Shown here piece by piece: positions 1 to 42,214 of a stretch of 42,214 nucleotides of DNA (position 1 is the stretch's first letter; each line of letters starts with the position of its first letter). The position numbers and the translations under genes were made by a program. Where the stretch lies: the IMG/VR virus record IMGVR_UViG_3300025647_000079, positions 1 to 42,214 of that record; one strand, 5' to 3'. Under the pieces are notes generated by a model. That model made no database searches. It saw only the letters and a list, made by a program, of their open reading frames with translations, and was not told the origin of the DNA. This DNA comes from a virus.

Positions 1-11
1 TTAAAATTGGA

Positions 12-2417
12 TCACGCATCTTTCTGAAGCTCCTTTACCACCCAATCTTCAGTAGCATGCCACGGTCTGGGTGTACCGTGGAAGCAGATCACCTGAGTGT
101 TCTTCGGTCTGGTTCCGTTGCAGTCGTTCTTGAAGCTTGCCACTCTCAGTATGTCTTGAATCACTTGTGGCTTGTGATAGTCCTTCTCCAAGCTGTCAGC
201 GATGAACACCTGATCCCACTGCTTTGTAGACGGAGGGAGTTGGGACGCCAATCGTTTGTAGATCTTGCTGTAGTCTCCCTGCCAAGCCATGATCCCGCTG
301 GCCTTGCGTTCCGGATGCTTGAAACCATGCAACATCGCAAACTTCAACGGAGAGGTGGTCAACTCATCCACCGTGTCGACGAGGATGGTATCCAAATCGA
401 AATAGATTGCCCGTACATCATTTTTGCACAGCCCTACATCTCGTCGGAATAATTCAATCTTACTCCACCAGCCTCTCCAATCCTTACGCTCTAAAGGCAC
501 GACTACATCGCAACCCAATTTCTCTGCCGTATAAGACGAGTCTGTAAGGCAGCGAATCTCTACGTTCTCCATCAGCCTGCGAACGTTGTTGTGAAAGCGT
601 ATAGCGTGGGACTCGTTGAAGTCCCCACCTGACCTGAGAACAGTAGCCACTATGATCTGCTTCGCAACGTCCCTTCCTGTAGGGCCGCTCTTCCTGCGAG
701 GCTTGCCCTTGATGTCCTTGTAATGACGAACTAAGGAAGGATTGTTTTTCTTGATCTGCTTCTGCAGCTTTGGATCCACCTTTGAAAATGGATCTTCCTT
801 GCGCTTGGGTGCCCGAGTGTGGACATTCCAATACAGTCCTGTCCGCTTGTCATCCTCCAGTGGGATTCTGATTGACTCTAACCGGTCCAGAATCTCTTCT
901 GGCGAGGTAGTGGCTGTGTCTACCATCTGATACCAGTTGAAGAGAGCCTGCGGAGGGACAGCGTTGTGCCAGAAGCCAGTATGGAAGTACTGGTTCCACA
1001 ACATTAGGGTTGGAACCTTGAACACGGTGGACACTATCGTGATGCCGCTTGGGAATCCCACAACTCCGGCGGCACCACGAAGCAGTCCAAAACATTGATC
1101 TAAGTCGGTCTTGCCGGTGAGGTCTACATAGATGTCTTCCTTATCCAGCTTCTTCAGCTGATCGTTGACACCTTCCTTGTCCCACTTGGCTCCGATCAGC
1201 AGCATCTTACAGCCACGCTTCTTGCACAGTAGGACGTTGGTCTTGTGAATCTGCTCAACTGGGAACTCTTCCAGCCAGTGGCTGTACATACCTGCGTTGA
1301 CAAAGTATCCGACAAGATAAGAGCCGTACTTCTTCTGCAGCTTCTGTTGATACTCCTGCTCCTTCTTGTTGATGAAGATTCTCGGGAACCACTCAGCTGG
1401 ATACTGTGGATCAACCGCGTCGATACTCTTACCGAATCGCATGATCCCATTGTACGCAAAGAAGTAGTCACACTCAGCTACGTCTTCAAACACCGTCCGG
1501 CCATCTGCAACGTAAGCCTCCTGAAACTCTGGAGACTTGGTGCTGTGCTTCTTGTAGCCGGCAGCGTAGGCGATAGGGATACGGTTGAGAAAGGCGTGAC
1601 AGCGGTCTCTTCCGTTGTTGGGAGAGGAGATGTAGACGTGTGGGTTGACTATCCCTTTCTCTTTGAGGAAGCCGGGAAGCTTCACCATGCTCCAGTACGC
1701 ATCACCGATTCCGGGAGGGACTAGGATCGAGACTGGCTCTGCCTTCTTAATAGTAAAGCTCAACAGCATCTTGCCCTTGATTGGAAAGTATCGTTTGTGT
1801 AGCTTAAATCCCGAGATGTGCTCGATGTACCGGATAGCGTCTTCCTCCATGGGGAACCACAGGTGTTCAGGCTTACGGTGTTTGTGTCCTGCCTGATTCC
1901 ACACATTTGGGATCTCAACGTAGATCAAGCCACCGTCGACTACGATCCGTTCACACTCTTTCAACAGAGCAGTGATGTCCGGGCAGTGTTCTACCACGTC
2001 GTGCAACGTGATCACGTCAAATGATTGAGTCGGGAAGCCTATCTCATCCAGATAGCCGTTGTAGATGTACTTGTTGTTGACAGCGGTACTGGGCTCTGCC
2101 CCCCAAGCATCTATCCCAAGCTTCCTAGCCTCGTGAACAAAAGCACCTATACCAGCACCGACATCAAGCACTCTCGTGCCAGACTTAAAGTTGTAGTGCT
2201 TCAATCTCTTCTTGGCAGTCTCCTTGTCCTGCTTCATAGTGTGAGTGTACTGCTCCTGAATGTAGGAGTCTTTGTACAGAGTCTCTAGCTCTCTGACCGA
2301 AGGTGCTCCGTGTTGATAGGTGATCTTGCAAAAGTTGCAGATAGAAACAGGGAAAGGCCACGACACGTTCGTAGTCTCTGTTCTCTGATTGGATCCACAT
2401 GACGGACATGAAATCAT
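12..2417 (-). CDS. Multidomain SAM methyltransferase / glycosyltransferase
   Basis: About 801 aa from the ATG at 2417, chosen over an upstream in-frame start because GGAGGAAGTGCT precedes it and it forms an ATGA overlap with the previous gene. An N-terminal zinc ribbon (CPSC near residue 4, CNFC near 27) leads into a class I SAM methyltransferase with the glycine-rich motif VLDVGAGIGAF near residue 83. A middle section (about 230-560) contains PPGIGDAYW and GVVGFPSGITI and resembles heptosyltransferase-like GT-B enzymes. The C-terminal 200 residues contain YFDLDTIL, a DxD metal and nucleotide-sugar motif of GT-A enzymes. By family it would methylate and transfer sugars. Downstream of the capsid gene it may build a glycan on the virion or host surface; that role is inference. 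Methyltransferase confidence is high, sugar specificity unknown. Confidence 0.75.
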   Translation of the reverse strand: MISCPSCGSNQRTETTNVSWPFPVSICNFCKITYQHGAPSVRELETLYKDSYIQEQYTHTMKQDKETAKKRLKHYNFKSGTRVLDVGAGIGAFVHEARKLGIDAWGAEPSTAVNNKYIYNGYLDEIGFPTQSFDVITLHDVVEHCPDITALLKECERIVVDGGLIYVEIPNVWNQAGHKHRKPEHLWFPMEEDAIRYIEHISGFKLHKRYFPIKGKMLLSFTIKKAEPVSILVPPGIGDAYWSMVKLPGFLKEKGIVNPHVYISSPNNGRDRCHAFLNRIPIAYAAGYKKHSTKSPEFQEAYVADGRTVFEDVAECDYFFAYNGIMRFGKSIDAVDPQYPAEWFPRIFINKKEQEYQQKLQKKYGSYLVGYFVNAGMYSHWLEEFPVEQIHKTNVLLCKKRGCKMLLIGAKWDKEGVNDQLKKLDKEDIYVDLTGKTDLDQCFGLLRGAAGVVGFPSGITIVSTVFKVPTLMLWNQYFHTGFWHNAVPPQALFNWYQMVDTATTSPEEILDRLESIRIPLEDDKRTGLYWNVHTRAPKRKEDPFSKVDPKLQKQIKKNNPSLVRHYKDIKGKPRRKSGPTGRDVAKQIIVATVLRSGGDFNESHAIRFHNNVRRLMENVEIRCLTDSSYTAEKLGCDVVVPLERKDWRGWWSKIELFRRDVGLCKNDVRAIYFDLDTILVDTVDELTTSPLKFAMLHGFKHPERKASGIMAWQGDYSKIYKRLASQLPPSTKQWDQVFIADSLEKDYHKPQVIQDILRVASFKNDCNGTRPKNTQVICFHGTPRPWHATEDWVVKELQKDA

Positions 2418-3184
2418 AGCACTTCCTCCAAACTGACAAACGGGAAGCACTTGATGGCGCTGCCCTCTGTGGCGTTGAGGATCTCTGCTTCAGGGAAGAC
2501 TGTTTTGACTTGAACACTTATCCTCTCAAACATGGGGAGGAAGATGTTCTGTAAACGATCTGGCTTCGGATAGTTCTTATAATTAGGGTGCCAGTTGGCA
2601 ACAAGCCCTTTCGCCTTGTTGTATTGATAACGCTGCACGCGGTTCATCGGCTTGGCGTTCTGTGTCCCGAGTCGGACCCGCTTACGTCGTTCATCTTCTG
2701 ACGCCTTGGGGTCTTCTTTGCAGGTCATATCAAAACCCACCAGCACTACCTTTGCGGCACCCATCCTCAGTGCTAGGTTCACTGCACTGGCTCCGGTATT
2801 GCGGAACCAACCGATCCGAGCACCTTGATTCTGAAGAGAGTTTCCTATACGACGAAGCTGCTTCACCTGATCGTCCAGTACAAGCTTCTTTGAACAGGTC
2901 ACTATCTCTCCCTTAAACTCTTTCAGCAACACCTCACGATGAACACGACCGTCATCTCTATGAGTGCTGTGATACCAGTCGTAGTCTCCGAAGTAGCAAA
3001 GATCCACCCAATCGCCCAGCATGTAAGCGTCATTACACCCTAGTACACGAAAGTCTCTCGCCGGTTTCCCTAACACTGCATCTAAATCTAGCTGTGCTAC
3101 AGAAGGGCCACCGCCAATGATAACGACCGTGCGGTCTTTCCAAATGGCTGGCACTTTCCAATGTGAGCGATCAGGTGACATCAT
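2414..3184 (-). CDS. DUF115 / MptE-like phage protein
   Basis: 256 aa. Near residue 20 a Rossmann-like loop VVIIGGGPSVAQLDLD is followed by GCNDAYM and later by WFRNTGASAVNLALRMGA and VVLVGFDMT. This pattern fits the DUF115 / 6-hydroxymethylpterin pyrophosphokinase MptE-like family, which often sits beside glycosylation genes in bacteria and phages. Its end overlaps the methyltransferase-glycosyltransferase gene by four bases (ATGA), so the two are probably translationally coupled and work in one pathway. The start could be either of two adjacent ATGs (3184 or 3181), and the ribosome binding site is weak. The enzymatic activity cannot be told from sequence. A sugar-transfer or nucleotide-binding role in virion decoration is inferred from context. 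Confidence 0.6.
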   Translation of the reverse strand: MMSPDRSHWKVPAIWKDRTVVIIGGGPSVAQLDLDAVLGKPARDFRVLGCNDAYMLGDWVDLCYFGDYDWYHSTHRDDGRVHREVLLKEFKGEIVTCSKKLVLDDQVKQLRRIGNSLQNQGARIGWFRNTGASAVNLALRMGAAKVVLVGFDMTCKEDPKASEDERRKRVRLGTQNAKPMNRVQRYQYNKAKGLVANWHPNYKNYPKPDRLQNIFLPMFERISVQVKTVFPEAEILNATEGSAIKCFPFVSLEEVL

Positions 3185-3192
3185 TTTTCTTT

Positions 3193-3636
3193 CTACTTTC
3201 GGTCGTCTGACACAATCTCAACTGAACCAAGCACGTCCAGCATCTCTGCTACCTTTGTCTTGGTCAGTCCCTTCTCGTTGAGCTTCTCGTCTGTGTCTGT
3301 ACGGACGATGCTGTATCGTGATCCCTTGCGCTCGATGCGAACCTTCAGCAGAACGTCGTCGTCCTTCTGGTCTGGGTCGTCGTCATCACTTACGTCCGGC
3401 TCGTCCTCGCTGTCAGGATCAAGTGTTACCTCTTTTTCAACTAACACATCTTCCGCTGCTTCAATTCGATTCTTGGTGGGCACGTTAGCGTCATCCGGCA
3501 GGCGTTCAAACTTCTCTCCGAAGATCGCCACCAGATCCTTGTCAGACTCAAACACGTCCCCAGCCACAAAACGACGGTTGCGACCGCCGCGTTCACTATG
3601 CCTTCCGGCATGTATCTTGAATTTCATTACCTTCAT
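3193..3636 (-). CDS. Hypothetical acidic protein downstream of major capsid gene
   Basis: 147 aa starting MKVMKFKIHAGRH, with a GAGGT ribosome binding site upstream. The N-terminal 50 residues are basic and read like small phage proteins that define a length or edge (GRNRRFVAGDVFESDKDL). A highly acidic linker (residues about 65-95, rich in D and E) follows, then a compact C-terminal domain. It is the first gene after the terminator that follows the major capsid gene, so it is probably expressed less than capsid or by read-through. I do not recognise a function. A head-tail junction or capsid accessory role is possible from position only. Confidence 0.6.
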   Translation of the reverse strand: MKVMKFKIHAGRHSERGGRNRRFVAGDVFESDKDLVAIFGEKFERLPDDANVPTKNRIEAAEDVLVEKEVTLDPDSEDEPDVSDDDDPDQKDDDVLLKVRIERKGSRYSIVRTDTDEKLNEKGLTKTKVAEMLDVLGSVEIVSDDRK

Positions 3637-3661
3637 CTCTCAGACCTCACTTTGGTTAAGT

Positions 3662-3693
3662 TAAGAAAATGCTGGGGAGTGGTTACCCCAGCA
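3662..3693 (-). terminator. Rho-independent terminator after the major capsid gene
   Basis: Read on the minus strand, a perfect 8-bp stem TGCTGGGG / CCCCAGCA (3686-3693 with 3670-3677) closes an 8-nt loop and is followed directly by TTTTCTTAA. This is a classic intrinsic terminator 11 bases past the capsid stop codon. It should end or attenuate head-gene transcription and so favour capsid over the downstream glycosyltransferase genes. Confidence 0.88.
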
Positions 3694-3703
3694 CAGAGTT
3701 GTG

Positions 3704-4756
3704 TTACGCAGCCAAGTGGCAGACGCCGCTGTTGCCTTCCTGATCGCTGCGAATCTGCGGAACGCTGATGGTCATGATCTTGAACTTCGTGATCATTCCA
3801 CCGGCCTCGTCCCACTGGACCGTAGTAACAGGCAGAGCCTCAACCTGACGAACCACGTCAGAGGTAGCCTGATACATTACAGCGTTGGAAGCGGTCAGCT
3901 TGTCCGCAACCTTGACTTCAGCAATACCGGAGACAGCTTCGATGCGCTCACGGATCGTGCGGTCGCTATTGGCCTTGAAGTCGTCGTCCAGTTTGGTTTC
4001 CCAGTTGGACGGGATGTCAAGGATGAACGGACCGTAGTATCCAGCATCAATCAGCTCCTGCTTCATAGCAAGAACGTCATCCAGGATCGCTTCACCGTCT
4101 GCAGCAGAGTCTGCCCAGTCGGTTGCCAGCGTCACGGTGTTACGGCTTGGGTGATCGCAGAGACCACGGATGGTTCCGCCACCGAAGGCATAACCACTCG
4201 CACCCTGATAGAAGATCGTTTCCATCTTCTCAGCGATCTTACGGCCCTTCACCTCGATCTGCGTGGTGTCCAATGCGCGACCAGTCGTACGAGATGCCTG
4301 AAGCTCACGAATCGACAGCTGTAGGTCGCTGAAGATGATCGGGAGCGGCAGGTAGTTCATATCGAACTCAGGCCGGTCGTTGGTTCCACGAGTCACACCG
4401 TCCATCGCCATCTCGGCGTCGTTGAGGTCACTCATATCCTCGTATTCCAGTACGGTCGTTCCCAGACCGTTGGCGATACGATAGACAAGACCACGGCGCA
4501 TGATACCGGCGACACCGACTAGACGCTGCTTCGTAACCATCAGCAGGGCTTCGTCGTACTGCTTCCACTCATCCTTACGCAGAGTGGCGTTGACTGTAGG
4601 CGCAGGAACCGCGACACCGCCGCGATTGACATACACCATACCGTCATCACCAATCCAAGGACGAGCGGCGTTTACATTCATCCCATCTGCCATGAGGCGA
4701 GATGCGACACTCCCGTGTGCTACTCCTTTGAATAGCGAGTTAATCTGAATATCCAT
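3704..4756 (-). CDS. Major capsid protein (HK97-fold type)
   Basis: 350 aa from the ATG at 4756, preceded by AAGGAG nine bases upstream; an in-frame TTG at 4762 is too close to that site. The sequence resembles encapsulin-like / DUF6260-type phage capsid proteins. Supporting stretches are VNRGGVAVPAPTVNATLRKD with an E-loop-like region, a spine-helix region around EVKGRKIAEKMETIFYQGA, and a C-terminal P-domain with YYGPFILDIPSNW and VMYQATSDVVRQVE. Its position, after the prohead protease and a small decoration-like protein and before a strong terminator, is typical. No N-terminal scaffolding domain is visible, so the scaffold may be the C-terminal part of the protease gene. I am confident in the role, less so in the exact family. 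Confidence 0.85.
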   Translation of the reverse strand: MDIQINSLFKGVAHGSVASRLMADGMNVNAARPWIGDDGMVYVNRGGVAVPAPTVNATLRKDEWKQYDEALLMVTKQRLVGVAGIMRRGLVYRIANGLGTTVLEYEDMSDLNDAEMAMDGVTRGTNDRPEFDMNYLPLPIIFSDLQLSIRELQASRTTGRALDTTQIEVKGRKIAEKMETIFYQGASGYAFGGGTIRGLCDHPSRNTVTLATDWADSAADGEAILDDVLAMKQELIDAGYYGPFILDIPSNWETKLDDDFKANSDRTIRERIEAVSGIAEVKVADKLTASNAVMYQATSDVVRQVEALPVTTVQWDEAGGMITKFKIMTISVPQIRSDQEGNSGVCHLAA

Positions 4757-4786
4757 ATCCAAATGCTCCTTTCCTTTTTCCCTTGG

Positions 4787-5269
4787 TTATGCCACCAGAA
4801 TCTTCAACAGGCGGCTCGACGGATCGGCACCGCTTGAATCAGAAAGATCCAGCGCCTCAAGAGCAGTACCCAAGATCTGGTTTGAATAGATCGTGGTCAC
4901 GTCACCAGCGGAATCATCCGCGTCCGGCGTGTGTTCCTGCACTTCACCAGTACCGGCTGACTCGACAACGTCACCAATGGCAATGTTCTCACCGTCTTTC
5001 AGTACTACGACAACCTCGTCACCTGAACGAGGGACCCAACCCCGAACCACATCGGCGGCTGCATAAGCCTGAGAAACTTCTTTCCCCTGCAGTGCATCCT
5101 CGATTGCCACGACCAAGGGGACTACGTTCCCGCCAGCCGAGCTGTGCTTCTGGAGTTTGTTAGCCGCTGTGAGTTCGAGAACGTGTCCCGGATTCAGTGC
5201 GGCTGCGGCGACGCGCTCGATCTGAGCCATGTCACCAATCTGCTTTGCAATGATCGTCCTGTGTGCCAT
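4787..5269 (-). CDS. Probable capsid decoration / head-stabilising protein
   Basis: 160 aa with a strong ribosome binding site (AAGGAGGATATA) before the ATG at 5269. It is a small, Ala/Val/Gly-rich, apparently all-beta protein with segments such as EVVVVLKDGENIAIGDVVES, like beta-rich decoration proteins (DUF2190-type) that bind the outside of HK97-fold capsids. It lies directly between the prohead protease and the major capsid gene, the usual place for such proteins. No catalytic motif is seen. The assignment rests on size, composition and position. Confidence 0.6.
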   Translation of the reverse strand: MAHRTIIAKQIGDMAQIERVAAAALNPGHVLELTAANKLQKHSSAGGNVVPLVVAIEDALQGKEVSQAYAAADVVRGWVPRSGDEVVVVLKDGENIAIGDVVESAGTGEVQEHTPDADDSAGDVTTIYSNQILGTALEALDLSDSSGADPSSRLLKILVA

Positions 5270-5305
5270 TATATCCTCCTTTGTTGCTTATAGGATTGAC
5301 GATCC

Positions 5306-6871
5306 CTATTTATCTTCGTCCCAGTTCAACGTCGGCGAACTGAGAGCTTCTTCTTTACCGTTGTCTGTCGGGCTACCAGCAGGAGCCTGCAGACTGTAGT
5401 CGCCCTTCTGCGTGTTGTTCTCAGGCGCAGGAGCTTCCTCTTTCTTGCAGAGCTTCGACAGCTTCGTCAGCTCAGTCGTGCTCTTGCCTTCCAGCTCTTC
5501 CGCTGTGAACTCACAGGCGTCGTTTGCTGTCAGGTCGGCGATCATCGCTGTCCGTTGCTCCTTGCGAAGCTCAAGACCCTCGTTGATCACGCCACGGAAC
5601 TCTTCCGGAGTGGCCTCGACAGCCGCTTCCAGCGTCTCAGGATCTTTGGGCTCTTCAGGCGCAGGAGTCGTATCCTTCGTCGCTTCCTCATGGAGAGCGA
5701 AGATCGGATCAAACACCGAGTCCTCAAGAGCGGTGAGTCCTTCACGCTGCTCTTCGTTGTAGATACCCGCTTCGATCAGGGTATCAATCTTTGCACCACG
5801 TTCCTTCATGCTTTCTTCTCCTCTGTTATTGGTAGCCATCGGGCTACCGCTATCGTTACTGCCGGTGACCGGAACATAAGACACCTGACGTTTCACTTCT
5901 ACGGACTTGTCTGCAAGAGCAACTTCGTCCGTTGCCTTGTCCACGCTGTACCCACGCTTGAAGAACTTCATCTTTCCGTCTTTCTCAACAGAATAGACAA
6001 AGTAGCCTTCATACACCTCATCAACGTACGAATACTCATAAGGAGCGTTGGGTGGCTTGTTCTCATTAGCCTCGTCTCTCAACAAGGACAGGAGAGCCTG
6101 ATGGACTTGGCTGAAGCTTAGTTCGTTTGTCGCGATGGGCGTCTCTCCGTTAGCGATACGGGAAAGCATCGCCCCAGTTACCTTCATACGTGTTCCTCCT
6201 TCTTCTTTGGATCTGTTGTCGTCAAAAGCTGCGGCGTTGTTTCGCGGTGCTCCTCCTCCGTCTTCCCAACTGCATGCGCCAAGACCATCGGGGAGCAGGG
6301 CGAGGTGATCAGGTCGGATGTTTGTTGCGATCGCTTCATACTCTTCACCGTTCCACTCTCCTTCCTCCTCTACAAGATCGATGAACATTCCTGTAGAAAC
6401 CTCCATCTTCTCACCAGCGTTGAAGATCTCCATTACCCGCTTGTTGACTTCGTCTGCTCGCTCAGGGTCAATCCAAAGCTCACTCAGAAGCTTGCCAGTA
6501 TTCTTGCTGATGCGGAACTCGGTGTTGAATACTCGACCCACGTTGTCCTTCTCCAACACGTCCGGACGGTTGGCCGATACTGGCTTGCCGTTGCGTACTG
6601 GATGGAACACCGGAACCGGCTCACCATCCCAAGCCTGTGGATGCTTGGACAATTCTTCGTTGGTGTAGAGGATCTTGTTGTGGACACCCTCAGCGATCAT
6701 CGCCACCGGGACCGCTATGTGGGGCTTGCCCTCAAAGACCTCATTGCGGACCAGACTGCTCTTAGCCTGAACGGTGAATGTCTCTTTGACTCGCTGGTCG
6801 ATTAAGACTGTTGGTGAAGACTCGTTGGTCTTTACGTCTTTATTATCTTGCTTCTTTTTAGGTTTTGCCAT
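5306..6871 (-). CDS. DUF2213 prohead protease, probably with scaffold-like C-terminus
   Basis: 521 aa from the ATG at 6871, which follows AAGGAGAGAAAAG; the upstream in-frame ATG at 6898 overlaps the promoter-like element and lacks a ribosome binding site. Residues about 30-210 match the DUF2213 phage family: VPVAMIAEGVHNKILYTNEE, WDGEPVPVFHPV, MEVSTGMFID and IRPDHLALLPDGLGACSW. These proteins take the place of the head maturation protease beside portal and capsid genes. The C-terminal 150 residues are Glu/Ala/Pro-rich and probably helical, as expected for a fused scaffold that is cleaved during maturation. The fused-scaffold idea is inference. A GTATAAT element lies about 30 bases upstream. 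Confidence 0.75.
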   Translation of the reverse strand: MAKPKKKQDNKDVKTNESSPTVLIDQRVKETFTVQAKSSLVRNEVFEGKPHIAVPVAMIAEGVHNKILYTNEELSKHPQAWDGEPVPVFHPVRNGKPVSANRPDVLEKDNVGRVFNTEFRISKNTGKLLSELWIDPERADEVNKRVMEIFNAGEKMEVSTGMFIDLVEEEGEWNGEEYEAIATNIRPDHLALLPDGLGACSWEDGGGAPRNNAAAFDDNRSKEEGGTRMKVTGAMLSRIANGETPIATNELSFSQVHQALLSLLRDEANENKPPNAPYEYSYVDEVYEGYFVYSVEKDGKMKFFKRGYSVDKATDEVALADKSVEVKRQVSYVPVTGSNDSGSPMATNNRGEESMKERGAKIDTLIEAGIYNEEQREGLTALEDSVFDPIFALHEEATKDTTPAPEEPKDPETLEAAVEATPEEFRGVINEGLELRKEQRTAMIADLTANDACEFTAEELEGKSTTELTKLSKLCKKEEAPAPENNTQKGDYSLQAPAGSPTDNGKEEALSSPTLNWDEDK

Positions 6872-6899
6872 CTTTTCTCTCCTTAAAAATAACACCATT

Positions 6900-6906
6900 A
6901 TTATAC
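6900..6906 (-). promoter_or_regulatory. -10-like element before the capsid operon
   Basis: Reads AGTATAATAATGG on the minus strand, about 29 bases before the protease start codon. No -35 hexamer lies at 16-18 bp; a TTGACA at 6915-6920 is only 9 bp away. The same GTATAAT core recurs before several other gene groups, so this may be a phage -10-only promoter. Confidence 0.45.
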
Positions 6907-6999
6907 TATAAAGATGTCAACTAATATCATCACTGTTGGCTTTTAGTATTTCGTCCTTTATTTATAGTGCTTTTTGAAAAAGACACCTGATTAATCTGT

Positions 7000-7785
7000 T
7001 TAACAAAATAAATCATGCGTTTCATTTCTAAGTTTACTCTGAAGAGACGCCAAGTCAGCAGCATACGGCCCCAGCAACGTCATGTCAGAGTCTTTTATGG
7101 GAGCCTTCTCGCCACTACAACTGATCTTAGTCCGGTACTGCTTCGGATCTGGTGCGGACAGTCCTAAGCTCTTACAGAACTTGATTACATCGGTATCATC
7201 CAGCTTCAACAGCTCCTCATAGGAGATGAACCGACCGATCTCAGCAAACTGAAGAGCGGCCTCTGCCTGTCGCACCCAACATTCACACCACAGCTTTACG
7301 TCTCCCTCGTGGGTTCCGTTCTGTGGTTCTCCTCCCTTGAACCGGCTGGTGAAAGACTCGTCAAAGGCTCTGTGTAAGAACAGCGTCGTGGCCTTGGGGT
7401 ACATAGCCTTGACAAACCGCAGTGTGTCTGTACCCCAGTCGGTCTGCTTCATTCCCCACCTGTGATACCCTTCCTTGATCACTGCCTCAGCAAACAGATA
7501 GTCACACAGACCTCGATACGCTCTGAACGCTCGCTCCTCCTCTGGTAGCAACACCGCCATCCACATGTCAGCTTTCTTCTTCCGGAAGGTTCGCAAGTCG
7601 TTGATCTTCGGAGGAGTCTTCCAGATCGGAGCGTCAGTCCACAGACAGCCGTGCGGAAACGGCATGGAACCAAACTCGCCCCAGATCAACACGTCTCCTG
7701 TCGAGGTCAGCATCCGTTGCAGCCAAGTGCTGCCTGATCGCGGAGAGATGCTGAAGATGAAGATCGGTTCATCAAGAATAGACAT
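7000..7785 (-). CDS. Sulfotransferase family protein
   Basis: 261 aa. The N-terminus IFIFSISPRSGSTWLQRML is a textbook PAPS 5'-phosphosulfate-binding loop (SPRSGSTWL, residues about 13-21). A second conserved segment, TLFLHRAFDESFTSR, sits where the 3'-phosphate-binding motif is expected. By family it moves a sulfuryl group from PAPS to a hydroxyl or amine, often of a glycan. It overlaps the upstream small gene by 14 bases and sits inside the head gene cluster, an unusual place for a metabolic enzyme. Together with the glycosyltransferase genes near 0-3 kb it may act on a virion-attached or host glycan. The substrate is unknown. Confidence 0.78.
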   Translation of the reverse strand: MSILDEPIFIFSISPRSGSTWLQRMLTSTGDVLIWGEFGSMPFPHGCLWTDAPIWKTPPKINDLRTFRKKKADMWMAVLLPEEERAFRAYRGLCDYLFAEAVIKEGYHRWGMKQTDWGTDTLRFVKAMYPKATTLFLHRAFDESFTSRFKGGEPQNGTHEGDVKLWCECWVRQAEAALQFAEIGRFISYEELLKLDDTDVIKFCKSLGLSAPDPKQYRTKISCSGEKAPIKDSDMTLLGPYAADLASLQSKLRNETHDLFC

Positions 7786-7990
7786 ATCTCTTCACTCCGT
7801 GTTTGTTGCTTACCAGTCTACCAAAGGTCTTGCCTCGTCCCTGTACCTGCTCAAAGTTGCGAGCGAACTTGTTCCAGTCGAAGCCGTCACGTGGTCGGTC
7901 TCCCTTTCCTGCCGCCTTACTGTTGAGGTCGTCGGGGTGATACTGGCTTCGTCCTTTTAGCTTCCGTTTCTGCTTGTGTCTGATAGACAT
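7772..7990 (-). CDS. Small basic hypothetical protein
   Basis: 72 aa, very rich in Lys and Arg (about a third of residues), starting MSIRHKQKRKLKGRS with an AAGGAGAC ribosome binding site. The stop overlaps the sulfotransferase start. No family is recognised. The charge suggests nucleic-acid binding, for example a minor head protein. Position between the MuF gene and the protease gives no firm role. Confidence 0.55.
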   Translation of the reverse strand: MSIRHKQKRKLKGRSQYHPDDLNSKAAGKGDRPRDGFDWNKFARNFEQVQGRGKTFGRLVSNKHGVKRYVYS

Positions 7991-8010
7991 GGTTAGTCTC
8001 CTTGTTTTGT

Positions 8011-9465
8011 TTACTTGATCAAAGTTGGATAAATATCAGATGCTGCTTCTATTGATTGCTTTGGCATACTTACAGGGATCGTTTCCATTCCTCTATCCCT
8101 CATAACAGCAAACCGATGGCGACCATTGATAAATGATACAGGACGTTGAGGCATGTCTGAACTGATGGTGATCTCACTCGTCTCGATGTCACGTCCTGTT
8201 TTTAGATATTCCTGAAACATCTTATAGCGATCCCCGATCCCTCCTTCTCCTCCTTCCCCAATATACATATCAATATCCATTTTCCACAATTTGTCTAACT
8301 CAGCTGTATTGACATCCACCATCTCAAAACCACTACGAATAGCTCTAGCAGGTTGAACCATCCTTTCTCTAATCTGCTCTTTTTCTTCAGCAGAAAAACG
8401 TTTTGTCTTAACCTTCTTCCTTGCAGCTCCTTTCGGCTTCGGCACCTTCTTCGCTCTCGGTAGACTTGCTGCTCCGGGAAGACGCCTGCTCGCGGCCTGT
8501 CCCTTCTTCGGCGCTTGAACCTTTACCTCTGCAGGAAGAGCTACACACCGACACTGCGGATGGAGAGGAATAAGACTGCGAACCTCGTCTAACGTGAAGA
8601 TCTGTCCCTCTAGATCGGCGCAAGCCTGACACACCCGATCGTCTCCCGCAGTACTCCACTCAGCCTTCATCTTGACGCCCACCACCCCTGCTTCTTCGTA
8701 GGAATTGATCGTCGCGGCGTGATGAGCTCTTACCACCTCAGTTCGGGCTAGCATCCTTGCTCTTCTAAGAGCGTCTATATGGCGTCCTAGTGTATCTGTA
8801 AGAGAAATATCCTCTCCGATCCCGTCAAGCCTTTTTAGCAGTATCCTAGCAATTTGTCGAGGACCTCTGCCCTCTGCTATGGACTCGGCCAGCGATCTTC
8901 GCATCATATTTGCGCCAGCTTGTGTTATTCCCTTCAGGTCTTCAAAGGTTCGCGTATAGAGTAAGCCGACTCTGTCAGCGTGAAACGGAGCGCGGAAAGC
9001 AGCATCAATCCAACGATTCCCCGATCTACCTGTTTCAACACCAGCCTTCTTCAACTCAGCGTCGGCTCTCTTGAGACCCTGTTTATAGCTCGCTTCGATA
9101 TAGGTGTCAGTCCAGCGAGCACTTCCTACAATTCCCTGCTCAGGACCGACAGTCACTGACAAGACGTCGTTGTTCATCTCTTCCTGCAGCCACTCCATGA
9201 ATCCGTCAACCTTCTGCGGATCTGTAGCGAAGGCGAAGGAACCGGCAGGAAGCGCAGCCAGCCGTGCGAGATGTGAGTCTTTCAGGCCGAACACATCATT
9301 GGCGACTACCGATTCGACGACGGCCAGCCGCACTTCCTTAAAGCGTCTGTTCATCTCTCGTACAAACTTATCCCGTAGAGTCTTAGTACGGGTTGGGTCG
9401 GGCATCTGCCTACGCTTGAGGTGGACTAGATGCTCTTTGTTGTGGACAAGACAGGAACACGTCAT
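8011..9465 (-). CDS. MuF / SPP1 gp7-like head morphogenesis protein with ParB-like C-terminal domain
   Basis: 484 aa from the ATG at 9465; CAGGAG lies ten bases upstream, whereas the in-frame TTG at 9471 is too close. Residues about 210-310 hold the phage Mu F-like domain: MLARTEVVRAHHAATINSYE, then WSTAGDDRVCQACADLEGQ and LHPQCRCVA, with the conserved ARTE, D-x-x-x-C-x-x-C and HPxCRC signatures. These are minor head proteins that bind portal and are packaged with DNA. After a basic Pro/Lys/Ala linker (about 320-360), the last 110 residues contain FINGRHRFAVMRDRGMETIP, like the ParB/sulfiredoxin-type fold (NGRHR as the nucleotide-binding patch). A C-terminal extension of this type may be an injected effector; that is inference. 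Confidence 0.82.
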   Translation of the reverse strand: MTCSCLVHNKEHLVHLKRRQMPDPTRTKTLRDKFVREMNRRFKEVRLAVVESVVANDVFGLKDSHLARLAALPAGSFAFATDPQKVDGFMEWLQEEMNNDVLSVTVGPEQGIVGSARWTDTYIEASYKQGLKRADAELKKAGVETGRSGNRWIDAAFRAPFHADRVGLLYTRTFEDLKGITQAGANMMRRSLAESIAEGRGPRQIARILLKRLDGIGEDISLTDTLGRHIDALRRARMLARTEVVRAHHAATINSYEEAGVVGVKMKAEWSTAGDDRVCQACADLEGQIFTLDEVRSLIPLHPQCRCVALPAEVKVQAPKKGQAASRRLPGAASLPRAKKVPKPKGAARKKVKTKRFSAEEKEQIRERMVQPARAIRSGFEMVDVNTAELDKLWKMDIDMYIGEGGEGGIGDRYKMFQEYLKTGRDIETSEITISSDMPQRPVSFINGRHRFAVMRDRGMETIPVSMPKQSIEAASDIYPTLIK

Positions 9466-9471
9466 TTTCAA

Positions 9472-10863
9472 TTACTCCTGATCCGCAATGCTATCGTCGT
9501 CCTCTTCGTCGGGAGTGTCTATCAGCTCGTCGTCTCCCTCGCCGTCGTCCATCTCCTGCATAGCTTCAATCATGCTGGTGGCGAGGTCGTCCTCGTACTT
9601 CATCACCTCTGTGAAGAAGTAATACGGAGTCATCAGAGAGTCGGAGCCGCTTTCCACATATAGCTTCAACGCCTCTGCTGTGGTCTTGCTGATGTCGGCC
9701 TGATCCTTGGCTCCCTGACGAAGCAACGGAGGCCATTGGATGATGATCTCTTTCGGCTCAGGCAGGACTCCCACCCTGATCAACCGCTCAATGACTGCTC
9801 GCAGGATAATAGGTTCACAGAAGTCCAGTTGACGAGAAGCGTTGCGAACCAGCCAAATGTTGTTGTCCTGCTCACCTGCTAGCTGGGCTTCTTCTGTTCC
9901 CATCAACACCCGCTTAGGAATACCGGTGAGAGCTGAACACATACTGACCTGAACATCGACGTGGTTCTTAGGATCGGCCACCTCTGCCGGGAACGCCTTG
10001 GCCGTCATGTTCTTCATCCGGATGTATCGCTGCAATCCGTGGAAGTACTTCTGCATCTCGTCTTCCAAGTCGTCCTCGTCCTGCGGAGTCAGTTCGGCAT
10101 CTTCATCTAACGTAAAGCCGATTCCTTGAAACGCTCCCTTCCAGAACATCTCAGCTGAACCACCACAGAGCTTCTCTAGATCAAGGATGCGGTTGTACAC
10201 CGCCTCAAGTCTGGGTGTACCAAAGACGTCATCCTCTTCACAGTCCTCTGCGATGTGGATACAGCGGGTCCAGTGAACCACCACGTCAGTCGTCGTCGTG
10301 GATCCCTTGCTTCCTTGAATCAGTCCTGCGTTGTCTTTACGAACAAATGAGATCTTGTAGGAAGATGGTTTGCCATACCGCTCGTTCCGCGTGTCCTCTT
10401 CCCAAGTATGAATTGCAGCGTGTACCTGCCTGATCGGCTTGAGGTATAGCAACTCAGTGGCGCTCTCAACTGGATCCTCTAGAGGTCTACCGTCGTTGAA
10501 CCCAAGGAACAGGATTCCGTACTGCCCGATCCCTGATAGCCGATCTGCTCGCTTGAGGTAGTGATACAACCGGAGTTTCTTTACCAGTGAGTTGTACTCC
10601 TTCTCGAACGGAGTCTCTTTTGGGTCTGTGTCTTCAAACACGGACGGAGGCATCGACCAGCAGGTGTTCGGGTATGCTCGGATGATGCTCTTGCTGATGT
10701 CGTTGCGGGCGTACTTCCCCTCATACTCGTCCGCCGTGATGCTGAGCGGGTATCCCAACGCCTGATACAGTTGTCGGTTGCCACCGAACGACTGTCCCAA
10801 CTTCTCTGCGAGTGCTGCCCTACTAACCAGAGCAGACGCCAATGCTGTTAATGGGTTCTTCAT
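9472..10863 (-). CDS. Portal protein, DUF1073 family
   Basis: 463 aa from the ATG at 10863, which has TAAGGAAGG upstream; an earlier in-frame start would overlap the terminase gene without a ribosome binding site. Sequence features match the DUF1073 portal family: KYARNDISKSIIRAYPNTCW near the N-terminus, RADRLSGIGQYGILFLGF, and ALTGIPKRVLMGTEEAQLAG with RNASRQLDFCEPIILRAVI. The portal forms the dodecameric ring at one capsid vertex through which DNA is pumped. Gene order TerS-TerL-portal-MuF is canonical. The C-terminus is acidic (DDGEGDDELIDTPDEEDDD). Confidence 0.88.
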   Translation of the reverse strand: MKNPLTALASALVSRAALAEKLGQSFGGNRQLYQALGYPLSITADEYEGKYARNDISKSIIRAYPNTCWSMPPSVFEDTDPKETPFEKEYNSLVKKLRLYHYLKRADRLSGIGQYGILFLGFNDGRPLEDPVESATELLYLKPIRQVHAAIHTWEEDTRNERYGKPSSYKISFVRKDNAGLIQGSKGSTTTTDVVVHWTRCIHIAEDCEEDDVFGTPRLEAVYNRILDLEKLCGGSAEMFWKGAFQGIGFTLDEDAELTPQDEDDLEDEMQKYFHGLQRYIRMKNMTAKAFPAEVADPKNHVDVQVSMCSALTGIPKRVLMGTEEAQLAGEQDNNIWLVRNASRQLDFCEPIILRAVIERLIRVGVLPEPKEIIIQWPPLLRQGAKDQADISKTTAEALKLYVESGSDSLMTPYYFFTEVMKYEDDLATSMIEAMQEMDDGEGDDELIDTPDEEDDDSIADQE

Positions 10864-10879
10864 CTTTCTGTTTCCTTCC

Positions 10880-12511
10880 TTATGCTGCTTTTGCTGATGC
10901 TCTTCCCCAAGTAGCACCATGCTTGATTCTTACTGGGCCATAACACATGGCTAATGCATCACCCTTGTTCGGGCTTGGTACTCCTCTGCGAGCCATGTCT
11001 TTCTTACTTTCTATTTGAATCTTACCTGAACCAGAATGCTTATAAGTGACAGAGCTTATCTCTGCAATCAGTTCGTGATCATTAGGTATAGAGATCAGCT
11101 CCTCATATGAATACTTTCGCTTGCCAGTTACATGCTCCCACGTCTTCTCAAACCGGCGTCGTAGCAACCACCACATCTGCGCTCTATAGTTAAGGAACAT
11201 GTCTTCATTCTTCTTGCCATCATTTGCCTTGATGCTAGTCGGCTTGATGTACCATCCGGGAGTTGGCGAATCAGCAGAGTTTATCGGGATGGCGGTTATG
11301 TCGTCATAGCCAGCATTACTGATCTCTCCCTTGACGCCAGCACCTACACCAATCTTGTCGTATCGCAGCTCCTTAATCCCTCTCTGTCTGCACTCGAAAG
11401 CTGCCTTCTTCGTGGTCTGTGCCGTATTACCTTTATACCAGCTTATCACAGAAGAACAAACGACACCTTTTCTAAAGGCCACTGCATTTGCGTCCTTACC
11501 TTCGTCTGCAACATCCAAAGCAGCTGTCTTTATGCCTGTTGTTGGTAATGCCAACTCTATTGCTGCTTTAATCCACTCGGAACGAATGACGATGCCTTCA
11601 GCTGAACCAGAATAATCACGATCAACTTCTTGCGCAAGAACCACAGGATCAAGCTCCTTCTTTTTCCGAGCATACCAGTCTTCATCTTTTCTCGGATCAT
11701 CTCTCCAATCGAACACAAATACGTTTTCGCCAACTTTACCTTTCATCCTTCTACGATAAAACGGATTGTTTGAACCATTCGGAGTTGACACGTCAAACCG
11801 ACACTCTGTATTCTGTGATAGAGAAGCATCTATCTTTTGTGGCCTGCTAATGAATGCAGATTCGTCGACAAAGTAAATGGTGTTCCGTCCACCACGACCG
11901 ATATTGTCACCCGCTTCACCTGTTATCGTATTGCCATTACTTCGGTTGAGAAACTTCATGAAGCCAATATCGTCATGTCCGGAAAAGGTCTGTGGCAAAA
12001 GCTCAACTGGCAAACGATTCAATATCATTCTGCCCTTCTCGAAAATACAATCAGGATCACCTATTCTGTCCACCAACAATTCTTTACGTGAGCCGAATCC
12101 AATCTTAACACCATCAACAAAAAGCCATGCCCAAATCGAGTACGCCATACAAAGCCATGTAGCACCTGCGTCACGACTCTTTTCTACTAGGCCACCCATG
12201 TTAGAGCTTCTCTTATCTAAACCGTCATTTAATTCCTTCGCTCCTAGTGATCTTTCATGTAACCATTTTATGAACTCTTTTTGTCTAGGAAAAAGAATAA
12301 AGGGTAGCCACGCCATCTTTCTTCGAGGATCATATGTCATCACCCAGTCTTCGATAAAGTCAATACACGCTTGGGCTCCTCCTGTTGAATAGTATAAGCG
12401 GAGAGCGACCATCTTTTCTATACTTGATCTTATCGAATAGAGACGGCGCTGCCTTTCGATGAAGACCTCTGTATAGTTAATATTTGTGTAGTCTTCGGGT
12501 TGGTAGATCAT
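10880..12511 (-). CDS. terL: Terminase large subunit
   Basis: 543 aa. The ATPase part carries an atypical Walker A, EKSRDAGATW (residues about 110-119), and Walker B IYFVDESA (212-219). The atypical loop KSRDxGxT is known from several phage terminase lineages. The nuclease part begins near residue 335 with AALDVADEGKDANAVAF, giving the first catalytic acidic residues, and contains YDKIGVGAGVKGE. The protein docks on the portal, pumps DNA and cuts the concatemer. It overlaps the small subunit gene by four bases (ATGA). Confidence 0.9.
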   Translation of the reverse strand: MIYQPEDYTNINYTEVFIERQRRLYSIRSSIEKMVALRLYYSTGGAQACIDFIEDWVMTYDPRRKMAWLPFILFPRQKEFIKWLHERSLGAKELNDGLDKRSSNMGGLVEKSRDAGATWLCMAYSIWAWLFVDGVKIGFGSRKELLVDRIGDPDCIFEKGRMILNRLPVELLPQTFSGHDDIGFMKFLNRSNGNTITGEAGDNIGRGGRNTIYFVDESAFISRPQKIDASLSQNTECRFDVSTPNGSNNPFYRRRMKGKVGENVFVFDWRDDPRKDEDWYARKKKELDPVVLAQEVDRDYSGSAEGIVIRSEWIKAAIELALPTTGIKTAALDVADEGKDANAVAFRKGVVCSSVISWYKGNTAQTTKKAAFECRQRGIKELRYDKIGVGAGVKGEISNAGYDDITAIPINSADSPTPGWYIKPTSIKANDGKKNEDMFLNYRAQMWWLLRRRFEKTWEHVTGKRKYSYEELISIPNDHELIAEISSVTYKHSGSGKIQIESKKDMARRGVPSPNKGDALAMCYGPVRIKHGATWGRASAKAA

Positions 12512-13314
12512 TCGTCAGAATCCTCTTCTGCCGTGATCATGGATTGGTATGCCTGTAGAGCTTCTTCTGGTGTCATGTTTCGTTTGATCTTGTCGACTTG
12601 CTTTTTGTTCGCGGTGAAGTTTGCCTTTAGATGCTTCACGTTTCTCCAGCGATGGCCTGCGCGATTCTGAAGCCAGAACATGATGAGTGTTGGGTCGGGT
12701 GCCATGGTCTTGTTGTACTTGGTTATCTTACGACCAGAGATCACCTCTTCGTGAAGTAGAGTGTTGATCTGATTTTCAGAGAGCATCGATCTTGAAAGAC
12801 CATATCGCTGAAGAACCTTTAAGACTGCTGTGCCTTTCACTTGGATGGTCTCTGTGCGAGTTTCTTCATACTCGTATCCCATGGCGCGTTGTAGACAGGT
12901 CGCTTCAATACGCTTAGTGTTGAACTCGTCGAGGCCAGCTTGAATTGCTTCTTTGAATTCAGGATGCTCTCTGCGCCAGCGATTGATTGTGGTGACGCCT
13001 TTGTTCAAAAGTTTTCCGAGTTGATCAATCGAGCATCCAAATTCCTTTATGGCGATCTCTGCGATCTCTGCATACTCTTTGCAGTATAAGGAAGGACGAC
13101 CACCTTGAGGATTTCTGTCGGGCACAGACTCTAACAGATATTGAATCTCCTGCATCTTTTCTAGAGTTGGCTGAGGTATGTCCAGATCAACTACGACTTC
13201 ACCGTGTCGAGACTTGACTTTAGAGTTGGGTGGTGTTTTGTTGCGCTGATTAGCGGCTCGTGTTCGGTAACGATGCTTCTTAGGTGAGCTGGTTTTTTCT
13301 TTCACTCGCGGCAT
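12508..13314 (-). CDS. terS: Terminase small subunit-like DNA-binding protein
   Basis: 268 aa with a CAGGAGAACCAGCC ribosome binding site. After a basic N-terminus, residues about 85-145 form a helix-turn-helix: GCSIDQLGKLLNKGVTTINR followed by WRREHPEFKEAIQAGLDEF, a pattern very common in small terminase subunits that recognise the packaging site. The middle and C-terminal parts (TLIMFWLQNRAGHRWRN) match the same family. It is the first gene of the leftward head operon and is coupled to terL. A pac or cos site is often within or near this gene; I could not identify one by eye. Confidence 0.82.
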   Translation of the reverse strand: MPRVKEKTSSPKKHRYRTRAANQRNKTPPNSKVKSRHGEVVVDLDIPQPTLEKMQEIQYLLESVPDRNPQGGRPSLYCKEYAEIAEIAIKEFGCSIDQLGKLLNKGVTTINRWRREHPEFKEAIQAGLDEFNTKRIEATCLQRAMGYEYEETRTETIQVKGTAVLKVLQRYGLSRSMLSENQINTLLHEEVISGRKITKYNKTMAPDPTLIMFWLQNRAGHRWRNVKHLKANFTANKKQVDKIKRNMTPEEALQAYQSMITAEEDSDE

Positions 13315-13344
13315 GGCTGGTTCTCCTGTGTTAAATTCGCTTCA

Positions 13345-13351
13345 ACTATAC
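13345..13351 (-). promoter_or_regulatory. -10-like element upstream of the terminase operon
   Basis: On the minus strand the sequence reads TAGTATAGTTG, about 31 bases before the terS start. It shares the GTATArT core with other elements in this window. No clear -35 hexamer lies 16-18 bases upstream; instead there is an A-tract. It may drive the leftward head genes. Confidence 0.4.
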
Positions 13352-13450
13352 TATTTTTTTTTGATTTTCATTCATCAAAGATGGCATATTTGCGTCTAAG
13401 TTGTTGAAACTCAACGATTTAAGAAAAGTTTAATTTATTAATCTTTTTTA

Positions 13451-13479
13451 TTTACTTAACAAATTTATTTAAGTACAAT
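13451..13479 (+). promoter_or_regulatory. Early rightward promoter
   Basis: TTTACT (13451-13456), a 17-bp spacer, then TACAAT (13474-13479). The spacer contains AATTTATTTAA. The same -35, spacing, AATTTATTTA spacer block and G before the -10 recur at 16315-16343. It sits in the AT-rich divergent control region (13315-13533) between the leftward terminase operon and the rightward early genes. Confidence 0.75.
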
Positions 13480-13533
13480 CTAAGTGTGATGAGGAAAGAA
13501 CAGCAAACCGAAACAACAACAGGAGGACGGACG

Positions 13534-13806
13534 ATGACAACAGCAAACATCACAGAAGCAAGCAAGGCCGTGTTCGTAAGATTCGCAGACGATGCAGTAA
13601 ACTGGAGCGGCTATCCTATGATAGGTGGGAACGTGGTACTTTCTGAATCAGAAAAGGGGAACTTCACACACCTCAAGAAGCTAGGTCTACTCAACACATT
13701 CGAGGACGAAAGATGGCAGTATGTGAAATTCACACAAGAGGGACTTCGATATGCTGAAAGTCTTGGCTATAATGTCGATTATGAAACAAACGAAATCTGG
13801 AAGTAA
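13534..13806 (+). CDS. Hypothetical early protein
   Basis: 90 aa from the ATG at 13534, which has AGGAGGACGGACG directly upstream; an in-frame GTG-ATG pair at 13486 lies in the untranslated leader near the expected transcription start. The C-terminal half (LKKLGLLNTFEDERWQYVKF, then TQEGLRYAESLGY) looks like a small winged-helix fold. It is the first gene of the early operon. A regulatory role is possible but unproven. Confidence 0.6.
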   Translation: MTTANITEASKAVFVRFADDAVNWSGYPMIGGNVVLSESEKGNFTHLKKLGLLNTFEDERWQYVKFTQEGLRYAESLGYNVDYETNEIWK

Positions 13807-13837
13807 CAAACCACGGCGCGGGACTCCAAACCGCGCC
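13805..13837 (+). repeat. Intercistronic hairpin, copy 1 of a 20-bp direct repeat
   Basis: A 20-nt stretch (13805-13824) is repeated exactly at 14307-14326. In this copy GGCGCGG (13815-13821) pairs perfectly with CCGCGCC (13831-13837) around a 9-nt loop and is followed by TTTC. It could be a weak terminator or an mRNA stabiliser between early genes. Confidence 0.65.
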
Positions 13838-13856
13838 TTTCAAGGAGGACAGGACA

Positions 13857-14084
13857 ATGAAGACAAGTTATGATCGAGTCAAAGCAGTTGTAGAAGCGTA
13901 CTACGGGGATGACATGTTGATCTCTAGGACAGATAATCATCTGTTGGTCATTTCTGATTTGAGGGAAGACAGAACCAGCCATGTGTTGACAGAGGTGTGT
14001 GCAAATCACGTCACCAAGATCGCAGAGGACTTCGGATACACATTGGTTGGTAAGGGCAACAGCTCGCAGATATTCCAGCACTAA
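13857..14084 (+). CDS. Hypothetical early protein
   Basis: 75 aa with an AAGGAGGACAGGACA ribosome binding site. The sequence begins MKTSYDRVKAVVEAYYGDD and has alternating beta/alpha character (HLLVISDL). No family recognised. It follows the hairpin at 13815-13837. Confidence 0.55.
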   Translation: MKTSYDRVKAVVEAYYGDDMLISRTDNHLLVISDLREDRTSHVLTEVCANHVTKIAEDFGYTLVGKGNSSQIFQH

Positions 14085-14116
14085 TTGAAAAACTAAACTA
14101 AAGAGGAGTAGAGAAG

Positions 14117-14305
14117 ATGGCGAAAGTAAAGAACATCCATGAGACAGATGATACCGTGGTCAAAGAATGGTATCTGTATGACAACGACACGGCCCCAATA
14201 CATGTAATTGAATATAGCAAAAAAGGATTGCCACCAAAACTCTTAAACACACCTTATCCTTGTTGCTATTGCGGTAGAGATGCAAACACAGGCGACAGGT
14301 GCTAA
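14117..14305 (+). CDS. Hypothetical early protein with C-terminal Cys cluster
   Basis: 62 aa with a GAGGAGTAGAGAAG ribosome binding site. The tail YPCCYCGRDANTGDRC contains four cysteines and may bind zinc. No family recognised. Confidence 0.5.
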   Translation: MAKVKNIHETDDTVVKEWYLYDNDTAPIHVIEYSKKGLPPKLLNTPYPCCYCGRDANTGDRC

Positions 14306-14306
14306 C

Positions 14307-14339
14307 AACAAACCACGGCGCGGGACACCAAACCCGCCA
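14307..14339 (+). repeat. Copy 2 of the 20-bp intercistronic repeat
   Basis: Positions 14307-14326 are identical to 13805-13824. Here the 3' arm is shortened (CCCGCC), so only an imperfect hairpin forms with the preceding GGCGCGGG. It lies directly upstream of an AGGAGGACGGAGA ribosome binding site, as does copy 1, suggesting a duplicated intergenic cassette. Confidence 0.6.
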
Positions 14340-14355
14340 AACAGGAGGACGGAGA

Positions 14356-14550
14356 ATGAAGGCAACCAAGACACACCCAAGACACCAATGCCCAAAGTGT
14401 AAGCAAGAGACTGGACGGAAGCGGATGCTGAGGTGTCAATTGACTCTAACCGAAGGAGAGACGATTCATTGGGTGAATTGTCCTGATCATGGATGGACAG
14501 CAGTGGGACGAGGTATTTGTCCTGTCGGTGGTTTCAAGTCCAAAGCATAA
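14356..14550 (+). CDS. Small zinc-ribbon-like early protein
   Basis: 64 aa from the ATG at 14356 (AGGAGGACGGAGA upstream). CPKCKQETGRKRMLRCQ near the N-terminus and WVNCPDHGW later give Cys and His positions compatible with zinc binding. No specific family recognised. It belongs to a run of Cys-rich small early proteins. Confidence 0.55.
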   Translation: MKATKTHPRHQCPKCKQETGRKRMLRCQLTLTEGETIHWVNCPDHGWTAVGRGICPVGGFKSKA

Positions 14551-14562
14551 GGAAGATACGCC

Positions 14563-14712
14563 ATGACAAAGACAACACGCAAAGTTTGGGAAAGCAACAC
14601 AGACTGCGGAGTATGCGGCTCACACGGTTGGACCACAAAGATGCAGATCGTAGGACACATCTGCGAAACCTGTCTCAAAGAGGTGGAAGAAGACACAAAG
14701 GAGAACAACTAA
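14563..14712 (+). CDS. Small CxxC/CxxC protein
   Basis: 49 aa with CGVCGSHG near residue 15 and HICETCLKE near residue 33, a likely single zinc ribbon. The stop codon overlaps the next start (TAATG), so translation is coupled. AAGGAAGATACGCC precedes the ATG. Function unknown. Confidence 0.55.
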   Translation: MTKTTRKVWESNTDCGVCGSHGWTTKMQIVGHICETCLKEVEEDTKENN

Positions 14713-15062
14713 TGACAGCAAAAGAACTAGAAAAAATTGAAGACAGTCACATCGCTCTCACAGCAAGCTGCAAGCATCTGACGCTCGAGAAGAAGATAGA
14801 AGTAGTAGTCAGAAATGTTTATGGCATTTCTGTAGAAGCTCTCAAAAGAAGCGCTCCTGGGTCCTACTTTCTTATTGAAAGCAAAATCAAAAAGATGTCT
14901 ACCACAGAACGCTTCGCAGTGAGGCTAAATCCAGACAAGACCTCAAGCAAGCCGTGGCTCGTGTGGGACAACAAGAACGACAAGGTGTTTGCTTACCTGT
15001 CTAATGAGACGGCCGCACGAATCTGCGTAAACAAGTACAACACCGCTTTTGGTGATCTTTAG
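14712..15062 (+). CDS. Hypothetical early protein
   Basis: 116 aa starting at the ATG of a TAATG overlap with the previous gene. It is mixed alpha/beta, with WLVWDNKNDKVFAYLSNETA near the C-terminus. No motif or family recognised. Confidence 0.55.
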   Translation: MTAKELEKIEDSHIALTASCKHLTLEKKIEVVVRNVYGISVEALKRSAPGSYFLIESKIKKMSTTERFAVRLNPDKTSSKPWLVWDNKNDKVFAYLSNETAARICVNKYNTAFGDL

Positions 15063-15086
15063 AAACAGCTAACAGGAGGACGGACG

Positions 15087-15575
15087 ATGATCAATAAAAG
15101 AAGAATACAAGAAGCAATTGATGTGACACTAGATGAAGCGATACATGCTATTCAGTTCAACCTGTGCGGCGTGCTTGGTGGCATGCTGTACGGACTGAAA
15201 CTTGAGATGGAAAAAGACGACGGTGTTGGAGTTATTGATACGCTCATAAGTGAGATCATCAACACCAGTTGTTACACTGGACCAGATGATGAGCAATGGC
15301 CGACTTGGAGCGGAGAAAAGAGGAACCTAGATGAGCGAGGTAAGCAGGCTATTGAAGCAAAGAACAAGATAGAAAAACACCTGCGTCGTCATGGGATCTG
15401 TCAAAACACAAACCTCTCAAAGAACTTCCCTCTCTTTCCTGGTGAGACAATAGATGAGCTAGAGCAGCAGATTAACGTCTTAACTGACGCACTGGTTGCG
15501 GCTAAATGTGCCTATCAGAACAAGATAAAAAGGAGGACGAAAGATGACACTAGCAGAACTGAAAGAAGCGATTGA
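15087..15575 (+). CDS. Hypothetical early protein
   Basis: 162 aa with the recurring AACAGGAGGACGGACG ribosome binding site. Mostly helical by composition, with a C-terminal coiled-coil-like segment (ETIDELEQQINVLTDALVAA). Its last 32 bases overlap the next gene. Function unknown. Confidence 0.55.
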   Translation: MINKRRIQEAIDVTLDEAIHAIQFNLCGVLGGMLYGLKLEMEKDDGVGVIDTLISEIINTSCYTGPDDEQWPTWSGEKRNLDERGKQAIEAKNKIEKHLRRHGICQNTNLSKNFPLFPGETIDELEQQINVLTDALVAAKCAYQNKIKRRTKDDTSRTERSD

Positions 15576-15786
15576 CTGGGTATACGAAAACGCAAGTGAA
15601 GAAGAAAAGAGTAGAGAGGTGTTTACTGAATATGATTATGGAGACAGATGCCACACTCGTGCTCTGAACAACATCTATGAACTCGTCGAGGCCCATGCAA
15701 GAAAGTCGGCATACAGCGACTCCGGATTTGCGGTTGCTGATGAGTGTGAAGAGGAAGAATCAACACCGATCTTCCTGCTGTCCTAA
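15544..15786 (+). CDS. Hypothetical acidic early protein
   Basis: 80 aa starting inside the end of the previous gene, with AAGGAGGACGAAAG upstream. Strongly acidic and probably helical. No family recognised. The overlap could reflect coupling or a recently shifted stop in the upstream gene. Confidence 0.5.
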   Translation: MTLAELKEAIDWVYENASEEEKSREVFTEYDYGDRCHTRALNNIYELVEAHARKSAYSDSGFAVADECEEEESTPIFLLS

Positions 15787-15809
15787 CAAACCAAATGAGG
15801 AGAAAGACG

Positions 15810-16019
15810 ATGGCAAAGAAAGTGAACCCAAAAGTCAAATGGTCGTTGTTGGACAACTGGCGACAACAGGCAGTGCAAGATGCGCTCGCAAACGAGTATA
15901 TCACTATTGGGATGACAGAGGCTGAAAAGAATGCCTATACAAAAGGATTTGTTGGTGGCTGGACAGAAGCCATCTCTACGCTATCTCTTCAGCAGATAAT
16001 CCAAATACAAATCGACTAA
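15810..16019 (+). CDS. Hypothetical early protein
   Basis: 69 aa from the ATG at 15810, after GAGGAGAAAGACG. The segment GMTEAEKNAYTKGFVGGWTE suggests a small helical protein with a glycine-rich turn. Unknown function. Confidence 0.5.
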   Translation: MAKKVNPKVKWSLLDNWRQQAVQDALANEYITIGMTEAEKNAYTKGFVGGWTEAISTLSLQQIIQIQID

Positions 16020-16034
16020 CAGGAGGAGTAGGTG

Positions 16035-16304
16035 ATGACCACCAGTAGACGAGAAAAGTGGAGAGAGGTTCGGGACTTGTCCTGCACCGACGACTGTCCT
16101 GCTCACATGTTTGGAGAACGGATGAAGCAGATCAGAGACTTGGCGAATGAAGCGCTGATCGAGTTGGACGGAATTGAAGACAAGCGGGACAGCGTGTGGG
16201 GAGATCTTAGGCTTGGGGACTACTGCGAGACCGCCCACGAGTCTTCCAAGGCTATCGAGAACACCAGACGGACGCTGAGAAACATCCAGCTGAAAAAGTT
16301 GTGA
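16035..16304 (+). CDS. Hypothetical early protein
   Basis: 89 aa from the ATG at 16035, with AACAGGAGGAGTAGGTG upstream. Highly charged and helical, with two cysteines near the N-terminus (LSCTDDCPAH). It is the last gene before the second early promoter. Unknown function. Confidence 0.5.
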   Translation: MTTSRREKWREVRDLSCTDDCPAHMFGERMKQIRDLANEALIELDGIEDKRDSVWGDLRLGDYCETAHESSKAIENTRRTLRNIQLKKL

Positions 16305-16314
16305 AAAATAAATG

Positions 16315-16343
16315 TTTACTTTGTTTAATTTATTTAGTATAAT
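16315..16343 (+). promoter_or_regulatory. Second early promoter
   Basis: TTTACT (16315-16320), a 17-bp spacer, TATAAT (16338-16343). The spacer shares AATTTATTTA and the final G with the promoter at 13451. The near-perfect -10 and matching spacer make this the best sigma70-type promoter in the window. Confidence 0.82.
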
Positions 16344-16396
16344 GTCTCTGAGGCTGGAAAAGACTTCAACAAGAGCAACTAACAGGAGGACGGAAG

Positions 16397-16639
16397 ATGA
16401 CAACAACACCAAAAATCAATGATCGCACTCACACAGCCTGCAGGGTCTGCAAAGACGAAGACAACAAGACTGTGTTCATGCGTCGCGGCAAAGGCGTGTG
16501 CATCAGCCAACTCACGAAGGTTGAACTATACTGTCCTCGTTGCCAACGTACCATTGAGGCGGTTAATGGTCCAGCATTGTGCTTCATGTCTAAATTAAAC
16601 GAAGGCGCACCAACGCCAAACTCTTTCACTATCCAATAA
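16397..16639 (+). CDS. Zinc-ribbon-like early protein
   Basis: 80 aa with AACAGGAGGACGGAAG upstream. CRVCKDED near residue 14 and LYCPRCQRTIE near residue 45 make a CxxC...CxxC pair typical of a zinc ribbon. It is the first gene after the second early promoter. A nucleic-acid or protein-binding role is likely but unspecified. Confidence 0.55.
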   Translation: MTTTPKINDRTHTACRVCKDEDNKTVFMRRGKGVCISQLTKVELYCPRCQRTIEAVNGPALCFMSKLNEGAPTPNSFTIQ

Positions 16640-16689
16640 ACAATTAACCAATGGCGTAGACACCAAAAACAACAACAGGAGGACGAAAG

Positions 16690-17019
16690 ATGAAGCTGAC
16701 ACCAAGCGAATGGGAGATCATCAATCACAGGCTTGGAGCACCGGACGCTATTGCCGAGTGCTTAGTAGGGAGTGAGGGCTTTTACTATTCGCACGAGCAA
16801 ACGGTAGATCGTGCAATGGCCATCGAATCACCCGATGACATTGATTGGAGTAGCGAGCTTGATAGAGAGATAATCCAAGACTGCTGCTTAGGATGTACGC
16901 TGTTCGGTGATATGGAAGATGCGGTTGCGCTGGGGGAGGTGACGAAGGGCTGGGCAATGGCTATGCACAAGGCGGCGAAGTCACTGGAAGTTAAAACAGG
17001 TGCAATGGTAACGAGGTAA
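16690..17019 (+). CDS. Hypothetical early protein
   Basis: 109 aa with ACAGGAGGACGAAAG upstream. Acidic and helical with several cysteines (IIQDCCLGCTLFGD). No family recognised. Confidence 0.5.
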   Translation: MKLTPSEWEIINHRLGAPDAIAECLVGSEGFYYSHEQTVDRAMAIESPDDIDWSSELDREIIQDCCLGCTLFGDMEDAVALGEVTKGWAMAMHKAAKSLEVKTGAMVTR

Positions 17020-17023
17020 CACT

Positions 17024-17419
17024 GTGACAGAACAGAAACAACCACCGCCTCACAGCATCATCGATCTCGATCAGGTGCTGGCTAACAAGGAGCAGATCAA
17101 ACAGGACGTCGTTGAGTTTTTCAGTGACGCTCGCTTCGTTCATCTTGCTGCGCTGGAATGGTCAGAAGGCAAAACAGCTATCATCGGTGAAATGGTTCAG
17201 CAGATGATCGAAGACAAGGACGACGCCGGAGAAATTCTTGATAACATGCTAGACAAAGATCGAGCCATCGAAGAACTGAGCAGGATGGCGATCGCTATGC
17301 TGTTCCTAACACTGTCGGAACTGGATGAGGACCGACTCCGCTACCTGCTGACATTTCAGGCAGTACAGGAAGACTGGAGCATTGTAGAAGCAGAACGAAG
17401 AAAGGAAAGGCAACAATGA
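17024..17419 (+). CDS. Hypothetical helical protein
   Basis: 131 aa starting at a GTG four bases after the previous stop, with a GAGG site. Acidic and almost entirely helical (MVQQMIEDKDDAGEILDNM and similar). The end overlaps the next start as ATGA. Unknown function. Confidence 0.5.
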   Translation: MTEQKQPPPHSIIDLDQVLANKEQIKQDVVEFFSDARFVHLAALEWSEGKTAIIGEMVQQMIEDKDDAGEILDNMLDKDRAIEELSRMAIAMLFLTLSELDEDRLRYLLTFQAVQEDWSIVEAERRKERQQ

Positions 17420-17694
17420 ACGCTTGGTTAATAGGAGTGGCAATTTTGATCATCGTCATTTTGATCAGCACCTCAGCGGTGTACTACGCTGCACGGAGAA
17501 CGATGTACTTGAAATTCGGGACGCTTATCAAATCTCGCTACTCAGACCGAATGTTTGAGATAGTCGAAGAGGAGCCTCAAATGGTTCTGTCTTCTATTGA
17601 TGGCAAAACGAGAATATCTATAGATGGGTGGACGCTAGCAGTCACATGCCACAAAGACGAACACAACCGTTGGTACACCACGATGTGTATCTAA
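17416..17694 (+). CDS. Small membrane-anchored protein
   Basis: 92 aa. Residues about 4-25 (LIGVAILIIVILISTSAVYY) form one transmembrane helix followed by a positive patch (AARR), suggesting N-out and C-in topology. The soluble part (SSIDGKTRISIDGWTLAV) looks beta-rich. ATGA overlap with the gene before. A host-membrane or superinfection-exclusion role is conceivable but unsupported. Confidence 0.55.
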   Translation: MNAWLIGVAILIIVILISTSAVYYAARRTMYLKFGTLIKSRYSDRMFEIVEEEPQMVLSSIDGKTRISIDGWTLAVTCHKDEHNRWYTTMCI

Positions 17695-17720
17695 ACAAAA
17701 CAAACAGAAAAGGAAAACAA

Positions 17721-17870
17721 ATGAGCAACCAAGAGAAGACAAAGTCAATCCACGTAAACGAGTTCCCTGTGAAGTTGTGGCAAGTGTTCGCTGCAAACTG
17801 CAAGCTAAAAGGAATAACAATACGAGAAGGGCTCGAAAGAGTAATTCGTAAATATCTGGAGAACGAGTAA
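17721..17870 (+). CDS. Ribbon-helix-helix-like DNA-binding protein
   Basis: 49 aa from the ATG at 17721, after AAAGGAAAACAA. The layout IHVNEFPVKLWQVFAANCKL then GITIREGLERVIRKYLEN fits a beta strand followed by two helices, as in Arc/MetJ-type repressors that bind DNA as dimers. It is coupled by TAATG to the sigma-like gene, suggesting a joint role in transcription timing. The fold is inferred from pattern only. Confidence 0.6.
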   Translation: MSNQEKTKSIHVNEFPVKLWQVFAANCKLKGITIREGLERVIRKYLENE

Positions 17871-18391
17871 TGACAAACGAAGAAAAACTTTACGACAGAT
17901 ATGAAAAGCTGATCTACAAACAAGCTTGGAAATGGGCACAGAAAACCGGCAGAGAATTCAAAGATCTATTAAGCGTGTGCAATGAAGCGTTCATGGAATG
18001 CACTTGCAAATTTCAGCCGGAGAGAGCTAAGTTCTCGACCCTTCTCGTAAGATCTTGCAGCAACAGGATCATCGACTATCTTCGAAAGTTTGATATGCCG
18101 ACAGAAGAAGAACAAAAAGAAGAGAGCATACTAACAGCTTCAAATTGTACTTCCAGATCAATCAAATTGATAGAGCTCAAAGATGAATTGAGTGCTGAGG
18201 GGAGAGAACTTGTCGAAGTTGTATTAGAATCAACAGCTGAAATATTTGAGTCTGTCTCTCTACAAGGAGCTTCACGTCAGGCTATAAGGCGTGTGGTTAA
18301 GAACATGATGTGGGAAAAGGGTTGGACAGACTACAAAATCAGCCTTGCTTTCTCTGAAGTGGAACAAACTTTGTCTAAAGTCTACAATTGA
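17870..18391 (+). CDS. RNA polymerase sigma-70 region 2-like protein
   Basis: 173 aa. Residues 7-75 resemble sigma region 2: YDRYEKLIYKQAWKWAQKTG, EFKDLLSVCNEAFMECTCKF, then FSTLLVRSCSNRIIDYLRK, where regions 2.1-2.4 bind core polymerase and the -10 element. The C-terminal half shows no convincing region 4, so it may recognise -10-only promoters, like T4 gp55. This could link it to the GTATAAT elements found before several operons. It is co-translated with the ribbon-helix-helix gene. Sigma-like fold is fairly likely, function inferred. Confidence 0.65.
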   Translation: MTNEEKLYDRYEKLIYKQAWKWAQKTGREFKDLLSVCNEAFMECTCKFQPERAKFSTLLVRSCSNRIIDYLRKFDMPTEEEQKEESILTASNCTSRSIKLIELKDELSAEGRELVEVVLESTAEIFESVSLQGASRQAIRRVVKNMMWEKGWTDYKISLAFSEVEQTLSKVYN

Positions 18392-18403
18392 AAGCCTTAG
18401 ACT

Positions 18404-18577
18404 ATGCCTAGAAAGCGTCCAAAGAGAAGAAGTAGGCAAATACCTACCCCAAGAGCTAAAACAAATCCTTGTCCGTTTAAGCAGTGTGATGGATCTGGAT
18501 GGATTAGCTTAACCAAGCAAAAGCAAAAACCATACGGCATGCCCTGTGAATGCTGGAGGAGGAACAATGGCGGTTAA
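18404..18577 (+). CDS. Small basic Cys-rich protein
   Basis: 57 aa with a very basic N-terminus (MPRKRPKRRSRQ) and CPFKQCDGSG plus CECW, four cysteines arranged like half a DnaJ-type zinc centre. It overlaps the next gene by 11 bases. Probably a zinc-binding nucleic-acid-associated protein; unproven. Confidence 0.5.
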   Translation: MPRKRPKRRSRQIPTPRAKTNPCPFKQCDGSGWISLTKQKQKPYGMPCECWRRNNGG

Positions 18578-18710
18578 AGGTGATATGATAATCGGAATGC
18601 TAAACAGGATTGACAAAAAACTAAATGCTCTTCAGGAGGCTGTAGATAATATCTCTGAAGCAAAAAAGGAAAAGCAAACCCAACTGAATTTCAACTTTAA
18701 CAAAAAGTGA
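18567..18710 (+). CDS. Small helical hypothetical protein
   Basis: 47 aa starting inside the previous gene, whose GGAGGAGGAAC provides the ribosome binding site. It reads as one long amphipathic helix (MLNRIDKKLNALQEAVDNIS), possibly a coiled coil. The C-terminal QTQLNFNF resembles a sliding-clamp-binding or tail peptide, but this is weak. Confidence 0.5.
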   Translation: MAVKGDMIIGMLNRIDKKLNALQEAVDNISEAKKEKQTQLNFNFNKK

Positions 18711-18719
18711 AATTGAACT

Positions 18720-20339
18720 ATGCGAAGATTTGTAGAAAAACAAGGTGATAGAATTTGCATCTTTTTCCCATACTCTGAAAAGGATGTAACTTTTGTCAGA
18801 ACGCTCACTGGCAGAAAGTATCACCCTAAGAAAAGATTCTGGTCTGCACCGATCACAGTGCGAAATGTAGAGCTTTTATCTGAAGCTGATTTCGAGCTGT
18901 GCTGGGACACAGAGGATTGGCTCGAAAAAAAGAAATTCAAAAGAGCTAATCCAAAAGTTGCGGGAATAGTTTTCCCTGAAAAGATCAAGGACTCGATTAA
19001 GCAATACCAAGCACAAGGTGTAGAATGGTTGATTGAAAAAGAAGGCAATGGTATTATTGCAGACGAGATGGGTCTTGGCAAAACTCTACAAGCTCTGGGA
19101 TACATAACAACAGCAAACTTTCAAGACGTACTACCAGCTGTTGTTGTTTGTCCTGCAAGCATAAAGGTGAATTGGAAAAGAGAAGTGAAAAAGTGGACAA
19201 ATAAAAGTTGCGAAATTATAAGTGGGAATTCTATTTATAAATTACCAGCTGCTGAAGTTTACATCATCAACTATTCAATTCTTCAATCTTGGCAAAAAGA
19301 AATAAGACAACAGATACCTGTTAAGACTATCATCCTTGATGAAAGTCACTATATCAAAAATCCAAATTCAGCTAGGAGCAAAGCTGCCAAAAAACTTTGC
19401 AAAGGTGTCAAGCATAGAATACCACTAACAGGAACACCAATCACATCCAAACCTGCTGATCTTTTCGAGACACTAAGGGTCGTCAAGCCTGATCTGTTTG
19501 TTAACAGATGGGACTTTTTGAAAAGATATTGCGACTTGAAAAATAACGGATTTGGCTGGCAGTACAACGGAGCGACAAATACAGAAGAACTTCACGAAAT
19601 CCTTTTTAACAAAACTGATGGAGTTGTCATAAGAAGAATGAAAACTGAAGTCTACAAAGAGCTTGGAGAAAAACAAAAGATCGTAGTGCCAATAGAACTT
19701 GACAACCGAGAGGAGTATGACAACGCAAAAGTAGACTTCACAAATTGGATAGCTTCTCAACCTGAGATTGATGGCAAAGTAAACCCAACAGCTTTAGCAA
19801 AAATTGGAAAACTTAAACAGCTATCTGTCAAAGGGAAAATCAAAAATGCAATAAAGTGGACTGAACTGTTTCTTGAAAACGAAAACAAACTTGTTCTTTT
19901 CTGTCACCACAAAGATGTCGTCTCTAGATTGAAAGATCACTTCAAAGACGAGTGTGTCGTCCTGAGTGGCGGAACAAGTCCCGACATGAGACAAACAGTT
20001 GTTGATCAATTCCAGCAAGACGAGTCTAAAAAATTATTCATCGGAACCCTTGCAGCAATCGAAGGCATAACACTAACAGCTGCCTGCTCTGTAGCATTTC
20101 TAGAGCTGTGGTGGCTGCCAAGTCAACACGACCAAGCTGAAGACAGAGTTCATCGCATAGGCCAAAACAAACCTGTGACTGCATACTATCTACTTGGTGA
20201 AGACACGATAGATGAAATCATAGCAAAAGCATTAGACAAAAAGAAAAAGATAATTGACAAAGTGTTACACAACAAACAAACTGATCAAAGCGAACTTCTT
20301 TCAGAAATTATTCGAGAATTTAAGAACCAGCACGTATAA
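18720..20339 (+). CDS. SNF2-family DNA helicase / translocase
   Basis: 539 aa. Motif I DEMGLGKT (residues 115-122), motif Ia VVCPASIKVNWKRE, motif II LDESHYIKN (DESH box near residue 204), motif III LTGTPI, motif V SVAFLELWW and motif VI DQAEDRVHRIGQ are all present in order. This is a compact SNF2/RapA-like dsDNA translocase, common in phages. By family it moves on duplex DNA using ATP and remodels protein-DNA complexes or recombination forks. It starts the replication gene block, with only short gaps to its neighbours. Confidence 0.92.
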   Translation: MRRFVEKQGDRICIFFPYSEKDVTFVRTLTGRKYHPKKRFWSAPITVRNVELLSEADFELCWDTEDWLEKKKFKRANPKVAGIVFPEKIKDSIKQYQAQGVEWLIEKEGNGIIADEMGLGKTLQALGYITTANFQDVLPAVVVCPASIKVNWKREVKKWTNKSCEIISGNSIYKLPAAEVYIINYSILQSWQKEIRQQIPVKTIILDESHYIKNPNSARSKAAKKLCKGVKHRIPLTGTPITSKPADLFETLRVVKPDLFVNRWDFLKRYCDLKNNGFGWQYNGATNTEELHEILFNKTDGVVIRRMKTEVYKELGEKQKIVVPIELDNREEYDNAKVDFTNWIASQPEIDGKVNPTALAKIGKLKQLSVKGKIKNAIKWTELFLENENKLVLFCHHKDVVSRLKDHFKDECVVLSGGTSPDMRQTVVDQFQQDESKKLFIGTLAAIEGITLTAACSVAFLELWWLPSQHDQAEDRVHRIGQNKPVTAYYLLGEDTIDEIIAKALDKKKKIIDKVLHNKQTDQSELLSEIIREFKNQHV

Positions 20340-20345
20340 TAAGAC

Positions 20346-21266
20346 ATGGACCTAGAAACTTTGCTGACGACAAAACGAATCGACTTCGCAGAACGAGGCG
20401 ATCCACACTATAGAGAAAATTGGACACACGTATGCTGTCCTGATTGTGGCGACACCTCATTCAAGCTTGGGTTCGCAAAAGGTAATATCTCAGGGAGGTG
20501 TTTTTCATGCGGAAGGAAAACACTAGTCGAATTCTTGTGCAAGAAAATAAATTGCTCAAGACACGAAGCCTATAATCTTGCTAGTCAAATCAAAACCGAC
20601 AGGACCAACAGAGTTAAAACGACAGTTGAGAAAAAAGAAGCTGTTGAAATATCTCTGCCAAGAGGAAGCGTTGTAACACCAAGCGAGAAACACCTTAACT
20701 ATCTTGCCGAAAAGAACTTCACCACAAAGACGATAAAGGATTGGAATCTATACTTCACACACAGCGTTGGTGATCACCCTTGGTCTATCGTTATCCCTAT
20801 TTATCAGAACGGTCTGCTTCAAAGCTGGCAGGCGAGAGATATAACATCAAGAGCCAGTTCAAAATATTCCTTCCCAAAACATCCATCATCTCATCTTCTA
20901 TATGGGATTGACAAAGCTAAAGAATCAGATTTCACAATTGTCGTAGAAGGACCAACTGATGCTTGGAGACTAAGAGCTGGAAATTCAGTTGCGACATTTG
21001 GTATGGGTTGGAGCCAAGAGCAGCTTATGCTCCTCAAAAAGAATTTCAGTTCAGTGTTCGTTTTGTACGACGAAGAGCCTGAAGCTATAGAACAGGGACA
21101 GAAGCTGTGTGAATCACTCGAGCTGTTAGGTTGTAAGGCTTACTCTCTTGAAGGAGTTCTAGATGCTTATACAGACCCTTGCGACCTTTCTCAATTTGAA
21201 GCAGACGAGCTTGTTAGGCAATGTAGAGAATTTTTATCTTTACAGACAAAGAACGAAATAGTATAG
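20346..21266 (+). CDS. DNA primase (zinc finger plus TOPRIM)
   Basis: 306 aa. An N-terminal zinc finger HVCCPDCGDTSF with CFSCGRKTL (Cys about 31, 34, 52, 55) recognises the template. The TOPRIM motif IVVEGPTDAWR near residue 200 and VLYDEEPEA near 240 supply the acidic metal-binding residues. No helicase domain is fused; the helicase is the separate gene at 22321. The ribosome binding site is poor, and a GTATAAT element overlaps the upstream stop. It would make RNA primers for the phage polymerase at 27865. Confidence 0.88.
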   Translation: MDLETLLTTKRIDFAERGDPHYRENWTHVCCPDCGDTSFKLGFAKGNISGRCFSCGRKTLVEFLCKKINCSRHEAYNLASQIKTDRTNRVKTTVEKKEAVEISLPRGSVVTPSEKHLNYLAEKNFTTKTIKDWNLYFTHSVGDHPWSIVIPIYQNGLLQSWQARDITSRASSKYSFPKHPSSHLLYGIDKAKESDFTIVVEGPTDAWRLRAGNSVATFGMGWSQEQLMLLKKNFSSVFVLYDEEPEAIEQGQKLCESLELLGCKAYSLEGVLDAYTDPCDLSQFEADELVRQCREFLSLQTKNEIV

Positions 21267-21267
21267 T
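21239..21267 (+). promoter_or_regulatory. Promoter of the structured RNA / initiator operon
   Basis: TTTACA (21239-21244), 17-bp spacer, TATAGT (21262-21267), within the last codons of the primase gene. Same architecture as the early promoters (TTTAC-type -35, G before the -10). The predicted start near 21274 lies just before the interlocked inverted repeats. A small dyad TAATC-TGT-GATTA at 21270-21282 overlaps the start and could be an operator. Confidence 0.65.
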
Positions 21268-21273
21268 CTTAAT

Positions 21274-21420
21274 CTGTGATTAGAAAACCAGGACAAGTGT
21301 GATGACGCAAGTAGAATTTGAAAAAGAAAAATTTGCCTCTCCCAGAATAGGTGTGCGAGTTCCGTCCTGGTTTGCGAAATCTCGTCATCACAGACACCGA
21401 AACTGGGAGAGGCTTTTTCT
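21274..21420 (+). ncRNA. Structured leader or ncRNA with interlocked pseudoknots
   Basis: Three perfect complementary pairs occur in the order a-b-c-a'-b'-c'. a is 21285-21294 with 21364-21373 (10 bp); b is 21298-21307 with 21383-21392 (10 bp); c is 21335-21345 with 21403-21413 (11 bp). Inside c, GGTGT (21350-21354) pairs with ACACC (21394-21398), and CGAG (21356-21359) with CTCG (21381-21384), giving one long stem-loop. Its apical loop carries a' and its bulge carries most of b', so the upstream single strand a+b can dock into it. The c stem is followed by TTTTTCTTT like an intrinsic terminator. A good promoter lies upstream. I know no described RNA with this layout. It may be a regulated leader of the initiator gene or a stand-alone small RNA. 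Confidence 0.7.
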
Positions 21421-21442
21421 TTCAAACCAGATAGGAGCCTGA
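21302..21442 (+). CDS. Possible 46-aa ORF over the structured RNA
   Basis: An uninterrupted ATG frame ends one base before the initiator ATG at 21444. The product is basic (WFAKSRHHRHRNWERL). The start codon lies inside helix b of the structured RNA and is preceded only by CAGGAC. It could be a leader peptide whose translation opens the RNA fold and couples to the initiator, or a chance frame. I slightly favour a non-coding explanation. Confidence 0.3.
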   Translation: MTQVEFEKEKFASPRIGVRVPSWFAKSRHHRHRNWERLFLSNQIGA

Positions 21443-21443
21443 T

Positions 21444-22310
21444 ATGCCAAGACCTAGCAAAACAGATATCAAAAAAGCTCTGCACACACTAGCCTTAACC
21501 AAGCCAATACTCAATCTGCTGAAAAACAAAACCATAAACCCAAGAGAAGCAATTCTGCTTTCAATAGTTGACGCATTAGACTGGTCTGGCTACTCAGATG
21601 AACGAGCTCCAAAATGCACAGCAACCAACAGACAGCTTGCAAATTCAATCGGAGTGAATTGTCGAAACTTAAGAAACACGATCTCAAATCTAAAACGTCT
21701 CGGTCTGATTCAAGAAACGAAAGACGAATTCGGAACAAGAGCTCTACAAACAAGAATACCAGAATACGCCATCGAGATTAAGTTAAGTGAAACGGAAAAA
21801 ACAAAGACCAAGGGGAGGTCGCTAGAGACCGAGGGGGAGGTCGCTAGAGACCTCCCCTCCCTCTCTCGTCTCTCTCTCTATAGAGAGAGACTCGATACTC
21901 TCCCGAAAAAGTATTCTCCGAACCAGAAGGATTCGGAGAGTGTTTCTTTTAGAAAAAATAAGAAAGACACTCTCATAAAAAAACATTTTCTTCCGCTTGC
22001 AAAAAGATTGTCTCGAATCATTAGTTGTGACAAAAAAATCAATTGCAATAGTAAGACCAAAAACTGGGCGAACCAAATATATCTTCTCGTGATGAAAGAT
22101 GAAGTTGAGATCGATAGGGTTGATAAAGTTTTGACCGCTCTTGAAGATGAAGGATTCAGAGGCTGGAAATATTGTCCTGTCGTTCAAAGTGGATCAGCCT
22201 TGCGAGAAAAGTTTACAAGAATAGAAACTCAAATGAATTCTTACTACAATTCAAGTTCAACAAAACCAAGTGGCGGAAAGATGAAAGACATACCACCACA
22301 TCTCAGATAA
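21444..22310 (+). CDS. Winged-helix replication initiator-like protein (lambda O / RepO-like)
   Basis: 288 aa, preceded by ATAGGAGCCTGAT. Residues 45-95 read as a helix-turn-helix: ATNRQLANSIGVNCRNLRNT followed by ISNLKRLGLIQ, as in phage initiators with an N-terminal DNA-binding domain. The C-terminal part (VMKDEVEIDRVDKVLTALED) may contact the helicase, as in lambda O or DnaT/DnaD-like proteins. It lies between primase and helicase genes. The middle of the gene (codons about 120-165) holds the dyad cluster that looks like an origin, as in lambda where the origin is inside gene O. Confidence 0.65.
   Translation: MPRPSKTDIKKALHTLALTKPILNLLKNKTINPREAILLSIVDALDWSGYSDERAPKCTATNRQLANSIGVNCRNLRNTISNLKRLGLIQETKDEFGTRALQTRIPEYAIEIKLSETEKTKTKGRSLETEGEVARDLPSLSRLSLYRERLDTLPKKYSPNQKDSESVSFRKNKKDTLIKKHFLPLAKRLSRIISCDKKINCNSKTKNWANQIYLLVMKDEVEIDRVDKVLTALEDEGFRGWKYCPVVQSGSALREKFTRIETQMNSYYNSSSTKPSGGKMKDIPPHLR
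21812..22000. other. Candidate replication origin inside the initiator gene
   Basis: A 19-bp unit occurs twice with 22-bp period (21812-21830 and 21834-21852). Its second copy forms a perfect 9-bp hairpin (21834-21842 with 21849-21857, 6-nt loop). It is followed by a 20-bp perfect palindrome centred on TATA (21871-21890) and an 8-bp-stem dyad (21915-21922 with 21932-21939). From about 21941 to 22000 the sequence becomes very AT-rich, as expected of an unwinding element. All this lies in frame within the initiator gene. Confidence 0.55.
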
Positions 22311-22320
22311 AGGACTGTGT

Positions 22321-23922
22321 ATGAAAATAAGAGAACGATTGAAAAGAAGCCAGAAGGAAAAAGGCATTGATCCGAATTCTGAAAGATTGATCTGTACTGG
22401 TCTTATCATAAGCTCTCGCGTCTGTACTGAGCTTTCAGAAATATCAGAAATAGAAAATTTGATGGTCTCTGATTTTACAAGTTGGATTGCTTCTACCTGC
22501 ATAGAGCACTACAGAGAGCACAAGTCGAGTATAGGAATTCACATCAAAGACGCTTTACATTTAGCAAAACGCTCTCAATCAATAAACGAATACACAGCAA
22601 GCCTTGTTGAAGAATTTCTACAAAGTATAAGTTCTGAATATGAAAGGTCTGACAAGTTCAATGAAAAGTATGTTCTTGAAAAAATTGCATTTCCATATTT
22701 CAAGGCAAGAGCTATCAAGAACAAAATACAAGAAGCTGATGCACTTCTTAAATCAGGACACATAGAGGAAGCTCAAGAAGCAATTGAAAAAAATTGCAAA
22801 GTAGAAAGACACATTGAAGAATTCATCAATCCGTTTAACAACCAAGAAGTTCTAAAGCGTGCTTTTGAACGACAGGACAATCCTTTGTTCACTCTTCCAG
22901 GACCGGCTGGTGACTTGATAAATGTTCAGCTTCACAGAGGGAACTTCTTTACTTTCCGAGGACCAGCAAAGAGAACAAAGTCATTCACACTTCTAGAATT
23001 GGCAAAGGCTGCATCAAAGTCTAGATGTAATGTTGCATTTATAGGTGCTGGTGATATGACAGAAGAAGAGTATGCACTGAGATTGGCAACAAACTTATCA
23101 GGAAGAAGCAATCTGGAAAAGGATTGCAAGGAAAGATGGTCTCCATGTCTAGACTGTGTTAAGAATCAAAACAACTCTTGCGCAAAACCTGAAAGACTTA
23201 GTCGTGTTGGTCTGTCTGAAGAAACTTTGAACGAAAAAATGCCCGACCCAGAAAATGCGCCAAGAGGATACAGACCTTGCTCTGTCTGTAAAGACGATCA
23301 CGACTTTTGGGGATCGTCTTGGTGGGAGAAAAAATCACAAGTTGAACCTCTTACTTGGACTGAGGCTCTCAGATATGGCAATCGCTTTACAAGAAGAATT
23401 AAAGGCAGAGATTTCAAGTTAAAGTCTTTTCCGAGCAAAGCCATTACACCAAATAAATTGGAGAGCTTTCTTGAACGATGGAGAGACGAACAGAACTGGA
23501 TACCAGATGTGATAATAATTGACTACATGGATGAATTTGGATCAGATAGTAGAGATGATGCTTACAGACACAGAGAAGCTGACAAGTGGAGCCGAATAAG
23601 AGCAATCGCTATGAAGTGGGATTGTTTGGTGATATCAGCTGACCAAAGTGATAGCAGTGGATATACAGCTGAAACAATAGGGATGAAAAACTTTAACGAA
23701 GACAGAAGGAGGAACGATATAACAACTGGTTGCATAGGATTAAACCAGACCGAAAGTGAAAAGGCAAGAGGAATCATGAGGTGGTCTTGGGCGTTTTTAA
23801 GAGGTGGTGCTAGTTATACTCCTGCTCATCAGGTGTATGTCATTCAAGACCTAGCCTGTGGAAAACCTTTAGTTGGAAGTTGGTGGAGAAAATATGGTAA
23901 AGAAAATTTCTGTGGAAAATAG
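22321..23922 (+). CDS. DnaB-like replicative helicase with Cys-rich insertion
   Basis: 533 aa. The RecA-like core starts near residue 205 (RGNFFTFRGPAKRTKSFTLL). The P-loop GPAKRTKS (214-221) keeps Lys-Ser but has Thr where the second Gly is expected. Walker B VIIIDYMDEFG lies near 397, and SADQSDSSG follows as motif III. Between Walker A and B, residues about 265-330 contain an inserted Cys-rich section (CLDCVKNQNNSC ... CSVCKDD), probably a zinc-binding module not present in standard DnaB. The N-terminal 200 residues are helical and could be the collar domain. It would unwind DNA ahead of the phage polymerase with the primase at 20346. Confidence 0.78.
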   Translation: MKIRERLKRSQKEKGIDPNSERLICTGLIISSRVCTELSEISEIENLMVSDFTSWIASTCIEHYREHKSSIGIHIKDALHLAKRSQSINEYTASLVEEFLQSISSEYERSDKFNEKYVLEKIAFPYFKARAIKNKIQEADALLKSGHIEEAQEAIEKNCKVERHIEEFINPFNNQEVLKRAFERQDNPLFTLPGPAGDLINVQLHRGNFFTFRGPAKRTKSFTLLELAKAASKSRCNVAFIGAGDMTEEEYALRLATNLSGRSNLEKDCKERWSPCLDCVKNQNNSCAKPERLSRVGLSEETLNEKMPDPENAPRGYRPCSVCKDDHDFWGSSWWEKKSQVEPLTWTEALRYGNRFTRRIKGRDFKLKSFPSKAITPNKLESFLERWRDEQNWIPDVIIIDYMDEFGSDSRDDAYRHREADKWSRIRAIAMKWDCLVISADQSDSSGYTAETIGMKNFNEDRRRNDITTGCIGLNQTESEKARGIMRWSWAFLRGGASYTPAHQVYVIQDLACGKPLVGSWWRKYGKENFCGK

Positions 23923-24015
23923 TTCTCACCACGTAAGATAAGATAGATCAAGGTTAAGTCTATTACGAAACAAAAGCTTGACAGATGTGTTAAGCGAAAA
24001 CAAGGAGAAGGACAG

Positions 24016-24630
24016 ATGGCGAAGGTAACGAAGAAGATGCTGGTGAAGGCGGTAGATGAGATCAATGAGGAGCTGGCTATTGATCCACCTATTGATACAG
24101 ATCAAAGTTTGGATGATCTTATTGCCGCTGTAAAAGAAGAAGCTGATCACCCTGATGGTGGTTTTTTCGAGAATGACGATCTTTCAGATTCGACATTCAA
24201 GACACTAAAGAGTATTGGTGCAAAGATTCAGGAGGCTGAAGAAGAGGAAGAGGAAGAGGAAGCTGAAGAAGAGGAAGAGGAAGCTGAAGAAGAGGAATCT
24301 GAAGAGGAATCTGAAGAGGAATCTGAAGAGGAATCTGAAGAGAAAGAAGCTCCAAAGAAGAAGTCAAAGGAGAAAGTAAAGACCAAGAGCATTAAAGTTT
24401 CTGTTGGTAACGTCTATACACGAGAAAACTCTGTAGTTGATGCTATCAAGAAGACTCCGAAAACGTTGGACGAAATCGCTGACGCAGCAGACAAGCTGTA
24501 TATGAAAGCTCGCGATGTTGAGTCTAATATTAGACAGTCTGGCCATGTTGTAAAGGTAGCTCTTCGATTCCTCATTCCGGCTGGAGTCGTGTCTGTAAAT
24601 GAAAGCACCGGAAAGATCAGCTTGGCGTAA
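24016..24630 (+). CDS. Acidic repeat protein with possible winged-helix C-terminus
   Basis: 204 aa, with AAGGAGAAGGACAG upstream. Residues about 75-115 are almost entirely Glu, Ala and Ser, encoded by short tandem repeats. The N-terminal 70 residues are helical; the last 70 (VVDAIKKTPKTLDEIADAAD, then VESNIRQSGHVVKVALRFLI) resemble a winged helix. A possible promoter TTGACA (about 23973) lies upstream in a 93-bp gap. It overlaps the oxidoreductase start by TAATG. A DNA-mimic or linker role for the acidic part is speculative. Confidence 0.55.
   Translation: MAKVTKKMLVKAVDEINEELAIDPPIDTDQSLDDLIAAVKEEADHPDGGFFENDDLSDSTFKTLKSIGAKIQEAEEEEEEEEAEEEEEEAEEEESEEESEEESEEESEEKEAPKKKSKEKVKTKSIKVSVGNVYTRENSVVDAIKKTPKTLDEIADAADKLYMKARDVESNIRQSGHVVKVALRFLIPAGVVSVNESTGKISLA
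24289..24336 (+). repeat. 12-bp tandem repeat, four copies
   Basis: The unit GAAGAGGAATCT (Glu-Glu-Glu-Ser) is repeated four times without change, with related Glu/Ala-coding repeats just upstream (24237-24288). It is coding and likely prone to copy-number change. Confidence 0.85.
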
Positions 24631-25595
24631 TGAAAGTTGATATTGCTATCATTGGTTCAGGAATTGCTGGTGGCGTAACGGAATCTCTGTTGCGCCATCG
24701 GCGTCCTGTACTGTTCGAGGCCAGAAGTAGTTCGGAGTGTCTTCCGGACCATAACGCAGTCATGCGATTAAGAGACCCATCTGTTGGGCATGCTCTTGGT
24801 GCTGATATTGAAAAGATCAAAGTTCATAAAAGTCTTTTCTTTAGAGGACAGCACTTTTCAGAATCAAATCCACGATTCAACAATTTATATTCTCTAAAGG
24901 TAACAAATGGAGAGCATGTCGCTGGAAGATCGATAAACAATCTTGGAACCCAAGAACGATATCTTGCCAAATCAGTTATGGCTTCTGTCGGAGATAACCT
25001 GATGACAGACCATAGACTCATTAAGGTGAATACCGATAAGACACTTGTGTTCAAGACGATTGATTGCATAAGCACTATTGAATACAATTGGGCTGTCTCC
25101 ACCATTCCGATTCCTGCATTCTGTAAAGTTGCTGGCATTGATCTTCCGTTCGAGACGAAAAGCTATCCCATCTACATAACACGATGGAGCTTTCCAAAAG
25201 CCTCTAATGACTTGCACCAAACTATTTATTTTCCAGATCCTGATATAAATGTATATAGAGCTACAATTAGCAGCGGTGTTGTTACTGTTGAGGGTGTTAG
25301 TGAATTCGACGACATCAGCTTAAACGCAGTGTCAGAAGCTTTTGGAGTAGAGTTTAGAGAAAACGAAATAGAAATAGAAGAGTTTGTTCAGAAGTATGGA
25401 AAGATAGTTGACGCTCCTGGCTCAAAAAGGAAAAAGTTGTTGCGATATCTTACGGAGACATTTGGTATATTTTTTGTAGGTCGTCATGCAACTTGGCGAT
25501 CAATAAGAAGTGATGAACTTTTGCAAGACGCTAAAGTTGTCAGTCAGTTAATAACATCAGAGGAGGTTCGATATGAGTCAGCAAAAACTTTGTGA
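24630..25595 (+). CDS. FAD-dependent oxidoreductase-like protein
   Basis: 321 aa starting MKVDIAIIGSGIAGGVTES, an N-terminal dinucleotide-binding fold with GxGxxG at 9-14 and an acidic residue at the end of strand 2 (FEARSS). Near the C-terminus GIFFVGRHATWRSI resembles the second FAD-binding patch of amine-oxidase / UDP-galactopyranose-mutase-like enzymes. It lies between an acidic protein and ThyX and overlaps thyX by 23 bases, which suggests a shared role. Reducing the ThyX flavin, modifying a base or modifying a sugar are all possible. The substrate cannot be determined by eye. Confidence 0.65.
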   Translation: MKVDIAIIGSGIAGGVTESLLRHRRPVLFEARSSSECLPDHNAVMRLRDPSVGHALGADIEKIKVHKSLFFRGQHFSESNPRFNNLYSLKVTNGEHVAGRSINNLGTQERYLAKSVMASVGDNLMTDHRLIKVNTDKTLVFKTIDCISTIEYNWAVSTIPIPAFCKVAGIDLPFETKSYPIYITRWSFPKASNDLHQTIYFPDPDINVYRATISSGVVTVEGVSEFDDISLNAVSEAFGVEFRENEIEIEEFVQKYGKIVDAPGSKRKKLLRYLTETFGIFFVGRHATWRSIRSDELLQDAKVVSQLITSEEVRYESAKTL

Positions 25596-26316
25596 TGTGG
25601 AGCTTTGCTCCTATACGCAGGACGCAGAGAGAATACTGATCGCTGCAAAGCACACAAGGCGATTAGAGAAACACGACAAGGGTGCACCAATTGATCAGCA
25701 AGAGCTTCAACACTGTTTAAAGACAGTTCTCGCACCACTTGAATTCGTCGACTACATATTCCTCATCAAAGGTGTGACGCGAGCTTTCACACACCAGCTT
25801 GTTAGGAGTCGGGTTGGTACTTCTTTCGCTCAAGAGTCTATGCGGGTGGCGAACAAGTCTGGCCAAGCTTCCGCAAGAATTCAAAGTGAAAAACCTCAGT
25901 TCAAAACAGCTGTAGAAGTAAGTTTTGCCTGTTATGAATCAATGATAGAGGAGGGTGTTGCTACTGAAGATGCAAGAGGTGTTTTGCCAATAAACACACT
26001 TACCAACATCATGATGAAAATAAACTTGAGAGCGCTGAGTTCTATGATGAACAGCCGTCTTTGTGTAAGGACAGCAAAAGAATATCGAACTGTTGCTGAA
26101 GATATAAGAGATCTGGTTCTTAATATTCATCCGTGGGCAGAACCTGTATTGAGACCTTATTGTGCTCACCATGGCGTCTGCTGTTATCCAGCTTACACAA
26201 AGTGTCCTTTGAAAGCAAAGTATCAAGAGCTTCAGCCGGTTGATACAGAGCTTGATGAAATAATGGAAGAATGGAAAAGGCTTGTTCCGAATAATGCTTT
26301 CAACCCAATAAGCTAG
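25573..26316 (+). CDS. thyX: Flavin-dependent thymidylate synthase
   Basis: 247 aa with AGAGGAGGTTCGAT upstream. ThyX signature region: HQLVRSRVGTSFAQESMR (residues 74-91), where the usual RHRxxS is RSRVGTS at 78-84. ARGVLPINTLTNIMMKINLR and the following Arg-rich segment match the substrate-binding half. By family it makes dTMP from dUMP using methylene-THF, FAD and NADPH, supplying thymine for an AT-rich phage. The central His of the motif is Ser here, so activity or substrate (a modified pyrimidine) may differ. No ThyA is seen in the window. Confidence 0.85.
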   Translation: MSQQKLCDVELCSYTQDAERILIAAKHTRRLEKHDKGAPIDQQELQHCLKTVLAPLEFVDYIFLIKGVTRAFTHQLVRSRVGTSFAQESMRVANKSGQASARIQSEKPQFKTAVEVSFACYESMIEEGVATEDARGVLPINTLTNIMMKINLRALSSMMNSRLCVRTAKEYRTVAEDIRDLVLNIHPWAEPVLRPYCAHHGVCCYPAYTKCPLKAKYQELQPVDTELDEIMEEWKRLVPNNAFNPIS

Positions 26317-26324
26317 GAAAGAAA

Positions 26325-26384
26325 ATGATATATATAACAAGATGGCTAAAGAGAACACCACATAAAAATTATCTAAAATGGTAG
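26325..26384 (+). CDS. 19-codon leader or detached N-terminus of the next gene
   Basis: ATG at 26325 after AGGAAAGAAA, ending TAG at 26382-26384 and overlapping the next ATG (26378). The peptide starts MIYITRWLKRTPHKN, like the N-terminal strand and basic loop of GT-A glycosyltransferases. A -1 shift at CTA-AAA would join it in frame to the downstream protein. It could be a frameshift, a coupling peptide or chance. Confidence 0.35.
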   Translation: MIYITRWLKRTPHKNYLKW

Positions 26385-27148
26385 ATCAGATCTCCGACAT
26401 GAATAAAGAAATCGGAGAAAAAGATCCTGTGTTGAAGATCGCTATTTATGGGAAAGGATTTGTAGACAAGCCATACCCAGAAGAGCTTGTAGACGTTAAA
26501 GACTTTGTTATCGACCTTAGAGACGAAGAGATAGATACGATACCAGAGTCGTCTTTTATTCTGTTTCTTGAAGCGTTTGATATGTGGAACAAAAACAAGG
26601 GACACGATTGGGTTTGTACAATGGATGACGACGCAAGACTTGACAACATATCTTTGTGGATAGAGAGGCTAGATTCTGTTTTTGAAAAAGGTGACACAGG
26701 AGCTTTAGGACCGATGTCTGTTCTACGAAAGAATGTTTTGAAGATGTCCAACAATCCAAATGAAACAAAAGACATGGCTGCCGGAGCATTAGCTTCTATG
26801 GGGTGTCAGGCTTACTCTAAGTCTTTGATCTCCAAAGGTATTCAATCTGGTGTGATAGAGTCAATTGTCGATCTTATAAAGTTCAGATTTGACATCCCGA
26901 TGTATCTTCTTTGCAAAAGTTATGGGCTTAAAACCAGAGAGACTCCTCTTCCGTTTTGCCACAGAGTTAGTGGTGGAGCTAAAGACAAAAAAGTAGATGA
27001 AAAAATAATTCAGAAAAAGATAGACGAAATCAATTATGATTTTGATAAAATATCTTTTCTGTTTCCTAACCACAAAGCTATCATAGAGAAAAATAGGAAG
27101 ATGTCGATAAAGTCTGCAGAAAGACTGCTGGAAAAATCTAAGAAGTGA
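26378..27148 (+). CDS. Glycosyltransferase-like protein (GT-A, DxD)
   Basis: 256 aa. WVCTMDDDARLDN near residue 82 is a GT-A type DxD motif, preceded by an acidic alpha/beta region and followed by GALGPMSVLRKNV and AAGALASMGCQAYS, which could bind the sugar donor. The annotated start lacks the usual N-terminal beta-alpha unit of GT-A enzymes; the upstream 19 codons in another frame look like that missing piece. It sits in the nucleotide-metabolism block, so it may glucosylate modified DNA bases or act on cell surface sugars. The substrate is unknown. Confidence 0.55.
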   Translation: MVDQISDMNKEIGEKDPVLKIAIYGKGFVDKPYPEELVDVKDFVIDLRDEEIDTIPESSFILFLEAFDMWNKNKGHDWVCTMDDDARLDNISLWIERLDSVFEKGDTGALGPMSVLRKNVLKMSNNPNETKDMAAGALASMGCQAYSKSLISKGIQSGVIESIVDLIKFRFDIPMYLLCKSYGLKTRETPLPFCHRVSGGAKDKKVDEKIIQKKIDEINYDFDKISFLFPNHKAIIEKNRKMSIKSAERLLEKSKK

Positions 27149-27179
27149 TTTACAGATTTAAGAGAAAGGAAAGGAAAAG

Positions 27180-27878
27180 ATGATCACAAATTGTATTGCA
27201 ATAGATTTTGACGGAGTGTTAAGGAAAAGTAATCGCTATGACAAAACCTCTTTTGGAGAGCCAAGTGATGGAGCTTCAAATGCAACAAAGAAGATCAAAG
27301 ATTTGGGATATGATATTATAATTCACACTTGTAGAGGCGAACACGAACACGACGAGATAGCAGAGTGGTGTGAGGAGAACGATATAAAGTTTGATTATAT
27401 CAACCACAGTCCTATCAACAGGACACTAAAGCTTGCAAAAAACAAGCCGAACGCTGACTATTATATCGATGACAAAGCAATAAGATTTGAAGGTGATTGG
27501 GAAAGTGTTCTTTGCCAAATAGATAAAAGTTTTGAAATTGTAGAACTTGATGATCTTGAAAAGATTTTCGAGACTGGTGATGCTATAAGAAAACAGCGTA
27601 CAGCGCAATATGGCAACTTTCAAGAAGGCAACAGGAACCAAGGTCTTTTGTGGACAGCTATGATCCAAAATTATTTCGGAATCAGATTACCACACTCAAT
27701 TCCGGCTGATTTAGTTTCTATGATGATGGCAGGCATGAAGGCTATGAGAGCTGTCTCAAAAGGTGTACCGTTCCACGGAGACAATTATGTTGACATGATA
27801 AACTATACAAAGATGGCAGCTGAGTCTAGAGTTCTTTTAGAGAAAGAAATTGCTGAGGACGTAGATGCCGAGAAATAA
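27180..27878 (+). CDS. HAD-like phosphatase fused to DUF6378
   Basis: 232 aa. Residues 1-115 are a small HAD-type domain: CIAIDFDGVL (nucleophile Asp at 9), IIIHTCRGEHEH as motif II, and YYIDDKAI as the acidic motif IV. Residues about 140-225 (RKQRTAQYGNFQ, MMMAGMKAMRAVSKG, HGDNYVDMINYTKMAAES) match the phage DUF6378 domain often seen near nucleotide enzymes. The fusion suggests a nucleotide or sugar-phosphate phosphatase. It overlaps the polymerase gene by 14 bases and has AAGGAAAGGAAAAG upstream. Confidence 0.75.
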   Translation: MITNCIAIDFDGVLRKSNRYDKTSFGEPSDGASNATKKIKDLGYDIIIHTCRGEHEHDEIAEWCEENDIKFDYINHSPINRTLKLAKNKPNADYYIDDKAIRFEGDWESVLCQIDKSFEIVELDDLEKIFETGDAIRKQRTAQYGNFQEGNRNQGLLWTAMIQNYFGIRLPHSIPADLVSMMMAGMKAMRAVSKGVPFHGDNYVDMINYTKMAAESRVLLEKEIAEDVDAEK

Positions 27879-30800
27879 GAAAAAAAGTAAATCAAGTTTC
27901 GCTTCTGGCTTTTGCCATCTTCATGTTCATACTGAGTATAGCCTTCTTGATGGATTCGGAACAGCTAAGCAATACGCTGAGGTTGCAAAGGAACTAGGGT
28001 TCAACTGTTTGGCTTGCACCGATCACGGAAATGTAGATGGTGCTTTGAAGTTTCAGAATGCTTGTACAGAAGCTGGCATAGCTCCTATATTTGGCTGTGA
28101 GTTGTACGTCGTTGAAGATGCAGAGATTAAAGAGAAAGGTGAAAAAAGAAGACATCTCTGTGTCTTTGTAGAGTCTAAAAAAGGTTGGGTGAATCTGTTG
28201 AAGCTGCTTACTTTAGCCAACACAAAAGGATTCTACTACAGACCACGAGTTGATCCAAAAATGCTATTGGATAATTGCGAAGGTCTTATATTCACAACCG
28301 CTTGCGCTTCTTCTGTCATTGTAGACGAAAGCTGGGGTGTTGATCTGATAAAGAATCTTGTCGACAGAATAGGAAAGGACTCTGTCTTTGTTGAGCTGAT
28401 GCCACACGACTACGAAGACCAGATAACAGTAAATGACAAGTCTGTTGATTTAGCAGAGGAGCTTGGTCTTGGGATAATAATGACAAACGATTGTCACTAT
28501 CCTGAAAAAGAAGATGCTGTTGCTCAAGAGGTTCTTTTAGCCATTCAGAGGAAAGCTAAATGGAAAGACCCAGACAGATGGAGATTTGATGTTGAAGGTC
28601 TTTATCTAAAAACTGAAAACGAAATGGCTACAGCTTTTGAAAAGGGATACCCAATCGACCACGACCTGTTTCAAGAATGCATCGAAAACACAAGTGTTAT
28701 TGCAAATAGATGCATCTCTGGATTTCCGTGTCTTGAAAAACAAGAGGTCGTCCTCCCTAAGATCAAAGGCCATGGCAAAAAGACAGACACAGAGATAATG
28801 GAAGAGATTATAGAGTCTGGTTATGAAAATCTTATAGCTCCAAATTTACCGAAACAAGGACCGAATGAAAAAGTATTAACAGAGAAAGATTACCGAGAAA
28901 GAATCAAAGAAGAGTTTGGCTTGATCTGTGAACTTAATTTCCAGAAATATTTTCTTGTGGTTTGGGAGTTGATAAATTGGTGCAGATCAGAAAACATATT
29001 AACAGGACCAGGACGCGGATCGGTTGGTGGAAGTCTTGTTGCATATCTTATGGGTATAACAAAAGTTGACGCTCTTGAATACGGCTTGATCTTTTCTAGA
29101 TTTATTTCACCAGCTCGAATCGACCTCCCAGACATAGACATGGATTTCGAAGATCGAAAAAGACATCTTGTGAGAAAGCACCTTGAGGACACTTATGGGA
29201 AAGAGTGTGTAGCTGGCATATCAACTTTTAGCAAACTCAAAGGACGTGCTGCACTTAGAGATGTGGCAAGAGTTTTCGATGTTCCATTTTCAGACGTAGA
29301 CAAAGCTGCAAAAAGTATTGTTGTTCGTAGTGGTGGCGACTTCAGAGCAGACTATACAATTGCAGATGCATTTATAACTTTTGAAGATGGTATAGCATTC
29401 AAAGAGAAATATCCAGAGGTTGCTGATCTTGCCTGCAAATTAGAAGGACAGGTGAGAGGTACAGGACAGCATGCTGCTGGAATCTGTGTAGACTCTAAAG
29501 ACTTACGAGAAGGAACAAAGTGTGTACTCTGTAAAAGAGGTGACAACATCGTAACAAATTGGGACAAGTATGATTCAGAGTTTTTTGGTATGATGAAACT
29601 TGACGTGCTTGGTCTTTCCGCTTTGTCTGTTCTGTCTAAAGCAAGAGACGCAATTGAAGAGAACCATGGCAAGAGAATCGAATATGAGGACCTTGGTTTT
29701 AACGATGAAGCGGTGTTCAAAGAAATATCAGCAGGTCATACTGTTGGCGCTTTTCAAATTGGATCTCCTGGCCTTTCAAAGTTTTGCGGAGAATTAGGAG
29801 TTGATGATTTTGATGACTTGGTTAATGCAACTTCTCTGTGGCGACCAGGAACTCTTAGATCAGGGATGACAACAGAATTTCAAAAGCGAAAGAAAAACGA
29901 ATCCGAATGGGATTATGTTCACCCAGCACTTGAGCCGATAACAAGAAACACCTATGGCATCATTTTGTATCAAGAGCAGGTTATGTTGCTCATGTATAAT
30001 CTTGCCGGCGTTGGTTGGAGAACTTGTGATGTGATCAGAAAGGTTATCAGCAAGAGCCAAGGAGATGCTCTGATTGAGCAATTCAAAGGTGAATTCATAA
30101 AAGGCTGTAAAGAGAAAGATACACTTGGAGAGAAAGAAGCGGGAAAGGTTTGGGACGAGCTTTCATCATTTGGCTCTTATGGCTTTAATCGATCTCACGC
30201 TGTTGAATATTCTATGATCACATATTGGGACATGTGGCTTAAGACTTATTACCCAGCTGAATTTCTTGCAGCCTCTTTAACTTATGGTGCGAAAGATAAA
30301 AAGTCTGAACTTGTCAGAGAAGCCAGACGCATAGGGCTGAAAATAAAACCTCCCAAGATAGACGTCTCTCACCCAACAGAGTGGGTTGGCAAAGACAACA
30401 TACTCGTAGCTCCTCTATCAGAGATCAAAGGGATTGGTGCTGCCGCTTGCAAAAAAATACAAAAAGCGAAATCTAAGAATTCAGACAAGTCGTTTTTCAA
30501 ATCAGATGCTGAAGAATCACTTCCCTCTAACATAGTTTCTCTTTTGGACAGAATTCATGCATATGATTTAGATTACGAATTCTCCGACTCGGAAATCTCT
30601 GACATATCAGGATTATTCAGCTTTGACATCTCTTCTGATCCGATGAGAGAGATAAGAGGCATAGTTGAATTGATAAAACCTTACAGCGCTTCAATAGCTG
30701 AAATCAGTAGTGGCAAAGTTAAAGGCAAGAATCTTTCCGTGTGTCGAATTGATGATCTTAGATTTGGATATCGAAAGAGCGTCATGAAGAACTTAAGAAA

Positions 30801-31644
30801 GAAGGGTAGTGAAAATATTGACATGGCTGGTACCAAAGAAAATTTGGGTGGTGTATACGGCTTTTGTCGAGACGAGTTTAGCACCGACATGCTGGTGTTC
30901 AATGATTCTGTTTATCAGAAAAAGAAAAATAAAGTTGAACACTGCGCTGGTCAATGGTTCATAGCTGAATTAGAAAAGAGTCATACAAATGTTGTGTGCA
31001 GTGATTTATGGCTTACAGAAGATCTACTAAATTGTGACATAGAAGATCTTGGTCTAGAGCTTTTACCTCGTAAAAAACAGCCAGAAATAGACCTTGGTAA
31101 TCTTATTGACAAGTGCAAAGCTTGCGATTTGCGAAATAAAGCCTCCTGCAGCCCTGTAAAGCCGTCCTATGGGAGTCACCCAATACTTATACTAGGTGAA
31201 GCTCCTAACAGCTTAGAAGCTAAAGCAAACTCTTTTCTGTCGTCTACTTCAGCTGCCGTCCTTTGGGATCGACTTGACGACAGCGGCATCAAGCGGAAAA
31301 ACTGTTTTGTTGATAGCGTAGTGAAGTGTTGCGTAGACAAGACGAAGGACATAACCCAAAAGCATATCACTGGATGTTCAGATTGGGTTTATGGTTTAAT
31401 AGAGTCTGTAAGACCAGTTGTGGTTCTAGCACTTGGTAACATTTCTGTAAATGCAATAACCGGTGAAAAGTCGGGCATCAATACTCTCAATGGAACAACT
31501 CAGTGGATGCCAAGCCTAAAGTGCTGGGTGTGCTGGTGTGTGAGTCCATATAGTGCTTCTTATTCAACTGAGAACAAAGAGATGTTCTTCAAAGGAGTCG
31601 ACAACTTTACAAACACAATAGAAAGATTAGGAGGACTGGTTTGA
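27865..31644 (+). CDS. dnaE: DNA polymerase III alpha subunit (DnaE) fused to a uracil-DNA-glycosylase-like domain
   Basis: 1259 aa. The PHP domain is near the N-terminus (CHLHVHTEYSLLDG, TDHGNVDG, GCELYVV). The polymerase palm holds PDIDMDFED (catalytic Asp near residues 422-426), then HTVGAFQIGS, YQEQVMLLM and FGSYGFNRSHAVEYS. After a shortened C-terminal part, residues about 1075-1250 are homologous to family 4/5 uracil-DNA glycosylases: CKACDLRNKAS, ILILGEAPNSLEA, DSVVKCC, TGCSDWV, VVVLALGN. All four iron-sulfur cysteines appear present. The usual catalytic HPS motif is replaced by SPYS, so this domain may bind uracil or DNA rather than excise. The polymerase replicates the phage genome; no separate proofreading exonuclease is seen. 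Confidence 0.9.
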   Translation: MPRNKKKSKSSFASGFCHLHVHTEYSLLDGFGTAKQYAEVAKELGFNCLACTDHGNVDGALKFQNACTEAGIAPIFGCELYVVEDAEIKEKGEKRRHLCVFVESKKGWVNLLKLLTLANTKGFYYRPRVDPKMLLDNCEGLIFTTACASSVIVDESWGVDLIKNLVDRIGKDSVFVELMPHDYEDQITVNDKSVDLAEELGLGIIMTNDCHYPEKEDAVAQEVLLAIQRKAKWKDPDRWRFDVEGLYLKTENEMATAFEKGYPIDHDLFQECIENTSVIANRCISGFPCLEKQEVVLPKIKGHGKKTDTEIMEEIIESGYENLIAPNLPKQGPNEKVLTEKDYRERIKEEFGLICELNFQKYFLVVWELINWCRSENILTGPGRGSVGGSLVAYLMGITKVDALEYGLIFSRFISPARIDLPDIDMDFEDRKRHLVRKHLEDTYGKECVAGISTFSKLKGRAALRDVARVFDVPFSDVDKAAKSIVVRSGGDFRADYTIADAFITFEDGIAFKEKYPEVADLACKLEGQVRGTGQHAAGICVDSKDLREGTKCVLCKRGDNIVTNWDKYDSEFFGMMKLDVLGLSALSVLSKARDAIEENHGKRIEYEDLGFNDEAVFKEISAGHTVGAFQIGSPGLSKFCGELGVDDFDDLVNATSLWRPGTLRSGMTTEFQKRKKNESEWDYVHPALEPITRNTYGIILYQEQVMLLMYNLAGVGWRTCDVIRKVISKSQGDALIEQFKGEFIKGCKEKDTLGEKEAGKVWDELSSFGSYGFNRSHAVEYSMITYWDMWLKTYYPAEFLAASLTYGAKDKKSELVREARRIGLKIKPPKIDVSHPTEWVGKDNILVAPLSEIKGIGAAACKKIQKAKSKNSDKSFFKSDAEESLPSNIVSLLDRIHAYDLDYEFSDSEISDISGLFSFDISSDPMREIRGIVELIKPYSASIAEISSGKVKGKNLSVCRIDDLRFGYRKSVMKNLRKKGSENIDMAGTKENLGGVYGFCRDEFSTDMLVFNDSVYQKKKNKVEHCAGQWFIAELEKSHTNVVCSDLWLTEDLLNCDIEDLGLELLPRKKQPEIDLGNLIDKCKACDLRNKASCSPVKPSYGSHPILILGEAPNSLEAKANSFLSSTSAAVLWDRLDDSGIKRKNCFVDSVVKCCVDKTKDITQKHITGCSDWVYGLIESVRPVVVLALGNISVNAITGEKSGINTLNGTTQWMPSLKCWVCWCVSPYSASYSTENKEMFFKGVDNFTNTIERLGGLV

Positions 31645-32195
31645 AAAAAGATCGAATGTTAATACCAACACCAACAGGAAAGATCATCGACTTGAACCGT
31701 CTTCATATTAGCGACATCGACGTGAAAGACATAGCTCGTGCTCTAAGCAAAATCCCGTGTTACAACGGAGCTACAAAATTCTTCTACAGTTTAGCTCAGC
31801 ACAGCGTTATCGTGTCAGGTCGAGTTCAAAAGAAATATAGACTTGAAGCATTACTGCATCACGCTTCTGTCTCTTATCTTGGAGGTGGTTGTAATATAAA
31901 CACCCACAACCGGATTGGATGCTACAATACAGAATTGATCGAAGATGTGACTATAAAAATATTGAGAAGGTTTGGTTTGTCAAAGGAGTCTTATTATCTT
32001 GGTCTGTGCTCTGAGGTAAGAGGACAAGACGATCTTGTTAGGTGTGCAGAAATTGACAACCTTATTGAAAATGGAGAATCTGTTCGACAGCTTGTCGGGC
32101 CAAAAGGAAAAGCTCCTCACATAATAATAAAACCCATGTTGCCAGAGGAGGCAGAAGTTGCGTTCATAAAGCAATACGATAATTGTTACTCTTAA
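31641..32195 (+). CDS. HD-domain family protein with altered HD motif
   Basis: 184 aa from a TTG at 31641 (TAGGAGG six bases upstream), overlapping the dnaE stop. It matches phage YfbR-like HD phosphohydrolases: a DIARALSKIPCYNG start, FFYSLAQHSVIVS (His 54), then ALLHHASVSYLGG. The metal-binding HD pair is HH here (73-74), and the second Asp after YLG is also missing. These enzymes normally hydrolyse 5'-deoxynucleotides. This copy is probably inactive or has changed chemistry. Confidence 0.7.
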   Translation: MKKDRMLIPTPTGKIIDLNRLHISDIDVKDIARALSKIPCYNGATKFFYSLAQHSVIVSGRVQKKYRLEALLHHASVSYLGGGCNINTHNRIGCYNTELIEDVTIKILRRFGLSKESYYLGLCSEVRGQDDLVRCAEIDNLIENGESVRQLVGPKGKAPHIIIKPMLPEEAEVAFIKQYDNCYS

Positions 32196-32211
32196 AAGTT
32201 TCTTGTATAAC

Positions 32212-32218
32212 GTATAAT
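32212..32218 (+). promoter_or_regulatory. -10-only promoter candidate before the recombination operon
   Basis: ACGTATAATAAGG, 17 bases before the ATG at 32235. No -35 hexamer is visible. The same CGTATAATA core occurs at 20333-20341 and 37812-37820. The -10 is very close to the start codon, so the 5' leader would be short. Confidence 0.5.
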
Positions 32219-32234
32219 AAGGAGAGGAGAAGTT

Positions 32235-32753
32235 ATGGATAGAGAAAGAAATTACCGAGAAGATCTCAAGATCGATCCTGATGCATTAGATGTAGAGTGG
32301 GTTAGACAGCCGGAGCTGTATCTGTACTATAGCGAACTTTTGGCGCAAGCTAAACACGAGGTTGACAAAAAGAAAGAAGAGCTTGATATCGAAAAAGCTG
32401 AAGCTGATAGTCGACTTAGAAACAGTTACGAGAAAAAGCCTCCTGAGGGACAGATTGCTAATGATGTGCTGCAAGAAGAAAAGGTTCGAGAAGCCTATAA
32501 AGAATATTGTGATGCGAAGCTTAATATGGACTTGATGTTTGCAGCTGTAAATGCATTCAACCAAAGAAAGGAGGCTCTTGAGAACTTAGTGAGACTAGCT
32601 AATGCTGGATATTTCGCCTCTCCATCAGGTGGTAGTCGAGATTTAGCTGAACAGATAAGAAAACGATCTCAACAAAGTGTTGAGTCTGTAGCTGAGAAAA
32701 GAAAAAGCTCTACAGGCTCCAAACGAAGAACAAGAAGGAGAGCGCCTAAGTAA
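32235..32753 (+). CDS. UvsY-like recombination mediator
   Basis: 172 aa. The N-terminal half, DVEWVRQPELYLYYSELLAQ, AKHEVDKKKEELDIEKAEAD and later NQRKEALENLVRL, matches the phage family annotated as UvsY-like mediators that load the RecA-type recombinase on ssDNA. The C-terminal 35 residues are strongly basic (KRRTRRRAPK). It is followed by a small membrane protein, the SSB and the recombinase, supporting the role. GGAGAGGAGAAGTT precedes the ATG. Confidence 0.72.
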   Translation: MDRERNYREDLKIDPDALDVEWVRQPELYLYYSELLAQAKHEVDKKKEELDIEKAEADSRLRNSYEKKPPEGQIANDVLQEEKVREAYKEYCDAKLNMDLMFAAVNAFNQRKEALENLVRLANAGYFASPSGGSRDLAEQIRKRSQQSVESVAEKRKSSTGSKRRTRRRAPK

Positions 32754-32769
32754 GTAGGAGAAAAATGAA

Positions 32770-32925
32770 GTGATATTTATATACACACTGTTGACTGTAG
32801 TTACAATCATGGCATTGCTTGTGCTACTGTGGGTTATGGGTAGAGTTGTTGGGGTCTCTTTTGCTAAAGGAATAAAAAAAGAGATCTTCAACACAAACAC
32901 TAACAAGGAAAAGAAAGAGGAGTAA
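32770..32925 (+). CDS. Small single-span membrane protein
   Basis: 51 aa from a GTG at 32770, with GTAGGAG nine bases upstream. Residues about 2-25 (IFIYTLLTVVTIMALLVLLW) form one transmembrane segment; the charged tail NKEKKEE would be cytoplasmic. Position between the mediator and SSB genes gives no clear role. Small phage membrane proteins may tether replication to the membrane or act in exclusion; undecided. Confidence 0.55.
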   Translation: MIFIYTLLTVVTIMALLVLLWVMGRVVGVSFAKGIKKEIFNTNTNKEKKEE

Positions 32926-32926
32926 C

Positions 32927-34048
32927 ATGAGTACGAAAGAAGAACGCAGAGAAAGACTTCGTCGGCGAACGAGAGAACGCCAATCGGATGGTGGGGCAAA
33001 ATCTCACTATATTGAATTGCCGGAAGGAGTAGAGTATTGGTATCCTGATGCAGCACAGAAGGACAAAGTGACGCCGCTTGACTTCCTGTGTTATCCGGTA
33101 ACCCAAAAAGGCCACCCAGACGGTATTGAGGTTGGCGACATATGGCCAGTTCGTCCAATTTTGGTTCACTATGGTGTTGGCGCAGAAAAGCAAAATATTC
33201 TGTGTCCAAAAACTTGGGGAGAGTGGCCAAAGGGAAAAACAGGTTCAAATGCACCCTGTCCGATATGCGAAGAGTTTGCACGACAAGCAGCTATTGAAGA
33301 AAATTGGAACGACAAGACTCTAAAAGAAAACATGAAAGCTCTTAAGCCAAAATGGCGAGAGTTGTTCTGTGTTATTGCTGTTGACGAAGACGACTCTGTT
33401 GTCAAGCTGTTTGAAATAAGTGCACACTCTTTTGGCATTGCACTTAATCAAGCGATTGATGAAGCAGAAGACGACGCCCTGATCGACTTCGCAGAGTATG
33501 AAGGAGGAAGCACCGTTCTTGTTAGATGGCGCGGAAGTGACATCAAAAAACAGAACGGAGATCCGATCCTTCAAGTTCGTACTCCTGATCAGATTAAGTT
33601 TGAAGAGCGTGAAGACTTCGACGAGGAAGAGTGGGAAGAAGACATCATCAAAATCGACGACTGTTTGGTTAAGATGTCATATGATCAAATCCAAGAAATG
33701 TTTCTCGGAGTTGATAGTTCAGACATGGAAGGCTACGACGCTGACGACAAAGACGAAGCTCCTCGTGAGAAGAAATCAAGAAAAAGTAAAACTCGAAAAT
33801 CAAGAAGCAAAGAGGAGACAGTAGACGAAAGTCCTACAACTGAAGAAGCCCCAGAAGACCCAGATGTCTGTATAGCTTGTGAAGGATCTGGAAAGAACAC
33901 AAGAGGGAGAACCTGTCGCATCTGTGGCGGAACAGGAGAAGGCACTCCTGTTGTAGACAGAGAAGAGGCTGAAGACAGAGAAGAGACTGAAGACAAGAGC
34001 GAAGAGAAGCAAAGAACAAGAAAGCGTCGATCTCGTCGTAGTCGATAG
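32927..34048 (+). CDS. Single-stranded DNA-binding protein, gp32-like, with C-terminal zinc motifs
   Basis: 373 aa. The basic N-terminus (RERLRRRTRER) is a candidate cooperativity segment. The core holds PLDFLCYPVTQKG and NILCPKTWGEWPKG followed by CPICEEFARQ, a typical zinc-containing OB-fold region of phage ssDNA-binding proteins. The C-terminus adds two CxxCxGxG units (CIACEGSG, CRICGGTG), a DnaJ-like zinc centre, and a tail alternating acidic and basic residues (KQRTRKRRSRRSR). Lying between UvsY-like and RecA-like genes, it would coat ssDNA in replication and recombination. The DnaJ-like addition is unusual. Confidence 0.78.
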   Translation: MSTKEERRERLRRRTRERQSDGGAKSHYIELPEGVEYWYPDAAQKDKVTPLDFLCYPVTQKGHPDGIEVGDIWPVRPILVHYGVGAEKQNILCPKTWGEWPKGKTGSNAPCPICEEFARQAAIEENWNDKTLKENMKALKPKWRELFCVIAVDEDDSVVKLFEISAHSFGIALNQAIDEAEDDALIDFAEYEGGSTVLVRWRGSDIKKQNGDPILQVRTPDQIKFEEREDFDEEEWEEDIIKIDDCLVKMSYDQIQEMFLGVDSSDMEGYDADDKDEAPREKKSRKSKTRKSRSKEETVDESPTTEEAPEDPDVCIACEGSGKNTRGRTCRICGGTGEGTPVVDREEAEDREETEDKSEEKQRTRKRRSRRSR

Positions 34049-34076
34049 CTGAAAGTAGAAACAAGGAGACGATCAA

Positions 34077-35201
34077 ATGCCTAGAACCCCATCCAAGAGC
34101 AAAAAAGCAGAAGTGCTCAGCACAGCTAAACAAGTCAGAAATAGAGAACAAGTAGAGCCTGAAAAAGAAGAACGTCGTGTTTATTTCCCGACAGGCTCTA
34201 CTCTGTTGAACTTAGCTGTTAGTGATGATGCTTTTGGTGGGTGGGGTTCTGGCAAGATCATCAACCTTGTCGGAGATTCAAACACAGGCAAGACCCTTCT
34301 CGCTTTGACAGGTTTAATGGAGATGGCAATCGACGAGCAATATTCAGACCACCTCTTAATATATGATGATGCAGAGAATGCACTCGAGATGGATGTCAGA
34401 GGGATGTTTGGAGATCAGCTTTCAGACAGACTTCAAGACCCATATGGGAACCTATATGGCAGCGAAGAGTTCCGATCAAGTGAAACTATTGAAGATGTCA
34501 GAAACAACTTGTGGAGACTATTAGAGGAGGGCACTCCGTTCTTGTATGTTCTTGATTCTTACGACGCAGTTACAAGTCGAGATGAGATCAAAAGACAAGA
34601 ACAGGAGAATAAAGGCAAAGAGCAGAACAAGGATTATCCACGTGGTCCAGCTATATTGTCTGAAACTTTACGCAAGACAAAGTCTAAATTGAAATTCGCA
34701 GATAGTGGTTTCTTGGTTATCAGCCAGACAAGAGACGAAATGAATCCGATGACTTTTGGTGCGCAGAAAAGGAGAGCTGGTGGAAAGGCTTTGAAGTTCT
34801 ACAGCTCTCACGAGGTGTGGCTTGCTGTTGGGAAAGGCGGCCAGATAAAAAAGACAGTAAGGAAAAAGAGCTACACAATAGGTTGGAACATAATCGCCAA
34901 ATCAGCAAGAAGTAAACTCAATGGCAAAAAACGAGATGTTCCGATAGTGTGTTATACGAAACACGGAGTTGATGACATCTCTGCGAATATAGAATGGCTT
35001 TTGAGTGTCGGATATTGGACAGGCAGTAGAAACTCTATAAACTCAAAGGGATTCTGCAAAGAGAATAAATCCATGCAAGATCTCATCTTGTGGACAGAGA
35101 GCCATAACAAAGAAGAAACACTAAAGGTGATCGTCGAAAAGGAATGGCAAAAAATAGAGTCAGAGCTTTCAGTCACAAGGAAAAAGAGATTTGAGAAATA
35201 A
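34077..35201 (+). CDS. RecA/UvsX-like recombinase
   Basis: 374 aa. Walker A GDSNTGKT (66-73) in the context KIINLVGDSNTGKTLLALTG; LLIYDDAENALEMD follows as the catalytic Glu region; FLYVLDSYDAV is Walker B near residue 158. SGFLVISQTRDEMN fits the Gln switch of RecA. It should form filaments on ssDNA and drive strand exchange, helped by the mediator at 32235. Ribosome binding site ACAAGGAGACGATCAA. Confidence 0.9.
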   Translation: MPRTPSKSKKAEVLSTAKQVRNREQVEPEKEERRVYFPTGSTLLNLAVSDDAFGGWGSGKIINLVGDSNTGKTLLALTGLMEMAIDEQYSDHLLIYDDAENALEMDVRGMFGDQLSDRLQDPYGNLYGSEEFRSSETIEDVRNNLWRLLEEGTPFLYVLDSYDAVTSRDEIKRQEQENKGKEQNKDYPRGPAILSETLRKTKSKLKFADSGFLVISQTRDEMNPMTFGAQKRRAGGKALKFYSSHEVWLAVGKGGQIKKTVRKKSYTIGWNIIAKSARSKLNGKKRDVPIVCYTKHGVDDISANIEWLLSVGYWTGSRNSINSKGFCKENKSMQDLILWTESHNKEETLKVIVEKEWQKIESELSVTRKKRFEK

Positions 35202-36153
35202 GAAAACATCTTTAGAAAAAAGAACGATCTTTATTGACTGCTCTTATATAGCACACCAAGCTCTGTTCACACTTGGTGACCTCTTTCACAACGGAAGACC
35301 CAGTGGTGTTGTCTTTGGCTTCCTAATGAGACTTATCACCACAGGCAGCAAATTTAAGTCTAATGATTTTGTGTTCTGTTGGGACTCTAAGCACAGCCTC
35401 CGAAAGAGAATACAACACGACTATAAAGCTGGCAGGAGAAAAGACTTGACAGAAGAAGAGATTAAAAAATACAGAATCTTCTATCAAGAGCTTGATCGAC
35501 TTAGAGAGCATATCCTCCCGACAATAGGATGGAACAATCAATTCATGCAACACGGATATGAAGCTGATGATGTTATTGCTGCCAACATAAAACCAAATGC
35601 TGTTGTGGTGTCAGCTGATGAAGATCTGTTCCAGTGTCTTTCAGTAGACGGTGTGTCTATATGGAACACAAATAAGAACTTAGAGATAACCGCTTCAGAC
35701 TTCACAAAACGATTCAACATAAGTCCAGAAGAGTGGGTGTTCGTGAAATGTATTGCTGGTTGTAGCAGCGATAATGTCAAAGGTATAAAAGGTGTTGGAG
35801 AAAAGACAGCAATAAAATGGTTGAGAGATGAGCTAAAAAAAGAATCAAAAATATTTTTGAAAATAGAAAAACAAAAAAGTGAAATGATATCAAAGAACTT
35901 TGATCTGGTCTCCCTTCCGTTTCCTGGGTGCTGGTCTTTACCGATAAAAAAAGACGAAGCTCTATCGATCGATGGCTTGTTAGAGATCGCAAGTGAATAC
36001 GGCTTTAAGAGCTTCACAGATGGCAAACACTTCAGTCGGTGGGATCGCTTCCTTAAAGGAGTATTCACAGACGAACCAATAGTGTCTAAAAAGGTTACCC
36101 ATTCTAATTCAGAAAAAAGAAAAGCAAGGAGAGTTAAACGTGCCAAGAGCTAA
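35191..36153 (+). CDS. 5'-3' exonuclease / flap endonuclease
   Basis: 320 aa from a TTG at 35191; no ATG is available before the conserved IFIDCSYIAHQALF. FVFCWDSKHSLRKR, YEADDVIAANI, VVVSADEDLFQCL and the helix-hairpin-helix GCSSDNVKGIKGVGEKTAI match the T5 D15 / T4 RNase H / Pol I 5' nuclease family with its acidic metal ligands. It removes RNA primers and flaps. It overlaps the recombinase gene by 11 bases. Confidence 0.88.
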   Translation: MRNKKTSLEKRTIFIDCSYIAHQALFTLGDLFHNGRPSGVVFGFLMRLITTGSKFKSNDFVFCWDSKHSLRKRIQHDYKAGRRKDLTEEEIKKYRIFYQELDRLREHILPTIGWNNQFMQHGYEADDVIAANIKPNAVVVSADEDLFQCLSVDGVSIWNTNKNLEITASDFTKRFNISPEEWVFVKCIAGCSSDNVKGIKGVGEKTAIKWLRDELKKESKIFLKIEKQKSEMISKNFDLVSLPFPGCWSLPIKKDEALSIDGLLEIASEYGFKSFTDGKHFSRWDRFLKGVFTDEPIVSKKVTHSNSEKRKARRVKRAKS

Positions 36154-36406
36154 CAAAATCAAAAAACAAAAACCACAAGAGCCAAAACTTACCAGAAGGA
36201 TGATCAAGTCCTTAAGCACAAGAGGTATAGCTGAAGCCCAAAAAATAGCTGAAGGTGAAATAGCAAATAACAAAAACCTAGACAGAGTGATAATACCATA
36301 TGGTAGAATCACAACAAAAGACTTTCGTGTTGTCGATGTAGCCATCTTAATCGAACAAGACCCGAGCATGAATACGCCTGATATGATAAAGAACAGGAGT
36401 CGATAA
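36140..36406 (+). CDS. Hypothetical basic protein
   Basis: 88 aa from a GTG at 36140, with AAGGAG six bases upstream of the spacer. Very basic N-terminus (MPRANKIKKQKPQEPK). No family recognised. Coupled between the exonuclease and RuvC-like genes, so possibly a recombination accessory factor. Confidence 0.5.
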   Translation: MPRANKIKKQKPQEPKLTRRMIKSLSTRGIAEAQKIAEGEIANNKNLDRVIIPYGRITTKDFRVVDVAILIEQDPSMNTPDMIKNRSR

Positions 36407-36407
36407 A

Positions 36408-36965
36408 ATGCCAAGAGCGGAAAAGAAAGGCTGTGTCAAAGTTTACATAGGGATAGACAATGGTGTGACTGGCTCAATTGGAATTATTACCACGTCCGAC
36501 AACCAGAAAACCGGGACCAGCTTCTTCCCTCAGATCACTTTCTCAGAGCAGGACTACACCAAGAAAAAGAAAAACATCACCCGTATCAACTTTCTCGCTC
36601 TGTCAAAGGCCTTGTGGAAATATGTAGCAAAGACAGATGAGGTGTACATTATGATGGAACGACCAATGGTCAACCCCGCTCGTTTCACTCCCTCCACATC
36701 AGCACTGCGAGCGATGGAAGCTTGCCTCAATACAATCCTGCTCCTGCAGAAAAAGAAGGGACAGGTCTTCGGATTCCGGTGGGTTGATTCCAAAGAGTGG
36801 CAGAGAAAGTTTTTAACAAGTGGAATTAAAGGACCAGCAGAGTTGAAAAAGAACAGCCTGCAGCTTGGAAAGAAGAGATACCCAAAATGGGCAGGAGCCA
36901 TCGACAAACAGAAAGACGCTGACGGATTGTTCATAGCTGAATTTTGTAGAAGTGAGTTCGAATAA
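36408..36965 (+). CDS. RuvC-like Holliday junction resolvase
   Basis: 185 aa. VYIGIDNGVTGSIGIIT gives the first catalytic Asp of the RNase H fold, VYIMMERPMVNP the Glu, and KDADGLFIAEFC the C-terminal Asp. This is the order seen in RuvC and phage resolvases. It would cut branched DNA before packaging. Ribosome binding site CAGGAGTCGATAAA. Base composition becomes GC-richer from here to the right. Confidence 0.8.
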   Translation: MPRAEKKGCVKVYIGIDNGVTGSIGIITTSDNQKTGTSFFPQITFSEQDYTKKKKNITRINFLALSKALWKYVAKTDEVYIMMERPMVNPARFTPSTSALRAMEACLNTILLLQKKKGQVFGFRWVDSKEWQRKFLTSGIKGPAELKKNSLQLGKKRYPKWAGAIDKQKDADGLFIAEFCRSEFE

Positions 36966-36984
36966 CAAAACAAAGAGGAGAACG

Positions 36985-37251
36985 ATGAAGACAAGAACGA
37001 TAACACTAAATGGAACTAGATTCACACTTGGCAAGAAAGAGTACACCGATACAATCACAGGATTTACAGGGATCGCTATTGCTGGGATCTCATATCTGAC
37101 AGGGTGTGATCAGCTTCAGCTAACAAGCACAGACACAACTGGCAGGCCTTGCGAGGTTTGGGTTGATGTGACTCGTATTGAAGAGGTGAAAGTAAAACCT
37201 CGCAATGGTGGTCCCGCGCCGATGATTCCTTCGCGTCACCCACAACAATAA
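36985..37251 (+). CDS. Conserved small phage protein of unknown function
   Basis: 88 aa from the ATG at 36985 (AAAGAGGAGAACG upstream). It matches a widespread phage small-protein pattern: DTITGFTGIAIAGISYLTGC, then LQLTSTDTTGRPCEVWVDVT. The fold is beta-rich. The family has no established role that I know of. Confidence 0.62.
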   Translation: MKTRTITLNGTRFTLGKKEYTDTITGFTGIAIAGISYLTGCDQLQLTSTDTTGRPCEVWVDVTRIEEVKVKPRNGGPAPMIPSRHPQQ

Positions 37252-37286
37252 CACTCTGTTTTAGCGACAAACAAAGGAAGCGAGAG

Positions 37287-37505
37287 ATGGCAAGCAAACC
37301 CCGAAACTTGAAAAAGACCGACAAGCTGATCGTTGTGTCTGGAGGCTCAGTGGTGGACACATATGACGGCGATGAGTGGAACAAAGCGATTGAAGATGCT
37401 GAAGCCGCATGCGAAGACAACGAGGGCGAGGAGACATACATAGCCAACATACTGGGCGAAATTATTCTCGTTCCAACATCGTGTGATTTCATCCCAACAA
37501 CATAA
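37287..37505 (+). CDS. Hypothetical acidic protein
   Basis: 72 aa with AAAGGAAGCGAGAG upstream. Acidic; strand-like LIVVSGGSVVDTY then a helical segment. No family recognised. Confidence 0.5.
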   Translation: MASKPRNLKKTDKLIVVSGGSVVDTYDGDEWNKAIEDAEAACEDNEGEETYIANILGEIILVPTSCDFIPTT

Positions 37506-37520
37506 GTAAAGGAGAAATAA

Positions 37521-37796
37521 ATGAACAGCAGAAGAGCACGCTATTTGAAGTTCTTTACAAAACAAGCCATTTACTATTCAGGAGCGGGAGAGGCGATGTC
37601 CGATTTCCACAAGCGCCGGTTGTACAAGCAGGTTAAGAAGTGGTGGACGAAGCTGCCTCGCAACTTGAAGGACAAAGCAGTTCGAGATCCAGATCCGTTC
37701 CTTGGAAACATAACCGATCGTCTACGAAGAGAGGCCATCGACAAGGGTCTGATAAAGCCCGACGCCAAAGAAAAACTAATGATGGAATCTAGCTGA
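37521..37796 (+). CDS. Hypothetical basic protein
   Basis: 91 aa with AAAGGAGAAATAA upstream. Basic and helical, starting MNSRRARYLKFFTKQ; WWTKLPRNLKDKAVRDPDPF in the middle. No family recognised. It is the last gene before the tmRNA-like locus. Confidence 0.5.
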   Translation: MNSRRARYLKFFTKQAIYYSGAGEAMSDFHKRRLYKQVKKWWTKLPRNLKDKAVRDPDPFLGNITDRLRREAIDKGLIKPDAKEKLMMESS

Positions 37797-37812
37797 AATA
37801 AGATTGAGAACC

Positions 37813-37819
37813 GTATAAT
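37813..37819 (+). promoter_or_regulatory. -10-like element before the tmRNA-like RNA
   Basis: ACCGTATAATATATT; the -10 TATAAT (37814-37819) ends 11 bases before the first acceptor-stem base at 37831, the spacing expected for a stable RNA gene with a very short leader. No good -35 is visible. Confidence 0.55.
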
Positions 37820-37830
37820 ATATTAGAAGA

Positions 37831-38265
37831 GGGCGTGATCTGGCGAGGTTGTGGTTCGTCGCTGGCGGTATTGCAGCAAGACTATAGGAGGGAACTAATG
37901 GTAGAACTTGACACTTACTATGCGACGGATCGAAGGGTGTATTGGGGTGCGCTTTCCAGTGATATGCAACGCGAACTGGATCACACCAGCGCACTGCTTG
38001 CTAAGCTCACAGAGCTGGCACCAGACGCATTCTGCACCTACTTCCCACGGGAAGGCAAGTGGGATGTCAGCCGCAAGTCGAACTACAGGAGCATCATCCC
38101 GTCCCTAATCTCTGGAAAGCAGGAAGCAATCATAACCGCAATCGAAATACTGGAACAGCAGCAAGAGAAAGTAAAAAAGTGATCGAACAGCTTACGGAAC
38201 TAAGCATGTAGAAGGTTGAGTGATCTTGATTTCGGACGCGGGTTCAATTCCCGCCACGTCCACCA
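37831..38265 (+). ncRNA. tmRNA-like RNA (ssrA-type acceptor domain) enclosing an ORF
   Basis: The 3' end is a clear tmRNA tRNA-like domain: T stem GCGGG/CCCGC (38238-38242 with 38250-38254) around loop TTCAATT, acceptor strand CACGTCC (38255-38261), then encoded ACCA. Positions 38230-38255 match E. coli ssrA at 25 of 26 bases and 38199-38211 at 13 of 13 (from memory). The only matching 5' acceptor strand is GGGCGTG at 37831-37837. It pairs at all seven positions and places G-U at pair 3, the alanyl-tRNA synthetase identity element. It differs from E. coli at pairs 4 and 5 in a compensated way. It is followed by ATCTGG, like the tmRNA start. However, no P2 helix, tag peptide or pseudoknots are recognisable, and a 94-aa ORF with its own ribosome binding site fills the middle. 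The 3' part is firm; that the whole is one processed RNA is inference. Confidence 0.6.
37898..38182 (+). CDS. Hypothetical protein encoded inside the tmRNA-like RNA
   Basis: 94 aa from the ATG at 37898, with a strong ATAGGAGGGAACTA site. MVELDTYYATDRRVYWGALS, then a helical segment (QRELDHTSALLAKLTELAPD), and a C-terminal helix. Codon use resembles neighbouring genes, so it is probably translated. It starts 61 bases after the putative 5' acceptor strand and ends before the tmRNA 3' domain. No family recognised. Confidence 0.6.
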   Translation: MVELDTYYATDRRVYWGALSSDMQRELDHTSALLAKLTELAPDAFCTYFPREGKWDVSRKSNYRSIIPSLISGKQEAIITAIEILEQQQEKVKK

Positions 38266-38290
38266 TCTTGAAACAGCAGGAGATGAAAGA

Positions 38291-39196
38291 GTGATTAAGC
38301 AACTGGACATCAAAGACTACCAAGCCCATGCGGACAGCCACCTGGAGTTTGATCCAGGAATAAACATAATTGTTGGCTCCTCAGACAACGGGAAGAGTGC
38401 TGTCCTTCGCGCCATGCTATGGAACCTCACCAACAAGCCAGACGGGACTAGCTTTATCCGACACGGTCAGAAAGGAGCCTGTGTCTCTGTCAAGCTTGAC
38501 GATGGGACTGTAGTAGAAAGAGAGCGGAAAGGAGCTACAGTCAACGAATACCGGATGGATGGGGAGGTATTCAAAAAGCTAGGCAGAGGATCTGTTCCAG
38601 AGGAGATCCAGCAGGCTCTGAATCTGTCTCCAGATATCAACATACAGGGACAGTTAGACTCTCCCTTTTTGTTGTCACAAACTCCTCCTGAGATCGCAAG
38701 AGTTCTAAACAAGGTGGCTCATCTGGAAGAGATGACCGAGTCTCTATCAAACGCCAGCAAAACCATCAGAGAAGTCCACAGGGACATCTCCTCTTCAGAA
38801 GCTGAAAAGGAACGGATTGAAGAGCAGTTGGAGTCCCTGCAGTGGGTATCTAAAGCGCAAGAGGATCTCAATGCCATTATAGCCGAGGACGATAAGGCGG
38901 CTGAGATAGAAAACCAATTGTGTGACATTCGTAGAGCTTTAGACAGCCTTCTAAAGACAGACAAGCAGATCAAGTCCAGCGAAAAGCTGATGAAGTTGGA
39001 CAAGCAGATCTCCAAACTGGATGAAGCTCTGAAGCAACACGATGAGCTGGACAGAAGACTGGATACTATTGATCGTCTTCTTACGACAATTGAAGAGACA
39101 GACACAAAGATGAAAAACTGCCAAGCCTCTTTGAAGCAGGTAGAAAAGCAGTTGAAGGAGTTTGATGTCTGTCCATACTGCGGAGGGACGCTGTGA
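38291..39196 (+). CDS. SbcC/Rad50-like N-terminal half ending at the zinc hook
   Basis: 301 aa from a GTG at 38291, eight bases after AGGAG; in-frame codons further upstream lie within the tmRNA-like element. Residues 1-45 give the ABC-type N-lobe (QLDIKDYQAHADSHLEF, then NIIVGSSDNGKSAVL with Walker A GSSDNGKS at 29-36). A Q-loop-like region follows, then a long coiled coil. The protein ends DVCPYCGGTL, the Rad50 zinc-hook CxxC, followed immediately by the stop codon. The matching C-terminal half is a separate gene at 40364. With SbcD it should form a DNA-end and hairpin-processing nuclease. Confidence 0.82.
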   Translation: MIKQLDIKDYQAHADSHLEFDPGINIIVGSSDNGKSAVLRAMLWNLTNKPDGTSFIRHGQKGACVSVKLDDGTVVERERKGATVNEYRMDGEVFKKLGRGSVPEEIQQALNLSPDINIQGQLDSPFLLSQTPPEIARVLNKVAHLEEMTESLSNASKTIREVHRDISSSEAEKERIEEQLESLQWVSKAQEDLNAIIAEDDKAAEIENQLCDIRRALDSLLKTDKQIKSSEKLMKLDKQISKLDEALKQHDELDRRLDTIDRLLTTIEETDTKMKNCQASLKQVEKQLKEFDVCPYCGGTL

Positions 39197-40131
39197 GAAC
39201 CAAACCAAAAAAGAAACGAACAAAGGCTCTTTATCCAAAAGCCATTCTGTGCGCTGACCTTCATATGTGGCATACTCCCCCACGATCCCGCAGAGACGAG
39301 GACTACGCTGAGACTTGTCTTGGAAAGTTGCAGTTCATAGTGGATCTTCAAAACAAGTATCCAACCCACCCCCCAATACTGATTGCCGGTGATATCTTCG
39401 AGCATCCCAAGCCCCCGTATTGGTTCCTCAACAAAGTGATACAGGTCATACAAAGCGGTCGGGGCGAGACAATTGCTGTCGCTGGTCAGCACGACCTCCC
39501 CCATCATCGTCTTGAGTTGATTGAAGATAGTGGGCTGTCTCTATTACCTATCAATCTGATTATGAGTCCACGGGACGTTGTTGGTTGTACTGGTTTCGAT
39601 GTTGTTGGTTTTCCATACGGAGCGGAGTTGCTGGAGAAAGAGGAAGTGAACTCTTCCACTGTTCCAACTTTAGCACTTGCCCATGTGCTGGCTTGGGAAG
39701 GACGACCTCCCTTCTCCGGTGCTCCTGCTTCCGGGAATGCCTCCAGGATCAAAAAGAAGATGAAAGGATATGATCTCATCGTATGCGGAGACAACCACGA
39801 TCCTTTTCAGAGCGGCAGGCTACTCAACTGCGGCTGTCTAATCCGTAAAAATATCGATCAGGTAGACTACCAGCCAAGGATCTACGAGTGGATGGGAGGC
39901 AAAGAGGTGAATCCTGTAGATGTTCCTCTTTGTACAGGAGTACATCTTGAGGAAACCATGCAAGAGGAGAAGGAAGTGCGGGCAGACCTAACGGCATTTG
40001 TAGAGGCACTGGCAGACACCTCCATAGAAGTGGGAGTGGACTTCGAAGAGAATGTCCGTGGATTGATAGCAGAACAGAAAATAGACAAAGAAGTGGAGGA
40101 CGAGATATGGCAATTGATACCAAAAAGATAA
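39193..40131 (+). CDS. SbcD/Mre11-like metallophosphoesterase
   Basis: 312 aa starting at a GTG that overlaps the previous stop. ILCADLHMWH (metal ligands D-x-H), LIAGDIFEHP (GD motif), VAGQHDLPHH (GNHD position with Gln instead of Asn), ALAHVLAW and VCGDNHDP form the calcineurin-type phosphoesterase series. It is the nuclease partner of the split SbcC proteins. The Asn to Gln change at GNHD is notable, as this Asn normally binds metal. Confidence 0.8.
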   Translation: MRTKPKKKRTKALYPKAILCADLHMWHTPPRSRRDEDYAETCLGKLQFIVDLQNKYPTHPPILIAGDIFEHPKPPYWFLNKVIQVIQSGRGETIAVAGQHDLPHHRLELIEDSGLSLLPINLIMSPRDVVGCTGFDVVGFPYGAELLEKEEVNSSTVPTLALAHVLAWEGRPPFSGAPASGNASRIKKKMKGYDLIVCGDNHDPFQSGRLLNCGCLIRKNIDQVDYQPRIYEWMGGKEVNPVDVPLCTGVHLEETMQEEKEVRADLTAFVEALADTSIEVGVDFEENVRGLIAEQKIDKEVEDEIWQLIPKR

Positions 40132-40364
40132 AAGCCTTTGAGGGACTGAAGAAACAGCAGGAAGAATTCAAAGCCAGATTTGAACAACTGAAGGGCCAGC
40201 GGAAGGAATATCTCAAGCAGTTGAAAGAAGCGACCGGAACTGAAGACATCGATGCTGCCAATACTTTACTAGAAGATCTGGAGAGACAGCTGAACGACTT
40301 AGAGAAAGCCATCGACAAAGACACCACTGCTTTGATCAAGAAATATCCTGAATTGGAGAAGTGA
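40107..40364 (+). CDS. Small coiled-coil protein in the SbcCD cluster
   Basis: 85 aa, almost entirely coiled coil (FEGLKKQQEEFKARFEQLKG and LLEDLERQLNDLEKAIDKDT). It overlaps sbcD by 25 bases and abuts the C-terminal SbcC gene. It may supply part of the coiled-coil arm that the split SbcC halves lack; inference from position and composition. Confidence 0.6.
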   Translation: MAIDTKKIKAFEGLKKQQEEFKARFEQLKGQRKEYLKQLKEATGTEDIDAANTLLEDLERQLNDLEKAIDKDTTALIKKYPELEK

Positions 40365-40975
40365 TGCTAGACAAACTTGAAAAGAAGATCGAAAGAGCAG
40401 CAGGAGCCAGAGATCAACTGAAGAAACAGAAGAAGGAACGAACTCAATTCCTCCGATCTCTGAAAGCAAGAGACAAACGATTGAGGAAAGCCCAGAGTCT
40501 TCTGCAGACCGCTGCCTCCATGACACAAGATCAAATCAAGATGAGATTGTGCTCTGTTGTCAATCTGGCTCTGTGTGAGGTCTTTCAAAACAAGTGCAGA
40601 TTTGATATTGAGTTTACAGAGAAGAAGGGAACAACCTATGCTGAACTGTTCTTTACTGACGGAGAGAACAGAACCTCCCCTTTGGATGACAATGGTGGTG
40701 GGATGGTGGATCTCGTCTCTCTCAGCCTTCGTCTGACATTGTGGAGTCTGCACCATCCTAAGTTGAGGAAGGTGTTGATAATGGATGAGCCTCTCAAGTT
40801 CCTGTCGAGAGATTTGATACCAGATGCTGTTGGGTTATTAAGAGAGCTTTCAGACACATTGAACATTCAGATCATTATGGTGACTCACGATGAGCAACTT
40901 GTGGAAGCAGGAGACAAGATCTTTCGAGTAACACAGGAAAAGGGAATCAGCAAAGTGGAGGTGGAATCATGTTAG
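40364..40975 (+). CDS. SbcC/Rad50-like C-terminal half
   Basis: 203 aa from the ATG at 40364 (GGAGAAGTG upstream). The N-terminal 65 residues are a coiled coil without a second zinc-hook motif. Then come a signature-like LDDNGGGMVDLVSLSLRLTL, Walker B plus D-loop VLIMDEPLKFLS, and the H-loop IIMVTHDEQL. It completes the ATPase of the N-terminal half at 38291. It lacks Walker A, so it can act only with that partner. Confidence 0.82.
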   Translation: MLDKLEKKIERAAGARDQLKKQKKERTQFLRSLKARDKRLRKAQSLLQTAASMTQDQIKMRLCSVVNLALCEVFQNKCRFDIEFTEKKGTTYAELFFTDGENRTSPLDDNGGGMVDLVSLSLRLTLWSLHHPKLRKVLIMDEPLKFLSRDLIPDAVGLLRELSDTLNIQIIMVTHDEQLVEAGDKIFRVTQEKGISKVEVESC

Positions 40976-41169
40976 CCAAAAAATTAAAAGACACTGACCC
41001 CATGCCATACGGCAAACACAAAGGGATCCCGATGCAGGACGTCCCGGCGTCTTACCTGCACTGGCTCTGGACCAATGGCAAAGACAACGACTTCACCTGT
41101 CCGGTCGCTCAATACATACGAGACAACATCGACGCTTTGAGTAAGGAGTACAAAGATGGCATCTGGTAG
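40969..41169 (+). CDS. DUF3820-like small protein
   Basis: 66 aa overlapping the previous stop. DTDPMPYGKHKGIPMQDVPA followed by SYLHWLW is the DUF3820 pattern (MPFGKYKG...VPxxYLxWL) widespread in phages and bacteria; function unknown. AGGTGGAATC lies upstream. Confidence 0.7.
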   Translation: MLAKKLKDTDPMPYGKHKGIPMQDVPASYLHWLWTNGKDNDFTCPVAQYIRDNIDALSKEYKDGIW

Positions 41170-41323
41170 TGCTCCAAACAAAGAGTGGGTGTGCCCATCT
41201 TGTGGTAATGCTATACCAGATTGGGACTACAAAACATTAATTACCGATATCCCGTGTGTCTGCGGAAAGAAGATGACCAGCGATTATGTTTCAAGGGAGA
41301 TTAAGGAGGCAGGCGATGAGTAA
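41156..41323 (+). CDS. Small zinc-ribbon protein
   Basis: 55 aa with TAAGGAGTACAAAG upstream. WVCPSCGNAI and CVCGKKM form a CxxC...CxC-type ribbon. It overlaps both neighbours slightly. Unknown function. Confidence 0.58.
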   Translation: MASGSAPNKEWVCPSCGNAIPDWDYKTLITDIPCVCGKKMTSDYVSREIKEAGDE

Positions 41324-41441
41324 ACAGGATGACGGAGGCGCGGCGAAAGAACACAAAACATGCGAGCAAAAACGAATTACCGCAGACCAATCAAGAGAAA
41401 TATGGTGCGGGAACTGTTTTGGGTGCGAAGAAAATAGCTAG
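41316..41441 (+). CDS. Tiny Cys-containing protein
   Basis: 41 aa with AAGGAGGCAGGCG upstream, overlapping the previous gene by 8 bases. The C-terminus IWCGNCFGCEENS carries three cysteines; a further one is at KTCEQ. A plausible zinc-binding microprotein. Confidence 0.45.
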   Translation: MSKQDDGGAAKEHKTCEQKRITADQSREIWCGNCFGCEENS

Positions 41442-41485
41442 AAAACGGCAGAGCGCGAGCGGAGCAACGGACAGGAGGCGCGGTG

Positions 41486-41560
41486 ATGAAATGCAAACAT
41501 GACTGGCGGCTGGACGATACACCGAACGCTACGAATCAGACTCGTAGCGAAGCGAAGTAG
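41486..41560 (+). CDS. Possible 24-aa ORF, maybe a truncated gene
   Basis: ATG preceded by ACAGGAGGCGCGGTG. Starts MKCKHDWRLDDTPNATNQ, like the beginning of small phage zinc-binding proteins, but stops after 24 codons. A short hairpin CTACGA/TCGTAG (about 41530-41548) lies inside it. May be a remnant. The rest of the stretch 41442-41586 holds nothing else I recognise. Confidence 0.3.
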   Translation: MKCKHDWRLDDTPNATNQTRSEAK

Positions 41561-41586
41561 TCTGGATTCGATTGTTGGAGATTCTT

Positions 41587-41835
41587 ATGAAAGTTCACAC
41601 GACAAAAGACGGGAAGAAGATCAGGCTGTGCGATATGACGGACGATCACTTGTCTGCGACGATTCGCCTGTTTGAGCGAAGGGCGGAAGAAGGCGTTACC
41701 GTTCGAATGGGCGGGGGGTGTTGCGCCGAAGATATATGGTATGACGAAGACACGTTGTATGGCGACGATGCCTTGGAGCAACTTGGATACGCCGATTATG
41801 TCAAAGAGCGTGATTGTCGTATCTCCAACACATGA
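41587..41835 (+). CDS. Hypothetical small phage protein
   Basis: 82 aa from the ATG at 41587 (TTGGAG six bases upstream) rather than the in-frame TTG at 41572, which overlaps that site. MTDDHLSATIRLFERRAEEG followed by a Gly/Cys turn (MGGGCCAEDIWYDED) is a pattern I associate with small proteins of many phages; no function known. Confidence 0.6.
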   Translation: MKVHTTKDGKKIRLCDMTDDHLSATIRLFERRAEEGVTVRMGGGCCAEDIWYDEDTLYGDDALEQLGYADYVKERDCRISNT

Positions 41836-41892
41836 TAGTTACTGCGGGCAGGAGGTTGACGTTTGCTGAGTTTTTGATGGTTTATAACATTA

Positions 41893-41899
41893 GTATAAA
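41893..41899 (+). promoter_or_regulatory. -10-like element before the last gene
   Basis: TTAGTATAAAGGAGG, with the -10-like sequence directly adjacent to the ribosome binding site. It resembles the other GTATAA elements, but the distance to the ATG (11 bases) is very short for a promoter, so it may be chance AT-richness. Confidence 0.3.
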
Positions 41900-41910
41900 G
41901 GAGGTTTAAT

Positions 41911-42214
41911 ATGACAGAACCATTACAGCTACCAGCACCAGAGAAGTACAAAGACTGGCGCATACTGAGCGAGGATGAGAAGCAGGGAGAGGCTACGGGT
42001 GAAGAGCTTAAAATTGCTAATTGCATCACATATATAACATCACACCTGTTGAAAAAAGGCAACAAACTCGAAGAATACAAGGATTGTATAATCATCGTAC
42101 CGCCCGACTACGGTAAGCAGCAGGAACCAGAGCGCAACGCCGACAGAGACAGCAAAGAAGATATGAAAGCGGTGCAAGATAAGTATGGAGTGGGAAGCAT
42201 TGAGCGCCTAGACG
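41911..42214 (+). CDS. Hypothetical protein, runs off the window
   Basis: At least 101 codons open from the ATG at 41911 (AAAGGAGGTTTAAT upstream) to the window edge. Starts MTEPLQLPAPEKYKDWRILS. Acidic and basic residues alternate in helical stretches. No family recognised from the visible part. Confidence 0.6.
   Translation, partial: MTEPLQLPAPEKYKDWRILSEDEKQGEATGEELKIANCITYITSHLLKKGNKLEEYKDCIIIVPPDYGKQQEPERNADRDSKEDMKAVQDKYGVGSIERLD

Follow-up and report, generated by a model that had tools for sequence, protein, structure and literature searches.

A viral locus in which tmRNA ends flank a protein gene, probably a tmRNA gene broken by replacement of its interior

Introduction

tmRNA is the RNA that frees stuck ribosomes. 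In the viral sequence analyzed here (a stretch of 42,214 nt, hereafter the window), an element at 37831-38265 begins and ends like a tmRNA and carries a protein-coding ORF in between. An initial annotation of the locus read it as a possible new kind of RNA, an mRNA with tRNA-like termini. We asked which parts of the element derive from a tmRNA, where they came from, and whether the whole is better explained as a functional molecule or as the remains of a disrupted gene. The features on which the argument rests are as follows.

37814-37819, + strand: -10 element, perfect TATAAT, ending 11 nt before the acceptor strand (direct reading)
37831-37837, + strand: 5′ acceptor strand GGGCGTG, fully complementary to 38255-38261; start of the ARAGORN call
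37838-37843, + strand: ATCTGG, start of the D-loop segment; recognizable tmRNA sequence stops here, with TTCGAC absent (compared with the 5′ ends of 55 viral tmRNAs)
37886-37891, + strand: Shine-Dalgarno AGGAGG, 6 nt before the ATG (direct reading)
37898-38182, + strand: gene for a 94-aa protein, occupying the position of the tmRNA interior (codon usage, weak similarity)
38199-38233, + strand: P2 3′ strand with the conserved ACTAAGCATGTAG at 38199-38211; its 5′ partner is absent (RF00023 alignment)
38238-38254, + strand: T stem-loop GCGGG-TTCAATT-CCCGC (RF00023 match)
38255-38265, + strand: 3′ acceptor strand CACGTCC (38255-38261), discriminator A and encoded CCA (38262-38265) (RF00023 match)
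38266-38295, + strand: possible second copy of the ORF C-terminus, ATC TTG AAA CAG CAG GAG ATG AAA GAG TGA (ILKQQEMKE*) (direct repeat)

Results

The 3′ end is a tmRNA domain

A covariance search of the window, one of the checks that the initial annotation had proposed, matched the 3′ part of the element to the tmRNA family RF00023 with 38 bits (E 7.7e-12), below the gathering score of 47; an Rfam scan of the window at the gathering threshold returned no match. The alignment is convincing from ACTAAGCATGTAG (38199) to the CCA (38265), and its 5′ part is forced onto ORF sequence. The T arm, the 3′ acceptor strand and the encoded CCA, which the initial annotation had placed at 38230-38265, all fall within this match. 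Its start at 38230 was too short: the similarity also takes in ACTAAGCATGTAG and the P2 3′ strand, giving about twice the listed length. Judged by this alignment, the 3′ domain certainly derives from a tmRNA.

A short 5′ end with the expected partner strand

ARAGORN, run blind on the window, made a single gene call, a tmRNA with the exact limits 37831-38265. The acceptor stem that this call implies forms 7/7 pairs and includes the alanine identity element G3-U70, as in a tmRNA; pairs 4 and 5 have the opposite orientation to those of the E. coli stem and remain paired. The ATCTGG that follows GGGCGTG agrees with the tmRNA consensus GGGGguGAucuGG. No good -35 element was found upstream of the TATAAT at 37814-37819. 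The features that had been picked out by eye at this end, namely the 7-base acceptor strand with a G-U third pair, the compensated pairs 4 and 5, the -10 element ending 11 bases upstream and the ATCTGG, are thus all present.

To gauge chance agreement, the 3′ end was held fixed and the 890 nt upstream were shuffled 1000 times with dinucleotides kept. An acceptor-compatible strand alone arose in 19% of the shuffles; 0.2% combined such a strand with CTGG, and 1.1% gave a tmRNA call of any kind by ARAGORN. The acceptor and CTGG combination occurs a single time in the window. Among viral tmRNAs, G3-U70 was present in 54/54 distinct ends with a D-loop, collected with a pattern that required pairing and tolerated an A at position 3 and a T at position 4, and these ends comprised 11 acceptor stem types, all compensated. 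In the intact cases that end in CACGTCC, the partner strand was GGGCGTG in 18/18, and the same partner was also seen by position in viral loci, without the pairing pattern. These comparisons suggest that the 5′ end is very probably real, though short (13 nt).

Folding adds little to this. The acceptor closes with a probability of 0.98 in the isolated 435-nt RNA, a value that 57% of shuffled interiors equal or exceed. Closure drops to 0.10 with short flanks, and real tmRNAs show an equally wide spread, so the measure is uninformative. The folding energy of the whole RNA is no better than that of shuffles (z 0.04).

The interior of the tmRNA is missing

Intact viral tmRNAs have GG-N-TTCGAC, or a close variant, within a few bases of the acceptor strand. 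No such D-loop lies on the correct strand anywhere in the window, and CTGG in the element is followed by CGAGGTTGTGG. We considered TTCGTCG at 37855, 11 nt past CTGG, as a displaced D-loop and did not accept it (p 0.06). The viral comparison set of distinct loci with full flanks comprised 39 one-piece and 16 permuted tmRNAs and five loci that did not match the D-loop pattern; four of these five have a variant D-loop (L014, L016, L021, L262), and the fifth (L168) is a leftover 3′ fragment adjoining a complete ssrA.

The 3′ strand of P2 likewise has no complementary 5′ partner in the window. A P2 helix hidden inside the ORF was rejected, as no complementary strand was present there and the duplex with the 5′ region was like that of shuffles (p 0.30). 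A tag frame with a proteolysis signal is also lacking, with no ALAA-stop motif in the window; the tag reported by ARAGORN, DGSKGVLGCAFQ, is spurious, since it is read from within the ORF in a different frame and lacks an Ala-Ala end. The earlier reading that neither a tag nor P2 lies between the ends is therefore borne out. Of approximately 59 distinct viral loci that contain a tmRNA with full flanks, none had matching tmRNA ends around a foreign interior; among the loci seen, only the window element and its sister strain have this anatomy.

The ORF between the ends

The 94-aa ORF with its own Shine-Dalgarno site, already noted in the initial annotation, lies in the only forward frame with a positive codon-usage score, the others being negative, and on this evidence the ORF at 37898-38182 is coding. 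The N-terminus of its product shows weak similarity (E 0.06, 43% over 37 aa) to a protein, also 94 aa long, from Stenotrophomonas phage Bhz59. A Pfam search of the protein gave no domain match, homologs in IMG/VR were confined to the same strain, and the structure model was poor (pLDDT 65) with no significant structural match.

The tmRNA piece resembles phage tmRNAs

The last 35 nt of the element matched no bacterial ssrA in 84,980 genomes. With the last 26 nt, the same genomes again yielded no bacterial ssrA, and the single match was an archaeal tRNA-Ala. In viruses, a 31-nt end is common to 29 contigs, and Xanthomonas phage XacN1 shares a 35-nt stretch of the 3′ end at 97%, within a permuted tmRNA. 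These matches point to a phage tmRNA as the likely source of the piece, which is evidence against an attP site. An attP copied from a host ssrA, which the initial annotation had named as one finding that would overturn its reading, was thus sought in two genome scans (35 nt and 26 nt) and no bacterial source was found. A permuted or split tmRNA within the window was also rejected: the 500 nt downstream contain no 5′ acceptor strand, no second coding piece is present, and the 3′-half-first order of RF04321 is not seen. When an intact ancestor was sought with the 5′ end GGGCGTGATCTGGNTTCGA, the only viral match was a chance one in an unrelated coding region.

Several observations were made along the way. 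The archaeal tRNA-Ala (Sigynarchaeota MAG, L242 6905-6979) is identical over those 26 nt to the phage tmRNA end and also has the acceptor GGGCGTG/CACGTCC. The XacN1 tmRNA (L002, AP018399.1 about 37201-37621) is a permuted two-piece gene with the tag ANANTFDYALAA and is missing from the record annotation. Permuted tmRNAs occur in many IMG/VR contigs (L283, L262, L259, L252, L254 and others) with diverse acceptor stems. Two viral tmRNA 3′ ends (L261, L009) have a P2 strand somewhat like that of the window (GGTAGTTGAGTATTTTCGG) and are possible relatives of the ancestor.

Genome context and a possible junction scar

Proteins encoded in the 42 kb virus record include a DnaE-type polymerase, a RecA-like recombinase, an SbcC-like pair in split form, a metallophosphoesterase and a 5′-3′ exonuclease; those of its proteins that were scanned included no integrase. 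Syntenic relatives (exonuclease 26-46% identity) keep the exonuclease, phosphoesterase and ATPase genes and have neither an ARAGORN tmRNA nor a recognizable copy of the 94-aa ORF, suggesting that the element is a lineage-specific acquisition. Only one further strain has been sampled; it is 99.8% identical across 12.4 kb and has the same arrangement with the element unchanged. As about one change is expected in 435 nt at this identity, the unchanged element says nothing about selection.

The 30 nt at 38266-38295 lie directly 3′ of the CCA and overlap the GTG start of the next gene, the exonuclease, much as the end of the 94-aa ORF (ILEQQQEKVKK stop) overlaps GTG ATC GAA CAG CTT. The direct repeat 38151-38171/38269-38289 is 76% identical, with an alignment p of 0.0085 against shuffles and comparable scores elsewhere in the genome. 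The duplicated junction of ORF end and gene start around the 3′ piece looks like a recombination scar, which as a reading of the repeat is suggestive only. A direct repeat at the ORF start (37774-37787/37893-37906) was too short to use. The two weak direct repeats, one at the end of the ORF and one at its start, have near-equal spacings (118 and 119) and bracket both tmRNA pieces.

Elsewhere in the window, the DnaE-type DNA polymerase (27865-31644, + strand) is unusually fused at its C-terminus to a uracil-DNA glycosylase domain (PF03167, residues 1106-1241). The product of the gene at 27180-27878 (+ strand) combines an N-terminal match to phosphoheptose isomerase with a C-terminal match to phosphofructokinase-type families (PHROGs), and the gene at 12-2450 (- strand) encodes an 812-aa protein that is methyltransferase-like in its N-terminal part and glycosyltransferase-like in its C-terminal part. 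The independent contig with 99.8% identity (L028, position 1) ends at the same base as the window (42213), possibly a genome end or a shared assembly break.

Discussion

A broken tmRNA gene as the probable origin

We favor, as the probable explanation, a phage tmRNA gene that was broken when a protein gene replaced its interior, leaving relic ends. The ancestor would have been a standard one-piece tmRNA gene borne by a phage, with the acceptor stem GGGCGTG/CACGTCC; a donor or ancestor is available, since intact tmRNAs with this stem are common in phages. Illegitimate recombination may then have exchanged all that lay from the end of the first 13 nt (acceptor strand and CTGG) up to the P2 3′ strand for a segment carrying the gene of a 94-aa phage protein. 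This gene would now be transcribed from the old tmRNA promoter (TATAAT, 37814-37819) and translated normally, and the RNA would no longer perform trans-translation, although RNase P and 3′ nucleases may incidentally go on trimming its ends. Some features sit uneasily with disruption. The acceptor strands and T arm are perfect, with neither end showing the decay that a pure relic might have; the space between the ends is neatly filled by the ORF, and a promoter lies where a tmRNA start needs one; and the search of viral sequences with the 5′ end did not find a close intact ancestor.

The D-loop TTCGAC and P2 matter for the tRNA-like fold and for SmpB binding, and with both gone a normal tRNA-like fold is doubtful. 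That the element is nonetheless a functional hybrid, an mRNA for the 94-aa protein whose tRNA-like ends are cut by RNase P, trimmed to CCA and alanylated so that it is stable or can be addressed to ribosomes, seems to us quite unlikely. It would account for the encoded CCA, the seven perfect pairs of the acceptor stem, G3-U70 among them, the high closure probability of the isolated RNA, the perfect -10 element just upstream and the in-frame coding ORF; against this, shuffled interiors close the acceptor equally well, closure is mostly lost with short flanks, and the element is unique among the viral tmRNA loci seen. RNase P processing and alanylation require the acceptor and T arm, both intact here, and as a predicted function they are doubtful; the full proposal of a phage mRNA with tmRNA-derived termini, an RNase P 5′ end, an alanine-charged CCA and a translated 94-aa gene inside is rather improbable. 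The functional RNA of the initial annotation gains no positive support, with the D-loop gone, the P2 3′ strand unpaired and a fold like that of shuffles, and a disrupted tmRNA gene covers the same facts with fewer assumptions.

It is also unlikely that only the 3′ fragment (38199-38265) is tmRNA-derived and that the upstream GGGCGTGATCTGG is a coincidence. The frequency of acceptor strands in shuffled upstream sequence, the mere 13 nt of the 5′ match without TTCGAC, and the chance occurrence of the same 13-mer in unrelated coding sequence speak for coincidence, but the acceptor strand with CTGG is rare in shuffles and has no second site in the window, the perfect TATAAT is well placed, and GGGCGTG is exactly the variant seen in CACGTCC tmRNAs. 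Either an attP site copied from the 3′ end of a host ssrA or a split tmRNA, represented here by its acceptor piece and with its coding piece off the contig, is very improbable: the 3′ ends of ssrA are common integration sites (L168 has a whole ssrA and a second 3′ fragment), two-piece tmRNAs are common in phages (PMC9004378) and the contig may be incomplete, but the genome scans gave no bacterial ssrA, no integrase was found among the scanned proteins, and the 500 nt downstream hold no 5′ strand. A decoy, in which the RNA would bind SmpB or AlaRS through its tRNA-like domain and block host trans-translation while also encoding a protein, is the most improbable proposal. Phage DS6A, whose tmRNA has little beyond the tRNA-like domain, offers a precedent, with inhibition of host tmRNA reported for such a molecule (PMC4131195, PMC11915505), but the DS6A form is compact, and here the D-loop is absent and the halves lie 350 nt apart.

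As a relic, the element illustrates the decay of phage tmRNAs, and it shows that an automatic caller such as ARAGORN accepts such chimeras, false tag included. Should it prove functional, the element would represent an mRNA that carries tRNA-like ends.

Comparison with known tmRNA systems

A 2025 tmRNA database paper lists standard, intron-containing, permuted and tag-less gene forms, the last including that of phage DS6A (PMC11915505), and one survey put the share of phage genomes with a tmRNA at 2.3% (PMC9004378). A tmRNA with a protein gene in place of its interior is absent from the described forms (PMC11915505, PMC4131195, PMC9004378). The closest precedent, set beside the window element by description only, is the tmRNA of Mycobacterium phage DS6A, which consists of the tRNA-like domain. 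Together with plastid tmRNAs that lack a coding sequence, it shares with our element a tRNA-like part without a tag (PMC4131195, PMC11915505); these forms are compact (about 65 bp in plastids), whereas the halves in the window flank an ORF and lack the D-loop. Group I intron tmRNA genes can also hold a protein-coding insert, some of them LAGLIDADG endonucleases (PMC11915505). Their introns interrupt the T-loop and splice out, whereas the T-loop here is intact, internal tmRNA sequence is lost, and no Rfam intron family matched the window. Fragments of ssrA left by integrating elements likewise retain a 3′ part, but the window has a matching 5′ end as well, and no bacterial source matches it. 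The XacN1 tmRNA has the same acceptor, CACGTCC/GGGCGTG, and the near-identical 35 nt, and differs in its permuted order, its D-loop TTCGACGG and its tag. One-piece phage tmRNAs with the same stem (for example L005, L012, L013, L033) are similar in overall length (about 360-440 nt) and share the acceptor stem GGGCGTG/CACGTCC with G3-U70, (N)NCTGG, the T arm and the encoded CCA; between these ends they carry GGATTCGAT, P2 and mostly an Ala-Ala tag, whereas the window element carries a 94-aa ORF with its own Shine-Dalgarno site.
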